Source: Halogeometricum sp. S1BR25-6 (GTDB lineage: Archaea > Halobacteriota > Halobacteria > Halobacteriales > Haloferacaceae). Taken from it: a stretch of 64,000 bases of DNA. The notes below the pieces were generated by a model. That model did not search any database. It worked only from the letters and a program-made list of their open reading frames with translations, and had not been told where the DNA came from. The position numbers and the translations under genes are program-made. Below, one piece after another: positions 1 to 64,000 of the stretch (position 1 is the stretch's first letter; each line of letters starts with the position of its first letter). The DNA lies in NCBI RefSeq assembly GCF_031624495.1, contig NZ_JAMQOP010000001.1, forward strand, positions 1,054,001 through 1,118,000, given 5' to 3'.

Positions 1-174
1 GGCGAACACGGTTTCGACCTCCTCTCGATACCGCTCTTCGGACACCGTCGCCACCTCCGTCTCGAACAGGTCGCCCAACGCTGTGCGCGTCTCGTTCAAC
101 AGCGGAACGACGACGGACGAGCGGTCTCGGACCCAGCGGGCCTCCTCGGCGACGGACTCGGGAGTGAGCTTCAT
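1..174 (-). CDS. N-terminal fragment of a protein cut by the left edge
   Basis: Only the first 58 codons are visible, read leftwards from an ATG at 172-174, with no stop before the edge. The fragment begins MKLTPESVAEEARWVRDRS, is acidic and looks helical. I do not recognise the family. A GGAGG-like sequence lies about 6 nt before the start, and a TATAAAA box reads on this strand at 216-222, consistent with a short 5' leader. It is divergent from the aCPSF1 gene. Confidence 0.6.
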   Translation of the reverse strand, partial: MKLTPESVAEEARWVRDRSSVVVPLLNETRTALGDLFETEVATVSEERYREEVETVFA

Positions 175-316
175 ACCCCCTCCAGGGAGCCGAAACGCTT
201 CGACTTTGCGAAGAGTTTTATACGGAGGAGGGAATACGTCCGAGTAAGCGGGTTTTCCCTGCCTCTTCCCGCAGACAGGATAGCAGAAGATAGCGATCCG
301 AACGCAGACGTTGCCT

Positions 317-448
317 ATGCTCTCTCACGATTACATCCCTTGCGACCGCGCGGCCGTAGTTGCCGCCTCGTCGTTCGAGACACCCCGAGGCAGTGACCCG
401 ACCCTGATGCCGTCCGTCACGACACGGACGAGTGGTACTCACTTATGA
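317..448 (+). CDS. possible 43-aa upstream ORF overlapping the aCPSF1 start
   Basis: An ATG at 317 opens 43 codons whose TGA (446-448) overlaps the aCPSF1 ATG at 445 in an ATGA arrangement, the usual geometry for translational coupling. Third-position GC is only moderate, so coding potential is weak, and I recognise no family. A tttata box at 216-221 would place the transcript start well upstream, giving aCPSF1 a leader of about 200 nt that contains this frame. It may be chance. Confidence 0.2.
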   Translation: MLSHDYIPCDRAAVVAASSFETPRGSDPTLMPSVTTRTSGTHL

Positions 449-2367
449 GTTCAGTAGATAAGCAGCTCGAGGAACTGAAAGCAGAGATAACGAACGAACT
501 TCCTTCGGACATCTCCGTCTCCGACGTCAAGTACGAAGGCCCGGAACTCGTCGTCTACACGCGCGACCCGAAGGAGTTCGCACAGAACGGCGACCTCATC
601 CGAAAGCTCGCCAGCAAACTCCGGAAGCGCATCACCGTGCGCCCGGCCCCCGAGGTGCTCTCGCCCCCGCGCGACGCGGAGGAGCAGGTCCTCGAAGTCA
701 TCCCGGAGGACGCGGGCGTCACCGACCTCGATTTCCACGAGGACACCGGCGAAGTCGTCATCGAGGCGTCGAAGCCGGGCATGGTCATCGGCCGCCACGG
801 TTCGACGCTCCGGAAGATAACTCAGCAGGTGGGTTGGACGCCCGAAGTCGTCCGCACCCCGCCCATCGAGTCCTCCACCGTCTCGAACGTCCGTAACTTC
901 CTGAAGCAGGAACGCGACGAGCGACGGCAGATTCTCGAACGGGTCGGCCGACAGATCCACCGCCAGCAGCTCTCGGACGACGAGTGGGTCCGCATCTCCA
1001 CGCTCGGGTGCTGCCGGGAGGTCGGACGCGCCTCCTTTATCCTCTCGACGCCGGAGACGCGCATCCTCATCGACTGCGGCGACAAGCCGGGGTCGGACGA
1101 CGTGCCGTACCTCCAAGTACCCGAGGCGCTCGGGTCCGGCGCGAACTCGCTGGACGCCGTCGTCCTCACGCACGCCCACCTCGACCACTCGGCGCTCGTC
1201 CCCCTGTTGTTCAAGTACGGCTACGACGGACCCATCTATACGACCGAACCGACGCGCGACCTGATGGGGCTGCTCACGCTCGATTACCTCGACGTGGCCG
1301 CCAAGGAGGGCCGCACGCCGCCGTACGAGTCCGAGATGGTTCGCGAGGCGCTCAAACACTGCATCCCGCTCGAATACGGCGACGTGACCGACATCGCGCC
1401 GGACGTGAAGCTCACCTTCCACAACGCGGGGCACATCCTCGGCTCGGCGGTGTCGCACTTCCACATCGGCGACGGCCTCTACAACGTCGCCTTCTCCGGC
1501 GACATCCACTACGAGGACACGCGCCTGTTCAACGGCGCGGTCAACGACTTCCCGCGCGTGGAGACGCTCGTCCTCGAATCCACCTACGGCGGCCGGAACG
1601 ATTACCAGACCGACCAAGCGGACTCCGAGCAGAAACTCATCGACGTCATCAACAAGACGCACGACCAGGGCGGGAAGGTGCTCATCCCGGCGTTCGCCGT
1701 CGGTCGCTCCCAAGAGATCATGCTCGTCTTGGAGGAGGCGATGCGCTCGGGGAAGATTCCGAGCATGCCCGTCCACCTCGACGGGATGATCTGGGAGGCG
1801 ACGGCCATCCACACCACCTACCCCGAGTACCTCCGCGACGACCTCCGAGACAGAATCTTCCACGAGGACGAGAACCCGTTCCTCGCCGAGGAGTTCAACC
1901 ACATTGACGGCGGCGAGGAGGAGCGACAGGAGGTGACCGACGGCGGTCCGGCCATCGTGCTCTCGACCTCCGGGATGGTCACCGGCGGCCCCATCATGTC
2001 GTGGCTCCGCCACGTCGGCCCCGACCCGGACTCCCGCCTCGTCTTCGTCGGCTACCAGGCGCAGGGAACGCTCGGGCGCCGTATCCAGAACGGCTGGGAC
2101 GAGATTCCGGTCAACGACCGGGACAACATGGGACGCTCGAACACGCTCACGCTGAAGATGGATGTCGAGACGGTTGACGGCTTCTCCGGGCACGCCGACC
2201 GCGCGGGGCTTGAGAACTTCGTGAAGACGATGAATCCGCGCCCCGAGAAGGTGCTGTGCGTCCACGGCGACGAGCGCTCCGTGCAGGACCTCTCCTCGGC
2301 GCTGTACCACAACTACAATATGCGGACGTTCGCGCCGAAGAACCTCGAGACGTTCCGGTTCAAGTAG
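445..2367 (+). CDS. aCPSF1, KH-domain beta-CASP ribonuclease (archaeal CPSF1)
   Basis: 640-aa metallo-beta-lactamase/beta-CASP ribonuclease of the archaeal CPSF1 group, known in archaea for cleaving RNA 3' ends and terminating transcription. The N-terminal about 180 residues hold KH-like RNA-binding domains with a GRHG loop at 116-119. The catalytic metallo-beta-lactamase motif HAHLDH is at 243-248, followed by further metal-binding motifs (AGHILGSA region) and the beta-CASP insert. The C-terminus carries SGHADRAGL and VHGDE motifs typical of the family. Length and domain order match full-length homologues. It is a single gene in front of methylglyoxal synthase, 56 bp apart. Cytoplasmic; zinc-dependent by family knowledge. 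Confidence 0.95.
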
Positions 2368-2423
2368 CGACGACCCGCCCGCAGACTACCACCTTCTTGC
2401 CGCTCCCCCGCCCACCGGAAGAC

Positions 2424-2819
2424 ATGCGTCTCGCACTCATCGCACACGACGAGAAGAAACCGGACCTCATCGACTTCGCGCAGAACCGCAGCGACGACCT
2501 CGACCACTTCGAGTTGATGGCGACGGGGACGACCGGCAAGCGCCTCATCGAGGCGACGGGCCTCGACATCGAACGCAAGCAGTCGGGGCCGCTCGGCGGC
2601 GACATGCAGATCGGCGCCGAGATAGCCAGCGAGGACTGCCACGGCGTCATCTTCCTGCGCGACCCGCTCACCGCCCAACCGCACGAACCGGACATCACGG
2701 CGCTGCTCCGCATCTGCGACGTCCACGACGTCCCCCTCGCGACCAACCTCGCCAGCGCCGACGCCGTCCTCGACGAACTCATGGACCAACTGGAGGGAGA
2801 GTTCGACCACCGCGAGTAG
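2424..2819 (+). CDS. mgsA: methylglyoxal synthase
   Basis: 131-aa enzyme converting dihydroxyacetone phosphate to methylglyoxal and phosphate, a bypass of lower glycolysis. The family signature is complete: TGTTGKRL at 34-41, [12 protein letters not shown] at 54-65 and [14 protein letters not shown] at 77-90. Its acidic and histidine residues H8, D60, D80, H87 and D90 align, at a constant offset of 11, with the E. coli active-site residues H19, D71, D91, H98 and D101 as I recall them. The ATG at 2424 gives the normal N-terminus. A candidate methylglyoxal-detoxifying VOC protein lies far downstream (39517). Confidence 0.93.
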
Positions 2820-2882
2820 ACCGACTCTCCGTGCTGATACTCAGGCCGAACGTTCAAGTCCGATAGAGGAGACAGTAATTGT

Positions 2883-3362
2883 ATGCTACATATCTCGCGT
2901 GCGCTGTTCGCCGTCCTCCTCGTGGCCGTCCTCGCGGCCGCGACGGCGGCGCCGGCGGCCGCGCAGACCGGTTCCGCGGCCGACCCGACGGTCGGCGACG
3001 AATCGGGCGAACTGCGGTGCTTCCCGCCCGGCGGGCACGACCTGGACATCGGGACCGAGGGGCCGGGAATCGCGGTGACCGTCCACACCTCGCTGTTCAC
3101 GAACCTCGGCGACGAAGGCGCTCTCGGCATGGAAGCACGCGGGTCGGCGCTGAACGCGACGATAATCGAACTCCGCACGGGCGTCGTCTTCGACGGCGTC
3201 GGCACCCTCGGCGACTTCCTCTCGGACCCGTTCTCGCGGTTCGCGATTCTGTTCGACTACACGTTCGAGTTGCCGATGTTCGTCGGGATGGTCGACAGTC
3301 CGGGCTACGAGTCCGACGAGTCGCCGGTGACGGGCGTCGAGTCGCGCGGGTGCGGGGAGTAG
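2883..3362 (+). CDS. secreted protein of unknown function
   Basis: 159 aa. Residues 1-28 are a Sec-type signal peptide (hydrophobic run LFAVLLVAVLAAATAAPAAA, likely cleavage after AQ). The mature part is acidic and has two cysteines, in LRCFPPG near residue 45 and near the C-terminus (SRGCGE), which could form a disulphide. A hydrophobic stretch occurs around 104-120. I believe similar proteins are conserved in haloarchaea as an uncharacterised DUF, but I assign no function. It stands alone between mgsA and an MFS transporter on the same strand. Confidence 0.75.
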   Translation: MLHISRALFAVLLVAVLAAATAAPAAAQTGSAADPTVGDESGELRCFPPGGHDLDIGTEGPGIAVTVHTSLFTNLGDEGALGMEARGSALNATIIELRTGVVFDGVGTLGDFLSDPFSRFAILFDYTFELPMFVGMVDSPGYESDESPVTGVESRGCGE

Positions 3363-3479
3363 CGCCGCCGAGAGACCGACGTTCGTTCGTCCGCGTCGCC
3401 GGCCGACTCGACGGGCGGAACCCTTTTTGTACCGATGTTCCAAACCCGGGGACGTCCGTTTCGTCCCCGAGGTACTCCA

Positions 3480-4661
3480 GTGACTACAAACCTGATTTCC
3501 GACGAACTGTCCGTTCCGTGGCGTTCCCGCACCGTTCAGGCCGTCCTGTCGAGCACGCTGCTGGCGCCGTTCAGCGTCACGCTCATCAGCCCCGGATTGC
3601 CGGTCTACCGGCGAGCGTTCGGCGTCACCGACGCGGAGGCGAGCCTCCTGCTCTCGGCGGTGCTGATTCCGGGGGTGGTCCTCTCGCCCGTGGCGGGCCT
3701 CCTCGCGGACCGCCTCGGTCGGCGGCGGGTGCTCGTCGCCAGCCTCCTCGTCTGGAGCGTCACGGGGGCGGCCGTCACGCTCCGCCCCGCCTTCTGGTCC
3801 GTCGTCGCGCTCAGACTCGCTCAGGGGGCCGCGCTGGCCGGAATCATCGTCACGACCATCTCGCTCATCGGCGACTCCTTCGAGGGCGTCCGGCGAAACG
3901 CGGTCCTCGGCATCAACGCGGCCGTCCTCTCCGCGGGCGCCGCCGTGTACCCGCTCGTGGGCGGTGCGCTGGTGGTCGTCGCGTGGAACGCCCCGTTCGC
4001 GCTGTACCTCCTCGGTCTCCCGGTGGCGTTCTTCGCGGCACGCGTCCTCGATGAACCGCTGCTGGAACGCCGGACGCGAAGCCTCGCCTACCTCCGCCGC
4101 GTCGTCACCGCGCTCTCGGCGAAGGACGCGGCGGTGCTGTACGGGTCGGCGCTCGTCATCGAACTCCTGCTGTTCGGTGCGATGTTCACCGGACTCCCGT
4201 TCCTCCTCGCGGGTACGTACGGCCTTTCGCCGCTCCGCATCGGCCTCGTCGTGACCGTCAGCGAGGTGGCGTCGATGGTGACGGCGACGCAGAACGGGCG
4301 CCTCGCCGCACGATTCTCCGACGAGCGGATCATCGCCGTCGGGTTCGTCGTCGCCGCCGCCGGACTCGTCGGCGCGTGGGTCGCTCCGACGCCTCTCTTT
4401 CTCACCGCTGCGATGGTCGGCTTCGGCGGAGGGTGGGGACTGACGCTACCGTCCATCGACGCCGGGGTCAGCGACCTCGTCCCGGCGCAGTTCCGGGCGG
4501 GGGCGCTGAGTTTCCGGGGGAGCGCGACGTTCCTCGGGCGCGCCCTCGGTCCGCTCCTCTTCGCCGGAATCGGCCTACGAACCGGCTACCGTCCGCTCTT
4601 CCTGTTCGGCGGTGTCGGTGCGTTCGCGTTCGGCGCCGCCCTCCTCGCGGCGACGAGGTAG
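3480..4661 (+). CDS. MFS transporter
   Basis: About 393-aa major facilitator superfamily permease with roughly 12 hydrophobic segments. The loop after the second segment carries the family motif (DRLGRRRVL near 80-88), and the first half has the drug:H+ antiporter look (LISPGLPVYRRAFG). I chose the GTG at 3480 because GAGGT lies 7 nt before it and a T-rich TATA-like box (3423-3431) lies at a suitable distance. An ATG at 3435 would add 15 residues. The substrate cannot be told from sequence; an exporter is most likely. It converges on endonuclease III with a 10-bp gap. Confidence 0.85.
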   Translation: MTTNLISDELSVPWRSRTVQAVLSSTLLAPFSVTLISPGLPVYRRAFGVTDAEASLLLSAVLIPGVVLSPVAGLLADRLGRRRVLVASLLVWSVTGAAVTLRPAFWSVVALRLAQGAALAGIIVTTISLIGDSFEGVRRNAVLGINAAVLSAGAAVYPLVGGALVVVAWNAPFALYLLGLPVAFFAARVLDEPLLERRTRSLAYLRRVVTALSAKDAAVLYGSALVIELLLFGAMFTGLPFLLAGTYGLSPLRIGLVVTVSEVASMVTATQNGRLAARFSDERIIAVGFVVAAAGLVGAWVAPTPLFLTAAMVGFGGGWGLTLPSIDAGVSDLVPAQFRAGALSFRGSATFLGRALGPLLFAGIGLRTGYRPLFLFGGVGAFAFGAALLAATR

Positions 4662-4671
4662 GCCCGCGCGG

Positions 4672-5520
4672 TCAGTCGGCGGCGTCCGCCGGGTCGACCA
4701 CCGATTCCGCCACCTCGTCGACGCCCACGCGGTCGCACAGGTCGTACACCGGACACGCCTCCGGGCCGTCGAGGCACGCCGGCTTTCGCGCTTTGCAGTA
4801 CTCCCGGCCGAACTGTATCATCGCGGTGTGCCCGAAGCCGCACTTCTCGGCGGGAACGTCGCGTTCGAGGTGTTCTCGCACCTCCTCGTGGTCGGCGTCG
4901 GCGGGTGCGAGACCCATCCGACGGGCGATGCGGTGGACGTGCGTGTCGACGGGGAAGACGCCGCCGCGGCCGCCCGAAAACAGGAGCACGCAGTCGGCCG
5001 TCTTCGGACCGACGCCGTGGATGTCGAGCAGTCGCTCCCTGACCTCGGCGGGGTCTTCGTCCTTCACGAACGCGTCGAAGCCGTCGGCGCCGCCGAACTC
5101 CTCGCAGATTCGCTCCGCGGCGCCGACGATCATCTCCGATTTCTGGTTGTACAACCCCGCAGAAGAGATGGTCTCGACGAGTTCGGACTGCTCGGCGTTC
5201 GCCAGCGACTCCGCGAGGTCACTGCGCTCACGGGTCGCTTCGCTCCCCGTTCGCGTCTCCGAGGCGCTCCGCGCCTCGCTTCCCGCATACCGCTCCACCA
5301 GCGAATCGTGCGCCGGTTGACTCGCCGCGTCGCTGGTGTTCTGGCTGAGGATGGTTCGGACCAGACACTCGAAGGCGTCCTGTCCGCCGTAGGCCTTCTG
5401 CCAGTACATCTCGCCCAGTTCGTCGACGACGGCCTCGGCGTGCGTCTCCGCCGTCTCGGGGTCGAACTCCGCCGAAGCGCCGACGCCGCCGCTGATGTTG
5501 TTCGCGGGTTCTTCGGGCAT
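4672..5520 (-). CDS. nth: endonuclease III (DNA glycosylase/AP lyase)
   Basis: 282-aa base-excision repair enzyme. The helix-hairpin-helix and catalytic lysine are in DIHGVGPKTAD (K173), the catalytic aspartate in FPVDTHVHR (D192), and four cysteines (C242, C249, C256, C262) form the C-terminal iron-sulphur motif. Spacing is C-X6-C-X6-C-X5-C, whereas the classical pattern is C-X6-C-X2-C-X5-C. Residues 80-101 are a low-complexity insert rich in S, E, R, A and T, encoded by DNA with short palindromes (around 5215-5300), absent from typical Nth proteins. The ATG at 5518-5520 is the only start that leaves a normal N-terminus. Confidence 0.9.
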   Translation of the reverse strand: MPEEPANNISGGVGASAEFDPETAETHAEAVVDELGEMYWQKAYGGQDAFECLVRTILSQNTSDAASQPAHDSLVERYAGSEARSASETRTGSEATRERSDLAESLANAEQSELVETISSAGLYNQKSEMIVGAAERICEEFGGADGFDAFVKDEDPAEVRERLLDIHGVGPKTADCVLLFSGGRGGVFPVDTHVHRIARRMGLAPADADHEEVREHLERDVPAEKCGFGHTAMIQFGREYCKARKPACLDGPEACPVYDLCDRVGVDEVAESVVDPADAAD

Positions 5521-5597
5521 AGCGGGGGGGAGGGCCGCCGCGTCGAAAAACGGTCGGAAAGCGGTGAGTCGACGGTCGTCGCCGCCGAGGGAGTCGA

Positions 5598-6029
5598 CTA
5601 CTCCACGCGGAGCGTGAGCGTCACCTCGCCGCCGGCGGCGAGAGCCTCGACCATCTCGCGGTCGAAGTCGGCGGCGGCGGCGGCGGCGTCGACCAGCACC
5701 GTGCGGTCGTCCGCGTAGTCGCTCGTCCGGCCGACGTGGCTCCGGTCGCCCTCGAACGTTAGGTCCGGGTGGCCGCGTCCCTCGATTCGCTCCCGGTGCG
5801 TCTCGCCGTCGTCCGTCTCCACCTCGACGGTGGCCGCGATGGTCGCCTCGGCGTCCCGACAGGCCTCGACGAACTCGGCCGAGAAGTCCGCGGGGACCCG
5901 GTCGGCCTCCACCGCGAGGATGCAGTCGCCGGCCGGCGTGAGCCAGTCGTCCGAGGTGACCTCGAACGTGCTCGCGTGCTCGGCGGAGACGTTCTCGTGC
6001 CCGCGCGCGCGGACGATTTCTTCGTACAT
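5598..6029 (-). CDS. DUF371 family protein
   Basis: 143 aa. The N-terminus (RARGHENVSAEHASTFEVT, then DDWLTPAGDCILAV) matches what I know of the archaeal DUF371 family, a small beta-rich protein of unknown function. Conserved histidines in GHENV and in GRGHPDLTF suggest a binding site. No signal or membrane segment is present. It sits 77 bp upstream of nth on the same strand; co-transcription is possible. Confidence 0.85.
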   Translation of the reverse strand: MYEEIVRARGHENVSAEHASTFEVTSDDWLTPAGDCILAVEADRVPADFSAEFVEACRDAEATIAATVEVETDDGETHRERIEGRGHPDLTFEGDRSHVGRTSDYADDRTVLVDAAAAAADFDREMVEALAAGGEVTLTLRVE

Positions 6030-6414
6030 ACCGGTCGGTGTCGGCCCGGCGGTAAGTCGTCCTCGGTTCGTCCGAAGCGGGCAAAACTGGCAGACGGCCG
6101 TCAGACGAACGGCAGACGGTGGCGCCGAATTTGCCTCTCCGTGCTCCACGTTACCATTAATCACTTTATAAGTGGCGAGACGGATGCGCAGGACGCATAT
6201 CAGGTCGCTACACGGCCCGTGGTAGCCGTTTTCACAGACCACGACCACCGAAGTCTTTATACGTAGCCATGCACAAGGTGGTAATACCAGAACGCCTCCG
6301 GCGTTCCGGCGGCACAGCACGCAGAATGATCGGGAATTCTTATCCACGGCCGGTCGCACCCTCACGAGCAGCCGCCACGCACGGAGTGGTAATGGTATCG
6401 AGGTTTGATTACGA
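6030..6414. promoter_or_regulatory. divergent intergenic region with promoter and hairpin leader
   Basis: 385 bp between the divergent DUF371 and coiled-coil genes. On the plus strand a tttata box at 6255-6260 predicts a transcript start near 6283. Just after it a perfect 7-bp inverted repeat with a TCC loop (6290-6306, GAACGCC/GGCGTTC) would form a hairpin. This leaves a structured leader of about 130 nt before the ATG at 6415, unusual in an organism where most mRNAs appear leaderless. A second AT-rich spot (ttcttatcc, about 6337-6345) could be an alternative promoter. No coding frame is convincing here. Confidence 0.45.
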
Positions 6415-7338
6415 ATGGTGACACAGCAAGACGTTCTCACGGAGTACGATGTACAAGAGCTCGACGAATCGGCAAACGTCGACCTAAGCGACGAGCAGCT
6501 CGAAGACGACTCGAAAGGGCAGCTCATCAAGCTCGCCGGTCAACTCCGAGACCGACGAAACGACCTGAACCAGATGGCCTCCGAGCGCGCGTCCAAGCGC
6601 GACGACCTGAACGCGAAGACCCGCGAGAAGGTCGACGAGGCTCAAGAGCACCGCGAGCAGCGCGACGAGCTCAACGAGCAGGTTCAAGAGCACAAGAACA
6701 AACGTAACGAGCTCAACGCCGAGGCCAACGAGCTGTTCGACGAGGTCGAGCAGATGAAAGAGGACCTCGAGCTCGACGACGGCAAGGACATCGAGGAGCT
6801 CAAAGAGGAGATCGAGCAGCTCGAGTTCCGTCAGCAGACGGAGGTTCTCTCGACCGAGGACGAGCGAGAGCTCATCGAGAAGATCGAGAACAAGCGCGAG
6901 GAGCTCCGCCAGAAGAAGGACAAAGTCGAGGACAGCGGCGAACTCGAAGAGCTCATCGAGGAGGCCGAGGAGGTCCGCTCGGAGGCGTCTCAGCACCACC
7001 AGAAGGTGACCGAACTGGCCGACAAGGCTCAGGAGCACCACAACCAGATGATCGAGGCCTACCGGGAGGCCGACGACATCCGCGACAAGGCCGACGCGAT
7101 GCACGAACTCTTCGTCGAGGCCCAGGAGTCCGCCGACCGTCACCACGAGGACTTCGTCCGCGTTCAGAAGCGCCTCCGCGAACTCGACAAGGAGGAAGAG
7201 CAGGAGCGCGACGCCCAGCGCGCAGAGAAGCGCGAGGCCGCCAAGGAGGAGGCCGAAGAAATCTACCAGAAGTTCAAGGAAGGCGAGACTCTCGACACCG
7301 AGGACCTGATGAAGCTCCAGAAGACGGGGCTTCTCTAA
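6415..7338 (+). CDS. long coiled-coil protein (COG1340-like)
   Basis: 307-aa, very charged, almost wholly alpha-helical protein with heptad patterning from about residue 30 to 290 (runs of E, K, R, Q and regular leucines). There is no membrane segment or enzymatic motif. The C-terminus EIYQKFKEGETLDTEDLMKLQ is distinctive, and I associate it with the archaeal uncharacterised coiled-coil family COG1340. Function is unknown; a structural or scaffolding role is inference. GAGG lies about 14 nt before the ATG, and the mRNA leader appears long and structured. Confidence 0.8.
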   Translation: MVTQQDVLTEYDVQELDESANVDLSDEQLEDDSKGQLIKLAGQLRDRRNDLNQMASERASKRDDLNAKTREKVDEAQEHREQRDELNEQVQEHKNKRNELNAEANELFDEVEQMKEDLELDDGKDIEELKEEIEQLEFRQQTEVLSTEDERELIEKIENKREELRQKKDKVEDSGELEELIEEAEEVRSEASQHHQKVTELADKAQEHHNQMIEAYREADDIRDKADAMHELFVEAQESADRHHEDFVRVQKRLRELDKEEEQERDAQRAEKREAAKEEAEEIYQKFKEGETLDTEDLMKLQKTGLL

Positions 7339-7493
7339 GCGCCGCCGTTCTCTCTCTTCTCCCGTTTTTCGCCGCCGCGAGCGACTGCGTCCCACAGCTC
7401 GACGCCGGCATAATTTCACTGTGCCGTCAGTTGTAAGTTAGAGACGAGTCTACGGCTGGACGAGGGCGACGCGCGGTCCGCCCGCCATCCCGC

Positions 7494-8507
7494 ATGAGTT
7501 CCGACATCTCCTCCGCCTTCACGGCCGTCCGCGAAGAGCTGTTAGACCTCCACGAGAGCCCCACCCGGTGGGTGTTCCTCGTCGGGAGTCGTCCCGTCGT
7601 CGGCGTCGGCCTGTTCGTCGTCTTCTTGGTCGTCTTCTACGCCCTCTGGGCCTTCGGCTACGTGACTCTCCAGAACAAGACGGCGATGCAGTACATCCTG
7701 AGCAGCCTCATCAGCGGTAACCTCACGCTCGTCACGCTCGTTATCTCCATCAACCAGGTCATCATCTCCCGACAGCTGAACTCGCCGGGCGAACTCCGCG
7801 AGGACATCCAGAACGTCAACGAGTTCCGAGAGCGCGCGTTCGACCCCGACCAGGTGGACGTGGTGCCGGTGACCCCCTCGGACTTCCTGAAACTGCTGCT
7901 CGAGAGCATCCGGCGCGACCTGCAGCGACTCGGCGGACTCACCGCCCGGGCGGACGACGACCAACTCCGCGAGGACACCGACGAACTCGTGAGCGGCATC
8001 ACCGACCACGTCGACGAGGTCATCCGACTCATCGAGGGAACGGGGTCGGGGACGTTCGACACGCTCTCGGCGCTCCTGACGACGAACTACGCCGACCGAA
8101 TCTACCAGATGCGGCGGCTGAAATCGAAACATCGGGACGCGCTCTCCGAGGAGACCGAGGAGTACGTCGACGACATCGTCTCGACGCTGCAGCAGTTGGA
8201 CGTGGCGCGGCAGTACTTCAAGACGCTGTACATCCAGACGGAACTGGCGTACATCTCGCGCGTACTGCTCTACGCCGGCGTCGTCGCCGAACTGGTGTTG
8301 GTGTCGACGCTGTTGACGCTGACCGCCAGCGGACCGAACCTCCCGAACGTGCTCCCGCCGGTGGTCGCGCCCCTCGTCGCCGCCATCGGTCTCCTGCCGC
8401 TGGCCGTCCTGTTCTCGTACGCCATCAGGCTCGCCGTGGTCTCTCAGCGGACCATCGCCATCACGCCGTTCACGACGCCGGAGCAGGAGGAGGAGCTGAA
8501 CCTCTGA
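7494..8507 (+). CDS. haloarchaeal membrane protein of unknown function
   Basis: 337 aa with two hydrophobic segments near the N-terminus (about 29-56 and 66-85) and two near the C-terminus (about 254-275 and 285-312). They flank a soluble, mostly helical central domain of about 165 residues. The topology suggests a four-helix membrane protein with a large cytoplasmic or external loop. I recognise no catalytic motif. It is followed 94 bp later by the DUF373 membrane protein on the same strand. Confidence 0.75.
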   Translation: MSSDISSAFTAVREELLDLHESPTRWVFLVGSRPVVGVGLFVVFLVVFYALWAFGYVTLQNKTAMQYILSSLISGNLTLVTLVISINQVIISRQLNSPGELREDIQNVNEFRERAFDPDQVDVVPVTPSDFLKLLLESIRRDLQRLGGLTARADDDQLREDTDELVSGITDHVDEVIRLIEGTGSGTFDTLSALLTTNYADRIYQMRRLKSKHRDALSEETEEYVDDIVSTLQQLDVARQYFKTLYIQTELAYISRVLLYAGVVAELVLVSTLLTLTASGPNLPNVLPPVVAPLVAAIGLLPLAVLFSYAIRLAVVSQRTIAITPFTTPEQEEELNL

Positions 8508-8601
8508 GCGGCCCTTCGAGCGGCCGCGGACGCGGCGTCGTCGGACGATTATCGGGCCGCCTACCGAGCATACTTTAACCCCGAGAGGCGTTCGCACGGG
8601 T

Positions 8602-9720
8602 GTGACCACGCTCGTCCTCTGTGTGGACCGTTCGAACGACATCGGACGGAAGGCGGGCCTGCCCACGCCGGTCGTCGGCTGGGAGGCCGTCCGGTCGCTC
8701 GTCACCGAGGTGGGCCTCGCCGACCCGGAGGACTCGAACGTGAACTGTCTGCTCGAAGCCCTCCGCGTGGCGCGCGACCTGCGGGACGAACACGAGGAGT
8801 CTGTCGTCGCCGTCGTCTCCGGCGCCAGCGAGACGCTGGTCGGCGCCGACCGCTCGCTGGCCGCGCAGGTCGACGAACTCGTCGCCGAGTACGACCCCGA
8901 CTCGACCATCGTCGTCGTCGACAGCGCTGGGGACGAACGGGTCGTCCCCGTCATCGAGAGCCGACTCCGCGTGGACTCGGTCGACCGGGTGGTCGTCCGA
9001 CAGGCCCACGATATCGAGTCGACGTACTACCTCCTCAAGCAGTTTCTCGCCGACGAGGAACTCCGCTCGACGGTGCTCGTCCCCCTCGGCGTCACCTTGC
9101 TTTTGATGCCGCTGCTCCTCACGCGCTTCTCCCCGGCCGTCGCGCTGGCCGGCCTCGCGTCGGTGCTGGGCGCGGCGCTCCTGTACAAGGGACTGGCGGT
9201 CGATCAGTTCCTCGCGGAGTCGCCGGACCGCGTCCGCGACGCGCTGTACTCCGGGCAGGTGTCCGTCGTCACCTACGTCGTCGGCGCCGGTCTGATGCTC
9301 GTCGGCTCGTTTCTGGGCGTGCTCTCGGCGACCCAGCAGGCAGGCGGCGACGCCGGCGTGACGCCTGTCTCCGCGATGCTGTTCGTCTACTACGCCGTCC
9401 CGTGGTTGGCGCTCGCGGCGCTCACCGCCAGCGCCGGTCGCCTCATCGACGAACTCATCGGCGCCGGCGGGGCGCGGCGGCAGTACATGAACCTCCCGTT
9501 CGGCGTCGTCGCCCTCGGACTCGTCGTCCGCGGCTTCGCCGGGTGGTTCCTCCAGCGCCAGGACATCCTCGGGGACGCCCTCATCTTGGGGTGGTCGCTG
9601 TCGGCGCGACAGCGACTTGCGCTGTTCATCGTCGGCGGTATCGTCGTCAGCGTCGTCGGCGTCCGGGCCGCGGCGACGATGAGCGAGAGCGAGACGCTCG
9701 AAGAGGCGGCCGAACAGTGA
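8602..9720 (+). CDS. DUF373 family membrane protein
   Basis: 372 aa starting at a GTG (8602). The N-terminal about 140 residues form a soluble alpha/beta domain that opens TTLVLCVDRSNDIGRKAG and contains VVSGASETLVGADRS, which I recognise as the archaeal DUF373 family. The remaining about 220 residues contain roughly six hydrophobic helices. Function is unknown. The aspartate/serine-rich N-terminal motifs may bind a nucleotide or metal, but that is inference. Confidence 0.85.
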   Translation: MTTLVLCVDRSNDIGRKAGLPTPVVGWEAVRSLVTEVGLADPEDSNVNCLLEALRVARDLRDEHEESVVAVVSGASETLVGADRSLAAQVDELVAEYDPDSTIVVVDSAGDERVVPVIESRLRVDSVDRVVVRQAHDIESTYYLLKQFLADEELRSTVLVPLGVTLLLMPLLLTRFSPAVALAGLASVLGAALLYKGLAVDQFLAESPDRVRDALYSGQVSVVTYVVGAGLMLVGSFLGVLSATQQAGGDAGVTPVSAMLFVYYAVPWLALAALTASAGRLIDELIGAGGARRQYMNLPFGVVALGLVVRGFAGWFLQRQDILGDALILGWSLSARQRLALFIVGGIVVSVVGVRAAATMSESETLEEAAEQ

Positions 9721-9741
9721 GAACGCGAGAAGAGGGAGCGA

Positions 9742-9939
9742 CTACCGGGCGCCGCGCGCGCGGTACTCGCCGTGTTTGATGCCGAGAACGAGACAGACGG
9801 CGCCGAAGACGAGCATCGACGGTGCGACCATCATCAGTATCGTGCCGGTCGCCATCGCGCCCATCGCGATCAGTCCGACGGTCCCGAGGACGACGAGACC
9901 GACAAGCGCGCCGTACGTCACCGCTGCGTTGAACTCCAT
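9742..9939 (-). CDS. small two-helix membrane protein
   Basis: 65 aa with two hydrophobic stretches (about 8-30 and 34-53) and a short basic tail (KHGEYRARGAR). High third-position GC and a clean ATG at 9937-9939 support it as a real gene. Function is unknown. It is convergent with the DUF373 gene, separated by 21 bp. Confidence 0.7.
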   Translation of the reverse strand: MEFNAAVTYGALVGLVVLGTVGLIAMGAMATGTILMMVAPSMLVFGAVCLVLGIKHGEYRARGAR

Positions 9940-10012
9940 GGCCGCTCGTAAGGTCGCCGTCCCCTAATCGGTTTCCTCGGTTCGAGCGTCGATAGCCGTC
10001 GGTCGCGTCCGT

Positions 10013-10843
10013 CTACCAGGGGGCGAAGTCGGGGTCGACCTGCCGGTCGTTCCGGTCCATCTCGTCGATACGCTCGATCTGCTCGTCGTCGAGTTCGACG
10101 CCCAGCGACTCCCAGTTGTCCTGGATGTGGTCCTCGCCGGTCGCCTTCGGGATGGCGGTGACGCCTTTCTCGCGGAGCCACGCGAGCGACACCTGCGCCG
10201 CGCTGACGCCGTGGTCGTCGGCTATCTCGCCGAGGACGTCGTCGTCGAACACGTTTCCGCGGGCCAGCGGGGAGTAGGCGACGACTTCGATGTCGTGTTC
10301 CTCGCAGGCCGACCGGATCTCCTCCTGTTGGAGGAGGGGGTGCAGTTCCACCTGGTTCGCGAAGATGGGCGCGTCGGAATGCTCGACGGCCTCTTCGATG
10401 TTCTCCGGTTCGAAGTTGCTGATTCCGATGCGGTCTATCTTCCCGTCGTCGTACAGTTCGTTCAGCGCGCGGAACGTCTCCTCGGGGTCGTACTCGCCGG
10501 CCGGCCAGTGGATGTACAGCAGGTCCACCGAGTCGACGCCGAGTTTCTCGAGGCTCTCCTCCGTCGAGGAGAGCACGTCGTCGTACGCGAGGTTCGCCTT
10601 CCACACCTTCGTGGCGAGGAAGACGTCTTCCCGCGGCACGTCGGCGTTCTCGATGCCCTCACCGACGTGCTCTTCGTTGTCGTAGGCTTGGGCGGTGTCG
10701 ATGTGACGGTAGCCCGTGTTCAGGGCCGTCTCGACCGCCTTCGCGCAGTCTTCCGGGTCCTCGTTCTGCCACGTACCGAGACCGAGCATCGGCATCCCGT
10801 TCGCTCGCGGCACGTCCGTTTCGGTGAGAGACTGCTCAGACAT
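10013..10843 (-). CDS. aldo/keto reductase
   Basis: 276-aa NADPH-dependent oxidoreductase of the aldo/keto reductase superfamily. Visible family motifs are the N-terminal MPMLGLGTWQ, GYRHIDTAQAYDNE with the catalytic D and Y, LATKVWKANL with the catalytic K, LLYIHWP with the catalytic H, and the cofactor-binding IPKAT near the C-terminus. The TIM-barrel length is normal. The ATG giving MSEQSLTETDVPR was preferred over an upstream TTG. The substrate is unknown; similar proteins reduce 2,5-diketo-D-gluconate or aldehydes including methylglyoxal. Confidence 0.9.
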   Translation of the reverse strand: MSEQSLTETDVPRANGMPMLGLGTWQNEDPEDCAKAVETALNTGYRHIDTAQAYDNEEHVGEGIENADVPREDVFLATKVWKANLAYDDVLSSTEESLEKLGVDSVDLLYIHWPAGEYDPEETFRALNELYDDGKIDRIGISNFEPENIEEAVEHSDAPIFANQVELHPLLQQEEIRSACEEHDIEVVAYSPLARGNVFDDDVLGEIADDHGVSAAQVSLAWLREKGVTAIPKATGEDHIQDNWESLGVELDDEQIERIDEMDRNDRQVDPDFAPW

Positions 10844-10961
10844 AGCACTCCGTACGAGGGCTGTCAGCCCAAAAGCCGTTGTGACAGACGCGTCAGCGTG
10901 TCGCAAACGCGCGCCGTCGGGCGGCGGTCGAGGGTGAGAAGAGAAAACGGAGCGACGAGCG

Positions 10962-12329
10962 TCAGTACTTCGGGTCGGTATCGATGAGGGCGTAGAGGTC
11001 GTCCATCACCTTGTCGCGCGCTTCCTGCCACGCGTCGAACCCGCGGGGCGAGGAGGGGTAGGCGTTGTACTGCCGCGTAATCTCGCTGGCGCGCTTTCTG
11101 ACGCGGTACAGTTCGTACAGCGAGTCCCAGTGGCCGAACGTCTTCACGAGCGTCTCCAGTTTGAGCCCGAGGCTCATCTCGGAGGAACCGCTGCTGAGCG
11201 AGTCCATCAACTGCTGGCCGGGGACCGACGAGACCATCTCCACCAGTTCGTCCACGTCGTTGGACATCCCCCAGATGTTGTAGAGGTCGACAGCGGCGAA
11301 GCGCTTGCCGAAACTCGTCATCACGTCGCGGTTGTACTCCCAGAGGTTCGACTCGCTCACGTCGCCCTCGGAGATGGCGCGGACGGCGTGTTTGGCTGCC
11401 CAGTGGGCCGACTTCGCGGCGCCGGGGATGCCGCCGCCGGTGGTGGGGTTGACGTGGCCCGCCGAGTCGCCCGCGGCGATGAAGCCGTCGGCGACGGCGG
11501 AGTCGTAGGGGCGGCGCGTCGGCAGGGCCGCGCCGAGTTTGTCCGTCACGGTCCCGTTCTTCAACTCGGGGCGCGAGCGGATGTCGCGCTTGAGCGTGTC
11601 GACGAGTTTCATCGGCTCCTCGGTCATCTGGAACCCGAGACCGACGTTTATCTCCGTGGCGGTCCGGGGGAAATACCACAGATAGCCGAGTTCCTCGGTC
11701 GGTTTGAACACGATGGCGTCGTCGTAGTCGACCGGTTCGTCCACCTCGATGACCTCGCGGTACGCCGAGCAGAACTGCGAGTAGGAGACGTTCGTGTCGA
11801 ATCGGCTGTTCGAGAAGTCGGCTTTGTCCTGCAGGATAGAGAGCGCTCCCGCACCGTCGATAGTCACCTCGGCCTCGTACTCGACGACGTCGCCCTCCCG
11901 CTTGGCGCGGACGCCCGTCACCCGCCCGTCGTCGTCCTGCGTCACGTCCTGGACGACGGTGTCGTAGTGCATCTCCGTCCCGAGGCGTTCGGCCTCTTCG
12001 AGGATTATCTCGCCGTAGCGCTTCCGGTCGAGGACGGCGCCGGGGGCGCGGAACGGGACGTCCAAGTCGTCGCCGGCCGGGTTCTCGAACACCGCGCGGG
12101 TGAGGTTCTGGTTCGTGAACGACTCCTCTTTCAGATAGTCGAGGTCGATGACGTCGGGGAAGGTGCTCGTGCCCTTGATGGCGTCGCCGCAGGCGATGTG
12201 GCCCGCTTCCTCCTCGGACTTCCGTTCGAGGAGCACGACGTCGAGTCCCTCCGACGCCGCCGTGGCCGCGGCGAAGGCACCCGCCGTCCCTCCTCCGACG
12301 ACGACGATATCGTAGGCTTCCGCTGGCAT
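10962..12329 (-). CDS. geranylgeranyl reductase family FAD enzyme
   Basis: 455-aa flavoprotein. The N-terminal FAD-binding GGGTAGAFAAATAASEG motif (12-28) is followed by ER at 35-36, and a second FAD motif VADGFIAAGDSAGHVNPTTG lies around 285-304. This is the digeranylgeranylglycerophospholipid reductase fold that saturates isoprenoid chains of archaeal membrane lipids. Haloarchaea carry several paralogues, so the exact substrate (lipid, menaquinone side chain or other isoprenoid) is not settled. It appears monocistronic. Confidence 0.87.
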   Translation of the reverse strand: MPAEAYDIVVVGGGTAGAFAAATAASEGLDVVLLERKSEEEAGHIACGDAIKGTSTFPDVIDLDYLKEESFTNQNLTRAVFENPAGDDLDVPFRAPGAVLDRKRYGEIILEEAERLGTEMHYDTVVQDVTQDDDGRVTGVRAKREGDVVEYEAEVTIDGAGALSILQDKADFSNSRFDTNVSYSQFCSAYREVIEVDEPVDYDDAIVFKPTEELGYLWYFPRTATEINVGLGFQMTEEPMKLVDTLKRDIRSRPELKNGTVTDKLGAALPTRRPYDSAVADGFIAAGDSAGHVNPTTGGGIPGAAKSAHWAAKHAVRAISEGDVSESNLWEYNRDVMTSFGKRFAAVDLYNIWGMSNDVDELVEMVSSVPGQQLMDSLSSGSSEMSLGLKLETLVKTFGHWDSLYELYRVRKRASEITRQYNAYPSSPRGFDAWQEARDKVMDDLYALIDTDPKY

Positions 12330-12476
12330 GTTGTCCCTATCTTCCCCGGCCCGTCATAAAAATAAACCGTATCACCCGCTCGCGCGTCTATCTTGCCTCT
12401 TGCCCCTTCCCAGGGACGCGAATCCGCCGCTAACTTTACGACGGCACCGAGCGACGCCTCTCCCGAGGTGAAACCC

Positions 12477-12665
12477 GTGTCACGACTGACCGCCGAGAAC
12501 ACCAACGCGTTCGCGCACCGTATCGCCGGCGATTCGCTCGTTTACGACTGTCCGGACTGCGAGTTCGGCGAGGTGTTGGTGACGGACCTCATCGAGTCCG
12601 ACGACGCCCGCTGTCTGGACTGCGACGCCCGGTACCGCCTGCACGTCGAACGAGTCGACGCCTGA
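12477..12665 (+). CDS. small zinc-ribbon-like protein
   Basis: 62 aa with two CxxC pairs (CPDC near residue 29 and CLDC near 49), the pattern of a four-cysteine zinc ribbon. I chose the GTG at 12477 because GAGGTG ends 6 nt before it; a GTG at 12468 would add three residues, and a TATA-like taacttta lies at 12431-12438. Function is unknown; such small zinc proteins are common in haloarchaea. Confidence 0.7.
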   Translation: MSRLTAENTNAFAHRIAGDSLVYDCPDCEFGEVLVTDLIESDDARCLDCDARYRLHVERVDA

Positions 12666-12768
12666 GGACTCGTGCGCCCCGGCGGGGACGACCAGGGTGG
12701 TCGGCACAACCGGAACGCCGGTCCCCTCGGGGGGAAACGGTCATCTCCCCTGCCGACGTGTCGACAGT

Positions 12769-13410
12769 ATGATTCGTAGTTCGGCACCGCTCCTCGGCGT
12801 CGTCCTCCTCGTCGTCCTCTCGGGATGTCTCGGAACGCTCGCAAGCGCGGACGCCGGCGCCGCGTCGGTGCCGACGGCGGCGTACGAACGCGAGGGCTAC
12901 GTCGCGGGCAACGAGACGAGCGTCCCCCTCCGCTTTCCCGTCGGCGTCGCGGGCGTCGGCGGCGAGGTGGCCGTGACGAGCCACGTCGCGGGGTACTCCC
13001 GGACGACCGAAGCGAACGAGACGGCGGCGCTCCTCCTGCTCACGACGCCAAACGCCCGCGTCGGCGGCGTCTCGGTCAACCCCCTCCGCGGCGCGACGGA
13101 CCCGACGCTCGTCCGCACCGGGTTGGAGTTCGTCGGCAGGGCTCGAACGATGGGGAACGTCGAGAACGTCACCGACCTCCGCGAACTCGGCACCGAGGAG
13201 GCCGAACTGCTCGGCGAGTCGACGGCGCTGACGACGTACGCCGGCGTCGTCGACACCGAGGCGGGTTCGGCGGACGTCCGCGTCCACGTGGCCGTCGTCG
13301 AGTACGAAGAGGACGTGGTCCTCGCCCTCTCGGTGCATCCGGCGTCGATGGACGAACGCGCCGCCGTCGGGCGGATGCTCGCCGCGGCCGAACACCGAGC
13401 GACGCGATAG
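12769..13410 (+). CDS. lipoprotein of unknown function (DUF6517-like)
   Basis: 213 aa. The N-terminus is a lipoprotein signal: hydrophobic LLGVVLLVV followed by the lipobox LSGC (Cys at about 20), so the protein is probably lipid-anchored outside the cell. The rest is a soluble alpha/beta domain with a conserved-looking SHVAGYSR and a central EYEEDVVLALSVH. I associate this layout with the haloarchaeal DUF6517 family, from memory. No function is assigned. Confidence 0.75.
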   Translation: MIRSSAPLLGVVLLVVLSGCLGTLASADAGAASVPTAAYEREGYVAGNETSVPLRFPVGVAGVGGEVAVTSHVAGYSRTTEANETAALLLLTTPNARVGGVSVNPLRGATDPTLVRTGLEFVGRARTMGNVENVTDLRELGTEEAELLGESTALTTYAGVVDTEAGSADVRVHVAVVEYEEDVVLALSVHPASMDERAAVGRMLAAAEHRATR

Positions 13411-13505
13411 CGCCCCGTTCGGCCCCGTCGGGACGGGGAGCGCCCCGACGACCATATCACTCGCGGACACATTCGTTATTTATATCGGAAGCGCGTGAGT
13501 AAATT

Positions 13506-13868
13506 GTGACTTCTCAGTCTATGGAACGAGACGTGATGTACGGGCTCTTGGGACACCCGTTCAGACGCGCTCTCGTCGCCGACGACGCCCTCCGCGCGCC
13601 GATGTCCCTGTCGCGAACGGCCGACGCGGTGACGGACGTCCTCACGTCGACTCCCGAACCGGCGACGCCCGACGCCCCGCGGGCGACGTCGAACCTCGAA
13701 CTCCACCTGCACCACACCCACCTCCCGAAACTCGACGCCGCCGGCGTCATCGCGTACGACGCGGCCGAACGGACCGTCGTCGACGTGGACGAGGCGGCGG
13801 TCGCACGACTGTCAGGCGTCTCCGAGACGCTCACCGCCGAGTGCGCCGACGCGTTGGCGAGCGAGTAA
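13506..13868 (+). CDS. DUF7344-like winged-helix protein
   Basis: 120 aa from a GTG at 13506. A tatttata box at 13471-13478 is about 30 bp upstream, so the transcript is probably leaderless. The N-terminal DVMYGLLGHPFRRALV and the later HLHHTHLPKLDAAGVIAYDAA are typical of the small haloarchaeal winged-helix family I know as DUF7344 (helix-turn-helix followed by a beta wing). A DNA-binding regulatory role is inference; the target is unknown. Confidence 0.75.
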   Translation: MTSQSMERDVMYGLLGHPFRRALVADDALRAPMSLSRTADAVTDVLTSTPEPATPDAPRATSNLELHLHHTHLPKLDAAGVIAYDAAERTVVDVDEAAVARLSGVSETLTAECADALASE

Positions 13869-13992
13869 CGCGACGCGACGCGACGACGCGGCCCCGGCCC
13901 CGCCGCTCCCGGGACACCGACCGACCGAAGAAAATCCGAAATCGAAGTACGCGGAGCGGACGCGAACGCCGCGTCCGTACCGCGGCGTGCGT

Positions 13993-14856
13993 TCAGTAGA
14001 ACTCGCGGACGAGGTCCATCGCGCCCTCCGGCGCGCCCTCGTCGACCTGCGACATATCCTCGGTGACGCCGTGTTTCTCGCCGTACGGCACCGACTCCTC
14101 GTTCTGCCAGATGACGCCCTGGTACTCCTTGTTGCCGTCGAGGATGGCGTCCTTGGCGTCGTCGTAGTCGGTCGGGTCGTGGTCCTCCTCGGCGAGGTCC
14201 ACGAGCGAGTCGCGGAAGTAGTCGTAGGTGTCCACGTCGTTGAACGTCACGCACGGACTGAACACGTTGACGAAGCCGAAGCCGTCGTGCTCGATGGCCT
14301 TCTGGACGATTTCGGCGTGTCGCTGCGCGTCCGTGGAGAACGACTGGGCGATGAACGTCGCGCCCGAGGCGAGGGCCAACGCCATCGGGTTGACGGGGGG
14401 TTGCTGCGGCCCGTCGGGCGTTGTGGACGTCTCGAAGTCCTCGCGCGAGGTGGGCGAAGCCTGTCCCTTCGTCAGCCCGTAGATGCGGTTGTCCATCACG
14501 ACGTACGTCATGTCGACGTTCCGCCGCACGGCGTGGACGAAGTGGCCCGCGCCGATGGAGTAGCCGTCGCCGTCGCCGCCCGCGACCATCACTTCGAGGT
14601 CGGGGTTGGCGAGTTTGACGCCCGCGCCGACGGGGAGGGCGCGTCCGTGGACGCCGTGGAGGGCGTACGAGTGCATGTACGTCCCGATTTTACCGGAACA
14701 GCCGATGCCGGCGACGACGAACGTGTTATCGGGGTCGTTGCCGGTGTTCGCGAGGGCTTTCATCATGCCGTTCATGGTGCCGAAGTCGCCGCATCCGGGA
14801 CACCACGTCGGTTGCTTGTCGGATTTGAAGTCCGTGAATCGGATTTCGGAGCTCAT
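13993..14856 (-). CDS. korB: 2-oxoacid:ferredoxin oxidoreductase, beta subunit
   Basis: 287-aa thiamine diphosphate-binding subunit. It shows the WCPGCGDFG motif (18-26), GIGCSGKIG, and the diphosphate-binding GGDGDGYSIGAGHF with the downstream N of DNRIYGLTKGQ. Together with the alpha subunit it oxidises 2-oxoglutarate or pyruvate to the acyl-CoA and reduces ferredoxin. Haloarchaea use this instead of dehydrogenase complexes. The start lies 3 bp after the korA stop, so the pair is an operon. The name kor versus por is from remembered haloarchaeal gene order and is not proved by sequence. Confidence 0.9.
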   Translation of the reverse strand: MSSEIRFTDFKSDKQPTWCPGCGDFGTMNGMMKALANTGNDPDNTFVVAGIGCSGKIGTYMHSYALHGVHGRALPVGAGVKLANPDLEVMVAGGDGDGYSIGAGHFVHAVRRNVDMTYVVMDNRIYGLTKGQASPTSREDFETSTTPDGPQQPPVNPMALALASGATFIAQSFSTDAQRHAEIVQKAIEHDGFGFVNVFSPCVTFNDVDTYDYFRDSLVDLAEEDHDPTDYDDAKDAILDGNKEYQGVIWQNEESVPYGEKHGVTEDMSQVDEGAPEGAMDLVREFY

Positions 14857-14859
14857 AGT

Positions 14860-16605
14860 TCAGGCCTCCAGCGTCTGCTTGATGTCCTCTGCGAGTTCGT
14901 CCGCCTTGAACCGGACACCGTTGTATTTGTTCACGCGCTTGACGCGTGTAAGTGTGTCGTGCTCGACGACGTCGGCGAACTGCCCCGTGGCGTTACACTC
15001 GACGACGACGACTTCCTCGGCGTCCTCGAACGCCTCGTTCAGGTCGAAGCGCGGGAACATGTACGGGATGGAGAGGAAGCGCACGTCGACGCCCTCCTCT
15101 TCGAGGAGGTCGATGGCTTCCACCATCGCGCCCTCGTTCGACCCCCACGAGACGACGAGGTTCTCGGAGTCGGGGTCGCCGAACTCGCGCGGACTCCAGT
15201 CCTCTTCGGACCTCGCCGTCTCGACTTTCCGGTTGCGCTTGTCGACCTGCTCGACGCGCAGGTCGGTGTCCTCGGTCCGCCGGCCGAGTTCGTCGTGTTC
15301 GAGACCGGTGGTCATGTGCGCGCCGTCGACGGTGCCGGGGAACGCGCGCGGCGAGACGCCGTCGTCGGTGATGGCGTGGGGTTTGAACTGCCCCTTCTCG
15401 TTCTGCCACTCGGAGATGGTGTCGTCGTCGACGACCTTCCCGCGGTCGATTTCGACCTCGTCCATGTCGAACTCCTCGGGGGAGAACGTCTGTTCTGTGA
15501 CCGCCAGCGAGAGGTCGGCGGTGAGGTAGACGGGCGTCTGGTACTTCTCGGCGAGGTTGAACGCCTCGACGGTCTTCCAGAAGCACTCGGAGATGGTGGT
15601 CGGCGCGAGGACGAACCGCGGTATCTCGCCGTGGCCGCCGTACAGGAGCATGTCCAGGTCGCCCTGCTCCTGCTTCGTCGGCATCCCCGTGGAGGGACCC
15701 GAGCGCATCACGTCGCAGATGACGAGGGGGGTCTCCGAGGTGGCGACCAGCCCGAACGTCTCGGTCATCAGGTCGATACCGGGTCCGGAGGTGGCGGTCA
15801 TCGACCGCGCGCCGGCCCGCGCCGCGCCGAGTGCGAGGTTGATGGCCGACAGTTCGTCCTCCGCCTGGACGACGTGACCGCCGAAGTTCTCGATGCGGCC
15901 CGTGAGGTACTCCATCACGTCCGTCGCGGGCGTGATGGGGTAGCCGGCGTAGAACTTACAGCCGGCCGCGATGGCGCCCATCCCGATGGCCTCGTCGCCG
16001 TTCAGGAGGACGTAGTCCTCGTCGGTCGTCTCTAAGTCGTAGTCGAACTCGTGGTCGTACTCCTCGTCGACGTAGTCCTGACCCTTTCGGGCCGCTTCCT
16101 TGTTGTTGTCGACGAGCTGTTGACCTTTCGACCCGAATCGTTTCTCCAGTGCGCTGTCGAGGTTCTCGATGGGGAACTCCGCGACTTCGCACGCCGCACC
16201 GAGTGCGACGACGTTTCGCATGATTGCCCCACCGGCCTCTTCGGCGAGTCGTTTGAGGGGGACCTCCAGCCCGATCATCCCCTCGGGAATCTCGACGTCC
16301 TCCATCGTGGTCCGCTCACCGTCGTAGATGATGACGGAACCCTCGTGGAGTTCGTCGAGGTTCTCCTCGATGGTGCGGGGGGTCAGCGCGATGAGCACGT
16401 CGAGCCTGTCGACGACGCTCTGCACCGGATCCACCGCCGTCCGGACCTTGTACGCCGTGTATCCGCCGCGGATACGGGACGCGAAGTCCTTCGAGGTGAA
16501 CACATGTCGTCCAGCCCGAGAGAGTGCCTGGGCAAAGATCTTCCCCGTCGAATCGATACCATCGCCGGCTTCCCCGCCGATGGCCCAGTTGAAGTCCGCA
16601 GGCAT
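14860..16605 (-). CDS. korA: 2-oxoacid:ferredoxin oxidoreductase, fused gamma-alpha subunit
   Basis: 581 aa. The first about 190 residues are the gamma domain (IGGEAGDGIDSTGKIFAQ, then SRIRGGYTAYKVR). The remainder is the alpha subunit (MGAIAAGCKFYAGYPITPATD, then SGPGIDLMTE and VICDVMRSGPSTGMPT). This gamma-alpha fusion is normal for archaeal two-subunit 2-oxoacid:ferredoxin oxidoreductases. The ATG at 16603-16605 gives the canonical start MPADFNWAIGG. It precedes korB in one transcription unit. Confidence 0.92.
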   Translation of the reverse strand: MPADFNWAIGGEAGDGIDSTGKIFAQALSRAGRHVFTSKDFASRIRGGYTAYKVRTAVDPVQSVVDRLDVLIALTPRTIEENLDELHEGSVIIYDGERTTMEDVEIPEGMIGLEVPLKRLAEEAGGAIMRNVVALGAACEVAEFPIENLDSALEKRFGSKGQQLVDNNKEAARKGQDYVDEEYDHEFDYDLETTDEDYVLLNGDEAIGMGAIAAGCKFYAGYPITPATDVMEYLTGRIENFGGHVVQAEDELSAINLALGAARAGARSMTATSGPGIDLMTETFGLVATSETPLVICDVMRSGPSTGMPTKQEQGDLDMLLYGGHGEIPRFVLAPTTISECFWKTVEAFNLAEKYQTPVYLTADLSLAVTEQTFSPEEFDMDEVEIDRGKVVDDDTISEWQNEKGQFKPHAITDDGVSPRAFPGTVDGAHMTTGLEHDELGRRTEDTDLRVEQVDKRNRKVETARSEEDWSPREFGDPDSENLVVSWGSNEGAMVEAIDLLEEEGVDVRFLSIPYMFPRFDLNEAFEDAEEVVVVECNATGQFADVVEHDTLTRVKRVNKYNGVRFKADELAEDIKQTLEA

Positions 16606-16650
16606 GTGGGTGAGGGGTACCCATGGCCCGATGAAAAGCCTTCTGAAAGG

Positions 16651-16664
16651 CACTGAAAACAGTG
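16651..16664. promoter_or_regulatory. palindrome upstream of korA
   Basis: CACTG-AAAA-CAGTG is a perfect inverted repeat about 45-60 bp before the korA start. It is just upstream of a weak TATA-like element (ggcttttcat read on the minus strand, 16631-16640). Its position suits an operator for the korAB operon; no regulator is identified. Confidence 0.3.
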
Positions 16665-16896
16665 AAAAACTCGATTCCCGGGAACACGGTCTGTACTCAA
16701 TCGTGCAGCCATTTCTCGCTCCGCTCGCAGGCGGTTTCCGCACGTCGCTCGGCTATCACTTCCGGTTCGTCAACTCCGGTGCGACCGACCTCGACCCGTC
16801 CTTCATCCGGGTGGCGGGTCGGCGTCCGGGCGTCGACCGGTCCCGCCCGCCGCCGGGATGGTAAGACCCTTCGGCGGTGCCGACGAATCCGGAGAC

Positions 16897-17535
16897 ATGG
16901 ACGCCACAGTCGCCGTCACCGAGGTCCGCGACGTCGGACCGAACACCGTCGCCATCGAGTTCGAGACGCCGGAGGGGTTCGAGGCCGACCCCGGCCAGTT
17001 CGTGAAGCTCTCCGGGACCGTCGACGGCGAGCAGTACGACCGCTTCTACACGCTCTCCTCGCCGGGCGCAGAGGGTACCTTCGAGGTCACCGTCGGCATC
17101 GACCCCGAGGAGGCAGGTCCGTTCTCCCAGCACCTCGTGGACCTTCAGGCGGGCGACGGACTCGGTGTCTCCGGCCCCTTCGGGCGGAGCTATTACGCGG
17201 GCGAGTCGCGCGTCGTCGTCCTCGCCGGCGGTCCCGGTGTCGGCCCCGCCGTCGGCATCGGCGAGGCGGCCATCGCGGACGGCAACGAGGTCGCCATCGT
17301 CTACCAGACGGACGCGCCCGCCCACGAGGAGCGACTGGAGGCCCTCCGCGAGGCGGGCGCGTCCGTGACCGTCACCGGCGGGGACATCGGTCCCGCCGTC
17401 GCCCAGGCGATGACGAACGCCGAGGGCGAACACGTGTTCGTCTACGGCTTCGCGGACTTCGTCGAGGCGGCGGAGTCGGCCATCGAGGCGACCGGCGGCG
17501 ACGCCGACGCGGCGAGCGTCGAGAACTTCGGCTGA
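16897..17535 (+). CDS. FAD-dependent ferredoxin-NADP reductase-like protein
   Basis: 212 aa. An N-terminal FAD-binding beta-barrel contains the RxYxLSS-type motif (DRFYTLSSPG, about 49-58), and an NAD(P)-binding half follows with VLAGGPGVGPAVGI (about 106-119). This is the ferredoxin-NADP(+) reductase/oxygenase-reductase fold. The divergent position from korAB, whose product is reduced ferredoxin, fits a role passing electrons between ferredoxin and NAD(P)H, but that is inference. ATG 16897 is preferred to 16858. Confidence 0.83.
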   Translation: MDATVAVTEVRDVGPNTVAIEFETPEGFEADPGQFVKLSGTVDGEQYDRFYTLSSPGAEGTFEVTVGIDPEEAGPFSQHLVDLQAGDGLGVSGPFGRSYYAGESRVVVLAGGPGVGPAVGIGEAAIADGNEVAIVYQTDAPAHEERLEALREAGASVTVTGGDIGPAVAQAMTNAEGEHVFVYGFADFVEAAESAIEATGGDADAASVENFG

Positions 17536-17623
17536 ACCGCCGCGCCGGCGGGACTCCCTTCGTCCCCGCGGGCCGTGCGCCGGCACCCGAATCCTTAATC
17601 ATTTGCCCGGCAAAATTCGCGGC

Positions 17624-19324
<1,701 letters not shown>

Positions 19325-19401
19325 CCGCCGACCGCGGCGGTTCTCGCGCGTGAGAACCGACCCCATACACGTAAGTCGGCGGACGAACAGTCGCCAACGA
19401 G

Positions 19402-19662
19402 ATGCACACCGACCCCATCGAAACGCTCCCCGAGGAGTTGCACCCCCCATCGGCCCGGCGGTGGGCGATGCGGAGCGTCGGCCTCCTCCTCGTGGCCGCC
19501 GGCACCGCTCTTCTCGTCGGCGCCGCCCTCTGGTGGATCCTCCCGCACGCCGGCCTCGCCCTCCCCTCCACCGAAGGCGAACACCACCTCTCGCTGGCCG
19601 TCATGGGCGGCGTCTCGGTCGCACACGGCCTCGCCGCCGTCGCCCTCGTCGACCCGCTCTGA
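19402..19662 (+). CDS. small membrane protein
   Basis: 86 aa with two hydrophobic helices (about 24-50 and 64-85) after a polar N-terminus. GC-rich codon use and a clear ATG support expression. I recognise no family. It lies between the mutase gene and the acetate transporter on the same strand. Confidence 0.6.
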   Translation: MHTDPIETLPEELHPPSARRWAMRSVGLLLVAAGTALLVGAALWWILPHAGLALPSTEGEHHLSLAVMGGVSVAHGLAAVALVDPL

Positions 19663-19680
19663 CTATCCGACCGCAGAGCG

Positions 19681-19756
19681 GGTTATTTACAACTAATAAG
19701 AAACTTGCTTTTACAGCCCCTATCAATAATTACATACTGGCCTTAATTGTGATGTT
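19681..19756 (+). promoter_or_regulatory. AT-rich promoter before the acetate transporter
   Basis: A strikingly AT-rich 75-bp tract in GC-rich surroundings ends with a TATA-like aataattaca at 19725-19734. This is about 25 bp before two ATGs, at 19752 and 19757. The first is in frame with the transporter; the second opens a 28-codon frame. The tract is a good candidate for a regulated promoter. Confidence 0.5.
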
Positions 19757-19843
19757 ATGTCCACACCGACAGTCGACTCGGACGCCGCGAGCGCGTCGAA
19801 ACCGACCCGACGGCGGCCGTCGACGGGCGCGGAGGTCCGCTGA
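19757..19843 (+). CDS. 28-aa leader peptide before the acetate transporter
   Basis: ATG 19757 opens 28 codons ending at TGA 19841-19843, one base before the transporter ATG at 19845. Third positions are strongly GC, as in real haloarchaeal genes, and the peptide begins MSTPTVDSDAASASKP and ends in a basic stretch. GGAGGT (19831-19836) inside this frame is a good ribosome-binding site for the next gene. The arrangement suggests a leaderless mini-ORF coupled to satP translation. No family is recognised. Confidence 0.4.
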   Translation: MSTPTVDSDAASASKPTRRRPSTGAEVR

Positions 19844-19844
19844 G

Positions 19845-20459
19845 ATGCCACGGGACACCGAACTCGCGAACCCGGCGCCCCTCGGCCTCATCGGGTTCGC
19901 GCTCACGACGTTCGTCATCGGACTCATCGAGTCCGGGTGGTTGACCTCCGAGGGTGCCATCCACACCCTCATCCCCCTCGCGATGGCGTACGGGGGGACG
20001 ATTCAACTGTTCGCGGGGCTGCTCGCGTTCCGGACGGGCAACACCTTCGAGACGACCGGGTTCTGTACGTACGGCGCGTACTGGTGGTGGTGGGGCCTCA
20101 CCGAACTGTTCGCGGCCAACGGCATCCTCGACCCGAGCGGTACCGCCAACGGCGTCGTTCTGGTCGGGTTCGGCGTCATCACGACCTACCTCTGGTTCAG
20201 CACGTTCAACCTGAACTGGGCCCTCTGGTTCGTGTTCCTCACGCTGGCGCTCACGTTCTACTTCGTCGGCTTCGGGACGTGGCTCGGCCTCTCGTGGGGC
20301 AACGTCGTCGGCGGCTACGTCGCGATGGTGACGTCGCTGGCCGCGGCGTACGTCAGTTTCGCCGAGGTGACGAACTGGACGTTCGCCGACTCGAAACTGC
20401 CCCTCGGGGGGACGCCGTTCGGCGGGTCGTCCGCGTCGTCGGCGTCGAGCAGCGACTGA
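19845..20459 (+). CDS. satP: acetate uptake transporter (AceTr/SatP family)
   Basis: 204 aa with six predicted helices and the family signature NPAPLGLIGFALTTF near the N-terminus. This is the GPR1/FUN34/YaaH (SatP) acetate/succinate:proton channel-like family. An SD-like GGAGGT lies 8 nt before the ATG. The C-terminus is a serine-rich tail. It is encoded 195 bp before acetyl-CoA synthetase, so uptake and activation of acetate are neighbours. An in-frame ATG at 19752 would add about 31 arginine-rich residues and is unlikely. Confidence 0.88.
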   Translation: MPRDTELANPAPLGLIGFALTTFVIGLIESGWLTSEGAIHTLIPLAMAYGGTIQLFAGLLAFRTGNTFETTGFCTYGAYWWWWGLTELFAANGILDPSGTANGVVLVGFGVITTYLWFSTFNLNWALWFVFLTLALTFYFVGFGTWLGLSWGNVVGGYVAMVTSLAAAYVSFAEVTNWTFADSKLPLGGTPFGGSSASSASSSD

Positions 20460-20653
20460 GCGGGGCGCGGTCCGACGGGTCGTCCGTCGTCGACCCCCCG
20501 GCAGATTTTCTCGCGGACGTCGAACGCGCACCCGTCGTTCGCCCGGTTCGATCCGGCCACAACAGCTTAGTTATCGCGTCGCCGTCGCCCGATTAGCCCG
20601 ATTGTGCGTTCGCATAGATTTATCATGGAGGATTCGGTAGCATAGCACGACCT

Positions 20654-22633
20654 ATGTCAGACGGAGACGGAGAACTAGAGGCTCGGTTAGTTGAGCAAGA
20701 GGAGTTCGAACCGTCCGACGAGTTCGTCGAGCAGGCGAACGTCTCCGACCCGGACATCTACGAGGAGTTCGAGGAGAATTGGCCGCAGTGCTGGGAGCGC
20801 GCGGCCGAGATGTTGGACTGGTACGACGACTACGACACGGTGCTGGACGACTCCGAAGGGCCGTTCTACGAGTGGTTCCAGGGCGGCACGCTGAACGCGT
20901 CGTACAACTGCGTCGACCGGCACGTCGAGAACGGCGACGGCGACCGCACGGCCATCAACTGGGAGGGCGAACACGGCGACACGCGCACGTACACCTACGA
21001 GGACCTCCAGCGAGAGGTGAACGAGTTCGCCTCGGCGCTCCGCGACCTCGGGGTCGAGGAGGACGACGTGGTGACCCTGTACATGCCGATGGTGCCGGAA
21101 CTCCCCATCGCCATGCTCGCCTGCGCCCGCATCGGCGCGCCCCACTCCGTGGTGTTCGCCGGGTTCTCGGCGGACGCCCTCGCCACGCGGATGAACTCCG
21201 CGGACTCCCGGTTCCTCGTCACCTGCGACGGCTACTACCGCCGCGGCGACGCCCTCGACCACATGGAGAAGGCCAACGAGGGCCTGGGCGGCGTCGACCA
21301 CGGCGTCGACGCCACCGTCGTCGTCGATAGACTCGGCGAGGACGGCTTCGACCGCGACCTGAAGGGTAACCAGCACGACTGGGACGAGTTGACGGCCGAC
21401 CACGAGGGCGAGACGGTCGACCCCGTCGAACGCGACGCCGAGGACATGCTGTTTCTCATGTACACCTCGGGAACGACAGGCGAACCGAAGGGGGTCAAAC
21501 ACACCACCGCCGGCTACCTCGCGTACACCTCATGGACGTCGCACTCCGTTCTCGACCTGAAACCCGAGGACACCTACTGGTGCTCCGCCGACATCGGGTG
21601 GATTACGGGCCACTCCTACATCGTCTACGGACCGCTCTCCCTCGGGACGACGACGGTGATGTACGAGGGAACGCCCGACTTCCCCGAACGGGACCGCCTG
21701 TGGGAGATGGTCGAGGAGTACTCCGTCGACGTGTTCTACACCGCGCCGACGGCCATCCGCGCGTTCATGAAGTGGGGCTCGCAGTTCCCCGACGACCACG
21801 ACCTGTCGTCGCTGCGACTGCTCGGGACCGTCGGCGAACCCATCAACCCGCGCGCGTGGAAGTGGTACTACCAGCACATCGGGGACGAGGAATGTCCCAT
21901 CGTCGACACGTGGTGGCAGACCGAGACGGGCGGGATGATGGTCACCACCTTACCCGGCGTCGGCACGATGAAACCCGGGTCCGCCGGACCGCCGCTCCCC
22001 GGTATCGACGCCCGCATCGTCGATACGGAGGGAGAGGAGGTCGAACCCGGACGCGCGGGCTACCTCACGGTGAACAAGCCGTGGCCCGGGATGCTCCGGA
22101 CGCTGTACGACAACGACGACCGCTTCCTCTCGGAGTACTGGGAGGAGTACTCCGACCCGGACGCCGACGAGTGGGTGTACTTCCCGGAGGACGGTGCGAA
22201 GATAGACGAGGACGGCTACATCACCATCCTCGGTCGCGTCGACGACGTGTTGAACGTCTCCGGTCATCGGTTGGGGACAATGGAGATAGAGTCGGCCATC
22301 GTCGGCGTCGAGGGCGTCGCGGAGGCGGCCGTCGTCGGCGGCGACCACGAGGTGAAAGGCGAGGCCGTCTACGCCTACGTCATCCTCGAAGACGGCTACG
22401 ACGAGTCGGAGGAGATGCGCGAGCGAATCATCGAGGGGGTCGAGGACGCCATCGGTCCCATCGCGCGCCCCGAACAGGTGGTCTTCACGCCCGAACTGCC
22501 GAAGACGCGGTCCGGGAAGATCATGCGCCGCCTCCTCGAAGAGATAGCGAACGAGGAGGAGATCGGCGACACCACGACCCTGCGGAATCCCGAGATCGTC
22601 AAGGACATCCAGACGAAGGTTAGCGGCGACTGA
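20654..22633 (+). CDS. acs: acetyl-CoA synthetase (AMP-forming acetate-CoA ligase)
   Basis: 659 aa, the normal full length. It has the AMP-binding loop MYTSGTTGEPKGVKH (about 271-285), DTWWQTETGG, the hinge/GRVDDVLNVSGHRLGTMEIES region and the C-terminal PKTRSGKIMRR containing the catalytic lysine. It converts acetate, ATP and CoA to acetyl-CoA. A gatttatcat box at 20617-20626 precedes the ATG at suitable distance, so it probably has its own leaderless promoter in addition to any read-through from satP. Confidence 0.94.
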   Translation: MSDGDGELEARLVEQEEFEPSDEFVEQANVSDPDIYEEFEENWPQCWERAAEMLDWYDDYDTVLDDSEGPFYEWFQGGTLNASYNCVDRHVENGDGDRTAINWEGEHGDTRTYTYEDLQREVNEFASALRDLGVEEDDVVTLYMPMVPELPIAMLACARIGAPHSVVFAGFSADALATRMNSADSRFLVTCDGYYRRGDALDHMEKANEGLGGVDHGVDATVVVDRLGEDGFDRDLKGNQHDWDELTADHEGETVDPVERDAEDMLFLMYTSGTTGEPKGVKHTTAGYLAYTSWTSHSVLDLKPEDTYWCSADIGWITGHSYIVYGPLSLGTTTVMYEGTPDFPERDRLWEMVEEYSVDVFYTAPTAIRAFMKWGSQFPDDHDLSSLRLLGTVGEPINPRAWKWYYQHIGDEECPIVDTWWQTETGGMMVTTLPGVGTMKPGSAGPPLPGIDARIVDTEGEEVEPGRAGYLTVNKPWPGMLRTLYDNDDRFLSEYWEEYSDPDADEWVYFPEDGAKIDEDGYITILGRVDDVLNVSGHRLGTMEIESAIVGVEGVAEAAVVGGDHEVKGEAVYAYVILEDGYDESEEMRERIIEGVEDAIGPIARPEQVVFTPELPKTRSGKIMRRLLEEIANEEEIGDTTTLRNPEIVKDIQTKVSGD

Positions 22634-22729
22634 TCGCCGAACCGAATCGGGTCGAACCGCGCTGAACCGAGCGAACTGAACGGGACGTTCGGCGGAGACG
22701 GTCGACCGTCCCGCCGTTTCCGTTTTCGC

Positions 22730-22972
22730 TCACTTCCCGTCCAACCACGCGCGGATACACGACTCTTCGCGAAAGTAGCGGCGGGTCCGCGTCCCCCGTT
22801 CGTCGACGACCACGAGGAGGTGTTCCTCCGAGAGGACCATCTCCTCGCCGCAGTTCGCGCACGGTTCGGTCCGCGTTCGCCCGGGACGCCACAGTCGGTG
22901 CGGAACGACGCGGACCACCGTCGCATCCTCCTCGCCCCGCGGCGACCGCCCGGCGTACTCTGAGAGCGCCAT
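22730..22972 (-). CDS. small CxxC protein
   Basis: 80 aa. A single CANCG pair near residue 38 is followed by LSEEHLLVVVDERG and a later REESCIRAWLDGK cysteine. It looks like a small zinc-binding or treble-clef-like protein; I have seen similar haloarchaeal small proteins but cannot assign a function. The start is the ATG at 22970-22972. It lies between two acyl-CoA synthetase genes, antisense to both. Confidence 0.65.
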   Translation of the reverse strand: MALSEYAGRSPRGEEDATVVRVVPHRLWRPGRTRTEPCANCGEEMVLSEEHLLVVVDERGTRTRRYFREESCIRAWLDGK

Positions 22973-23146
22973 CGCGACGCCGTACGGTGCGCCGCGTGAA
23001 GTTACTTACTTCGGACAAGTCCCCGAGGGAATATATTCCACCCGAGCGGTCGGGATTCCTCGGACCCGTCGGGACCCCTCCGGAGCGGTCGAGAACTTCG
23101 CGCCGACCCGCGTATTTATCATCGACGTTGATGACCTACGGACGCA

Positions 23147-24760
23147 ATGGAGAAACCACTGCTCGTCACGGACTTTCTGGACCGGGCGCGGCGGCACTAC
23201 GGCGGTCAGGAGGCGGTCGTCGCGACGACCGGGGAGCGGTACACGTACGACGAACTCGGCGAACGCGCCGACGGCTACTCGGCGGCCCTCTCGGCGCGCG
23301 GCGTCGTGAAGGGCGACAGGGTGGCTGTGCTGGACCCGAACACGCACTACCACCTGGAGGCGGCCTACGGGGCGATGCAACTCGGGGCGGTGCATACGCC
23401 GCTGAACTACCGCCTCGTCCCGGCGGACTACGAGTACATCCTGAACGACGCGGGCGTGAAGGCGGTGTACGCCGACCACGCGTACGCGGAGAAGATAGAG
23501 GCGGTGCGCGAGGACGTGCCCACGGAGACGTTCATCACGAACGACCCCGAGGCGGTCGACGGCGAGTGGCTCTCGTTCGACGATCTCGTCGCGGAGTCGA
23601 CCGACTACGACCGCCCGGAGATGGCCGAGGAGGACCTCATCACCATCAACTACACCTCGGGGACGACGGGCGACCCGAAGGGCGTCTGTCGGACCCACAG
23701 AACGGAGACGCTGCACGCCTACCTCATCAGCAACCACCAGAACGTCTCCGACGACGACGTCTACCTCTGGACGCTCCCGATGTTCCACGTCAACGGCTGG
23801 GGGCATCTCTACGCCGTCACGGGCGCGGGCGCGAAGCACGTCTGCACCCGCGGCGTCGACGCCGAGTGGATATTCGACACCGTCCGCGAGGAGGACGTCT
23901 CCTACCTGTGCGCCGCGCCGACGGTGCTGAACATGCTGATGGACCACTACGACCAGCAGGGTGGCGTGGAGACGACGGGCGACGCGCCCGTCCGCGCGGC
24001 CACGGCGGGGGCGGCCCCGCCCGAGGCGACCATCCGCACCGTCGAGGACGAGTTCGGCTGGTACCTCATGCACGTCTACGGGGCGACGGAAACCGGACCG
24101 CTCATCACCACCTCCGACGCGCGCCGCTTCTTCGAGGACGACAGCGACGACCGCTTCGCGGTGAAGAAACAGCAGGGCATCGGCTACCTCGGAACGGATG
24201 TGCGCGTCGTCGACGAGGACGGCGAGGACGTGACGCCGGACGGACAGACCGTCGGCGAAATCGTCGTGCGCGGCAACCAGGTGATGGACCGCTACTGGAA
24301 CAAGCCCGAGGAGACCGAGGAGGCGTTCACCGACCGACTGGAGGGGTACTACCACATGGGCGATTTAGCCGTCGTCGACGAGAACGGCTTCGTCACCATC
24401 CAGGACAGAAAGAAGGATATCATCATCTCGGGCGGGGAGAACATCTCCAGCATCGAACTGGAGGACACGCTGTTCGACCACGAGGCGGTCGGCGACGTGG
24501 CCGTCATCCCGATGCCCTCCGAGGAGTGGGGGGAGTCGCCGAAGGCGTTCGTCGTGCCGGCCAACGGCGACGTGGCGAATCCCGGCGTGACCGCGGAGGA
24601 ACTCATCGCGTTCACCCGCGAGCGCATCGCGACGTACAAGGCGCCCAAGGAGGTCGCGTTCGTCGCCGAACTGCCGAAGACGGCCACCGGAAAGATACAG
24701 AAGTACGAACTCCGCGAGGAGGAGTGGGCGGACGAAGACCGGATGGTCGGGGAGGGTTAG
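23147..24760 (+). CDS. acyl-CoA synthetase (AMP-forming)
   Basis: 537 aa of the ANL superfamily. It has TINYTSGTTGDPKGVC (about 166-181), MHVYGATETGPL, GYYHMGDLAVVDENGFVTI, then DRKKDIIISGGENISSIELE and the C-terminal lysine motif PKTATGKIQKYELRE. This is the medium/long-chain fatty-acyl or AMP-dependent carboxylate-CoA ligase type. The exact acid is not readable from sequence. It is preceded by a tatttatcat box at 23113-23122, suggesting a leaderless transcript. Confidence 0.88.
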   Translation: MEKPLLVTDFLDRARRHYGGQEAVVATTGERYTYDELGERADGYSAALSARGVVKGDRVAVLDPNTHYHLEAAYGAMQLGAVHTPLNYRLVPADYEYILNDAGVKAVYADHAYAEKIEAVREDVPTETFITNDPEAVDGEWLSFDDLVAESTDYDRPEMAEEDLITINYTSGTTGDPKGVCRTHRTETLHAYLISNHQNVSDDDVYLWTLPMFHVNGWGHLYAVTGAGAKHVCTRGVDAEWIFDTVREEDVSYLCAAPTVLNMLMDHYDQQGGVETTGDAPVRAATAGAAPPEATIRTVEDEFGWYLMHVYGATETGPLITTSDARRFFEDDSDDRFAVKKQQGIGYLGTDVRVVDEDGEDVTPDGQTVGEIVVRGNQVMDRYWNKPEETEEAFTDRLEGYYHMGDLAVVDENGFVTIQDRKKDIIISGGENISSIELEDTLFDHEAVGDVAVIPMPSEEWGESPKAFVVPANGDVANPGVTAEELIAFTRERIATYKAPKEVAFVAELPKTATGKIQKYELREEEWADEDRMVGEG

Positions 24761-24761
24761 C

Positions 24762-25517
24762 TCAGAGGTACGCGGCGTCCCACCGCGCCGCCTTCCGGCG
24801 GTTCCGGCAGGTGTTACACTCGATGCGCTCCATCGTGTCCATCGCCACGTCGAAGCTCTCGTCCTGCCCGCACATCCACCCGTAGCGTTCCGTGCGCTCC
24901 TCGTCCATGTAGGCGGCGTAGAACGGCGCTCTCGACCCGCGAACGGCGTCGTCGTACGCCACGTACACCGTCGTTCCGTCCTCGATGGTTCGTTCCTCGG
25001 TCAGCGCCGGTTCGTCCTCGCCGCCGAGGCGCTTGACGTACTCCACCTCGTCGAACTCCTCGCCGCCGATTCCGATGGTCCGTTCGCTCGCTTCTTCGTA
25101 CCCCTGTTCGGCGTAGAAGTCGGCGCCCGCCTCGTTGTCCGTCAGCACGCGACCCTCGATGAGGTCAACCCCCCGGTCACTGAGCACCTGCTCGACGCGC
25201 TTGAGCAGTTGCGTACCGATACCCTCGCCGCGGTGTTCCGGGAGCACGTGAAGCCAGTCTATCTCGCCGACGACAACCTGTCCCGTCGACACGTACGCCT
25301 GGACGAACCCGACCACCTCGCCGTCGTCGACGGCGACGACGAACACCGACTCCTCCTCTTCCAAGGCGTCGCCCACCGCGTCGGCGTCGTACCACTCTTC
25401 CACCGCCTCGTCGATGGTCGCCTCGTCGATGGCGTGTCCGTAGGAGGAAGTCATCGACTGCTCGGCGACCGACCGAATCTGCGCTACGTCGTCCGTCGTC
25501 GCGTCTCGAAGATCCAT
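24762..25517 (-). CDS. GNAT acetyltransferase with C-terminal DUF5816-like domain
   Basis: 251 aa. Residues 1-150 form a GNAT N-acetyltransferase: the acetyl-CoA loop is LPEHRGEGIGTQLLKR (about 93-108), then LTDNEAGADFYAEQGYE. The C-terminal about 80 residues are separate and contain MCGQDESFDVAMDTMERIECNTC, with three cysteines. I relate this to the haloarchaeal DUF5816 domain. The fusion suggests acetylation of a target recognised by the C-terminal domain. The ATG at 25515-25517 was chosen. It is convergent with the acyl-CoA synthetase, only 1 bp apart. Confidence 0.8.
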   Translation of the reverse strand: MDLRDATTDDVAQIRSVAEQSMTSSYGHAIDEATIDEAVEEWYDADAVGDALEEEESVFVVAVDDGEVVGFVQAYVSTGQVVVGEIDWLHVLPEHRGEGIGTQLLKRVEQVLSDRGVDLIEGRVLTDNEAGADFYAEQGYEEASERTIGIGGEEFDEVEYVKRLGGEDEPALTEERTIEDGTTVYVAYDDAVRGSRAPFYAAYMDEERTERYGWMCGQDESFDVAMDTMERIECNTCRNRRKAARWDAAYL

Positions 25518-25902
25518 GCCCACCCGTACGCCGGTAGCCCACTTCACGTTCGTGGATCGTGCTAACATTCCCGACATTCGTCGCCGTCACGATAGTTACG
25601 CTCGCGCCGGTCGGAGGGGTAACCGCCGATAGGATGTAGTACCGGCCGTCCGTAGAGTGAGTATGGTTCACACTGCGGGTGCCCCCGGTCGACGCGAGTC
25701 CGGTATCCCTCGGCCCCCGTCGCCGTTGGAACCGGTGGACACCGTCGTGTGAATACGGCGACTCGCCCCCTAGATGAGCCTCCCAGGCGCTTCCTTGGTA
25801 AATATTACCATACCAGATATTCCGCACACCTTTAATTATAATAATCACACGGTAAGGACCATTATACAAAACAATTATTAACAACCACCCGTGCGTAGAG
25901 TC
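25518..25902. promoter_or_regulatory. 385-bp intergenic region with AT-rich Liv promoter
   Basis: The left part is GC-rich with no convincing gene. From about 25796 it turns AT-rich. TGGTAA-ATA-TTACCA (25796-25810) is a perfect 6-bp inverted repeat, and a ttattaac element at 25873-25880 is at leaderless spacing from the ATG at 25903. The inverted repeat would suit a repressor or activator of the ABC operon. Confidence 0.45.
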
Positions 25903-27309
25903 ATGGCACGAGATGACAAGTCTCTCAACCGGAGGGACGTGTTGAAGGCGGCGGGTGCGAGTACGGTCGGTATCGCCGGGCTGGCGGGGTGCTCCGGCGG
26001 TGGTGGCGGCGGTGAACAGGGCGGCGACGGAACGGGCGGCGGTGGCGGCGGGTCCGGGGACGGTGGCGGCGGTGGCAGCGACGACTACCCCGCGCTCGGC
26101 AACTACCCCATCGAGGGCGACACGGCGACGTTCGGGTTCAACGTCCCGCAGTCCGGTCCGTACGCCTCGGAGGGGCAGGACGAACTCCGGGCGTATCAAC
26201 TGGCGGTCACGCACCTCAACGAGGGCGGCGGCTGGGTCGACACCCAGTTCGACGACCTGTCGGGTGACGGCGTCCTCGGCTATCGGATAGACTACGTGGA
26301 CGGGGACACGGCGACGGACGCCGACACGGCGCGGCAGTCCGCCTCGCGGATGATTCAGCGCGACGGCGCCATCATGGTCTCCGGCGGGTCGTCCTCGGCG
26401 GTGGCCATCGCGGTGCAGGGGCTCTGTCAGAACGAGAACGTGCTGTTCATGGCGTGTCTGACCCACTCGAACGACACGACGGGCAAAGACTGCGCGCGCT
26501 ACGGGTTCCGCGAGATGTTCAACGCCTACATGACCGGCCAGGCGCTCGCGCCCGTGGTCAGAGACGCGTACGGCGAGGACCTCCAGTTCTACCAGTTGTA
26601 CGCCGACTACAGTTGGGGGCAGACCCAGCAGGCGTCGATGGAGCAGTTCATGACCGACGTCGCCGGCTGGGAACAGGTCGAGAGCGTGGCGACGCCGCTG
26701 GGGACGAGCGACTACCAGTCGTACCTCTCGGAGGCGGCCAACTCCGGGGCGGACGTGCTCATTCTGAACCACTACGGTCTCGACGGCGCGAACTCCGTCC
26801 AACAGGCCGTCGACGCCGGCATCGACAGCGACATGGAGATTCTCGTCCCGCTGTACAACCGGCCGATGGCCGAGGCGGCGGGCGGCGCCATCGAGGGTAT
26901 CTACGGCACGGTGGCGTGGGACTCCCAGATAGACAACGAGCCGTCCAACCAGTTCACGCAGGCGTTCCAAGACGAGTACGACCGCACTCCCTCGGGGCCG
27001 GCGCAGTTAGCGTACGCGCAGACGCTCCAGTACGCCGCCGCCGCCGAGCGCGCGGGGACGTTCTACCCACCGGAGGTCATCAAACAGCTCGAAGGCTACG
27101 AGTACAGCAACATCGGCATGGGTCAGGAGACGATGCGCGCCTGCGACCACCAGGCCCAGCGCGACGTGCCCGTCGTCCAAGGACTGTCGGCGTCCGAGCA
27201 GTCACAGGGCCGGTACTTCGAGATTGTCAACGTCACCAGCCGAGAAGACCTCGGCTACGCCTGCGACGAAGGCCCCGCCGCGGAGTGCGAACTCGGACCC
27301 GCGGAGTAA
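25903..27309 (+). CDS. Liv-type ABC transporter substrate-binding protein
   Basis: 468 aa, periplasmic-binding-fold protein of the branched-chain amino acid/amide family. It has a twin-arginine signal (SLNRRDVLKAAG) and a lipobox (LAGC at about 30), then a glycine-rich linker and the binding domain (FGFNVPQSGPYASEGQDELRAY...). It is therefore exported folded and lipid-anchored. The start is ATG 25903 rather than GTG 25891. It heads the operon with two permeases and two ATPases. The ligand is not known; branched-chain amino acids, amides or short carboxylates are the usual choices. Confidence 0.88.
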   Translation: MARDDKSLNRRDVLKAAGASTVGIAGLAGCSGGGGGGEQGGDGTGGGGGGSGDGGGGGSDDYPALGNYPIEGDTATFGFNVPQSGPYASEGQDELRAYQLAVTHLNEGGGWVDTQFDDLSGDGVLGYRIDYVDGDTATDADTARQSASRMIQRDGAIMVSGGSSSAVAIAVQGLCQNENVLFMACLTHSNDTTGKDCARYGFREMFNAYMTGQALAPVVRDAYGEDLQFYQLYADYSWGQTQQASMEQFMTDVAGWEQVESVATPLGTSDYQSYLSEAANSGADVLILNHYGLDGANSVQQAVDAGIDSDMEILVPLYNRPMAEAAGGAIEGIYGTVAWDSQIDNEPSNQFTQAFQDEYDRTPSGPAQLAYAQTLQYAAAAERAGTFYPPEVIKQLEGYEYSNIGMGQETMRACDHQAQRDVPVVQGLSASEQSQGRYFEIVNVTSREDLGYACDEGPAAECELGPAE

Positions 27310-27371
27310 CCAACGTCGCTCGTAACGACACCTTCATAATCTTTAGACCGAAATTCGAATTCGATACTGTC

Positions 27372-27437
27372 ATGACATCACACATCACGATTCGAGCGAA
27401 ACGCCGGCCGGTCACGGCCGCGGGGGCGAGGCCGTGA
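27372..27437 (+). CDS. 21-aa ORF overlapping the livH start
   Basis: ATG 27372 opens 21 basic codons whose TGA (27435-27437) overlaps the GTG start of the permease at 27434. A TATA-like ataatcttta (27335-27344) is about 28 bp upstream, so this ATG is where a leaderless transcript would begin. This looks like a second internal promoter with a mini-ORF coupled to livH. No family is recognised. Confidence 0.35.
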   Translation: MTSHITIRAKRRPVTAAGARP

Positions 27438-28420
27438 GCGTCCTCTCGGAGCTGTTGGTCATCCTGCTGAACGGGCTTCAGCAGGGGGCTATCTACGTGC
27501 TCCTCGCCGTCGGCCTCTCTATCATCCTCGGGACGCTGAAATTCGTCAACTTCGCGCACGGTGCGCTCTACCTCATCGGGACGTACGCGGGGCTCTTCAT
27601 CGCCCTCGACGTCACCCTCTCCTCGGGGAAACTCCAGGAGTGGGGCTACGCCGACATCGGCCTCGGCTGGGGGTTCCTCGCGGCGCTGATATTAGTCCCG
27701 ATACTGGTGTTCGCCATCGGCCTCCTGATGGAGCGACTGCTCGCGCGGTCGTTCTACGACCGACCCGACACCGACCAGATTCTGGTCACCTTCGGGCTGG
27801 CTATCGTCGTCCAGGAACTGTTCCGCGTCCTGTTCGGCAGCAACAGCCTCCCGTTCAACCAACCCGAGTACATCCTCTCGGTCATCCCCGTCTCCGGTCC
27901 GATGACGCTGCCCATCGTCGGGCAGTTCCCGCGCTGGCGGCTGTGGGTCATCGGTATCACCGCCGTCCTCGTGGGTCTCGTCTACCTGCTCGTCGAGCAC
28001 ACCGACTTCGGCCTCGTCGTCCGCGCGGGGACGCGCGACGCCGAGATGGTCCGCCTGCTCGGCATCAAGATATCACGGCCGTACCTCGTCGTCTTCGGCA
28101 TCGGCGCCGCCCTCGCGGGCGTCGCGGGCGTCGTCGGCGGCCCGCTGAACGTCGTCAATCCCACCGTCGGGATGGACATCCTCGTGCCCGCGTTCCTCAC
28201 CGTCGTCATCGGCGGCGTCGGCACCATCGCGGGCGCGGTGGTCGGCGGCCTCGTCATCGGACTGACGCAGGCGGCGCTCATCGGCCTCCCCGCGCTCACC
28301 ATCGGGTCGTTCACGCTGAACTTCTCGCCGTGGGCGCAGGTGGGGCTGTACGCCATCGCGGCGATCATCCTGCTCGTCAGACCGCAGGGTATCCTCGGTG
28401 ACGAGGAGGTGGCGCCGTGA
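27434..28420 (+). CDS. livH: Liv-type ABC permease (LivH)
   Basis: 328 aa, about eight membrane helices. The opening LNGLQQGAIYVLLAVGLSIILGTLKFVNFAHGALYLIG region is typical of LivH permeases, as are VRAGTRDAEMVRLLGIKIS (the loop contacting the ATPase) and GGVGTIAGAVVGGLVIG near the end. It begins with GTG and overlaps the next gene by 4 bp. It forms the membrane channel with LivM. Confidence 0.92.
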   Translation: MSVLSELLVILLNGLQQGAIYVLLAVGLSIILGTLKFVNFAHGALYLIGTYAGLFIALDVTLSSGKLQEWGYADIGLGWGFLAALILVPILVFAIGLLMERLLARSFYDRPDTDQILVTFGLAIVVQELFRVLFGSNSLPFNQPEYILSVIPVSGPMTLPIVGQFPRWRLWVIGITAVLVGLVYLLVEHTDFGLVVRAGTRDAEMVRLLGIKISRPYLVVFGIGAALAGVAGVVGGPLNVVNPTVGMDILVPAFLTVVIGGVGTIAGAVVGGLVIGLTQAALIGLPALTIGSFTLNFSPWAQVGLYAIAAIILLVRPQGILGDEEVAP

Positions 28421-29559
28421 GCGACCCCAAGACGACGAGCGACGGCGGCACCGTCGTCGCCGACGAGAGCCTCACGTCGCGCTGGGAGCGGATCCGCGAA
28501 CGCGAGGCGACGGTGGTCGGCCTCACCGCCGTCGCCGTGGCGCTGTTCCCGTGGCTGTTCGCCCGCGCGCCCGTCGTCAGCGACGTCCTGCTCGGCTACC
28601 AGTCGCTCGCCACACTCATCCTCATCTGGGGCATCTTCGCCATCGGCTTCGACCTCCTGTTGGGCTACACCGGTCTGCTGTCGTTCGGTCACGCGGCGTT
28701 CTGGGGCGGCGCGGCGTACGCGGCGGGCGTCGTCGCAAACAACGTCTCCGCCGACCCCATCGTGATGGTGCTCTCGGGGACGGTGTTCGCCGTCCTGCTC
28801 GCGTGGGTGCTCGGATTCCTGTCGCTGCGCCGCGGCGGCATCTACTTCAGTATCCTCACGCTGGCGTTCGCGCAGATGCTCTACTACATGTCCGCGGCGC
28901 CGCTGGCGTTTCTCACCGGCGGGGAGAACGGCCTCACGGGAATCTCCGTGACGCCGCTGTTCGGGCTGTTCCACCTCGAATCGGACCTTCCGACGTTCGC
29001 GGGCGAACTGCTCGGCACGTGGCTCTACCTCTACGTCGGCGTCTTCGCCGTCCTCGCCGTCGCGGCGGCGTACCGCATCCTGAACTCGCCGTACGGGATG
29101 GTGTTCCGCGCCATCCGCGAGAACGAACAGCGCGCGGAGTTCGTCGGACTCAACGTCTGGCGGTACAAGCTGATGGCGTTCGTCATCTCCGGCGCGTTCG
29201 CCGGCGTCGCGGGTAGTCTGTTCACCATCCACGGCTCCTACGTTCCGCTCCAGTCGCTGTACTGGACGGAGTCCGGCGAAATCGTCATCATGACCGTGCT
29301 CGGCGGCACCGCCTCCCTGTTCGGCCCCGTCCTCGGCGCGGGCATCTACCTCTATGTCGAGAACATCGTCAGCGGGGTCCAACAGCTGACGGTGCCGTTC
29401 ACCGACATCGTCCTCATCAACGACTTCGGGACGTACTGGCACCTGCTCCTCGGCCTCGTGTTCGTCGTCGTCATCTGGGCCGCCCCCCGCGGCATCTGGG
29501 GGGCGATTTCGGACGCGCGCGCGTTCGTCCGCGGCCTCGTCGGGGGTGAGCGCCGATGA
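28417..29559 (+). CDS. livM: Liv-type ABC permease (LivM)
   Basis: 380 aa with about ten hydrophobic helices after a polar N-terminus of about 30 residues. Diagnostic parts are GYTGLLSFGHAAFWGGAAYA, FRAIRENEQRAEFVGLNVWRYKL and VLGGTASLFGPVLGAGIYL. It starts at GTG in a 4-bp overlap with livH and ends in a 4-bp overlap with livG, indicating one polycistronic mRNA. Confidence 0.92.
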   Translation: MSDPKTTSDGGTVVADESLTSRWERIREREATVVGLTAVAVALFPWLFARAPVVSDVLLGYQSLATLILIWGIFAIGFDLLLGYTGLLSFGHAAFWGGAAYAAGVVANNVSADPIVMVLSGTVFAVLLAWVLGFLSLRRGGIYFSILTLAFAQMLYYMSAAPLAFLTGGENGLTGISVTPLFGLFHLESDLPTFAGELLGTWLYLYVGVFAVLAVAAAYRILNSPYGMVFRAIRENEQRAEFVGLNVWRYKLMAFVISGAFAGVAGSLFTIHGSYVPLQSLYWTESGEIVIMTVLGGTASLFGPVLGAGIYLYVENIVSGVQQLTVPFTDIVLINDFGTYWHLLLGLVFVVVIWAAPRGIWGAISDARAFVRGLVGGERR

Positions 29560-30398
29560 GTTCCGAGCCCGAACCGTCCGGGTCCGAGTCCGGACCCGGC
29601 CCCGAGTCCGACTCCGCCTCCGAACCGCGAGCGGACACGTCGTCGCTCCTGGAGACGCGCGGCCTCGTCAAGGAGTTCGGCGGCCTCGTCGCTACCGACG
29701 ACGTGAGCATCGACGTCAAGCGGGGCGAACGCGTCTCCGTCATCGGCCCCAACGGCGCGGGCAAGTCGACGCTCATCAACCTCATCACGCGCCGCCTCGA
29801 CCCGACGGACGGCGACATCCTGTTCAAGGGCGAGTCCATCGTGAAGCTGAAACCGCACCAGGTGGTCCAACGCGGCATCTCGAAGTCGTTCCAGACCGCT
29901 TCCATCTTCCCGGACCTCACCGTGATGGAAAACGCCGAAATAGCCGCCCTCGCCGCTGAGAACGGCGAGTTCGGTTTCAACTTCCTCACCCACCGCGACA
30001 AGCTCACGAGCGTCCACGAACTCGCGGAGGATACCTTGGAGTCCGTCGGCCTGCTGTCCCGCGCGGGGACGACGGCGGCGGACCTGCCGTACGGCGACAA
30101 GCGACGCCTCGAAATCGGCATCGCGCTGGCGGCCGAACCCGACCTCCTCCTGATGGACGAACCCACGGCGGGGATGTCCCCCGAGGAGACGCAGGCGACG
30201 GTCGACCTCATCGAGGAGGTCAAAGAGGAACTCGGTCTCACCTTCGTCCTCGTCGAACACGACATGGAAATTGTCTTCAGCGTCTCCGACCGCATCGTCG
30301 TGCTCAACCGCGGGCGCGTCATCGCCGAGGGCACCCCCGACGAGATTCGGGGGAATCCGGACGTCCAGGAGGCCTACCTCGGAGGTGTCGAGCTATGA
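29556..30398 (+). CDS. livG: Liv-type ABC ATPase (LivG)
   Basis: 280 aa. Walker A GPNGAGKST is near residue 66, the signature region (LPYGDKRRLEIGIALA) replaces LSGGQ as usual in LivG, and Walker B is LLMDEPTAGMSPEE. The N-terminal about 30 residues are an extra, low-complexity, acidic tail rich in S, E, P and G that bacterial LivG lacks, a typical salt-adaptation feature. It overlaps livF by 4 bp. Confidence 0.92.
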   Translation: MSSEPEPSGSESGPGPESDSASEPRADTSSLLETRGLVKEFGGLVATDDVSIDVKRGERVSVIGPNGAGKSTLINLITRRLDPTDGDILFKGESIVKLKPHQVVQRGISKSFQTASIFPDLTVMENAEIAALAAENGEFGFNFLTHRDKLTSVHELAEDTLESVGLLSRAGTTAADLPYGDKRRLEIGIALAAEPDLLLMDEPTAGMSPEETQATVDLIEEVKEELGLTFVLVEHDMEIVFSVSDRIVVLNRGRVIAEGTPDEIRGNPDVQEAYLGGVEL

Positions 30399-31138
30399 GT
30401 TTACTGGACGTTTCGAACGTCGACGCCTACTACGGCGAGAGCCACATCCTCCGCGACGTGACGATGACCGTCGAGGAGGGGGAGATATGCGCGCTGCTCG
30501 GGCGCAACGGCGCGGGCAAGACGACGACGCTGCGCTCCATCGCCGGCGCGACGCCGCCCGACGTCCGCGACGGCACGGTCACGTTCAAGGGCCGCGACAT
30601 CACCGGGACGCCCGCGGAGGACGTTTCGGCGGGCGGCATCTCCTTGGTTCCCGAGGAGCGGCGCATCTTCCCGAACCTCACCGTCGCGGAGAACCTCCAC
30701 CTCGCGGAGGTCGTGCGGAACAAATCCAACACGTGGGGGCGGTCGCTCTCGTTCGACCACGAGGGGATGTCCACCGAGGACGTGTACGCGCAGTTCCCCC
30801 GCCTCGACGAGCGACGGAGCCAACGGGCGGGGACGCTCTCGGGCGGCGAGCAACAGATGCTCGCCATCGCGCGCGCCCTGAAGCAGAGTACCGACCTGCT
30901 CCTCCTTGACGAACCGTACGAGGGGCTCGCGCCGAAAATCATCGAGGACGTGGAGGACGCCGTTCGGAAAATCAGCGACGACGGAACGACCATCCTCCTC
31001 GTCGAGCAGAACGCCGCGGCGGCCATCAAACTCGCCGACCGCGCCTACGTCATCGACCAGGGCGGCATCGTCTTCGACGGCACCGCCGAGGAACTCCGCG
31101 CCGACGAGGCGACGCGCGAGCGGTATCTGGGGGTCTGA
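30395..31138 (+). CDS. livF: Liv-type ABC ATPase (LivF)
   Basis: 247 aa. It has Walker A GRNGAGKTT, Q-loop region SLVPEERRIFPNLTVAENL, signature LSGGEQQMLAIARAL and Walker B LLLDEPYEGLAPKI. It forms the ATPase heterodimer with LivG. It is followed after 2 bp by a thioredoxin-fold gene, apparently the last member of the operon. Confidence 0.93.
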   Translation: MSLLDVSNVDAYYGESHILRDVTMTVEEGEICALLGRNGAGKTTTLRSIAGATPPDVRDGTVTFKGRDITGTPAEDVSAGGISLVPEERRIFPNLTVAENLHLAEVVRNKSNTWGRSLSFDHEGMSTEDVYAQFPRLDERRSQRAGTLSGGEQQMLAIARALKQSTDLLLLDEPYEGLAPKIIEDVEDAVRKISDDGTTILLVEQNAAAAIKLADRAYVIDQGGIVFDGTAEELRADEATRERYLGV

Positions 31139-31140
31139 GA

Positions 31141-31839
31141 GTGTCCGCAGACGCCCCCGCGAACGGCCGCGCGGACCCGGAGGCGGCGCTGGATAGACTC
31201 CTCGAACTCGGCGCCGTGACCGAGGACGCCGACGGTACCCTCGCGACGACGGCCGCCTTCGAGAACGACCGGCGCATCTACCGGGACACGTACGATTACA
31301 TGGGCCGGGAGGGGGTGGCCGACACCGTCGCGGACCTGTTCGGCGTCGACCGAGACGAGGCGCACTCGCTCCTCGACTCCGGCGAGGTAACCACCGAGGA
31401 CGTGGTGGCCTACCTCGCGGTCCGGTCGTTCGCGGACGAACCGCTCGGCACCGCCGAGCACGCGATGATGGCGGAACTGCTCGTTAGAATCGGTCCGGGC
31501 ACGCCCGTCCCCGACGTCATCGAGGTGGTCGACGACGCCACCTACGAGGCGTTCCTCGCCGAGCACCCGGACGCGGTGGTGACCGTCTGGAAGCACCACT
31601 GCGACCCCTGCGAGGCGATGAAGGGGGACCTCGACGCTATCCTCGACGCCGTGCCGGACGGCGTCGCCGTCGCCGGCGTGGACGGCGCCGAAGCGGACGC
31701 GTTCCGCCGCGCGTTCGGCGTCGACGCCGCACCGGCGGTACTGTGCTTCCGCGACGGGGTGCTGGAGGCGCTGGAGACGGGGAGAAAACGACCGGCGGAA
31801 CTCGCGACGCTGTTCGAGACCGTGTGGACGTCGGCGTAA
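31141..31839 (+). CDS. two-domain protein with C-terminal thioredoxin fold
   Basis: 232 aa from a GTG 2 bp after livF. Residues 1-125 are a helical domain I do not recognise. Residues about 126-230 form a thioredoxin-like domain with the redox pair C154/C157 (KHHCDPCEAMK), the cis-proline segment DAAPAVLCF and a terminal helix. No signal peptide is present, so it acts in the cytoplasm. Its position as the last gene of the ABC operon suggests co-expression, but a functional link is unproven. Confidence 0.75.
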   Translation: MSADAPANGRADPEAALDRLLELGAVTEDADGTLATTAAFENDRRIYRDTYDYMGREGVADTVADLFGVDRDEAHSLLDSGEVTTEDVVAYLAVRSFADEPLGTAEHAMMAELLVRIGPGTPVPDVIEVVDDATYEAFLAEHPDAVVTVWKHHCDPCEAMKGDLDAILDAVPDGVAVAGVDGAEADAFRRAFGVDAAPAVLCFRDGVLEALETGRKRPAELATLFETVWTSA

Positions 31840-31873
31840 CGGCTCGCGAGCGAAAACTGGCTTTTTCGGGCGT

Positions 31874-32269
31874 TCAGTCCACGACGCCGGTGACCATCAC
31901 CGGACGGGCCGCCCCGAGGATGACGGACTGCGTGACGCTGCCGAACAGCGCCTTCCCGGCGGGCGAGCGCTTCCGCCCGCCCACGATGACGAGGTCGGCG
32001 TCCACGTCGTCGGCGACGGAGACGATGACGTCGGCGGGGTCGCCGCTGGACTCCTCGACGTCGTACTCGATGCCCGCCGCCTCCAGCGTCTCGGCGGCTT
32101 CCCGGACGGAGTGGACCTGCGTCGCCGAGGCACCGCTCGGGTTGTCGACGAAGCTGTGGATGAGCGTCACCCGCTTCTCGCTCGACTCGCCCGGTAGGTT
32201 CACCACTTCCTCGACGCACCGACGAGCGTGTTCCTCCTCCTCGTCGACGCCGACTACTACATGATACAT
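31874..32269 (-). CDS. universal stress protein family (UspA)
   Basis: 131 aa with the UspA fold. It begins MYHVVVGVDEEEEH and ends with the ATP-binding pattern VGGRKRSPAGKALFGSVTQ (G-x2-G-x9-G-S/T), then PVMVTG. ATP binding is therefore likely. The ATG at 32267-32269 was chosen. Its upstream region contains a triple tandem repeat (32376-32483). Confidence 0.88.
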   Translation of the reverse strand: MYHVVVGVDEEEEHARRCVEEVVNLPGESSEKRVTLIHSFVDNPSGASATQVHSVREAAETLEAAGIEYDVEESSGDPADVIVSVADDVDADLVIVGGRKRSPAGKALFGSVTQSVILGAARPVMVTGVVD

Positions 32270-32375
32270 ACTAACAAATGCCGCGTCGCCGAGCTTAGTC
32301 TTTTGGGGGACTGCGGCGGTGTTCGACGCTCGTACCCGGTGTAGCGGCGCTCCCATCGCCGGTGCCGTGACTCCC

Positions 32376-32483
32376 GTCGGTACCGTGCGGGGTCGGACTA
32401 CACGACCCTCGTTGGTACCGTGCGCGAGGTCGGACTACACGACCCTCGTCGGTACCGTGTGCGGGGTCGGACTACACCGCCCC
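32376..32483. repeat. three tandem 35-37-bp repeats
   Basis: Three adjacent near-identical units run 32376-32410, 32411-32447 and 32448-about 32483. Each starts with the palindrome-containing GTCGGTACCG (second unit GTTGGTACCG). Each then carries an inverted repeat GGGTCG ... CGACCC around a GACTACA loop, imperfect in units 2 and 3. The third unit overlaps the 3' end of the membrane-protein gene at 32472. The array lies upstream of uspA. Irregular length and absence of spacers rule out CRISPR. Confidence 0.75.
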
Positions 32484-32765
32484 GTCGTCGAGGTTCCGGG
32501 AGACGTAGACGACGAGTGCTAGCGGGATTCCCAACACCAACGCGATGGTCAGCGCTCCGTAGGCGGCGAAGCCGAACGGCGTCGGCGGGAAGGGAACGAG
32601 AAACAGGAATAGGGGGGCGCTCAGTCCGTCGACGAAGACGCCGACGAGGAGGCCGGCCGCACCGGCGACGGTGACGAGGGTAGCGTAGAGGATGCCGACC
32701 ATCCGCGGGCCGCGGAGTCCCGGTTCGGCGCTCGCGTCGGCGTCCCCGTCTGCGTGGTCGCTCAC
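32472..32765 (-). CDS. small multi-helix membrane protein
   Basis: 97 aa with an acidic N-terminus of about 20 residues and about two or three hydrophobic helices (25-47, 49-60, 65-90). I believe this type is common next to haloarchaeal terminal oxidase genes, but I assign no function. Its last codons lie inside the third unit of the tandem repeat, so the repeat array has invaded or arisen at the gene's 3' end. Confidence 0.65.
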   Translation of the reverse strand: MSDHADGDADASAEPGLRGPRMVGILYATLVTVAGAAGLLVGVFVDGLSAPLFLFLVPFPPTPFGFAAYGALTIALVLGIPLALVVYVSRNLDDGAV

Positions 32766-32893
32766 GTTCGGGTTCGGGCGGCCGGTCGGTTAGCCGTTCC
32801 GCTCTCTACCCGCGTTCGGTCGAGACGCCGTCCCCGGAACGCGAGCATGAGGCCACCGACGACTCTTTGAGCGTGCGACTGCAATCGACGCCT

Positions 32894-32977
32894 ATGTCCG
32901 ACAGAGACCTACTCGGCCTCCTGCTCGCCGCCGTGGCGGTGCTGATGTCGCTCACGGGCGTCCTCCTCGTCATCTGA
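32894..32977 (+). CDS. 27-aa single-helix membrane peptide
   Basis: ATG 32894 to TGA 32977 encodes 27 residues. MSDRDLL is followed by one hydrophobic helix through the C-terminus (ending SLTGVLLVI). Codons are GC-rich at third positions. It lies between a membrane-protein gene and cytochrome oxidase subunit I, the usual neighbourhood for tiny oxidase-associated membrane peptides. An oxidase role is inference; it may be an unannotated small gene. Confidence 0.5.
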   Translation: MSDRDLLGLLLAAVAVLMSLTGVLLVI

Positions 32978-33160
32978 CCGGCGCCCCGCGAAAAACACTC
33001 CTTCCCGTCCAGCGACCGCGCTCGCCGCTCGTGGTGGCCCGACCCGTCCGCATTCGGTTTCGTTCGCCTGCCGCCGACTCCCCCTGTCGCCGTCGCTGGT
33101 AACGTCGCGTCGAAGAGAAAATCCCGGAAAAGTCGGAGACGACCGAACCGAAGTCGTCGT

Positions 33161-34948
33161 TCAGTTCGCGTCGTCGTCCGTCTCGTCCGCGTCGGCCGCC
33201 CGTCCGCCGTCGGTGAGCGCCTCTTCTTCCTCTTCGCCGCCGTCGGCGACGGCGGTTTTGAGCTTCCGGTCGTACCAGTTCCATTCGGCCGTGTAGAGGT
33301 TGTCTTCCTTGAGGTTCCACGGGTCGCCGTCGTCGACCGTGGGGCCTTCGAGCCACGACTGGACGAAGTTCCAGACGAAGATTATCTGGCCGACCAGGAG
33401 GATGAGCGCACCGAGCGTCGCCACCTGGTGGAGCGTGGCGAACTGGGGCAGGTACGTCGCGTACCGCCGAGGCATGCCGCCGTAGCCCATCAGGATCATG
33501 GCGAAGAACGTGACGTTCGTCCCGACCATCGAGAGCCAGAAGTGCGCCTTCCCGAGGGTGCGCTGGTACATCCGGCCCGTGTAGAGCGGGAACCAGTAGT
33601 ACAGCCCTGCGAACCCGGCGAAGGCGATGGCGCCCATGACGATGTAGTGGAAGTGCCCCACGACGTAGTAGGTGTCGTGCAGCACCAGATCGACGGGGAC
33701 GGACGCGAGGAACACGCCCGTGACGCCGCCGATGATGAAGTTCGAGACGAACCCGATGCAGTACAGCATCGGCGTCGTCAGCCGAATCCGCCCGTTCCAC
33801 ATCGTGGTTATCCAGTTGAACGTCTTGACGGCGCTCGGTATCGCGATTGCCAACGAGACGGCCATGAACGAGGCGCGGAGGCGCGGGTCGATGCCCGTCG
33901 AGAACATGTGGTGGGCCCACACGCCGAACGAGAGCACGCCGATCGCGAGCGTGGAGTAGACGACGAACTTGAACCCGAACAGCCGCCGTCCCGAGAACCG
34001 CGGGAGGACGTAGCTGACGATGCCCATCGGCGGCAGCACGAGGATGTACACTTCGGGGTGGCCGAAGAACCAGAACAGATGCTGCCAGAGGATCGGGTCG
34101 CCGCCGTTGATGAAGAACGCCGTTCCGAAGTTGCGGTCGAGCAGCAGCATGATGAGCGCGCTCCCGAGGAGGGGGAACGCGAACAGGATGAGCCCCGACT
34201 GCGTGAGGATGGTCCACGAGAAGATGTCGAGGTTCGCCCAGGTGACCTCCTCGGCGCGTTCGGTGAAGATGGTCGCGATGAAGTTGATGGCGCCCATCGT
34301 CGAGGAGACGCCGGTGAGGTGCAGTCCGAGCAGCATCAGGTCGACGCCGGCGTTTGCCTGATTCCCGTTCCCGACGCCCGCCGATAGCGGGGTGTACATC
34401 GTCCACGCGGTCTGTGCGGGGATGACGTCCGGAATCGGGAAGAAGCCCGCCCAGATAAGAAGCGCGCCCGGCGGCAGCAGCCAGAAGGCGATGGCGTTGA
34501 TGCGCGGGAACGCCATGTCGTCCGCGTCGATGAGAAGCGGGACGAGGTAGTTCGCGAACGCCGCGAGGATGGGCGTCCCGAACAGGAACAGCATCGTGAT
34601 GCCGTGGCTGGTGAGAAGCGAGTTGTAGTACGTGTTCGAGATGATCGACATAGCGGGGTCGATCAGTTCGACCCGCATCACCACCACCATCAGTCCGCCG
34701 ACGGCGAACGAGATGAGTCCGAAGGTGCCGTACAGAATCCCGATGTCTTTGTGGTCGACGGTGGTCAGCCACCGGATGACCCCGGATGGCTTCTCTTCGG
34801 AGGTGTACCCCTCCTGCCCGTACGCACCGCCACCCCCCGCGAGAGGAGTGTAGGTGCGCCAGTTTTCGACCCGCGCGAGCCACGCGGCGACGGCGACGAG
34901 GAAAACCCCCATCAGAACCGTCAGTGCTAGCTGTCCGTTAACCTGCAT
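33161..34948 (-). CDS. coxA: heme-copper oxidase subunit I
   Basis: 595 aa, about 13-14 helices. The catalytic core is clear: WLTTVDHKDIGILY, then a low-spin heme histidine in SHGITMLFLFG, GHPEVYILVLPP with the copper-binding H and cross-linked Y, the HH pair in VWAHHMF and the heme-ligand segment HFHYIVMGA. The Glu in GHPEVYI places it in the A-type family. It is the terminal O2-reducing, proton-pumping subunit of the respiratory chain. The C-terminus is an acidic 60-residue tail. Subunit II is not in the immediate neighbourhood, only small membrane companions. Confidence 0.93.
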   Translation of the reverse strand: MQVNGQLALTVLMGVFLVAVAAWLARVENWRTYTPLAGGGGAYGQEGYTSEEKPSGVIRWLTTVDHKDIGILYGTFGLISFAVGGLMVVVMRVELIDPAMSIISNTYYNSLLTSHGITMLFLFGTPILAAFANYLVPLLIDADDMAFPRINAIAFWLLPPGALLIWAGFFPIPDVIPAQTAWTMYTPLSAGVGNGNQANAGVDLMLLGLHLTGVSSTMGAINFIATIFTERAEEVTWANLDIFSWTILTQSGLILFAFPLLGSALIMLLLDRNFGTAFFINGGDPILWQHLFWFFGHPEVYILVLPPMGIVSYVLPRFSGRRLFGFKFVVYSTLAIGVLSFGVWAHHMFSTGIDPRLRASFMAVSLAIAIPSAVKTFNWITTMWNGRIRLTTPMLYCIGFVSNFIIGGVTGVFLASVPVDLVLHDTYYVVGHFHYIVMGAIAFAGFAGLYYWFPLYTGRMYQRTLGKAHFWLSMVGTNVTFFAMILMGYGGMPRRYATYLPQFATLHQVATLGALILLVGQIIFVWNFVQSWLEGPTVDDGDPWNLKEDNLYTAEWNWYDRKLKTAVADGGEEEEEALTDGGRAADADETDDDAN

Positions 34949-35037
34949 GGCTGTGACTCAGGAACGGAGGGTAATGAAAGGTTCGGGAACGCTCTGCGGG
35001 GTACGAAAATCGAACGCCGGCGGCCGTATGCGCCGCG

Positions 35038-35472
35038 TCAGTTTTCGGCCGTCTCGTCGTCTGTCTGGGCCACTTCGTCGTCGGTCTGCGCCGCGTCGTC
35101 ATCGGTCTCCGTCGCTTCGTCGTCGCCGCTCTCCAGTTCCGCGGGGCTGTCGTCGTCGACCGCCGCCTGTTCTGCCTGCGATTCGTACTCGTGGAGTTCG
35201 GTCGGTTCGTCGATGGTTGCCTGCCCCTGCAGGAACACGGTCGAGCGCTTCTCGTCGCCCGCAATCGCCTTCCCGGACAGGTACGTCAGGGCCGCGAGCG
35301 CCACGAACGGGACGAGCAGGAGTCCGTACTGCACCGCCATCGCGAGGAGGTCCCCTCGGCCGAACAGGGGGAAGACCGCGAACGCGGCGATGAAGAAGGC
35401 GATGATGAACAGCGGGATCATGTTGACAGTGAGATCGAGGAGCGTCTCCCTGTCGAATATCTCGTTCGCCAT
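35038..35472 (-). CDS. oxidase-cluster membrane protein (DUF6684-like)
   Basis: 144 aa. Two hydrophobic helices (about 17-38 and 46-66) are followed by a soluble segment and a very acidic low-complexity tail with repeated TDD/AQTDDE units. The layout matches a small haloarchaeal protein I remember beside coxA (DUF6684, from memory). It is same strand as coxA, 89 bp upstream, possibly co-transcribed. Function is unknown. Confidence 0.7.
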   Translation of the reverse strand: MANEIFDRETLLDLTVNMIPLFIIAFFIAAFAVFPLFGRGDLLAMAVQYGLLLVPFVALAALTYLSGKAIAGDEKRSTVFLQGQATIDEPTELHEYESQAEQAAVDDDSPAELESGDDEATETDDDAAQTDDEVAQTDDETAEN

Positions 35473-35528
35473 GGTCGCCAGTTTCGGGGCGGAATCAAAT
35501 AGGTTGTTGGTTCGTCCGTCCGGCGCGC

Positions 35529-35894
35529 TCAGAACGACGGCTCTTCGCGCGGGCCGAATAGGTGGCCGGCAGCGGCCGCCAACAGCAGGATGACGGCGGC
35601 GGCGATGACCGCGTACCCCCGCGTCTGGAGGTTCACGGCGGTGAACACGAACGCGACGCCGAGGGCGAGGAAGATGCCGCCGAGCACGGCGAGCGGTCCC
35701 CACGGCGTCTCCGAGTAGCCGGACTCTCTGGTCATCCCGGCGACGCTCCCCGAGAACAGGAGGAGGCCGCCGACGGCGACGGGAAAGAGGTCGAACAGGA
35801 TTCCGATCTCTGAGACGGGGATGCCGAGCGCGACGAATATCGGCCACGGGCTTGCCATCCGGTACTGGTCGGAGAGTCCCGGCGTATCGTCCAT
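35529..35894 (-). CDS. oxidase-cluster membrane protein (DUF7541-like)
   Basis: 121 aa with about four hydrophobic helices after a short N-terminus (MDDTPGLSDQYRMASPWP). It is the most upstream member of the apparent oxidase unit on the minus strand. I recall this as an uncharacterised haloarchaeal family near coxA. Function is unknown; a subunit or assembly factor of the oxidase is possible. Confidence 0.7.
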   Translation of the reverse strand: MDDTPGLSDQYRMASPWPIFVALGIPVSEIGILFDLFPVAVGGLLLFSGSVAGMTRESGYSETPWGPLAVLGGIFLALGVAFVFTAVNLQTRGYAVIAAAVILLLAAAAGHLFGPREEPSF

Positions 35895-36005
35895 ACGAAC
35901 CGTTGGTGGTCCGTCGTACAAAGCGCTTCGGAAGGATTCGGGCGTCCTCCGGCAGGGCGGGAGCGTGGAGTGTGAAGCGACGCGGGAACGGAGCGGTCGA
36001 AACGG

Positions 36006-36206
36006 TCAGGGGACGGTGACGCCGTGCCGGGTGAGAAAGTCGCTGACCGCCTTTATCTCGACCGGGCTGCCGATTATTTTACAGATGCCGTCGTTCGGAA
36101 ACACGGTGACGGTGAACTCCCGTTCCAACTCCTCGCGGACGTCTTTCAGCGACGCGCACGGGACGACGATTTGGGTGCTGTCCCGGAGGTTGGACGGGTC
36201 GGGCAT
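36006..36206 (-). CDS. VNG_1110C family small protein
   Basis: 66 aa. The sequence DPSNLRDSTQIVVPCASLKD, then FPNDGICKIIGSPVEIKAV, corresponds to a small conserved haloarchaeal family I know by its Halobacterium name VNG_1110C. It looks like a small alpha/beta domain, perhaps KH-like (IIGSP followed by a helix). Function is unknown. It is divergent from the drg gene. Confidence 0.75.
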   Translation of the reverse strand: MPDPSNLRDSTQIVVPCASLKDVREELEREFTVTVFPNDGICKIIGSPVEIKAVSDFLTRHGVTVP

Positions 36207-36329
36207 TCCTCACTGCGTTCTCTCACGAGTTCGATTGATAACGGTATCGAAGTGCTTGTGACGGGACAGATCGCGCGTCGTCGGTCGGAAGGAACAACTT
36301 TTTCGACGTACGTGGCCGAAGCTAAGGCG

Positions 36330-37442
36330 ATGGGACTGGAGGAGGAGATCGACGACCTCCGAGAGGAGATAGCCAACACGCCGTACAACAAGTCGACCGA
36401 GTCGCACATCGGTCGGTTGAAGGCGAAGCTCTCGGAGAAAAAGGAGAAACTGGAGAATCAATCCTCCAGCGGTGGCGGCCACGGCTACGCCGTCGAGAAG
36501 ACGGGCGACGTGACCGTGGCCCTCGTCGGATTCCCCAGCGTCGGCAAGTCGACGCTCATCAACGCCCTCACGAACGCCGACAGCGAGGTCGGCGAGTACG
36601 AGTTCACGACGCTGAACGTCAATCCCGGCATGCTCCACTACAACGGGGCGAACATCCAGATTCTCGACGTGCCGGGGCTCATCGAGGGGGCCGCGAGCGG
36701 CCGCGGCGGCGGCAAGGAAGTGCTGTCGGTCGTCCGCACCGCCGACCTCGTGGTGTTCATGGTCTCGGTGTTCGAGATAGAGCGTTACGAGCGCCTGCGC
36801 GAGGAACTGTACGAGAACAAGATACGCCTCGACACGACGCCGCCCAGCATCACCATCTCGAAGCGGCACAAGGGCGGACTGCACGTCACGACGACGGACG
36901 ACGTCTCCCTCGACGAGAACACCATCAAGGAGGTGCTCCGCGAGTACGGCTACGTCAACGCCGACGTGACCATCCGCGGCGACCTGACCATCGACGAACT
37001 CATCGACGGCATCATGGACAACCGGGTGTACCTGCCGTCGATGGTCACAGTGAACAAGGCGGACCTCATCGAGAAGGACTACCTCCCGACGGTGAAGGAG
37101 AACCTCCGCGAGTTCGACATCGACCCCGACGAGGCCGTCTTCATCAGCGCCGAGACGGAGAAGGGCCTCGAAGGGCTCAAAGAGACGATGTGGGAGCGGC
37201 TGGGTCTCATCCGTATCTACATGGACAAACCCGGCCGCGGCATCGACTACGAAGAACCGCTTGTCCTCCAAGAGGGCGAGAACACCGTCGACGACGCCCT
37301 GCACAACCTCGGCGGCACCCTCGACGAGCGGTTCCGATTCGCCCGCGTCACCGGCCCGAGCGCCAAGCACGACGAGCAGCAGGTCGGCCGCGACCACGAA
37401 CTCGCCGACGAGGACGTGCTCCGAATCGTCTCGCGGAAGTAA
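36330..37442 (+). CDS. drg: Drg-type (Obg/DRG family) GTPase
   Basis: 370-aa translation-associated GTPase. A helical N-terminus (MGLEEEIDDLREEI...) precedes G1 GFPSVGKST (about 68-76), the G3 region DVPGLIEGA, an inserted S5D2L-like domain, G4 NKAD, and a C-terminal TGS domain (IRIYMDKPGR...). Archaeal and eukaryotic DRG proteins share this order. A TATA-like actttttc at 36296-36303 about 30 bp before the ATG indicates a leaderless transcript. The next gene follows 8 bp later. Confidence 0.93.
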   Translation: MGLEEEIDDLREEIANTPYNKSTESHIGRLKAKLSEKKEKLENQSSSGGGHGYAVEKTGDVTVALVGFPSVGKSTLINALTNADSEVGEYEFTTLNVNPGMLHYNGANIQILDVPGLIEGAASGRGGGKEVLSVVRTADLVVFMVSVFEIERYERLREELYENKIRLDTTPPSITISKRHKGGLHVTTTDDVSLDENTIKEVLREYGYVNADVTIRGDLTIDELIDGIMDNRVYLPSMVTVNKADLIEKDYLPTVKENLREFDIDPDEAVFISAETEKGLEGLKETMWERLGLIRIYMDKPGRGIDYEEPLVLQEGENTVDDALHNLGGTLDERFRFARVTGPSAKHDEQQVGRDHELADEDVLRIVSRK

Positions 37443-37449
37443 CCCGGTC

Positions 37450-37920
37450 GTGTCCCACCCCTCCGACGGACCCGTCCGGTCGATTCCGGCACTCACCGTC
37501 CCCCTCCTCCTCGCGCTTCTCGTCCTTCCGTGGTCCGTGCAGACGTTCATCGGCGGAAATCCGACGCTCGTGTTTCCGTGGGGCCTCCTCAACTTCGACC
37601 CGTTCGGCGTGACGACGCTCTCCGACTTCCTGCTCGTCTACACCGCGGGCCTGCCCGACTACATCTACGCGTGGCCGCTCTCGGTGATGTTCTACCTCTT
37701 CGCGCTCGGATTCGCCGCCGTCAGTCCGGTTCTCGGCTACGAGGACGGACGGCTCGTCGCCGGTCTGCTGGCCGCCGCGAGCGTGGCACAACTCTCCCTC
37801 GCGCGGGGATTCTCGGTGCAACCGGGTCGGACGGCGTGGCCGGTCGGGACGGCGCTTCTCCTCCTCGTCGCCGCGTACGTCTACCTCGGCGGGTCGAGCG
37901 ACGCAGGTGCCGAAGGCTAG
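37450..37920 (+). CDS. membrane protein (TIGR04206-like)
   Basis: 156 aa from a GTG at 37450. About four hydrophobic helices are separated by short loops, with a conserved-looking LVFPWGLLNFDPFGVTTLS. I recall this as an uncharacterised haloarchaeal family, TIGR04206. Function is unknown. It is probably co-transcribed with drg and converges on the MATE gene (5-bp gap). Confidence 0.7.
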   Translation: MSHPSDGPVRSIPALTVPLLLALLVLPWSVQTFIGGNPTLVFPWGLLNFDPFGVTTLSDFLLVYTAGLPDYIYAWPLSVMFYLFALGFAAVSPVLGYEDGRLVAGLLAAASVAQLSLARGFSVQPGRTAWPVGTALLLLVAAYVYLGGSSDAGAEG

Positions 37921-37925
37921 TCGAA

Positions 37926-39365
37926 TCAGTCGTTCGACGCCACTCCGGGACGGTACTTCTGGCTCACGGACTTCCACTTGCCCGTGGAGAAGCGGTAGTA
38001 GTTGATGACCCCCGGGATGGTCGTCTCCGCGAGGAAGGCGAGATACAGCAGTTCGATCTGGTTCGTCCGCGCGGCGAGGTACGCCAGCGGGATCGAGCAG
38101 CCGAACATCCCGAGCAGTTGGCTGAGGAAGGGAACGCGCGTGTCGCCGCTGGCGTCCAGCGGCCCAGCCGACGCCCCGGAGACGCCCTGCATGAGCACCG
38201 CGGCGCAGGCGGCGTAGACGAACGACACCGCGATGGGGACCGCCGGCGACGACGGACTCTCGGCGAACAGGCGGACGATGGGTTCGGCGAACGCGGCGAT
38301 CAGCGCGGCCGAGACGACGTACGTCGCCACGGCGTGGAGGACGATTTCGCGGCCGTACGCCTCCGCCGTCTCCTCGTCGTTCCGCCCGAGCGACTGGCCG
38401 ACGAGGCTCGAGGAGGCGAGTCCGAAGCCCCATCCGGGCGTGTTCATGATGCCCCAGATGCGCCGCGCGATGACGAACGCGGCCGTCACGTTCGGCCCGA
38501 GGGCGCTCACGAAGAAGAGCATCGGGAACTCGGCGACGGTCCAGACGAGCGAGCGACCGAAGACGGGCAGGCCGATGGAGACGATGTCGCGCATCGCCTC
38601 GACGGCGGCGTAGGAGCCGAACGGGTCGATCTGTACGGGGAACGCGCCGACGCCCGGAAGGCCGCCGCGCGCGAGTCCGAGGGCGAACGCGCTCGTGACG
38701 ACGACGTTCGAGAGCACGGTGCCGACGGCCGCCCCCTCGACGCCCAGTCCGAGACCGAAGATGAGCCCGGCGTTGACGACGACGTTGACGGCCGCGCCGC
38801 CGGCGCGGAGTACCATGGCGATGTAGGCGTCGTCGGCGCCGACGAGCGTGCGACTCCCGACGAGATTCAGTCCGGCGAACGGCACGCCCAACCCGACTAT
38901 CTTGAGGTAGTGCGCGCCGAGGGCTATCGACTCGGGGTCGTTCGTCAGCGCCGAGATGAGCGGCTCGGAGAAGAGCCAGAAGACCGCCGTGACCGGCAGC
39001 GTCGCGAGGACGGTCAGGACGGCGCTCGACCGGACGGCGACCCCGAGGCCGTCGGAGCGACCGGCGCCGTAGCGCTGGGAAACGAGCGCCAGCGTTCCGG
39101 CGGCGACCCCGCCGCCGAGGGCGAACGCGAGACCCCAGTAGGGACCCGCGAATCCGACGCCGTTGATTGCGGCGACGCCGACGGCGCTGCCGACCATCGC
39201 CACGTCGACGGCGTTCTTCGACATGCGGGCGATGCCGGTGACGACGCGGGGCCACGCGAGTTCGGCCGTTCTGACCGCTCTGTCGCGGTCGACCAGACCG
39301 AAGTGGGCGAGGAGGAGACCGACCGAGAGGATGCATCGTCTGACTGGGTTGGGGACTCTTGACAC
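37926..39365 (-). CDS. MATE family efflux transporter
   Basis: 479 aa, about 12 hydrophobic helices in two similar halves. The first half begins MVGSAVGVAAINGVGFAGPYWG and contains VSQRYGAGRSDGLG; the second half repeats the pattern (FVIARRIWGIMNTPGWGFGLASSSLVGQSLG). This is the multidrug and toxin extrusion family, driven by Na+ or H+. The start is a GTG at 39363-39365. The substrate is unknown. Confidence 0.88.
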   Translation of the reverse strand: MSRVPNPVRRCILSVGLLLAHFGLVDRDRAVRTAELAWPRVVTGIARMSKNAVDVAMVGSAVGVAAINGVGFAGPYWGLAFALGGGVAAGTLALVSQRYGAGRSDGLGVAVRSSAVLTVLATLPVTAVFWLFSEPLISALTNDPESIALGAHYLKIVGLGVPFAGLNLVGSRTLVGADDAYIAMVLRAGGAAVNVVVNAGLIFGLGLGVEGAAVGTVLSNVVVTSAFALGLARGGLPGVGAFPVQIDPFGSYAAVEAMRDIVSIGLPVFGRSLVWTVAEFPMLFFVSALGPNVTAAFVIARRIWGIMNTPGWGFGLASSSLVGQSLGRNDEETAEAYGREIVLHAVATYVVSAALIAAFAEPIVRLFAESPSSPAVPIAVSFVYAACAAVLMQGVSGASAGPLDASGDTRVPFLSQLLGMFGCSIPLAYLAARTNQIELLYLAFLAETTIPGVINYYRFSTGKWKSVSQKYRPGVASND

Positions 39366-39516
39366 GTGGGCGGAGACACCTATTTCGATTCGATACTACC
39401 CCTTCCGAGTCGACCGTCTTGTGCGTGTCGGAACGCCGCGTTCCCGGGGGACCACCGGGGGTGGGGTGCCTTCCGCGTTCGGTACGCTTTTCGACGCCCC
39501 GACCCATCGCTCGCAC

Positions 39517-40281
39517 ATGTCCGGAGTACTCGACCACGTGATGATGCGCGTCGAAGACCTCGAGGAGTCGCTGGAGTGGTACACCACCCACCTCGACTAC
39601 GAGGAGAAGGGCCGCTGGGAGGCGGACAGTTTCACCAACGTCTTCCTCGGTCCGGAGGACGCCGGCGAGGACGACGCGCTACTCGAGCTGACGTACAACC
39701 ACGACGACCGGACGTACGAGATGGGCGACGCGTGGGGGCACATCGCCGTGCGCGTCCCCGAGGACGAACTGCAGTCCTCGTACGACCAACTGATGGAGGA
39801 GGGCGTCGAGGACTACCGCGACCCCGAGTCGAACGACAACCGGTACGCGTTCGTCAAGGACCCCGACGGCCACGAGATAGAGATCGTCAAGCGCGACCAC
39901 GGCGCGAAGTGGAGCCTCGACCACACGATGATCCGCGTCGAGGACGCCGACGAGGCCCTCGGCTTCTGGACCCGCAAGTTCGACTACGAGCACACGAGTC
40001 GCTGGGAGTCCGACTCCTTCGCGAACTACTTCATGACGCCGCAGGACGCCTCCGAGAACGCGATGACCGTCGAACTCACCTACAACTACGGCGGTCAGAC
40101 GTACGACTTGGGCGACGCGTGGGGCCACCTCGCCGTCCGTACCGACGACCTCGATGAGGCGTGGGCGACCTTGATGGAGCGCGAGGCCGAGGACTACCGC
40201 GACCCCGAGTCCTGCGACAACCGCTACGCGTTCACGAAGGACCAGGACGGCCACGAGATCGAAATCGTCACCGACGACTGA
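39517..40281 (+). CDS. two-domain VOC (glyoxalase/dioxygenase fold) protein
   Basis: 254 aa made of two internal copies of a vicinal-oxygen-chelate module (about 1-125 and 130-254). Each has DH (VLDHVMMR; SLDHTMIR), LELTYN/VELTYN, WGH (GDAWGHIAVR; GDAWGHLAVR), then DPESxDNRYAF and GHEIEIV. The repeated H, E, H, E pattern supplies one metal site per module, as in lactoylglutathione lyases. Methylglyoxal detoxification is plausible because the window encodes methylglyoxal synthase, but the thiol used by haloarchaea differs and the substrate is inference. Confidence 0.82.
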   Translation: MSGVLDHVMMRVEDLEESLEWYTTHLDYEEKGRWEADSFTNVFLGPEDAGEDDALLELTYNHDDRTYEMGDAWGHIAVRVPEDELQSSYDQLMEEGVEDYRDPESNDNRYAFVKDPDGHEIEIVKRDHGAKWSLDHTMIRVEDADEALGFWTRKFDYEHTSRWESDSFANYFMTPQDASENAMTVELTYNYGGQTYDLGDAWGHLAVRTDDLDEAWATLMEREAEDYRDPESCDNRYAFTKDQDGHEIEIVTDD

Positions 40282-40567
40282 AGCCGTCGCGACTCCGCTT
40301 TTCTTCGAGCGACGACGCCCCCAATGCAGTTATCGATAGAGATAACAGAATCGTCTCCGTCAACGACCGATGCGAATCGAGCGAGCGCACCGTTTTCGGC
40401 CGTATCAACCCGCCCGACGATTCAGGAAAGAAAGAGCTTTATTAGAACCGATAATCGGTGCAACTACGCTACGGGGCGGTCGAGGTCGTTCGAAAATACC
40501 GCTCGTGGGGGGTTGAGAGACGTCTCTACGGGTTCACTCGGTCGTCGCTGCTAGTGCAACATCACAA
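40282..40567. promoter_or_regulatory. intergenic region with palindrome before the PGF-CTERM gene
   Basis: 286 bp without a convincing gene. It contains a perfect inverted repeat GTTATC-GATAGA-GATAAC at 40329-40346. AT-rich promoter-like spots lie at about 40435-40445 (gctttatta) and 40490-40497. The second is about 70 bp before the ATG at 40568, so the mRNA has a leader or another promoter is used. Confidence 0.35.
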
Positions 40568-42262
40568 ATGAAATCTACATCAGAACGGCTCCGGGCCGTC
40601 ACGTTCGCCGTATTAGTGACTCTCTCGACTGTCGCCGGTACCGCCGCCTTCGCGGGAACCGCCGCCGCGGACGCGTCGGACATCGACCTCGGGGCGGGGA
40701 ACGGGACGCAGGTGACCGTCGAAGCGGGTCCTTCGGTTGTTGCAAGTGCGGTAGTTCAAGACAATAGTTCTGGATCGAACGATAACTACGCAATATGGGT
40801 TGACAAAAACGGAGACGAAATCTGGAATGTTGGTGAACCGAACGCAACATACAACCTCGGTTCCAGCGGAAAGTCTGAGATACTTCTTGTCGACTTCAAC
40901 CTTTCAACCTTGTCTGCTGGTACATACAATGTATCTGCTGTAGAAACAGCAGACCCCATTGTAGAAGGCCTTTCTGCCGACAAAACCGTCGAGAATCAAC
41001 TGAAGGTCGTTCCGAGCGCCGCACCGGAACTCCGGTCGGCGGTGCGCTACGACAACGGCACCGACGCCGAAGTGGAACTCGCCTTCGACGAGAATGTCTC
41101 CGCCGTCCGGATGCTGAACGTTTCGGCGGCCGACGGCGACGCGAACCTCACGGAGTCCGTCGACGTCTCACGAGGGCGCGTCGTCGCGACGCTGAACGGC
41201 ACCGCCACGGACGAGTTGACGGTCACGTACGAGGTCGTCGACGCCGTCGGCAACGGGCACGCGACCGACCGGACGGCGACGGTCCAGTCCGCCGCCGTCA
41301 CGACCGGCGCCGGCGACGACGACACCGTCTACGAGGGGTCGACGCTGGCCGTCCTGGCCGACCGACCGAACGCGAGCGTCGACGTCGACGCCGCGGACGA
41401 CTCGGTCAGTCGGTCCGAATCGACGGGGGCGAACAGCAAGGTGTACCTCCTCGACACCGGGACCCTCGACCGCGGCGCGTACGACGTCGTCTACGGCGGC
41501 GACGCGAACCGGAACGCCACGTTTCGCGTCGAGAGCCTCGGCCTCGCGGTCGGCGTGAACGACGCGTCGGTCACGAACGCCGACGGAGCGGTCGTCGCCG
41601 GGGGCGTCTCCGCCGACGCGGGCGGGCGGTCCGTCGCGGTCGAACTTCGGGATGTCGACGGGAACACAGTTGCGACCGACACCGCCGTCCTCGACGGTCG
41701 CGGGGAGTACGACTACTCATTCGACGCGTCCGGTCTCGCGGCGGGCGATTACGCCGTCGTCGCGGTCGATAGCCTGTCGGGCGCTGAAGGTCGGTCCGAC
41801 CCGGTGACCGTCTCCGACCCGCCGAGCGACGACGGCGGCGATTCCGAGTACGGCGACTACCGCGACCCAACACCGACTCCGACCGAGACGGCGACGGCGA
41901 CAGCGTCGCCGGTGTCGACGTCGACACTCGCACCGATATCCACCGAACGGTCGACCGCCGATGCGGGTCCGAACGTCGGGTCGTCGGACGGACGGGCCTC
42001 GGCGGACGCAGCACCCGCCGAGGACTCCGAGGAGAATACGGCGGCCGGCGAGGCGCCCGACGCTGCGGGACCGACGCTGATCGAGACGGCAGACGCCGCC
42101 GCGGACGCGACGCCCCCCGCGACGGCGTCCGTCGCCTCGACCGAGTCCGCGTCCGAGACGAGGACCGGCACCGAGGTACCCGGATTCGGTACGGGGACCG
42201 CCGTCACGGCGTTGTTGCTCGGCGCGGTGCTCGCGGTTCTGACAACACGCCGCGGCCGGTAG
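40568..42262 (+). CDS. secreted PGF-CTERM surface protein
   Basis: 564 aa. It has an N-terminal Sec signal of the haloarchaeal surface-glycoprotein style (residues 1-35). Extracellular beta-rich repeats follow with many N-x-S/T sites, then a threonine/serine/proline-rich stalk (about 435-530, PTPTPTETATATA). The tail is VPGFGTGTAVTALLLGAVL ending RRGR: the PGF-CTERM signal, with PGF at 538-540. By family knowledge this is cut by archaeosortase and replaced by a lipid anchor. Archaeosortase A is the next gene. A segment at about 40733-40990 is clearly AT-richer than the rest and may be a recombined domain. Confidence 0.85.
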   Translation: MKSTSERLRAVTFAVLVTLSTVAGTAAFAGTAAADASDIDLGAGNGTQVTVEAGPSVVASAVVQDNSSGSNDNYAIWVDKNGDEIWNVGEPNATYNLGSSGKSEILLVDFNLSTLSAGTYNVSAVETADPIVEGLSADKTVENQLKVVPSAAPELRSAVRYDNGTDAEVELAFDENVSAVRMLNVSAADGDANLTESVDVSRGRVVATLNGTATDELTVTYEVVDAVGNGHATDRTATVQSAAVTTGAGDDDTVYEGSTLAVLADRPNASVDVDAADDSVSRSESTGANSKVYLLDTGTLDRGAYDVVYGGDANRNATFRVESLGLAVGVNDASVTNADGAVVAGGVSADAGGRSVAVELRDVDGNTVATDTAVLDGRGEYDYSFDASGLAAGDYAVVAVDSLSGAEGRSDPVTVSDPPSDDGGDSEYGDYRDPTPTPTETATATASPVSTSTLAPISTERSTADAGPNVGSSDGRASADAAPAEDSEENTAAGEAPDAAGPTLIETADAAADATPPATASVASTESASETRTGTEVPGFGTGTAVTALLLGAVLAVLTTRRGR

Positions 42263-42375
42263 CGAACCGGTCGAGTTGCCGGAGCGGTACGGCCGCGTCC
42301 GGGCGGTCCGACGCTTCGACCTGACGGACGCACGGAACGACAAGGGATTTAGTCCGGTACGCCCATCTATCGTCT

Positions 42376-43314
42376 ATGCCCGGACTGCTGTCTGACCTCC
42401 TCGCGTGGGCGTCGATCCTCACGTTCGTCGCCGGCGCCCTCCTGTACCGCCGGAACGACCGCGCGGCGCGGTACGTATCCGCCGCCGCGTGGGGCCTCTT
42501 CGCCGTCTTCTGGCTCCAGTTGGTTCCGCACTTCGCCTTCGTGCACAAGAGCTACATCGAGGGGTTCCTCTCCCTGGTCGCCGTTCCGGCGTGTCTCTAC
42601 ACCGGCTATCTTCTCTACTCGGGGCGCGACAGCCTGTTCGTCCTCTCGAAGGCCGTCGCGGCCATGGGGGTCATCTACCTCCCGTTCGAGACGATTCCCG
42701 CGTTCACCCTGCTCGGACTGTCCGTTCCGGCCCCGCAGGGCGTCCTCATGGAGACCGTCGCCGCCCAGACCGGATTCCTCGTGAACGCCCTCGGCTACCA
42801 CCCCGAGATGACGACCGGCGACCTCGGCTACCACAACATGTTCGTGTTCATGGAGGGCACGCACCGCATCACCGTCTCGGTCGTCCTCGCCTGTACGGGA
42901 CTGGGGAGCATCGCCATCTTCGGCGGTCTCATCGCCGCCGTCGACGCTCCGCTCCGCCGGAAAGCCCGCGCGCTCGCCATCGCCGTTCCCATCATCTACG
43001 CGCTGAACCTCGCGCGCACGACGTTCATCACCATCGTCTTCGGCGAGCAGTACATGCACTTCTTCGTCGACGAGATACTCCTGCTGTTCGGGTCGAGCGA
43101 CCCGTACATGGTGTCCTTTTTCATCTCCGACCGCATCATCAGTCAGTTCCTCGCCGTCGTCGCGCTGGTCGGCATCACCTACCTCGTCGTCCGCGAGGTG
43201 CCGGAACTACTGACGATCATCGAGGACGTGCTCTACTTGGTCACCGGCGACGAGTACGACCTCCGCGAGGCGCTGGACCTCGAAGAACCCCGAAGCCGCG
43301 GCGGGAGCGTCTGA
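42376..43314 (+). CDS. artA: archaeosortase A
   Basis: 312-aa membrane enzyme with about eight helices that processes PGF-CTERM proteins and links them to lipid. The catalytic residues fall at C173 (LACTGLGS), R214 (LNLARTTF) and R253 (SDRIISQ). These are the same numbers as the essential residues I recall for the Haloferax volcanii enzyme. Its gene follows a PGF-CTERM protein gene by 113 bp on the same strand, and a second substrate (BtuF-like) is encoded at 62161. Confidence 0.93.
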   Translation: MPGLLSDLLAWASILTFVAGALLYRRNDRAARYVSAAAWGLFAVFWLQLVPHFAFVHKSYIEGFLSLVAVPACLYTGYLLYSGRDSLFVLSKAVAAMGVIYLPFETIPAFTLLGLSVPAPQGVLMETVAAQTGFLVNALGYHPEMTTGDLGYHNMFVFMEGTHRITVSVVLACTGLGSIAIFGGLIAAVDAPLRRKARALAIAVPIIYALNLARTTFITIVFGEQYMHFFVDEILLLFGSSDPYMVSFFISDRIISQFLAVVALVGITYLVVREVPELLTIIEDVLYLVTGDEYDLREALDLEEPRSRGGSV

Positions 43315-43341
43315 CGCGCTCTTTCTCTTCGAGTCGCCTCG

Positions 43342-44121
43342 CTACACCTCGTTCTCCTCGACGACGTCGTCCGGCGCGCCGCCGAGCGCTCTGAGCGCGT
43401 CGGCTTCGACGTGGTGGACGTCGCCCGGAATCACGAGCATGTGTAGCGGGTCGCCGAACTCCCGGTCGGCGAGGACGGACAGGCGGTCGGCGGCGACGAC
43501 GGGTGACTCACTGCCCGCCCGCGCGACGACGACGCCCAGCACGTCCTTCCACCCGTCGGCGAGCACCCCGGCAGCGTAGTCGCCGGTCATGTACTCGTCG
43601 CGGTCGGCCTTTATGTCGAGGTAGACCAACGTGTGCAGGCCGCGTTCGCGGTTCGCCTCGATGGACTCGGCGACGCTCTTCGGCACGCCGTCGGCGCCGT
43701 GAGCGTACGGGAACGGCAGCGTCACCGCTTTCCCGAAGCGGTAGTTCTGCAGTCCGGTCAGACCGCCGGCGGCCGACTGCGCGGTCACGCCGTGAATCAG
43801 GCGCGTCTCGATACCGCGTTCCACGGCGCGGAGGCGAAGGTCCACGTGCGTCGTCGATATCATCGTGTCGCCGGCGGTGAGGAAGGCGGTGTTCCCCTCC
43901 TCGGCGGCGTCGAGGATATCCTCGGGATGCTGCTCGACGCCCGCACGGTCCCGCACCTCGATGTCGATGCCGTGGGCGGCTTCGAGGTCATCGACCGTCG
44001 CGCCGACGAGGTGGCTGGTGTAGAACTCCGCGAACGCTCGGTCCGCCTCGGCGAGGGCCTCGCGCCCCTCGACGGTTATCGACCGCTCGTCGTACAAACC
44101 GAGTCCGATGAAGGTGAGCAT
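43342..44121 (-). CDS. dph5: diphthine synthase
   Basis: 259-aa S-adenosylmethionine-dependent methyltransferase of diphthamide synthesis on elongation factor 2. The N-terminus MLTFIGLGLYDERSIT, the FLTAGDTMISTTHVDLRLRA region and VTAQSAAGGLTGLQNYRFG are characteristic. The length is normal. The start is the ATG at 44119-44121. It converges on artA, with 27 bp between stops. Confidence 0.93.
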   Translation of the reverse strand: MLTFIGLGLYDERSITVEGREALAEADRAFAEFYTSHLVGATVDDLEAAHGIDIEVRDRAGVEQHPEDILDAAEEGNTAFLTAGDTMISTTHVDLRLRAVERGIETRLIHGVTAQSAAGGLTGLQNYRFGKAVTLPFPYAHGADGVPKSVAESIEANRERGLHTLVYLDIKADRDEYMTGDYAAGVLADGWKDVLGVVVARAGSESPVVAADRLSVLADREFGDPLHMLVIPGDVHHVEADALRALGGAPDDVVEENEV

Positions 44122-44303
44122 GCCACCTCTCGGCCGGCCCGCCCGATAAGTGCCGCGTCCTGCCGCGGCGGGTGATGCGTGGGGCGCGGGCGTCGACCCT
44201 GCACGTTTTCGACCGACCGAAGCGCTTACCATGTAAGACAGTTACTACCACACGCGGTCGCAAGAGTTACGCGTCGAGGACGACGGACCCACGATGGGAT
44301 GTG

Positions 44304-44591
44304 ATGACACAGATGTCTGGAGAGACTTCACGCGCCGGTACGGCGGAACGCCCGCTCGGGGACCCCTCCCGAGAGAACGTCATATACGAGATTATCACCC
44401 TCGTCGCCGAGGTGAAGGAGGGTGACCCCCTGTCGCTTCGACCCGTCTCGGAGGTGGTAGACCCCGAATCCATCGAGACGCTCCTCACGGGGTCGAAAAC
44501 GGACGTCGATATCGCCTTCCCGTACGAGGGCGGGTACGTGCGGGTGGACGAGTCGAGGGTCTGGTTCGAGTACGACTACGATTTGCCGTGA
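44304..44591 (+). CDS. HalOD1 output-domain protein
   Basis: 95 aa. The segment EGDPLSLRPVSEVVDPESIE and the C-terminal GYVRVDESRVWFEYD fit the short haloarchaeal HalOD1 output domain, found alone or at the end of signalling proteins. Role and partner are unknown. It is the last core gene before the integrative element; its stop lies 27 bp before the first att-like sequence. Confidence 0.8.
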   Translation: MTQMSGETSRAGTAERPLGDPSRENVIYEIITLVAEVKEGDPLSLRPVSEVVDPESIETLLTGSKTDVDIAFPYEGGYVRVDESRVWFEYDYDLP

Positions 44592-44618
44592 GAACCCGTC
44601 GCTCTGCTCTTCGTCGTA

Positions 44619-44700
44619 ATTCGCGGGAGAAGTAAGCCGGTGGAGAGGATTGTGAACTACGGTCGCTCACTGCGTTCGCTCTCTAGTTCAAATCCCTCCA
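44619..44700. repeat. degenerate att-like copy folded as an inverted pair
   Basis: 44619-44651 nearly repeats 44759-44791 (shared ATTCGCGGGAGA, then GTAAGCCGGTGGAG). Unlike the second copy it has extra bases (GGAGAGGATT). It is followed, after about 25 bp, by an inverted tRNA-like end at 44684-44700 (TAGTTCAAATCCCTCC). The two arms would pair imperfectly. I read it as a scar of an earlier insertion at the same tRNA, or an accessory recombinase site. Confidence 0.5.
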
Positions 44701-44773
44701 GTCGCGTACACACCCGCTCACGAGTCCGAGCACACGCTACGCGGTGCTCGTGAAGGTGATTCGCGGGAGAGGT

Positions 44774-44791
44774 AAGCCGGTGGAGGGATTT
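44774..44791. repeat. attL: 18-bp copy of the tRNA-Thr 3' end
   Basis: AAGCCGGTGGAGGGATTT is identical to 55685-55702, which covers the 3' end of the intact tRNA-Thr gene. Similarity continues weakly for about 15 bp (CACCTCGGCC versus AACCCTCGGCC). This is the expected left attachment site of an element inserted in the tRNA 3' end, with the integrase gene beginning about 90 bp inside. Confidence 0.8.
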
Positions 44792-44880
44792 TCACCTCGG
44801 CCACGCCGTCGGTCGGTTTCCTCCCTCCGTCGTATGGTCTCAAGGCGGGACCCGCCAGCAGACGCATACCGCGCCAGACC

Positions 44881-45888
44881 ATGCAAGAGAAAAACATCCC
44901 TCCGCATGATGGAGTACAGCGGTACCTGAACGACCGGAAACCCGAGCTCTCACAGAAGAGTCTCTACAACTACCGAATCTCCGTGAACCAGTTCGCAGAC
45001 TGGTGCACCGACCAGAACATCCGTTACCTGCGAGAACTCGACGGCGACCTCATCGCCCAGTTCAAAGACTACCGACTCGAACAGGTAGCAACGATAACCG
45101 CACGCAACGATATGCGGGTCATCAAGAACTTTATCGAGTTCTGTGAGTCTATCCACGCCGTCTTCAGTGGCCTTGCCGAGCTCGTCCGTATTCCGAAGAC
45201 GACCGAGCAGGACGAGATATGTGACGACTTCCTCACGAAAGAAGAGGCCGACGCGATACTCGAATTCCTCGGAAAGCACCAGTACGCCAGTCACCGCCAC
45301 GTTATCCTGCTCCTCCTTTGGAAGACGGGAGCTCGAATCAGTGGGCTTCGTACTCTCGACGTAGACGACATAGACTCAACCGGTCCTACCGTACAGATTC
45401 GACACCGACCAGATACCGGTACGCCTCTGAAGAACGACGAGAGGGGAGAGCGGAACGTGTTCGTGACGGAGGAAACGATGGAGGTGATACAGGACTTCAT
45501 CGAACACCAGCGCCCGAACACGACGGACGAATACGACAGGAAGCCTCTCATTGCGACGAGACACGGTCGGGCGGCACACACGACGATACAACGGCACGTC
45601 TACTCTGCGACCCGTCCCTGCAACTACAACGGCGGGAACTGCCCGTGGGACAAGAGACCGGAGACGTGCGAAGCAAACACTTGGGATGGAGCGTCGAAGT
45701 GTGAAGGTTCAGTAAGTCCTCATGCGCTACGGAGAGGATACGTGACCGCGGCACGTAACGCTGGTCAGCCTAAGGACGTGACCGGGGAGAGAGTCAACAT
45801 GAGCGGCCGTGTCCTCGACAAGCACTACGACAAAGGCAACCACCAAGAGAAAGCTAATCGCCGCCAAGACCACCTGAGGGACATATGA
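44881..45888 (+). CDS. tyrosine recombinase/integrase
   Basis: 335 aa. The N-terminal SAM-like DNA-binding domain (about 1-105) is followed by a catalytic domain with R152 (KTGARISGL), H281 and R284 (SPHALRRGY) and the nucleophile Y316 (VLDKHYDKG). Between the beta region and the HxxR motif is a four-cysteine insert (C247, C254, C263, C274) that could bind zinc, as I recall in many haloarchaeal integrases. It is adjacent to attL, so it is the element's own integrase. Confidence 0.92.
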   Translation: MQEKNIPPHDGVQRYLNDRKPELSQKSLYNYRISVNQFADWCTDQNIRYLRELDGDLIAQFKDYRLEQVATITARNDMRVIKNFIEFCESIHAVFSGLAELVRIPKTTEQDEICDDFLTKEEADAILEFLGKHQYASHRHVILLLLWKTGARISGLRTLDVDDIDSTGPTVQIRHRPDTGTPLKNDERGERNVFVTEETMEVIQDFIEHQRPNTTDEYDRKPLIATRHGRAAHTTIQRHVYSATRPCNYNGGNCPWDKRPETCEANTWDGASKCEGSVSPHALRRGYVTAARNAGQPKDVTGERVNMSGRVLDKHYDKGNHQEKANRRQDHLRDI

Positions 45889-45935
45889 ACGACCAATACG
45901 GTCCACTTCAGAAAAGGGGCGGGGAGGGCCGATGA
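45885..45935 (+). CDS. 16-aa ORF linking integrase to the next gene
   Basis: Its ATG (45885) overlaps the integrase stop, and its TGA (45933-45935) overlaps the next gene's ATG (45932), a double ATGA chain. GGGGAGGG inside it provides a ribosome-binding site for the next gene. It may be a coupling device rather than a functional peptide. Confidence 0.3.
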   Translation: MNDQYGPLQKRGGEGR

Positions 45936-46279
45936 GCGACAGAGAACCCATTGATGACGAGCTAATGGGATTCCAGCGTATAGACCCCAAAGAGGTAGAG
46001 GTCGGCATGGAGGTGAAAGTTCTCTATGATTCTACATTTGGGGGTCAAGTGTACCGAGAGGGTACAGTAACCGAGTTTGAATCAATGGACACTGACTTTG
46101 GAAAGCACGTCCGAATCGAGATGCGGCACTCCGAACATCGCGCCACCATCATCGGTGGGTCCATCAGGGAACACGGGGGGCGGACGACCGAAACATACCG
46201 AGTCAGCTCAGAATCGTCTGTACGAACGACAGGTGTCGGAGAACTCCTTGCGATGTACGGGGACCCAGAATCCATCTGA
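45932..46279 (+). CDS. element protein of unknown function
   Basis: 115 aa, polar and beta-rich, without signal or membrane segment. The N-terminal DPKEVEVGMEVKVLYDSTFGG and the following EGTVTEFESMD suggest a small barrel-like domain. No family is recognised. A strong GGGGAGGG sequence precedes the ATG, and it is translationally linked to the integrase by a 16-codon ORF. Confidence 0.6.
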   Translation: MSDREPIDDELMGFQRIDPKEVEVGMEVKVLYDSTFGGQVYREGTVTEFESMDTDFGKHVRIEMRHSEHRATIIGGSIREHGGRTTETYRVSSESSVRTTGVGELLAMYGDPESI

Positions 46280-46386
46280 GGTGTCATCAGGGCGAAAATA
46301 GATTTTCTGGTACTACCCTCTATTACTGCCATTCATTCCTCAATGGGGCCTGTTTGCGCTAAACGAGACGGAATACGCAAGCAGAG

Positions 46387-46548
46387 ATGTACGTGGTTGA
46401 GAGGCCTGATGTGCTCTTCGGGAACAGGTTCACCTTTGAGGGCGAGTGCTTCCGTGAGACACTATCCGACTTCCTTAGGACCATGAGAGAAGGGAAGAAG
46501 GGGGAAGATGAGGGGAAAGGAAGGAGGAGGAAACGAGGGGGGACTTAG
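46387..46548 (+). CDS. small 53-aa ORF with charged tail
   Basis: ATG 46387 to TAG 46548. The first 33 residues (MYVVERPDVLFGNRFTFEGE...) look like a compact domain. The last 20 are K, R, E and G only, because the frame runs into the purine-rich tract. An overlapping frame from ATG 46343 (47 aa) is an alternative. No family is recognised, so the call is tentative. Confidence 0.35.
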   Translation: MYVVERPDVLFGNRFTFEGECFRETLSDFLRTMREGKKGEDEGKGRRRKRGGT

Positions 46549-46780
46549 GGGGGAGTAATGGTAGGTAGTAGGAAAGGGGTTCCAGATAGGGGAAGTAGGG
46601 AAGAGAGCTCTATACTGCGAGAAGGCGTTCTCTCTAAGAGACAGAAGAGATAGTAAGAGATGACGGTAAGAGGTAGTAAGAGATAGAAGAGAGGACTGTT
46701 GAGAGATACAGTTCGGAGAACTGCTAACAGCGAGAACGAGAGTACCAAAGGTACCGTTCAGAGATTGTAAGAGGTCTGAA
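46483..46780. repeat. long purine-rich tract
   Basis: For about 300 bp the plus strand is overwhelmingly A and G, with short direct repeats such as TAGTAAGAGAT at about 46650 and 46675. Frames here are shadows of the bias and not protein-like. Possible meanings are a structured (triplex-prone) region, an origin-like element or a non-coding RNA; the sequence alone does not decide. Confidence 0.55.
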
Positions 46781-47145
46781 TGAGTAATAGGAAGGACTGA
46801 CGGTCTGAGCGGTATTGACACCGAGCTCGCTACCCAAAACCCTCGTAACGACCAAGTCGTAGTAATAGTCGGCTATCTCGAATGTGTTCTGTACCAGAGA
46901 GTCTGCAACAGAAACCTCTCAGAGCTCGCCACGTTCGCTCTGTTGCGTTTCATTTGCTTCTGTGAGGTTTAACTCATGTTGGACAAGAAACGCAACTGGA
47001 AGCAATCTGGGGCGTCTCAGACGGACCAGCGTTCGGTATCTCGGTTTCCTTTGTTCCGGTCTTGGTCCGCAGACTCCTGTCAGAGTACAAGGGAAGTCCA
47101 TAAGAATCGCTCTGGAAACCTGTTCAGTCGGCGCTTCTCGCTGTT
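46549..47145. other. gene-poor stretch of the element
   Basis: After the purine tract, 46781-47145 has several overlapping open frames on the plus strand (for example from ATG 46976). None has protein-like composition: all are rich in S, R and C with no hydrophobic core. I see no RNA gene. Confidence 0.4.
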
Positions 47146-47319
47146 ATGGGATTCGTGCCAGATACTACTGATAGAACAGGCCTATACGATTACATAGTTA
47201 AGGAATATGAGGATGGATGGGTGGTTGTTGAGACCGATATATGGTACACAGGGATGAGAAACAGAGTGAGATTAATCACTGCTCTCTTACGAGGTATCTT
47301 ATCTGCGAGAAGGGGTTGA
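47146..47319 (+). CDS. small 57-aa ORF
   Basis: ATG 47146 to TGA 47319. The peptide (MGFVPDTTDRTGLYDYIVKE, later GMRNRVRLITALLRGI) has an even composition and an amphipathic C-terminal helix, so it is protein-like. A second, startless frame at about 47354-47440 encodes a related pattern (YEGIRNRLSELL), suggesting a decayed duplicate. No family is recognised. Confidence 0.4.
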   Translation: MGFVPDTTDRTGLYDYIVKEYEDGWVVVETDIWYTGMRNRVRLITALLRGILSARRG

Positions 47320-47458
47320 CCGAAGAGCCAAAGAAGAGAGTGAAGAGAATGGTGGGGAATCGCTTCTCGCAGTTACAAGGTTCTCGTTACTGTCTCTGCT
47401 TACGAAGGAATACGGAATCGTCTATCGGAACTCCTTACCATATCTAATATACGGTGGT

Positions 47459-48058
47459 TTATATACCCCCCATCTCATCATCGTAAGAGTCTACAAGGTC
47501 AGGTTCTCTGTCGTCGAAAGGCCGCGTTATCAAATGATTACGGCGTTCAATATCTGATTGGAACCGCCCGAAGTACTTCGCGAATTTCTCGTCACTAATG
47601 TCGTATGTCTCTAATGCTTCCCTGAACCATCGGTTCATCTCAGACGAGTTTGGGTGGCATTCAAGTCCACTTTTCCATCCTACATACGCACACGCCACGA
47701 GTGCAACAGCCACCATGCCTCTGCCCTTAGAGCCACGGACTTCGTAGCGCCTGTAGTCCAATTGATTGAATAGTTGCTTCGCCCATTTCTTCTGTCCGTC
47801 GCTTAGTATGACGCGGCTGGCAACATTATCGAACAATAAGACGTTCGGCTGTTGTCGCGCCCATTCTCTATCCGCCCAAGTATCGTGCCGGTCAGTCGGG
47901 TCACGAGTATGGGTCCCTTTGTGATAGTTCAGCAATAGGGCGCAGAGGTCTCGGTGATTGTCTTTACCATCGTATCTCCACGCAAACGGCACATCTTTTA
48001 CGTCGAAAGTAGTTCGGTACGGCGGTTCGTATCCGAGATATGAGATTGGTTGACTCAT
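47459..48058 (-). CDS. element protein of unknown function, possibly cyclin-like
   Basis: 199 aa. It begins MSQPISYLGYEPPYRTTF. The middle (SDGQKKWAKQLFNQLDYRRYEVRGSKGRGMVAVALVACAYVG) is helical and vaguely resembles the cyclin-type repeats of transcription factor B, followed by an acidic C-terminus. No enzymatic motif is seen. The resemblance is weak and may be chance. It is divergent from the leader-A1 promoter. Confidence 0.55.
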   Translation of the reverse strand: MSQPISYLGYEPPYRTTFDVKDVPFAWRYDGKDNHRDLCALLLNYHKGTHTRDPTDRHDTWADREWARQQPNVLLFDNVASRVILSDGQKKWAKQLFNQLDYRRYEVRGSKGRGMVAVALVACAYVGWKSGLECHPNSSEMNRWFREALETYDISDEKFAKYFGRFQSDIERRNHLITRPFDDREPDLVDSYDDEMGGI

Positions 48059-48357
48059 GTTATTCTTGGGAGGTGAGAAAACCCGTAGAAGACTCTCAGG
48101 AATCTAAGTCCGGTGAGAGCCGATTACTGCTCCCCCCTTTTACTAACAACGTGAGACGTATAAATAGTTGTCTGGGGAGAATGTACTTCATTGCCGAACT
48201 TGCGACGGACGAGTTCTCGCTGTATTCGGACTCCGTGCAGACCATGATAGCCAAAAGCCAATCCGAGCTAAATTCCATATTTGCAGAACGCTTTAGTATC
48301 CTGTCGTTGTATTCACAGGTGTCTCCCAACAGAAAATAAAGAGGAGACAGCCAACAA
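48059..48357 (+). promoter_or_regulatory. leader A, copy 1: promoter and conserved leader
   Basis: 48131-48228 aligns without gaps to 51631-51728; I count about 82 of 98 identical bases. It holds a run of C then TTTTA, a consensus tataaata box at 48159-48166, and a near-identical stretch GACGAGTTCTCGC at 48208-48220. The predicted transcript start is near 48188, so the conserved block is the 5' end of the RNA, about 170 nt before the next gene. GAGGAG precedes the ATG at 48358. A short frame from ATG 48181 (52 codons) begins at or before the predicted start, so I do not call it a gene. Confidence 0.6.
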
Positions 48358-49344
48358 ATGACAGTCACATACTGTCCAATCATCCGAAACGGACCGAACG
48401 AGAAGGAAGTAATCCAGAGCTTCGGCGGCTTCTCGCACTTCGAAGATACAAAGTTTGAGCGACCGCTTCATCCGATAGTTGAAGTCCAGTCAGTAGACGA
48501 CCTCCAAGCACTCCCACTGTATGAGGACGCAGGAGAGAGAGTCTACATCGACCTTCCCGTGGCCCATACCGAAAGAGCGACAAAGCTCACAGAAGGGGTC
48601 ACTGCGACTCTGAACAAACACGGAAGCCGTGAGGAGTTCTTCCGAGAACACTCAGACCAGATTGGGTTCCCATTAATCTCCAGCCTTCTGGAAGCTCGAC
48701 AGGCCCCTGTAGAGTACGGAGTTCATCTCTCAGTTCATCGAGCCTTGGAAGACAAGTTCGATAGGATAGGTCACCGGCTTATGATTCGGTCTCTGAAGCC
48801 GGGACTGACTGACAAGCAGAAAGAAGCACTTCGTGAGTTAGCAGAAGTCACTCGTCCGGACGAGGATGTGATGATGTTCGATATTGTGGACAGCGAACGG
48901 GGTGAAGAGAGGCGAGCTGAGAAGGACATACGGTTCCTCTCGAACTTGTTTGACGGATACGAGACAGGGGTCCTCAATGCATTTGACCCGATGAACGGTC
49001 AGACGAAGAATCGAAGTCCCGACTTAGCCGACCGCTACAACTGCGACTTTTTCGGAGACTACGCCATTGACCAACGCTTCCCGCCGAAGATGGGTGGTCG
49101 TCCGAAGTCCGTGAAGCTACGTCACTACCATCCAGAACAGCGTGACGTAGCGGTATTTCCGGGGAAAGACTACGCTGTCGCAGGAAGGGACCTTCTGGGA
49201 TGGGACGAGTGGGACAGAGACCACTGCAACCACTGTCGGCAAATCTCTTCACTCATACAGCAGGGTAAGGGGAACGACTTCAACCGCTGGAAGCAAGCTC
49301 GGATGGGTCACTACATTCATTCTGTGGTCCACGGAGACGCCTAA
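48358..49344 (+). CDS. beta-protein-like (phage) family, tentative
   Basis: 328 aa. It opens MTVTYCPIIRNGPNEKEV, then HPIVEVQSVDD and VYIDLPVAHTE. It ends with a CNHCRQI cysteine pair and a FNRWKQARMGHYIHSV segment. The order of a Y-x-P-I-I strand, an I-V-E-V strand, D-L-P and a terminal C-x-x-C/W/H region recalls the phage T4 beta-protein family, a TIM-barrel-like protein found in phages and defence islands. This is from memory and low certainty. A membrane-protein gene follows 2 bp later. Confidence 0.6.
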   Translation: MTVTYCPIIRNGPNEKEVIQSFGGFSHFEDTKFERPLHPIVEVQSVDDLQALPLYEDAGERVYIDLPVAHTERATKLTEGVTATLNKHGSREEFFREHSDQIGFPLISSLLEARQAPVEYGVHLSVHRALEDKFDRIGHRLMIRSLKPGLTDKQKEALRELAEVTRPDEDVMMFDIVDSERGEERRAEKDIRFLSNLFDGYETGVLNAFDPMNGQTKNRSPDLADRYNCDFFGDYAIDQRFPPKMGGRPKSVKLRHYHPEQRDVAVFPGKDYAVAGRDLLGWDEWDRDHCNHCRQISSLIQQGKGNDFNRWKQARMGHYIHSVVHGDA

Positions 49345-49346
49345 GA

Positions 49347-49622
49347 ATGGATTTGAGGTCAGCGGTGATGACCCTCCTTCTCGCGCCATTCGGAGCAGTG
49401 CTATTCGGTGCTTGCTGGAGAATCGTTGATACGGTATTTCGGGCGACTCGACCAGAGACAACAGGGCATTGGGGTCAACTTGCAGACCAGCTGTACGCCT
49501 CATCAAATTTCGCTTTCAACCTGCTCAGTCTGGCCTCTGACATAGAACTACTGATTGCAATGACCGTTGTTCTCGGTGGATTATGGGCCGTTTTTAGTGG
49601 TCTTGATTCGAGTGGCTTCTAA
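49347..49622 (+). CDS. small two-helix membrane protein
   Basis: 91 aa with hydrophobic segments at about 5-30 and 66-86, the second preceded by a polar loop. It starts 2 bp after the stop of the 328-aa gene, so the two form an operon. The pair sits exactly between leader A and leader B of module 1. No family is recognised. Confidence 0.6.
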   Translation: MDLRSAVMTLLLAPFGAVLFGACWRIVDTVFRATRPETTGHWGQLADQLYASSNFAFNLLSLASDIELLIAMTVVLGGLWAVFSGLDSSGF

Positions 49623-49648
49623 CGAACTCCATATAGCCTCTATTTTCT

Positions 49649-49788
49649 AAAAATTCTGCGAGCTACTTACACATTTTCTGACTCTGCGCGAAGCTGTGGT
49701 GTCACAACCGTACCCCATAAGGCCGACACTGGTGACAGAGTCGGACAGTATACTCTTGATAAAGTGTATCATACAGGAACCAACGACA
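49649..49788 (+). promoter_or_regulatory. leader B, copy 1
   Basis: The 37-bp core at 49674-49710 (TTTTCTGACTCTGCGCGAAG...) matches 51788-51824 with two differences. Weaker similarity extends on both sides up to the ATG, including a shared ATACTCTTGA. Promoter-like AT-rich sequence (agtatactcttgataa) sits about 30-40 bp before the ATG at 49789. Confidence 0.55.
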
Positions 49789-49968
49789 ATGTTGACTGAC
49801 GACAGTATCCCGCGAGGGGAACCGTATCTGACGAACAGGGAAGGAGCGTTAGAGAACATAGACAGGGTGATGAGCAACCTAGAGGCAGAGGCGAAGTTGA
49901 TGAGCGACACTATTGGCCGCTTTGAGGGGAATGTGAGATACGAAGTTAGAAGGACCAAGACTTCCTGA
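49789..49968 (+). pseudogene. truncated coiled-coil paralogue (copy 1)
   Basis: The 59-aa frame (TDDSIPRGEPYLTN, then LENIDRVMSNLEAEAKLM) is a paralogue of the 112-aa protein at 51902 (ADDTTPEGELSSTN, then LDSLNETMRTVEAEVEGL). Copy 1 stops at TGA 49966-49968. In the next frame the DNA goes on to encode a hydrophobic stretch (FLILLSFLFTG), like the membrane helix that ends copy 2. It looks as if an internal deletion and a frameshift removed the anchor. It might instead work as a short soluble form. Confidence 0.5.
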
Positions 49969-50121
49969 TTCTGCTGTCATTCCTCTTCACAGGATAGGTG
50001 ATTCTGCTCTCTGTCTCCTTTTGACGGCGTAGGCTCAGAAAGCAGACAACGATGGAAAGAACCACCCACATACCCTGAAATACAGAAAAGTCTAAATATA
50101 CCCATGTGTATCTCAATCAAT

Positions 50122-50672
50122 ATGTCCGAACGAGCGGTGTCAACAACTCCTCAGGAAAGTTCGTTCCTCGCAGAAGGAGAAAGAATGGAATTGAATTGGA
50201 TGGGTACACTCAGACAAGGTGAAGATGAATATCCAGCGGAATTCGTAGCTACCATAATAGACTAATCTTCTCATTTGGAGGAGGCCATTTCAAAGATATT
50301 GGCCTAAAGCATGTAGAATCGGTGGAAGTAGGAACAGATGTTCAAGAGGAAACCAAAGGGACGGACCCAGACATGGTTATAGCCATAGGAATAACATTTA
50401 GCATAGTGGGTATCGGTGGGGCAGCCATGGGTGGATTTAGTGCTGTTGCAATACTTTTTGGTCTCCTGTCGTTGGGAATTGGAAGCTATACCTGTCACTA
50501 CGGGAAGTCGAATTACAAAGAACTCAAAGACAGTTATGAGGTTACCGAACATCTAGTTTATCACATTCTGATGAGAACGACGGCAACAAGTCCGTTTTCT
50601 ATGCCGATATACATCGAAACGAAAGAAAACATTGGACCAGACCTCAGTAGGTTAGTTCAAGAAACTAATTGA
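50122..50672 (+). pseudogene. frameshifted PH-like membrane protein gene
   Basis: ATG 50122 opens 47 codons ending at TAA 50263-50265 (…EYPAEFVATIID). Stepping back one base there gives an uninterrupted frame to 50672: LIFSFGGGHFKDIGLKHVES, then two hydrophobic helices and a polar C-terminus. The join restores a coherent PH-like strand pattern (…ATIID-LIFSFGGG…VESVEVG). A TATA-like taaatata at 50091-50098 is at leaderless spacing from ATG 50122. A GTG at 50322 could start the last 116 codons alone. The cause may be a single-base loss, programmed -1 shifting or a sequence error. Confidence 0.6.
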
Positions 50673-51011
50673 ACTAGTTTCTTCCTTGCCAAATTAGGAC
50701 TATCCCGTCCAGCCCTTACTTGGACTTATGCTTTCAGCCAGTTTCTGACAGAGTAAGAACGGTCAATTGGTCACGTTCTCGCGGTATCCGGACTCCACAC
50801 GGATGACTCAATAAGAACCCACGGAATCTCGGTGTGGCGACTACTCAACTACGAGTTTCAGTTCGATAAATATATTTCCATCTTGTTGGGAATTCGCTTC
50901 CTATCGCCGTTTTCTACAACTTCGTTCCGACTGGTCCGAAGGTGGTAGCAGTGTGAATACTGATGAAAGACCTTACCGGACTACCCTTTGCGTTTGGAAG
51001 TACTGGGAGAA
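50673..51011. other. 339-bp intergenic stretch
   Basis: AT-rich sequence between convergent genes. I find no open frame with protein-like composition, no tRNA-like fold and no clear repeat. An AT spot (gataaatatattt, about 50865-50877) could be a promoter, but nothing obvious follows it. Confidence 0.4.
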
Positions 51012-51284
51012 CTATCGACTTATTCTTTCAGCCGCTCCAATAGCCTCCCTTCGGAGACGTTCACTGAGTTCCTCCCATGTCGCTGCGTCAGGGTACAGCC
51101 ACCTGAGAAGGTTCAGGTGACACCTCCGACAGATGTTAAGATGAAGGTCCCATGAGTGCGTCTCACTGGGGTCATGTTCCGGAGGTCTGTCGAGAACATC
51201 TATCATGTGGTACCCATCTTCGGCGGCAAGGGGTACTCCACAGCGGGGACAACTGGCAAGCTGGTGATTGACTTTTGTAGACAT
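51012..51284 (-). CDS. small zinc-finger-like protein
   Basis: 90 aa with two CxxC pairs: CPRC (12-15) and CRRC (about 52-55), joined by a histidine-rich segment. The C-terminal helix is WEELSERLRREAIGAAER. This resembles an HNH/zinc-ribbon element without a clear catalytic histidine pattern. It is downstream of the 67-aa gene on the same strand, possibly in one transcript. Confidence 0.6.
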   Translation of the reverse strand: MSTKVNHQLASCPRCGVPLAAEDGYHMIDVLDRPPEHDPSETHSWDLHLNICRRCHLNLLRWLYPDAATWEELSERLRREAIGAAERISR

Positions 51285-51320
51285 TAGTGATGTGGTATGA
51301 ATATTCTATGCAGAGACGAT

Positions 51321-51524
51321 TCAGTCCATGATTTTCGTATAACTACTACTGATTTTGTAAGTCCAGTAAACAGCATGTTCAAATGAACTTAGGGTGGGAT
51401 AGCTACCTTCAGCAGTAGCGTGAAGGCTAACCTCTTTCCCAGATGGTATACATCCTATATCTTCGGCTTCTTGTTCGCTCACAATTCGCATTACGGTCGG
51501 CTCTGGCGGTTCAGTGATGTTCAT
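51321..51524 (-). CDS. small protein of unknown function
   Basis: 67 aa from the ATG at 51522-51524 (MNITEPPEPTVMRIVSEQE...). It is acidic in the first half and beta/helix mixed in the second, with no signal. A start further upstream would give 89 aa with an unlikely N-terminus. GGAAATACT precedes the ATG. No family is recognised. Confidence 0.45.
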   Translation of the reverse strand: MNITEPPEPTVMRIVSEQEAEDIGCIPSGKEVSLHATAEGSYPTLSSFEHAVYWTYKISSSYTKIMD

Positions 51525-51624
51525 AGTATTTCCTTTCGGGGAGGATGAGTGAGAGGAGTACCTAAAGCAAGTACTTGGATAAGTTTGCACTCTTACGCTT
51601 AATTCAGCAGTAGAACACTTGGGG

Positions 51625-51901
51625 TGTTGTTCCCCCCTTTTACCAACAACGTCAAGAGTATAAATAGTTATCTAAGATGAATGTACTGCATCGACGAACT
51701 TGCGGCGGACGAGTTCTCGCAGAATTCGCTCTCTCAAATTTCTCATAAGGGCGATTCTTGGAGAAAATCCTGCGAATGATTTACTCGTTTTCTGATTCTG
51801 CGCGAAGCTGTGGTGTCGCAACCGGCCCTTGTGAAGACGACACTCAGACAGAATAGAATACATACTCTTGACAGAGTGTGCCACATACTCTTCAGAGGGC
51901 T
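51625..51901 (+). promoter_or_regulatory. leaders A and B, copy 2, fused
   Basis: Leader A (51631-51728, tataaata at 51659-51666) is followed within about 35 bp by leader B (51762-51901, core 51788-51824). In copy 1 the same two elements are separated by two genes (48358-49622). Copy 2 therefore looks like a deletion derivative of copy 1, or copy 1 an insertion derivative of copy 2. The ATG at 51902 follows. Confidence 0.6.
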
Positions 51902-52240
51902 ATGACGGCAGACGACACCACACCGGAAGGCGAGCTGTCTTCCACGAACATCAAGAACTCCTTAGACAGTTTGAACGAGACCATGCGTACCGTCGAAGCA
52001 GAGGTTGAGGGTTTGAATTACCGGTTGGATAGTCTGGAGCGGTCGCTTGAATACAAGATTGATGACTCGACACGCCAGCTTGACCGGCAGGTAAAGAGTT
52101 CAACGAAGGATGTTGAGCGCGAGCTTGATAGCGAGTTATGGAGTCTTGATATGAAGGTCGAGACAGGTATAATGTTGCTCGGAGCGTTCCTTCTTATCGC
52201 AACACTCCTGCTTGCAAACCTCATTTTCGCCGTTCACTGA
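51902..52240 (+). CDS. coiled-coil protein with C-terminal membrane anchor
   Basis: 112 aa. Residues 15-85 are a coiled coil with heptads (LDSLNETMRTVEAEVEGL, LDSLERSLEYKI). Residues about 86-110 are one hydrophobic helix (GIMLLGAFLLIATLLLANLIF). The topology is an N-terminal rod anchored at the C-terminus. It is the intact paralogue of the 59-aa copy at 49789 and is preceded by the same leader-B sequence. Function is unknown. Confidence 0.65.
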   Translation: MTADDTTPEGELSSTNIKNSLDSLNETMRTVEAEVEGLNYRLDSLERSLEYKIDDSTRQLDRQVKSSTKDVERELDSELWSLDMKVETGIMLLGAFLLIATLLLANLIFAVH

Positions 52241-52344
52241 TGAAGTGACGATAGAATTCACTTTCTTGCTATGAGATTCGCATAAATGGACCATATACGG
52301 AGTTCAAAAATTCAAGTAATTGAACTTGGGTTGGTGACTTCTAA

Positions 52345-52962
52345 TTAGAAGTCTGAGAGGGTAGAATTATCTCGGTTTTTCCAGTCTAACTCGGCAGTCT
52401 CTCGCAGGTCCTGTAATTCTTTGTAGAACGGTTCGTTCTGTATCTCTTGATAAATTTGTTCCAGAGTATCCATCTCATCTTCAACATATTCTTCAATTTT
52501 CTCGTAGTCATCTCTTTGATAGAATTCTGGGATTCGTTTGCTTTCGTAGTCCCCATAACTACCAATAAGACAATTTCTCCATTCCGCGAACTTCTTCATA
52601 TCATCTCCCAATAACTGAGCTAAATCGACAAAAGGTGGCCCATGGCTGATATTCTCCCATACGTATTTGTCTTCCCACCCGGATGCAGAGGCAATATCGT
52701 GTTGTTGCGCTTTAACTAAGAGGAAAGGAGCGTCAAATTTGAGGACATTGAATGCAATGAACTCTTCAGCACCTCTGCTTCTTGCACGCGGAATATCCTT
52801 CCAATCATTAAGGAAAGCAAGTAACAATTCACGCTCTGACTCATATTCCCACCGTTTATATATTGATAACCCAGTACTGTCCCGCTTATATTGGATGGTC
52901 ACTATTTCGCTTGAATAAGGGCGGACTCCCGTGGTTTCAATATCGTAGCCGTACAGAGTCAT
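52345..52962 (-). CDS. DEDD-type exonuclease-like protein
   Basis: 205 aa. Motif I is YGYDIETTG (D7, E9), motif II AFNVLKFDAPFL (N72, D77), then FVDLAQLLGDD (D113), and motif III-like YEKIEEYVEDEMDTLEQ near residues 160-180. This is the RNase H-like 3'-5' exonuclease fold (DnaQ/PolB-exonuclease group). Active-site residues appear present, so it may degrade DNA or RNA. The ATG at 52962 was chosen; a GTG at 52983 would add 7 residues. It is element cargo on the minus strand. Confidence 0.6.
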   Translation of the reverse strand: MTLYGYDIETTGVRPYSSEIVTIQYKRDSTGLSIYKRWEYESERELLLAFLNDWKDIPRARSRGAEEFIAFNVLKFDAPFLLVKAQQHDIASASGWEDKYVWENISHGPPFVDLAQLLGDDMKKFAEWRNCLIGSYGDYESKRIPEFYQRDDYEKIEEYVEDEMDTLEQIYQEIQNEPFYKELQDLRETAELDWKNRDNSTLSDF

Positions 52963-53048
52963 GTGACTATTGTCAACACTCACTCAGCAAGCATCAATTC
53001 TCGGGTAGCTGAGGTCAAGATGTAATTCAGTGAGAGTTGCCTTCTACA

Positions 53049-53882
53049 TCAGTCCGTAACTGTGAGATTCCAAGTGATTCCAATCTCATCTAACCGGAAC
53101 TCGTACGTTCCAGTATAATTAAGAGAGAATTCGCCACTTTCCCAAGACCGGGACTCTCCCGCAGGGATGTTCAATCTGACCCGTTCATCGTTTGGTGTCT
53201 GCCATTCTCCTTGCTCATGTCGAATGGATGGTTTCGAAACTATGCTGTTATCGTCATCACCTATGTTCTTGAACTGTAAAGTGAATGTAATCGGCTGTCC
53301 CTTACGAATAGTAGGTGGTTTCTGAACACCAGTTAATTTCACTTCGTTGGGCGTTAGCGGCTCGACCACATCAAAAGCCAATTCTTCAAGCTCAGAGTTC
53401 TTGCCCGTAATTTCATCTCGCACAAGAATTTGTGCTGAATAGGTTCCTGTCTTCCAGTCTTTCGTGTCAAAAGAGAACCATTGTTCCCATTCGTCCTCAG
53501 TCGTATCTGCTCCTGAGAGTTGCGTATCACCTGCCTGTTGAGAGTCAACACTTGACCCGTTGTGGTATACTGTTACTTGAACAAGCTCCTCGGACTTCCC
53601 GTTGTGAATTGGAAGGGAATATCGGAGACCGATGATTGCATAACCGCCTGCACCCACAGAGGACATTTGGTTTGTCAATACGTCGCCATATTTTTCCCAT
53701 GCGCTCATCAGGCTTGAATGACTAATCCGGGGAGCTGGCGATTCTGGTGTGACGGTTGGCGTTGGTACGGGTGTCGAGGAGGGTGTCTGCGTATTCGTTT
53801 GACTTTGGGGGGCGGACGATTGTGAGGTGCACCCGGTAAGACCAGCAATGCCCACTGAAGCGAGGAACATTCGTCGTTTCAT
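53049..53882 (-). CDS. lipoprotein with C-terminal beta domain
   Basis: 277 aa. The signal is MKRRMFLASVGIAGLTGC, with the lipobox cysteine at about 18. A threonine/proline-rich linker (TPSSTPVPTPTVTPES) follows, then two beta-rich, probably immunoglobulin-like domains. It is anchored outside the cell. Function is unknown; surface lipoproteins on mobile elements can act in exclusion or cell-cell contact, which is inference. Confidence 0.7.
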   Translation of the reverse strand: MKRRMFLASVGIAGLTGCTSQSSAPQSQTNTQTPSSTPVPTPTVTPESPAPRISHSSLMSAWEKYGDVLTNQMSSVGAGGYAIIGLRYSLPIHNGKSEELVQVTVYHNGSSVDSQQAGDTQLSGADTTEDEWEQWFSFDTKDWKTGTYSAQILVRDEITGKNSELEELAFDVVEPLTPNEVKLTGVQKPPTIRKGQPITFTLQFKNIGDDDNSIVSKPSIRHEQGEWQTPNDERVRLNIPAGESRSWESGEFSLNYTGTYEFRLDEIGITWNLTVTD

Positions 53883-54014
53883 GATGACAGGTGCTTTTCC
53901 TGCCAGCATAAGGTTGTCGTATATGAAAGTCATGAACCACGACCATTGAGTGGAACCTGCCTGAACGCGAATTTCCAAACTACAGAAAAGAGAGCTTCCG
54001 GAGAAGAACGCCAC

Positions 54015-54029
54015 TCACCGCAACCAATT
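54015..54029. repeat. 15-bp direct repeat, left copy
   Basis: TCACCGCAACCAATT occurs here and at 55553-55567, both in the same orientation. The pair brackets the 422-aa nuclease-like gene (54141-55409) at about 110-145 bp on each side. This may mark the edges of a cassette that entered as a unit. Confidence 0.55.
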
Positions 54030-54140
54030 CACTTGAAAATTGGAATCCTTGAGCTTTGATTAAAAGACCCTCTCCTTATCTTAGCGTCCGGTGCCAATTC
54101 GCTCCTAAATCAAAGCGCGGTTGCTGATGAATCTCACCCT

Positions 54141-55409
54141 TCAGATTGAAGTCTCCAACATGCTGAAAAATTCATCTGGGATAGCTTTTCCCGGATTTGT
54201 ATTTAAGTGAGTAGAAAATCCAGTATATGTGCTCATTGTTCCAATATCTGTCTCGTAGTAGAGTGATTCAGTGATAATTGCGTTAAGACTCTTTGATTGC
54301 TTCAGCTGGCCATGAACTCGTTGTTCCAGCCTCTCCAGTTGAGAAACTTCGTTTCCACGATGGTCTTCAATCATGTATGAACCCATAGAGTCAACCTCGT
54401 CAGCGGGGAGCCGTACAAAAAGGACGCTCGGTGAGTGACCGGATAAGTCGCTCCTGCCCTCTTCAATAATATTCATGACTTTACTGAAGTGGTCTTTGGA
54501 GATAGTTGGAAAATCGTAGTCAATTACGTGTGCTTTTTTGATTGTTGACTTTGTAGCGGATGGTTTTATCATATGTGTGTATTCCATCCCTTTACTGAGA
54601 CGGTCGTAATCAAACGGAACCAACAGCTGTTTTATACTGTTCGGACTGATAAACTGCATAATCTGCTCAAGTTCGTCAATTGAGAGTGCAATCTCTTTCT
54701 CTCCCGTGAAATAATCTACCAGCTCAACAGTATACTTCGCTCCCTCTACTTCAAAAGTAGTCCGGGAACCTTGTTTTTGGACAATCTGTATGGCGCTTTC
54801 TGCAAGAGGTTTAACAATCTCTTCGGTAAGTGGACGCTCTCCGGATAGCCTTACAAAGAAGCTGTCCTCTCCAACGTCAATGCCCTCGTTAATTCTGTCG
54901 GAGATTTGTTTCCCGAAGTTGGATTCAATTGCGTCTGATGGACGGCGGCGCTTACATTCGATACTAATGGAAGTTCCCTCAAAACCCAGAGAAATATCGG
55001 GACCACTATCTTCGCCTTCATGTATCAACTCTGGCTCAAGACCTCGATTTTTGAGGAAAGACGCTGTCTGAAGCTCATAGACAGTTTCCCAAATATTTTC
55101 TTCTTGAATTATCCTTTCACCGAAAATATCAGAGAATGATTCGTCCACCGGCTCGCCGCTCGGAGTAACGATTGGAATATCAATTGTCTCTTGAATCGCC
55201 CTTCCCAGTATGACAAAATCTCTGACTACAGAATCAAACTCCATTTGGCCAGTTTTGAAATAATGGTTGATTCGGTTTCGGATTGTTTCAAGCCAGTCTA
55301 CCATCTCGTGCAATCCTTCGAGTTCATCTCTTTCTTCAATACCTTCAACAAGCCCAGAAAAATCTCGTTCAAAACGCATTACATCGTATGGGTCAAAGCC
55401 GCCATCCAT
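54141..55409 (-). CDS. PD-(D/E)XK nuclease-like protein
   Basis: 422 aa. A helical N-terminal domain (1-90) is followed by a candidate nuclease core: WETVYELQTASFL (E112), GPDISLGFEG (D138) and SISIECKRRRP (E151 and K153), the spacing expected of PD-(D/E)XK enzymes. The C-terminal half is alpha/beta with no recognised motif. No methyltransferase or helicase partner is adjacent. A defence or element-maintenance nuclease is a reasonable hypothesis. It is AT-rich and flanked by a 15-bp direct repeat. Confidence 0.65.
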   Translation of the reverse strand: MDGGFDPYDVMRFERDFSGLVEGIEERDELEGLHEMVDWLETIRNRINHYFKTGQMEFDSVVRDFVILGRAIQETIDIPIVTPSGEPVDESFSDIFGERIIQEENIWETVYELQTASFLKNRGLEPELIHEGEDSGPDISLGFEGTSISIECKRRRPSDAIESNFGKQISDRINEGIDVGEDSFFVRLSGERPLTEEIVKPLAESAIQIVQKQGSRTTFEVEGAKYTVELVDYFTGEKEIALSIDELEQIMQFISPNSIKQLLVPFDYDRLSKGMEYTHMIKPSATKSTIKKAHVIDYDFPTISKDHFSKVMNIIEEGRSDLSGHSPSVLFVRLPADEVDSMGSYMIEDHRGNEVSQLERLEQRVHGQLKQSKSLNAIITESLYYETDIGTMSTYTGFSTHLNTNPGKAIPDEFFSMLETSI

Positions 55410-55685
55410 CTTAGGCTGAATTGTGTATGGGAGACAATGAAGGTTCTTCAGTAACGAGATTCACTTCTCGTCTCTCTCGGTCTGAATTCTGCGACTGAAC
55501 AGCTACGCCGCTCAAATTGAGAGAATCTGTGTACAGTATAGGGTTACGTCGGTCACCGCAACCAATTGAACGAGCGACTTACCGGCAAACTACGCAGTCA
55601 GAGCGCAACAAATTGGACCGATAATCGACCGAATACTTATGGTACAGAGGTACTGTGTAGGAATTAGCGGTATGCGCGAAGCGCA
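55410..55685. other. right-end non-coding segment of the element
   Basis: 276 bp between the nuclease-like gene and the tRNA. It holds the right copy of the 15-bp direct repeat (55553-55567), an AT-rich spot that could be the promoter of the minus-strand gene, and, near the end, GCGCGAAGCGC, a short palindrome next to attR. No gene is seen. Confidence 0.5.
55553..55567. repeat. 15-bp direct repeat, right copy
   Basis: Identical to 54015-54029 (TCACCGCAACCAATT). See the left copy; spacing between copies is 1538 bp. Confidence 0.55.
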
Positions 55686-55702
55686 AGCCGGTGGAGGGAT
55701 TT
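55685..55702. repeat. attR within the tRNA-Thr 3' end
   Basis: AAGCCGGTGGAGGGATTT, identical to 44774-44791. It covers the acceptor stem and part of the T arm of the tRNA gene, so insertion restored an intact tRNA. Confidence 0.8.
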
Positions 55703-55758
55703 GAACCCTCGGCCTATTCCTTACGAAGGAATCGCTCTGCCAGCTGAGCTACACCGGC
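55686..55758 (-). tRNA. tRNA-Thr (anticodon CGT)
   Basis: Read on the minus strand it starts GCCGGTGTAGCTCAG and ends CACCGGC plus discriminator T, giving a perfect 7-bp acceptor stem. The D arm (GCTCAGCTGGCAGAGC), the anticodon stem ATTCC/GGAAT around TTCGTAA (anticodon CGT, codon ACG) and the T arm (GAGGGTTCAAATCCCTC) are all present. No intron and no encoded CCA. It is 58 bp downstream of trm5 on the same strand. Confidence 0.95.
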
Positions 55759-55816
55759 GCGGGGTGCTGTCGAACGCATCCTACCGTATTCGCATGACGA
55801 AGAAAAGGCTTCCGAA

Positions 55817-56800
55817 TCAGCGCGCGGTGAGCGTCACGTCGAGACACACGTTGTACTCGTGGGGCGCGTACGACCGCACGACGCGTTCGGTGTCGACCTG
55901 TACGTCGTACGCCGGTTCCGCGGCCGCTCTGATGGCCTCGATTCCGGGACCGAACGGGTCGTCCTCGTGCTGGATGTCGTAGTAGTGCAGGACGCACTCC
56001 TCGCCGGCCAGTCGGACGGCGGCGTCGAGGAACTCCCCGGCGCTGTGCGGGAGGTTCATCACGAGTCGGTCGGCCCAGCCCTCGTAGTCGCCGGCCACCT
56101 CCCGCACGTCGCCTTCGACGGCGGTCAGGCGCTCTTCGACGTCGTTGCGGCGGGCGTTCTCGCGGAGGTAGTCGACGGCGGCGGCGTTCAGGTCGCAGCC
56201 GACCACCTCGGCGCCGCGTTTGGCCATCGGAACGGCGAACGGGCCGACGCCGGCGAACATGTCGAAGGCGCGTTCGTCCTCGCGGACCTGCTCGACCACG
56301 CGGTGGCGTTCGGTCGCCAGTCGGGGGGAGAAGTACACCTGCGCGATGTCGAGGAGGAACTCACAGCCGTACTCGCGGTGGACCGTCTCCGTGCTCCCTC
56401 CGACTAACACGTCCCACTCGCGGACGCGGAGTTCCCCTTTCACCTTCGAGGCGCGGTTGACGACCGTTCGGGCGCGGAGGGCCGAGTCGGCGACGGCGTC
56501 GGCGATGCTCCGGGCGCGGTCGGGGTCGTCCTCGTCGAGGATGACCACGTCGCCGAGTCGCTCGTAGGTCGGGTCGAAGCCGAGGATGTCGGCGGGCATC
56601 GTCTGCGTCTCGCGGGCCGCCGCGTCGAACTCGACCACGTCGAACTCCGCGCGGGCGGCAGCGGCGTCGGTCACGGGGATGTACAGCGACCCCTCGCGGA
56701 CGGTGATCTCGTGGGACTGGTCCACGAGGTCGCGTTCCGCGAGGGCGCGCCGCGTCGCCTCCCCCTCGCTCGTCGGGACGCGGACGCAGGGGACGTTCAT
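55817..56800 (-). CDS. trm5: tRNA (guanine-37-N1) methyltransferase
   Basis: 327 aa, class I SAM-dependent methyltransferase of the Trm5 type that makes m1G37 and prevents frameshifting. The catalytic domain shows AFDMFAGVGPFAVPMAKRG (SAM-binding), VVGCDLNAAAVDYLRENA, and the motif LVMNLPHSAGEFLDAA. The N-terminus (VRVPTSEGEATRRALAE) and the D2-like domain are present. The tRNA gene lies just downstream on the same strand. Confidence 0.93.
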   Translation of the reverse strand: MNVPCVRVPTSEGEATRRALAERDLVDQSHEITVREGSLYIPVTDAAAARAEFDVVEFDAAARETQTMPADILGFDPTYERLGDVVILDEDDPDRARSIADAVADSALRARTVVNRASKVKGELRVREWDVLVGGSTETVHREYGCEFLLDIAQVYFSPRLATERHRVVEQVREDERAFDMFAGVGPFAVPMAKRGAEVVGCDLNAAAVDYLRENARRNDVEERLTAVEGDVREVAGDYEGWADRLVMNLPHSAGEFLDAAVRLAGEECVLHYYDIQHEDDPFGPGIEAIRAAAEPAYDVQVDTERVVRSYAPHEYNVCLDVTLTAR

Positions 56801-56938
56801 ATCGGATGCTGACCGTGCGGGCGAGTAAGCGTGACGCTTCGCGGTCTCTCGGCGGGGCCAACCCGGCTTGGTTCGCGCGACCCGAAAACGAACGGGTGGG
56901 CCGTGGCGTTGAAACCGGCGCCACTCGTCAGCCCGACT

Positions 56939-57679
56939 ATGCCAACTCTCTCCGAGGCCCTCGACGTCGGCGGCGACTCCGTGGTCGTCGCCGTCGGCGC
57001 GGGCGGGAAGAAGACGCTCGTCTACTCCCTCGCCGACGACCTACCCGACGCCGTCGTCACCGCGACGGTCAAGACGCCGAAGTTCGGCGGGAAGGTCGAG
57101 CGAACCGTCCTCACCGACGACCCCGTCTCGGCCGCGCGGGAGGCGACGGAACGACCGCTCGGCCTCGCCCGCGACGGCGACCGGAGCGACCGGTACCTCG
57201 GCTACGACCCGGCCGTCGTCGACGACCTCGCCGAATCGGGCGCGACCCCCCTGCTGGTGAAGGGCGACGGCGCGCGGACGCGGCTACTCAAGGCGCCGAA
57301 GGAGGGCGAACCGCCGATTCCGAGCGCCGCGACGGTCGTCACCCCCCTCGCATCCGTCCGCGTCGTCGGCCACCCCCTCACCGAGGAGGCGGTCCACCGA
57401 CCCAAGCGCGTCGCCGAACTCACCGACCTCGCCGCGGGGAACGACATCCGCCCGAAACACGTCGCGGACGTCCTCGCGCACCCCGACGGCGGACTGAAGA
57501 ATATTCCCGACGGCGCCGACGCCGTCCCGGTCGTGAACATGGCCGACACGGACGAGACAGTCGAGACGGCGCGGGAGATAGCGGAACGGGTGCTCGAACG
57601 GGCGCCGTCGGTCCCGCGTGTCTTGGTAACGCGACTCATCCACGACGACCCGGTCGTCGACGTGGTGACACGCGACTGA
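56939..57679 (+). CDS. yqeC: YqeC-like protein (selenium/molybdenum cofactor biosynthesis)
   Basis: 246 aa. It has a P-loop-like VAVGAGGKKTLVYSLA near residue 20, TATVKTPKFGG, LVKGDGARTRLLKAPKEGEP, then VTPLASVRVVGHPL and HPDGGLKNIP. This is the YqeC family, linked to maturation of selenium- or molybdenum-dependent hydroxylases. It converges on a MobA-like gene (17-bp gap), consistent with molybdenum cofactor work. Selenium use in this archaeon is not shown. ATG 56939 was chosen over upstream starts. Confidence 0.8.
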   Translation: MPTLSEALDVGGDSVVVAVGAGGKKTLVYSLADDLPDAVVTATVKTPKFGGKVERTVLTDDPVSAAREATERPLGLARDGDRSDRYLGYDPAVVDDLAESGATPLLVKGDGARTRLLKAPKEGEPPIPSAATVVTPLASVRVVGHPLTEEAVHRPKRVAELTDLAAGNDIRPKHVADVLAHPDGGLKNIPDGADAVPVVNMADTDETVETAREIAERVLERAPSVPRVLVTRLIHDDPVVDVVTRD

Positions 57680-57696
57680 GCGGTCGGGAGACTCCG

Positions 57697-58326
57697 TCAG
57701 GACGACTCGAACCGCCGCGCCGCCTCGCGCACCTCCGCCTTGGTGTTCAGATTCTCGAACGTCTCCGGCGCCGCGTGCGCGCGCACCTCCTCTTCGGTCA
57801 CCGTCACCCAGTCGTCCAGTTCGTCGAGGGCGGCGACGACGCGTGCCTCCCCGCGGTTCAGGGCGCGTTCGCACGCCGCGGCCATCGCGTCGGCCCGGTA
57901 GACCGCCTGCGTCGTCTGGTACCACTCGCCCGGCCGGGGCACCGCGGCGTCGTGTCCGTCCGCGCGCGAGAAGAGATACGCGACGAACGCGGGGTCGACG
58001 AACGGCATGTCGCAGGCGACGACGGCGGCGTACGCCGAGTCGACGGCCGAGAGACCCGCGGCGATGCCGGCCGCCGGCCCGCGGTCCGGAACGGGGTCCG
58101 TGGCGACGGCGACGGGGACGTCACAGCCCTCGACGGCGGTGCGGAGGCCCTCGACCTGCTCCTCCCGGCAGTTCAGAACCAGTCGGTCGCAGACCGTCGC
58201 GAGGCGGTCCGCGACGCGGCGGACGAGGGGCGTCCCGGCGAGGTCGGCGAGCGCCTTGTCGCCGTCGCCGAAGCGGGTGGAGTACCCCCCGCAGAGGACG
58301 ACGCCCTCGCGGGAGACGTCGGTCAT
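57697..58326 (-). CDS. mobA: molybdenum cofactor guanylyltransferase (MobA-like)
   Basis: 209-aa nucleotidyltransferase. It has the GVVLCGGYSTRFGDGDKALADLAG loop (GG-x-S-x-RxG-x-D-K), VATDPVPDRGPAAGI and VACDMPFVDP. MobA/MocA proteins add GMP or CMP to molybdopterin cofactor. The start is the ATG at 58324-58326. With the neighbouring yqeC it suggests a molybdenum hydroxylase in the cell. Confidence 0.88.
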   Translation of the reverse strand: MTDVSREGVVLCGGYSTRFGDGDKALADLAGTPLVRRVADRLATVCDRLVLNCREEQVEGLRTAVEGCDVPVAVATDPVPDRGPAAGIAAGLSAVDSAYAAVVACDMPFVDPAFVAYLFSRADGHDAAVPRPGEWYQTTQAVYRADAMAAACERALNRGEARVVAALDELDDWVTVTEEEVRAHAAPETFENLNTKAEVREAARRFESS

Positions 58327-58435
58327 GCTACGGAGTCGACGGCGAGTCACCAAAAAAGCGGTCGCGTCCGGCGTCGATTCGTCGAAGCGAGAAAAGAGAG
58401 AACGCGGCGCATCACCGACCGATTGACGTCCCGGT

Positions 58436-59482
58436 TCAGGCTTCCGCGCCGGACTCGCCGCCGCCGACGAACGGCGTCGCGTCCCACGCTTCGAGCAGTT
58501 CCTGATACCGGTTGCGGATGGTGACTTCCGAGATGTCCGTGACCTCGCTGACCTGATGTTGGGTCACGTCTTCGTTCGTCAACTGCGCGGCGGCGTAGAG
58601 CGCGGCGGCCGCGAGGCCGACGGGCGATTTGCCCGAGTGGACGTTTTCGCGCTTGGCGTTCTCCAGCAGTTCGCGCGCGGTGCGCTCCGTCTCCTTCGGC
58701 ACCTCCACGTCCGAGGCGAACCGCGGGAGGTACTGCGTCGGGTCGGCGGGCTTGATCTCCAGCGAGAGTTCGCGGACGATGTAGCGGTAGGCTCGCTCGA
58801 ACTCGTCCTCGTCGACGCGGGAGACGCGGGCCACCTCGTCGAGCGACCGGGGTACCTGCGCCATCCGGGCGGCCGCGTGCAGCGAGGCCGTCGCGATGCC
58901 CTCGATGGAGCGGCCGGGCAGCAGGCTGTCTTCGAGCGCACGGCGGTAGATGACCGACGACGTCTCGCGGACGTTGTCGGGGAGGCCGAGCGCCGAGGCC
59001 ATGCGGTCGATTTCGCCGAGCGCCTGCTTGAGGTTGCGCTCCTTGGAGTCGCGGGTTCTAAAGCGCTCGTTCCACGTTCGGAGGCGCTGCATCTTCTGTC
59101 GCTGGTTCGACGACAGGGAGTTGCCGTAGGCGTCCTTGTCCTGCCAGCCGATGTTGGTCGACAGCCCCTTGTCGTGCATCATGTTCGTCGTCGGGGCGCC
59201 GACGCGGGACTTCTCGTCCTTCTCCTTCGAGTCGAACGCGCGCCACTCTGGGCCGCGGTCGACCGCGTCCTCGTCGACGACGAGGCCGCAGTCCTCACAC
59301 ACCGTCTCGCCGCGTCCCTCGTCGGTGGCGAGGTCGGTCGAACCGCACTCCGGACAGCGAAGCGTCTCCTCGTCGGGTCGCTCGCGTTCGTCCTCCGTCT
59401 CGTCGCGTGCGTTCTCCGTTCGACGCTCCTGGGAGTCGGTCGGGACGCGCTGACGGGCGCGTTCGGTGACGGAGTCACTCAT
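58436..59482 (-). CDS. tfb: transcription initiation factor B
   Basis: 348 aa. A charged N-terminal tail precedes the zinc ribbon (C43, C46, C62, C65: CPECG, CEDCG) and the B-finger/reader region (RAFDSKEKDEKSRVGAP). Two cyclin repeats follow (SIEGIATASLHAAAR and SPVGLAAAALYAAAQ), ending in the DNA-recognition helix EVTIRNRYQELLEAW. It recruits RNA polymerase to TATA/TBP. Haloarchaea have several TFBs; which one this is cannot be told. Confidence 0.95.
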   Translation of the reverse strand: MSDSVTERARQRVPTDSQERRTENARDETEDERERPDEETLRCPECGSTDLATDEGRGETVCEDCGLVVDEDAVDRGPEWRAFDSKEKDEKSRVGAPTTNMMHDKGLSTNIGWQDKDAYGNSLSSNQRQKMQRLRTWNERFRTRDSKERNLKQALGEIDRMASALGLPDNVRETSSVIYRRALEDSLLPGRSIEGIATASLHAAARMAQVPRSLDEVARVSRVDEDEFERAYRYIVRELSLEIKPADPTQYLPRFASDVEVPKETERTARELLENAKRENVHSGKSPVGLAAAALYAAAQLTNEDVTQHQVSEVTDISEVTIRNRYQELLEAWDATPFVGGGESGAEA

Positions 59483-59734
59483 TGGTAGGTCGCAGGTCGG
59501 GAAGAACGGGAGACCCGACCCTCGCTCGTACTTGCGTAACGGCCGCGCGCACAAAAATGCGTCGGCATCGACAGGACATTATTCCCGCTAATCATCTCTG
59601 TCGAAAGAACATTGAGGTTCCGGACGGGCGGGCGACCGGCGTCGGCGAGGGACCGAGCGGACCGGTGAGCGCGCGTTCGGAGATACCGAGGGGTGCGTCA
59701 CCGGTCGCGGCGCCCCGCCCGCTCCGCTCTCACG

Positions 59735-61081
59735 TCAAAAATGCGTGTCCACCGAGGTGCCGGCTTCACTGCGGTCCGCTCGCCTCTCGCCGTCGTTCCG
59801 TCCCCCGTCGCCCCCGCCCCGTCCGTCTCCGTCGAGTCGGTCCGAGACGGCGGCGAGCACCTCTTTCGAGGAGACGACGACGCCGCGTTCGCGGAGCGCG
59901 CGGTACGCCTCCCCGCCCGCCTCGCCGGCGTAGTTACGCTCGGCGAACGGCCGTTCCTCGACGAGGACGAGGTGCTCCGCGTCCGCCGCGGCGCGGAGGT
60001 TCGCGAGGTTACCCGACCCCACCTCCACGTCCGCGACGACGACGCAGTCCGCGGCGGCGACGCGTTCGGCCACCGCCGCCGCCGCCTCGTCGCCGACGGG
60101 GGAGAACGGGTCGACGGTGACCGTCTCCAACCCCAGACTCCGCGCCGTCTCGGTGTCCGTGTCCCCCTCGTTCAACGCGCCGACGGACACCTCGTAGCCC
60201 GCCGCCGAGAGGAGATAGAGGTGGCGCGCGGCGGCGCCGCCCCCGCCGACGACGTGGACGCGGCCGCGCGACTCCCCGCCGGCGCCGACTCGCCGGTCCG
60301 GCAGGGCGGTGACGTACACCGACCCCGTGACGGGGTGGCGCGCGACGACGGCGTTGGCGTCGAAGGCGTCCTCCAGGTGGTCCTCGGTGAGCACCGACTC
60401 CGGCGGGCCGGTGGCGACGACGCGGCCGCCGGACAGCAGGACGAGTTCGTCGCAGTAGTGCGCGGCGAGGTTCAGGTCGTGGATGGCGGCGACGGCCGTC
60501 TTCCCCTCGCCGACCAGTTCCCGAACCAGTTCGAGCGTTCTGACCTGGTGGTTGATGTCGAGGCTGGCCGTCGGTTCGTCGAGGAGCAGCAGGGGGGTCT
60601 CCTGCGCCAGCGCACGGGCGATGAGCACCCGTTGGCGCTCGCCGCCCGAGAGGTCGCTCACCGTCCGGTCGGCGAACTCGGTCGTCCGCGTGCGTTCGAG
60701 GGCGTGCTCGACCGCCGATTCGTCGCCGCCGCGCCACCCCCCGAGTCGGGACCGGTGGGGCGTCCGCCCCATGCGGACGGTCTGGCGCACGTCGAAATCG
60801 AAGGTGAGCGAGGTGTTCTGCGGGACGGTGGCGACGAGGCGACTCGTCGCCTTCGAGGAGAGCGCGTGGACGTTCTCACCGTCGATTTCGACGCGCCCGC
60901 GGGAGGGTGCGAGCGACCCGTTGACGGCCTTCAACAGGGTCGTCTTCCCCGCGCCGTTCGGCCCGATGAGGCCGACGAACGTTCCTCGGTCGACGGTCAG
61001 GTTCACGCCGTCCAGAATCGTCTCCCCGCCGAGTTCGACCGAGAGGTCCGTCGTCCGAATCAGCGGCTCTCGGTCGCTCAC
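59735..61081 (-). CDS. btuD: cobalamin-type ABC ATPase with C-terminal extension
   Basis: 448 aa from a GTG at 61079-61081. Residues 1-260 are the ATPase: Walker [29 protein letters not shown], signature [15 protein letters not shown], Walker [13 protein letters not shown]. Residues about 270-430 are an additional Rossmann-like domain ([20 protein letters not shown], later [14 protein letters not shown]) not found in bacterial BtuD. It is translated in a 4-bp overlap with the permease gene. Confidence 0.88.
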
Positions 61082-62097
61082 AACCGGTGCACCTCCCGCG
61101 TGCGGAGCAGGTAGAGGAAGAACGGGGCGCCGATGGCGGCGGTGACGATGCCGACGGGTACCTCCGCGGCGCCGGAGCGGGCGAGCGTGTCGGTGGCGAC
61201 GAGGAACGACGCGCCGGCGAGGGCGCTGGTCGGCAGGAGGATTCGGTGGTCCGGGCCGACGAGCAGGCGCATCGCGTGCGGGACGATGAGACCGACGAAG
61301 CCGATGACGCCGGAGACGGCGACGGCCGACGCGGTGACGACGCTCGACACCGCGAGCAGGATTCGCTTCGTCCGTTCGACTTCGATGCCGAGGCTGTGGG
61401 CGTCCGCCTCGCCGAGGAGGAGGACGTTCATGTCGGAGGTGTAGAACAGGAGCAGGAGAAAGAGGGGCGGGAGGACGGCGGCGACGACGTTCACCTCGCG
61501 CCACGTCGTCCCGCTCAGATGCCCCATCAGCCAGAAGACGACGCGCTGGAGGCTCCATCCGCTCTTGAGCATCATAAACGAGATAACGGCGCCGAGGAAC
61601 GTCTGGACGGCGACGCCCGCGAGCAACAGCGTCGCTGTCGGCGTGTGTCCGTCGCGCGTGGCGAGGAGGTAGACGCCGAAGCCGGTGAGAACGGAGGTGA
61701 CGAACGCCGCGCCCTGCAGTTGGAGGCCGAACGGAAGGACGAACGGGAAGACGATGCTGGCGACGGCGCCGACGGCCGCCCCCGAGGAGATGCCGATGAT
61801 GGAGGGGTCGGCCATCGGGTTGCGGAAGAACCCCTGCATCACGACGCCCGCGGTGGCGAGCGCGAACCCGACGAGCGCCGCGAGCAGGATGCGGGGCAGG
61901 CGGACGTCCACCACGATGATGCGCGCCGTCCGCTCGACGGCGTACCCGAGCGAGGGGAACAGTTCGGCGGCGACGGCCTTCGCCACCGTCGTCGGCGGGA
62001 TGGAGACGGGTCCGACGCCGGCGCTGGCGAGGACGACGGCGACGAGGAGGACGCACAGCGCCCCGCACCACGCGAGGGTTCGCGTTCGGACGGTCAT
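61078..62097 (-). CDS. btuC: cobalamin/iron-type ABC permease (BtuC)
   Basis: 339 aa, about ten helices of the FecCD/BtuC family. It has [44 protein letters not shown], and [23 protein letters not shown]. This last loop contacts the ATPase. It heads the minus-strand btuCD unit, with the binding protein divergently transcribed. Confidence 0.92.
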
Positions 62098-62160
62098 TCG
62101 ATATGCAATCGCAGTTGGTTTAGGTAAATACTTGTTGCGATAGGGCGCACGCCGGAGTAG
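62098..62160. promoter_or_regulatory. divergent btuC/btuF promoter with inverted repeat
   Basis: 63 bp between divergent starts contain ATCGCA (62108-62113) and its inverted partner TGCGAT (62136-62141). They flank an AT-rich core (tttaggtaaatac) that can serve promoters in both directions. The symmetry suits a regulator controlling both halves of the importer, for example in response to B12. Confidence 0.5.
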
Positions 62161-63309
62161 ATGCGACTCAGAACACTTACGCTCGTAACGCTCCTTCTCG
62201 TCGCCGCCGTCGCGCCCGTCTCCGGCGCCGCGGCGGTCGGCCCGAGCGCGGTCGAACAGCAGACGACGACCACACAGGCCGAAGCCTGCTCGTTCCCGTA
62301 CTCGGCGACGGACGCGACGGGCACCGAAGTGACGCTCGAATCGGACCCCGGCCGCATCGTGACGCTGAACCCCAGCGCCGCGCAGACGATGTGGGAGATA
62401 GGCGCCCGCGACGAAGTCGTCGGCGTCTCCCAGTACGCCGCCTACCTCGACGGCGCCTCCGAGAAGGCGAACGTCTCGGGGGCCAACGGCGCGAACGTCG
62501 AGAAAGTGCTCGCGGCGAACCCCGACCTCGTCCTCGTCCCGAGTTCCTCCTACGGCGCCTCGAAGGACCGCGTCGACCAACTCCGCGCGCAGGGAGTCCC
62601 CGTGTTCGTGTTCGGGGAGGGCACTTCCCTCGCGTACGTCGCGAACAAGACCGAGCAAATCGGCCGCCTCACCGGTAACTGCGAGGCCGGCCGCGAGGTG
62701 GCCGACGACGTCCGCGAGTCCGTCAGCCAGATGCGCGCGGTCCTCGAAGACAAGGAGAAACCGGTCGGTCTCAACTACTTCTACGGCTACACCTCCGGGT
62801 CGAACACGTTCATCGGCGACGTGATGACCACCGGCGGCCTGCGCAACGGCGCGGCGGAGGCGAACATCAGCGGCTTCGCGCAGATAAACGACGAGACGGT
62901 CGTGGCGATGAACCCCGAGTACGTCGTCGCGCCCGAGGAGTCGCCCGTTCCGTCGAACGAGGCGTGGAACAGCACGACGGCGCTGCAGGAGGGCAACGTG
63001 ATCCGCGTGAACACGAACTACCTCCAACAGCCCGCGCCGCGCTCCGTCGACGCCGCCGAGGCCATCATGCAGGCGGTCCACCCCGACGCGTACGCGGAGT
63101 ACCGGCAGATGGGGGCGGAGAACGGGACGGCGACCGGTGAGACGACGACGGACGAAACGACGACCACCGTGGTCGTCGACGACACGCCGCCGGAGTCGGA
63201 GACGGAAACCGGAGCCGGAACCGAGACGGGTGCGGACTCGCCCGGGTTCGGCGTCCTCGCCGGTCTCGTCGCTCTCGTCGGCGCGGCGCTGCTGGCGGCG
63301 CGTCGGTAA
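62161..63309 (+). CDS. btuF: PGF-CTERM-anchored corrinoid-type binding protein (BtuF)
   Basis: 382 aa. It has a Sec signal (1-24) and a class III periplasmic-binding fold: [35 protein letters not shown], then [19 protein letters not shown] threonine/glutamate-rich stalk (TTTDETTTT) leads to a PGF-CTERM tail with PGF at 361-363, a hydrophobic helix and a terminal RR. It delivers substrate to BtuCD; cobalamin is the best guess because of the btuCD neighbours, though siderophore is possible. The tail marks it as an archaeosortase A substrate. Confidence 0.88.
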
Positions 63310-63459
63310 CGACGCTTTGCCCCCGCTCGCTCCGTTCCACCGCGAGTTCGTCCGCCGGAGGCGAGCGAAGCCGACGCCCGCGTCCGGGGAACCGAAACCA
63401 GAATCGAACGAGAATCGCGGACCACAACCGTATTACGGGCGCGTCGCGGTCGTTCGACC

Positions 63460-63741
63460 ATGGCTGTGGAGAACGTCATCTGGCCCCGCTACCTCGACGC
63501 CGAGAAGTCGCGGTCCGCGGGCCGGCGCGTGCCGCTCGAGGACGCCGTCGTGGAACCGACGATAGACGAGATAGCCGAGGCGGTCCAGCAGATCGGCTAC
63601 GACGCCGTCATCGAACGCGACGTGCGACACCCCAGAGAGTGGGAGACGCGCGGCCGCGTCGTCGTCAAGGGCGCCGAGGACTCGACGAAGAACGACCTCG
63701 TGCAGGCCGTCGCCGCATACGTCGGCATCCTGCGGGACTGA
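63460..63741 (+). CDS. srp19: signal recognition particle 19-kDa protein
   Basis: 93 aa matching SRP19 along its length. [20 protein letters not shown] (the basic 7S-RNA-binding face), [17 protein letters not shown], then [15 protein letters not shown]. It assembles on 7S RNA to let SRP54 bind. Gar1 follows 5 bp later, so both are probably one transcript. Confidence 0.93.
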
Positions 63742-63746
63742 CACCG

Positions 63747-63974
63747 ATGCAACGAGTCGGCACCGTCTCACGGACGGCGCAGAACCTCGCCATCGCGCGC
63801 TGCGAGGGCGCGGAACACCCCGACATCGGCCGGGAAGTCGTCGACGAGTCGCTCTCCTCCGTCGGCCGCGTCGTCGACGTGTTCGGACCGGTCGAGCGGC
63901 CGTACGTGGCCGTGGCGACCGGCGACCGCGCCGCGCCCGCGACGCTCGTCGGAACGAAACTGTACGCGCGGTGA
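63747..63974 (+). CDS. gar1: H/ACA RNP protein Gar1
   Basis: 75 aa, a compact beta-barrel. MQRVGTVSRTAQNLAIARCE, then IGREVVDESLSSVGRVVDVFGPVERPY is the Gar1 signature (G-x-V-x-D-x-F-G-P-V). It is the pseudouridylation RNP component that partners Cbf5, Nop10 and L7Ae. The ATG at 63747 lies 5 bp after srp19. The window ends 26 bp after its stop. Confidence 0.9.
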   Translation: MQRVGTVSRTAQNLAIARCEGAEHPDIGREVVDESLSSVGRVVDVFGPVERPYVAVATGDRAAPATLVGTKLYAR

Positions 63975-64000
63975 CGCAGCAGGCGGGACGGAACAGAACA

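What the first reader, a model, noticed from the sequence alone, without database searches (positions are those of the whole stretch)
48131..52240. Duplicated promoter/leader/coiled-coil module with gain or loss of a two-gene insert
Leader A (48131-48228 and 51631-51728, about 82 of 98 bases identical without gaps by hand count) and leader B (37-bp cores at 49674 and 51788) each occur twice, each time followed by paralogous coiled-coil genes. In copy 1 two genes (48358, 49347) lie between A and B; in copy 2 A and B are adjacent. This is an internal duplication with deletion or insertion, and the leaders are conserved more than the proteins.
Basis: seen in the sequence. Interest (0 to 1): 0.75.

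Follow-up and report, generated by a model that had tools for sequence, protein, structure and literature searches.

The report
Duplicated promoter unit in archaeal element
A roughly 200-base unit made of a promoter and an untranslated stretch was copied once inside a small mobile element of a salt-loving archaeon, and the original copy was split by two inserted genes; it is a tidy case of how such elements put new cargo under an existing promoter, with a known precedent in haloarchaeal viruses.

Summary
The repeats are real: leader A (48128-48233 / 51628-51733) is identical at 87 of 106 bases, leader B (49650-49730 / 51764-51844) at 64 of 81, far above shuffles. Both lie in a ~10.9-kb element integrated at a tRNA-Thr gene. 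One correction: only B precedes related coiled-coil genes; A1 precedes a distant Beta_protein-like gene. A relative in another genome (G062, locus L039) gives the direction of change. It is a ~4.9-kb element at the same tRNA-Thr, with a 79% identical integrase. There one A and one B sit side by side next to the same divergent gene, with TATA-to-B-core distance 151 nt (154 nt in copy 2) and no coiled-coil gene after B. So compact A-B is probably ancestral, copy 1 is the resident unit split by a ~1.4-kb two-gene insertion, and copy 2 is the duplicate. The substitution pattern and predicted start site argue against a peptide in A. A is best read as a promoter; B is an untranslated segment of unknown role. 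The nearest precedent is the promoter-bearing intergenic repeats of halovirus HF2. No further copies were found in samples of up to 391 haloarchaeal genomes. No expression data exist.

The parts
44772..55683 (.). integrated element bounded by tRNA-Thr 3'-end repeats; about 10.9 kb, GC 48% in a genome of about 70% GC
   Evidence: att core AAGCCGGTGGAGGGATTT at both ends; tRNA-Thr 55686-55758; GC profile; element GC 0.483
44881..45888 (+). tyrosine integrase
   Evidence: Pfam Phage_integrase E 9.6e-10; 79% identical to the integrase of L039
47459..48058 (-). halovirus-type protein (phrog_12649 family) transcribed away from A1; function unknown
   Evidence: phrog_12649 E 4.6e-7; 50% identical homolog in L039; family relatives in haloarchaeal tailed viruses
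48128..48233 (+). leader A, copy 1 (resident): C-rich block, TATAAATAG at 48159, downstream block
   Evidence: upstream flank resembles L039 (26 of 2000 shuffles as good)
48236..49619 (+). inferred insertion between A1 and B1 (borders approximate)
   Evidence: absent from copy 2 and L039; GC 0.518 against 0.46 on the right flank
48358..49344 (+). distant Beta_protein-like gene (328 aa) with a Shine-Dalgarno-like AGAGGAG upstream
   Evidence: homologs in 8 other haloarchaeal genomes; 4 of 7 aligned members match PF14350 weakly, best E 0.0036; upstream sequence
49347..49622 (+). small hydrophobic protein (91 aa), starts 2 bases after the stop of 48358
   Evidence: ORF list; no significant family match
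49650..49730 (+). leader B, copy 1
49789..49968 (+). coiled-coil gene, copy 1 (59 aa); probably truncated: another frame at its end reads FLILLSFLFTG*VILLSVSF*
51628..51733 (+). leader A, copy 2; TATAAATAG at 51659
51764..51844 (+). leader B, copy 2; TATA-to-core distance 154 nt (151 nt in L039)
51902..52240 (+). coiled-coil gene with a C-terminal hydrophobic segment, copy 2 (112 aa)

Best explanation
A and B are two parts of one compact transcription unit of about 200 bp that belongs to a small family of tRNA-Thr-integrating haloarchaeal elements. A is a promoter: a C-rich upstream block, a TATA box and a start region. B is an untranslated segment about 150 nt downstream of the TATA box. The original unit stood next to, and pointed away from, the phrog_12649-type gene. 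In this element the unit was copied 3.5 kb downstream, where A2 reads through B2 into a coiled-coil/membrane gene. The resident unit was split by insertion of a Beta_protein-like gene and a small membrane-protein gene, which now lie in the right orientation to be transcribed from A1. Shown: the repeats, their compact form in a relative, orientation, spacing, and lack of a conserved peptide in A. Inferred: promoter activity, co-transcription, the order of duplication and insertion, and any role for B.
For: Repeats far above chance. L039 has the same tRNA-Thr, an integrase 79% identical and the same neighbouring gene (50%), and exactly one A and one B side by side (those profile hits are partly circular because L039 is in the profile, but plain blastn of B1 alone gives E 8.9e-6, and the block TCCCCCCTTT is identical). 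TATA-to-B-core spacing is 154 versus 151 nt. A1's upstream flank resembles L039 (26 of 2000 shuffles as good), A2's does not (1291 of 2000), marking copy 1 as resident. The insert differs in GC, and relatives of its first gene occur elsewhere without A or B. Only one of seven changed codons in the A reading frame is synonymous. With the TATA box starting about 26 bases before the start site, as measured for HF2 repeats (PMC8707807), transcription would begin near 48185 / 51685, downstream of the ATG at 48181 / 51681. Genes 48358, 49789 and 51902 have Shine-Dalgarno-like sequences, fitting leadered or internal genes.
Against: The direction of change rests on a single relative. No expression data exist. 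The spacer between A and B is not significantly similar between copy 2 and L039. The TATA-like GATATACC of L039 is weaker than TATAAATAG. B shows no unusual folding stability, and its drawn pairs do not exceed shuffles (220 of 500), so nothing yet explains why B is conserved.
Confidence: 0.62

Rival explanations
1. A-B is the gene of a small non-coding RNA of about 150-200 nt, made from promoter A with B as its conserved 3' part; the protein genes downstream are incidental.
For: In L039 no same-strand gene follows B: the next gene ends 47 bases on, on the other strand. The TATA-to-B spacing is kept while the spacer is not. B has a 35-of-37 conserved run ahead of a probably decayed gene. Two helices can be drawn with two pairs changed on both sides.
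Against: Single-strand folds are no more stable than shuffles (z -1.4 to +1.05). With three sequences the paired changes are reached by 220 of 500 shuffles. No Rfam match.
Confidence: 0.2
2. A-B is a cis-acting DNA site of the element (replication origin, recombination or operator site), possibly used by the neighbouring phrog_12649-type protein, and not primarily a promoter.
For: Constant position next to that gene in both elements. Viral relatives of the protein lie beside an ERCC4-type nuclease gene, which hints at a DNA role. Copy 2 carries the palindrome ACTCTTGACAGAGT just after B.
Against: The TATA box and upstream block are laid out as in a promoter. The region downstream of B, with the palindrome, shows no similarity in L039. 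Nothing shows that the protein binds DNA; its single-sequence model is unusable (pLDDT 41).
Confidence: 0.1
3. A encodes a conserved small peptide (MYxIxELAxDEFSxxS).
For: An open frame is kept in both window copies.
Against: Seven of eight base differences in the frame fall on codon positions 1 and 2 and only one of seven changed codons is synonymous; the frame is not kept in L039; the predicted start site lies downstream of the ATG.
Confidence: 0.03
4. The original arrangement had the two genes between A and B, and copy 2 lost them.
For: From the window alone, duplication followed by deletion is as simple as duplication with insertion.
Against: L039 has the compact form at the orthologous place, so an independent loss there would also be needed.
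Confidence: 0.12

Closest known systems
Intergenic repeats (class I 58 bp, class II 29 bp) of halovirus HF2 and other haloferacalesviruses (PMC8707807)
   Same: Repeated intergenic sequences carrying a TATA box and flanking conserved blocks, kept in position among relatives; cloned HF2 repeats were shown to be promoters. Class II contains CCCTTTAC, resembling CCCTTTTAC in A.
   Different: No sequence homology was shown; in class II the CCCTTTAC nearly abuts the TATA box, in A it lies about 15 bases further upstream. A-B is in a small integrated element, has a second conserved segment B, and one copy is split by genes.
tRNA-integrating haloarchaeal elements with tyrosine recombinases and variable cargo
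   Same: Integrase at one end, tRNA 3'-end repeats at both borders, cargo differing between relatives (L039 against the window).
   Different: No replication or virion genes were recognised; the A-B unit was found only in the tRNA-Thr pair described here.
Beta_protein family (PF14350)
   Same: Four of seven aligned homologs of 48358 match it weakly.
   Different: The window protein itself gives no Pfam match, so it is at most a distant relative.

Membership tests
HF2-type promoter-bearing intergenic repeats | repeated AT-containing intergenic motif with TATA box | tested here: met
   A1 and A2 share GTATAAATAGTT at a fixed distance from the C-rich block
HF2-type promoter-bearing intergenic repeats | sequence match to the class II repeat (TATATAAACCCTTTACCATTAATAG) | tested here: not met
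   only the CCCTTT(T)AC core is alike and its distance to the TATA box differs
HF2-type promoter-bearing intergenic repeats | promoter activity in a reporter assay | not testable with these tools
   no expression data
tRNA-integrated element with tyrosine recombinase | integrase gene plus tRNA 3'-end repeat at both borders | tested here: met
Beta_protein (PF14350) | score above Pfam's cut-off | tested here: not met
   window protein has no hit; best relative E 0.0036
structured non-coding RNA | conserved pairing supported by compensatory changes beyond controls | tested here: inconclusive
   two pairs changed on both sides, but 220 of 500 shuffles do as well with three sequences
conserved small peptide gene in A | synonymous changes prevail in the reading frame | tested here: not met
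   one of seven changed codons synonymous

The most novel reading that the evidence does not exclude
A-B is a new family of small regulatory RNA of haloarchaeal integrative elements, made from its own promoter, which was duplicated and then served as a landing site that places incoming cargo genes under the element's control.
Probability: 0.18. Interest if true: 0.55.

Novelty: new member of a known kind. Interest (0 to 1): 0.36.

Why it matters
It catches an integrative element recruiting cargo under a resident promoter, with both the split and the unsplit unit in the same element and an unsplit reference in a relative. It also defines a short, testable regulatory unit (A-B) and links it to a halovirus-type gene of unknown function. 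It does not overturn anything known.

Tried and rejected
Short A-like matches in four other genomes (G169, G120, G119, G044) were rejected: they cover only 29-39 bases in GC-rich chromosomal DNA, without TATA box or upstream block. Two exact 20-mer B matches in genome contigs lie in a Rhodobacteraceae and a Bradyrhizobium contig; they were taken as chance and not followed. Three weak B-model hits (E 0.02-0.04 per genome) are at the level expected for 167 genomes. No A, B or close protein relatives in viral contigs, nor DNA matches in phages or plasmids. A TFIIB-like (cyclin-box) fold for the phrog_12649-type protein was suspected from its sequence, but neither the profile search of solved structures nor the structure model (pLDDT 41) supports it, so no fold search was made. 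Literature searches for Beta_protein gave nothing useful.

Full report
OBSERVATION. The repeats were checked directly. In 25 dinucleotide-preserving shuffles of 47.4-52.4 kb the best ungapped repeat scored at most 16.2; A scores 64.2 and B 43.6. Against the whole genome A2 finds A1 at E 6.7e-24 and B2 finds B1 at E 3.5e-16, with no third copy of either.

CONTEXT. The finding lies in an integrated element of about 10.9 kb. Its GC is 48% in a chromosome of about 70%. It has a tyrosine integrase at the left, a tRNA-Thr gene at the right, and an 18-base tRNA 3'-end repeat at both borders.

GENES. After A1 come a 328-residue gene (48358) and a 91-residue hydrophobic protein gene (49347), then B1 and a 59-residue coiled-coil gene. 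After A2 comes B2 and a 112-residue coiled-coil gene with a C-terminal hydrophobic stretch. The two coiled-coil proteins are related over their first 53 residues (15 identical; score 78 against at most 56 in 1000 shuffles). Copy 1 looks truncated, since another frame at its end reads a hydrophobic stretch broken by a stop. The 328-residue protein belongs to a family with members in eight other haloarchaeal genomes of 391 searched; four of seven aligned members match Pfam Beta_protein weakly (best E 0.0036). Several of these lie next to large genes that look like restriction-modification or helicase genes as judged by eye from their sequences, not by a family search. None has A or B nearby.

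THE KEY RELATIVE. Searching 232 genomes with the protein of the gene divergent from A1 (47459-48058) gave a 50% identical homolog in G062. Locus L039 around it holds an element of about 4.9 kb at the same tRNA-Thr, with a 79% identical integrase. Next to the homolog stand one A and one B, adjacent, with no coiled-coil gene: the next gene is on the opposite strand and ends 47 bases beyond B. The TATA-to-B-core distance is 151 nt there and 154 nt in copy 2. The flank upstream of A1 resembles the L039 flank (26 of 2000 shuffles as good), that of A2 does not (1291 of 2000). Copy 1 is therefore most likely the resident unit, and its two genes an insertion of about 1.4 kb. The spacer between A and B is not itself significantly conserved, so the exact insertion borders are uncertain, and the whole polarity rests on this one relative.

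WHAT A AND B ARE. A has a C-rich block, then GTATAAATAGTT. HF2 repeats start transcription about 26 bases after the beginning of the TATA box (PMC8707807), which would put the start near 48185 and 51685, after the ATG of the small frame. Differences within that frame are mostly at codon positions 1 and 2. Both points argue against a peptide. B shows no unusual folding energy; drawn helices have two pairs changed on both sides, but 220 of 500 shuffles do as well. B's role is open. Rfam finds only the tRNA in the region.

SPREAD. Blast searches with A and B in 170 and 391 genomes, and a B model in 167 and 83 genomes, found only the two window copies and L039 (the last by the model only). These sets overlap. 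The genomes are samples, one per species, and metagenomes were not searched.

RELATION TO KNOWN SYSTEMS. Promoter-bearing intergenic repeats are established in halovirus HF2 (PMC8707807). The class II repeat shares CCCTTT(T)AC with A but with different spacing to the TATA box, so this is an analogy, not membership. The 47459-type protein belongs to a family found in haloarchaeal tailed viruses, where two inspected genomes have it beside an ERCC4-type nuclease gene.

VERDICT. The finding is real, correctly placed and correctly read as a duplication with an insertion; the relative turns 'gain or loss' into a probable gain. A as a promoter is likely but untested, and B is unexplained.

Noticed in passing
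window 50122-50672: Probably one frameshifted gene: MSERAV...EFVATIID ends at a stop and another frame continues NRLIFSFGGGHFKDIGLKHVES... to 50672.
   Followed up: partly
window 47459-48058 and viral relatives (L053, L054): Protein family phrog_12649, of unknown function, occurs in small integrative elements and in haloarchaeal tailed viruses, where it adjoins an ERCC4-type nuclease gene.
   Followed up: partly
window 46250-46999: Strongly G-rich strand (GC skew about 0.34-0.36) with no convincing gene, between the integrase side and 47459.
   Followed up: no
window 44600-44656: A degenerate extra copy of the tRNA-end repeat 140 bases left of the left border, possibly from an earlier integration.
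   Followed up: no
window 54141-55409 and 52345-52983: Cargo genes that look like a nuclease-type protein (by eye) and an RNase H-like exonuclease (Pfam RNase_H_2 E 5.4e-5).
   Followed up: no
L025 8820-9344 and 7449-7865: The Beta_protein-like gene of this genome is split into two pieces about 950 bases apart with an opposite-strand ORF between them, which looks like a transposase insertion.
   Followed up: no
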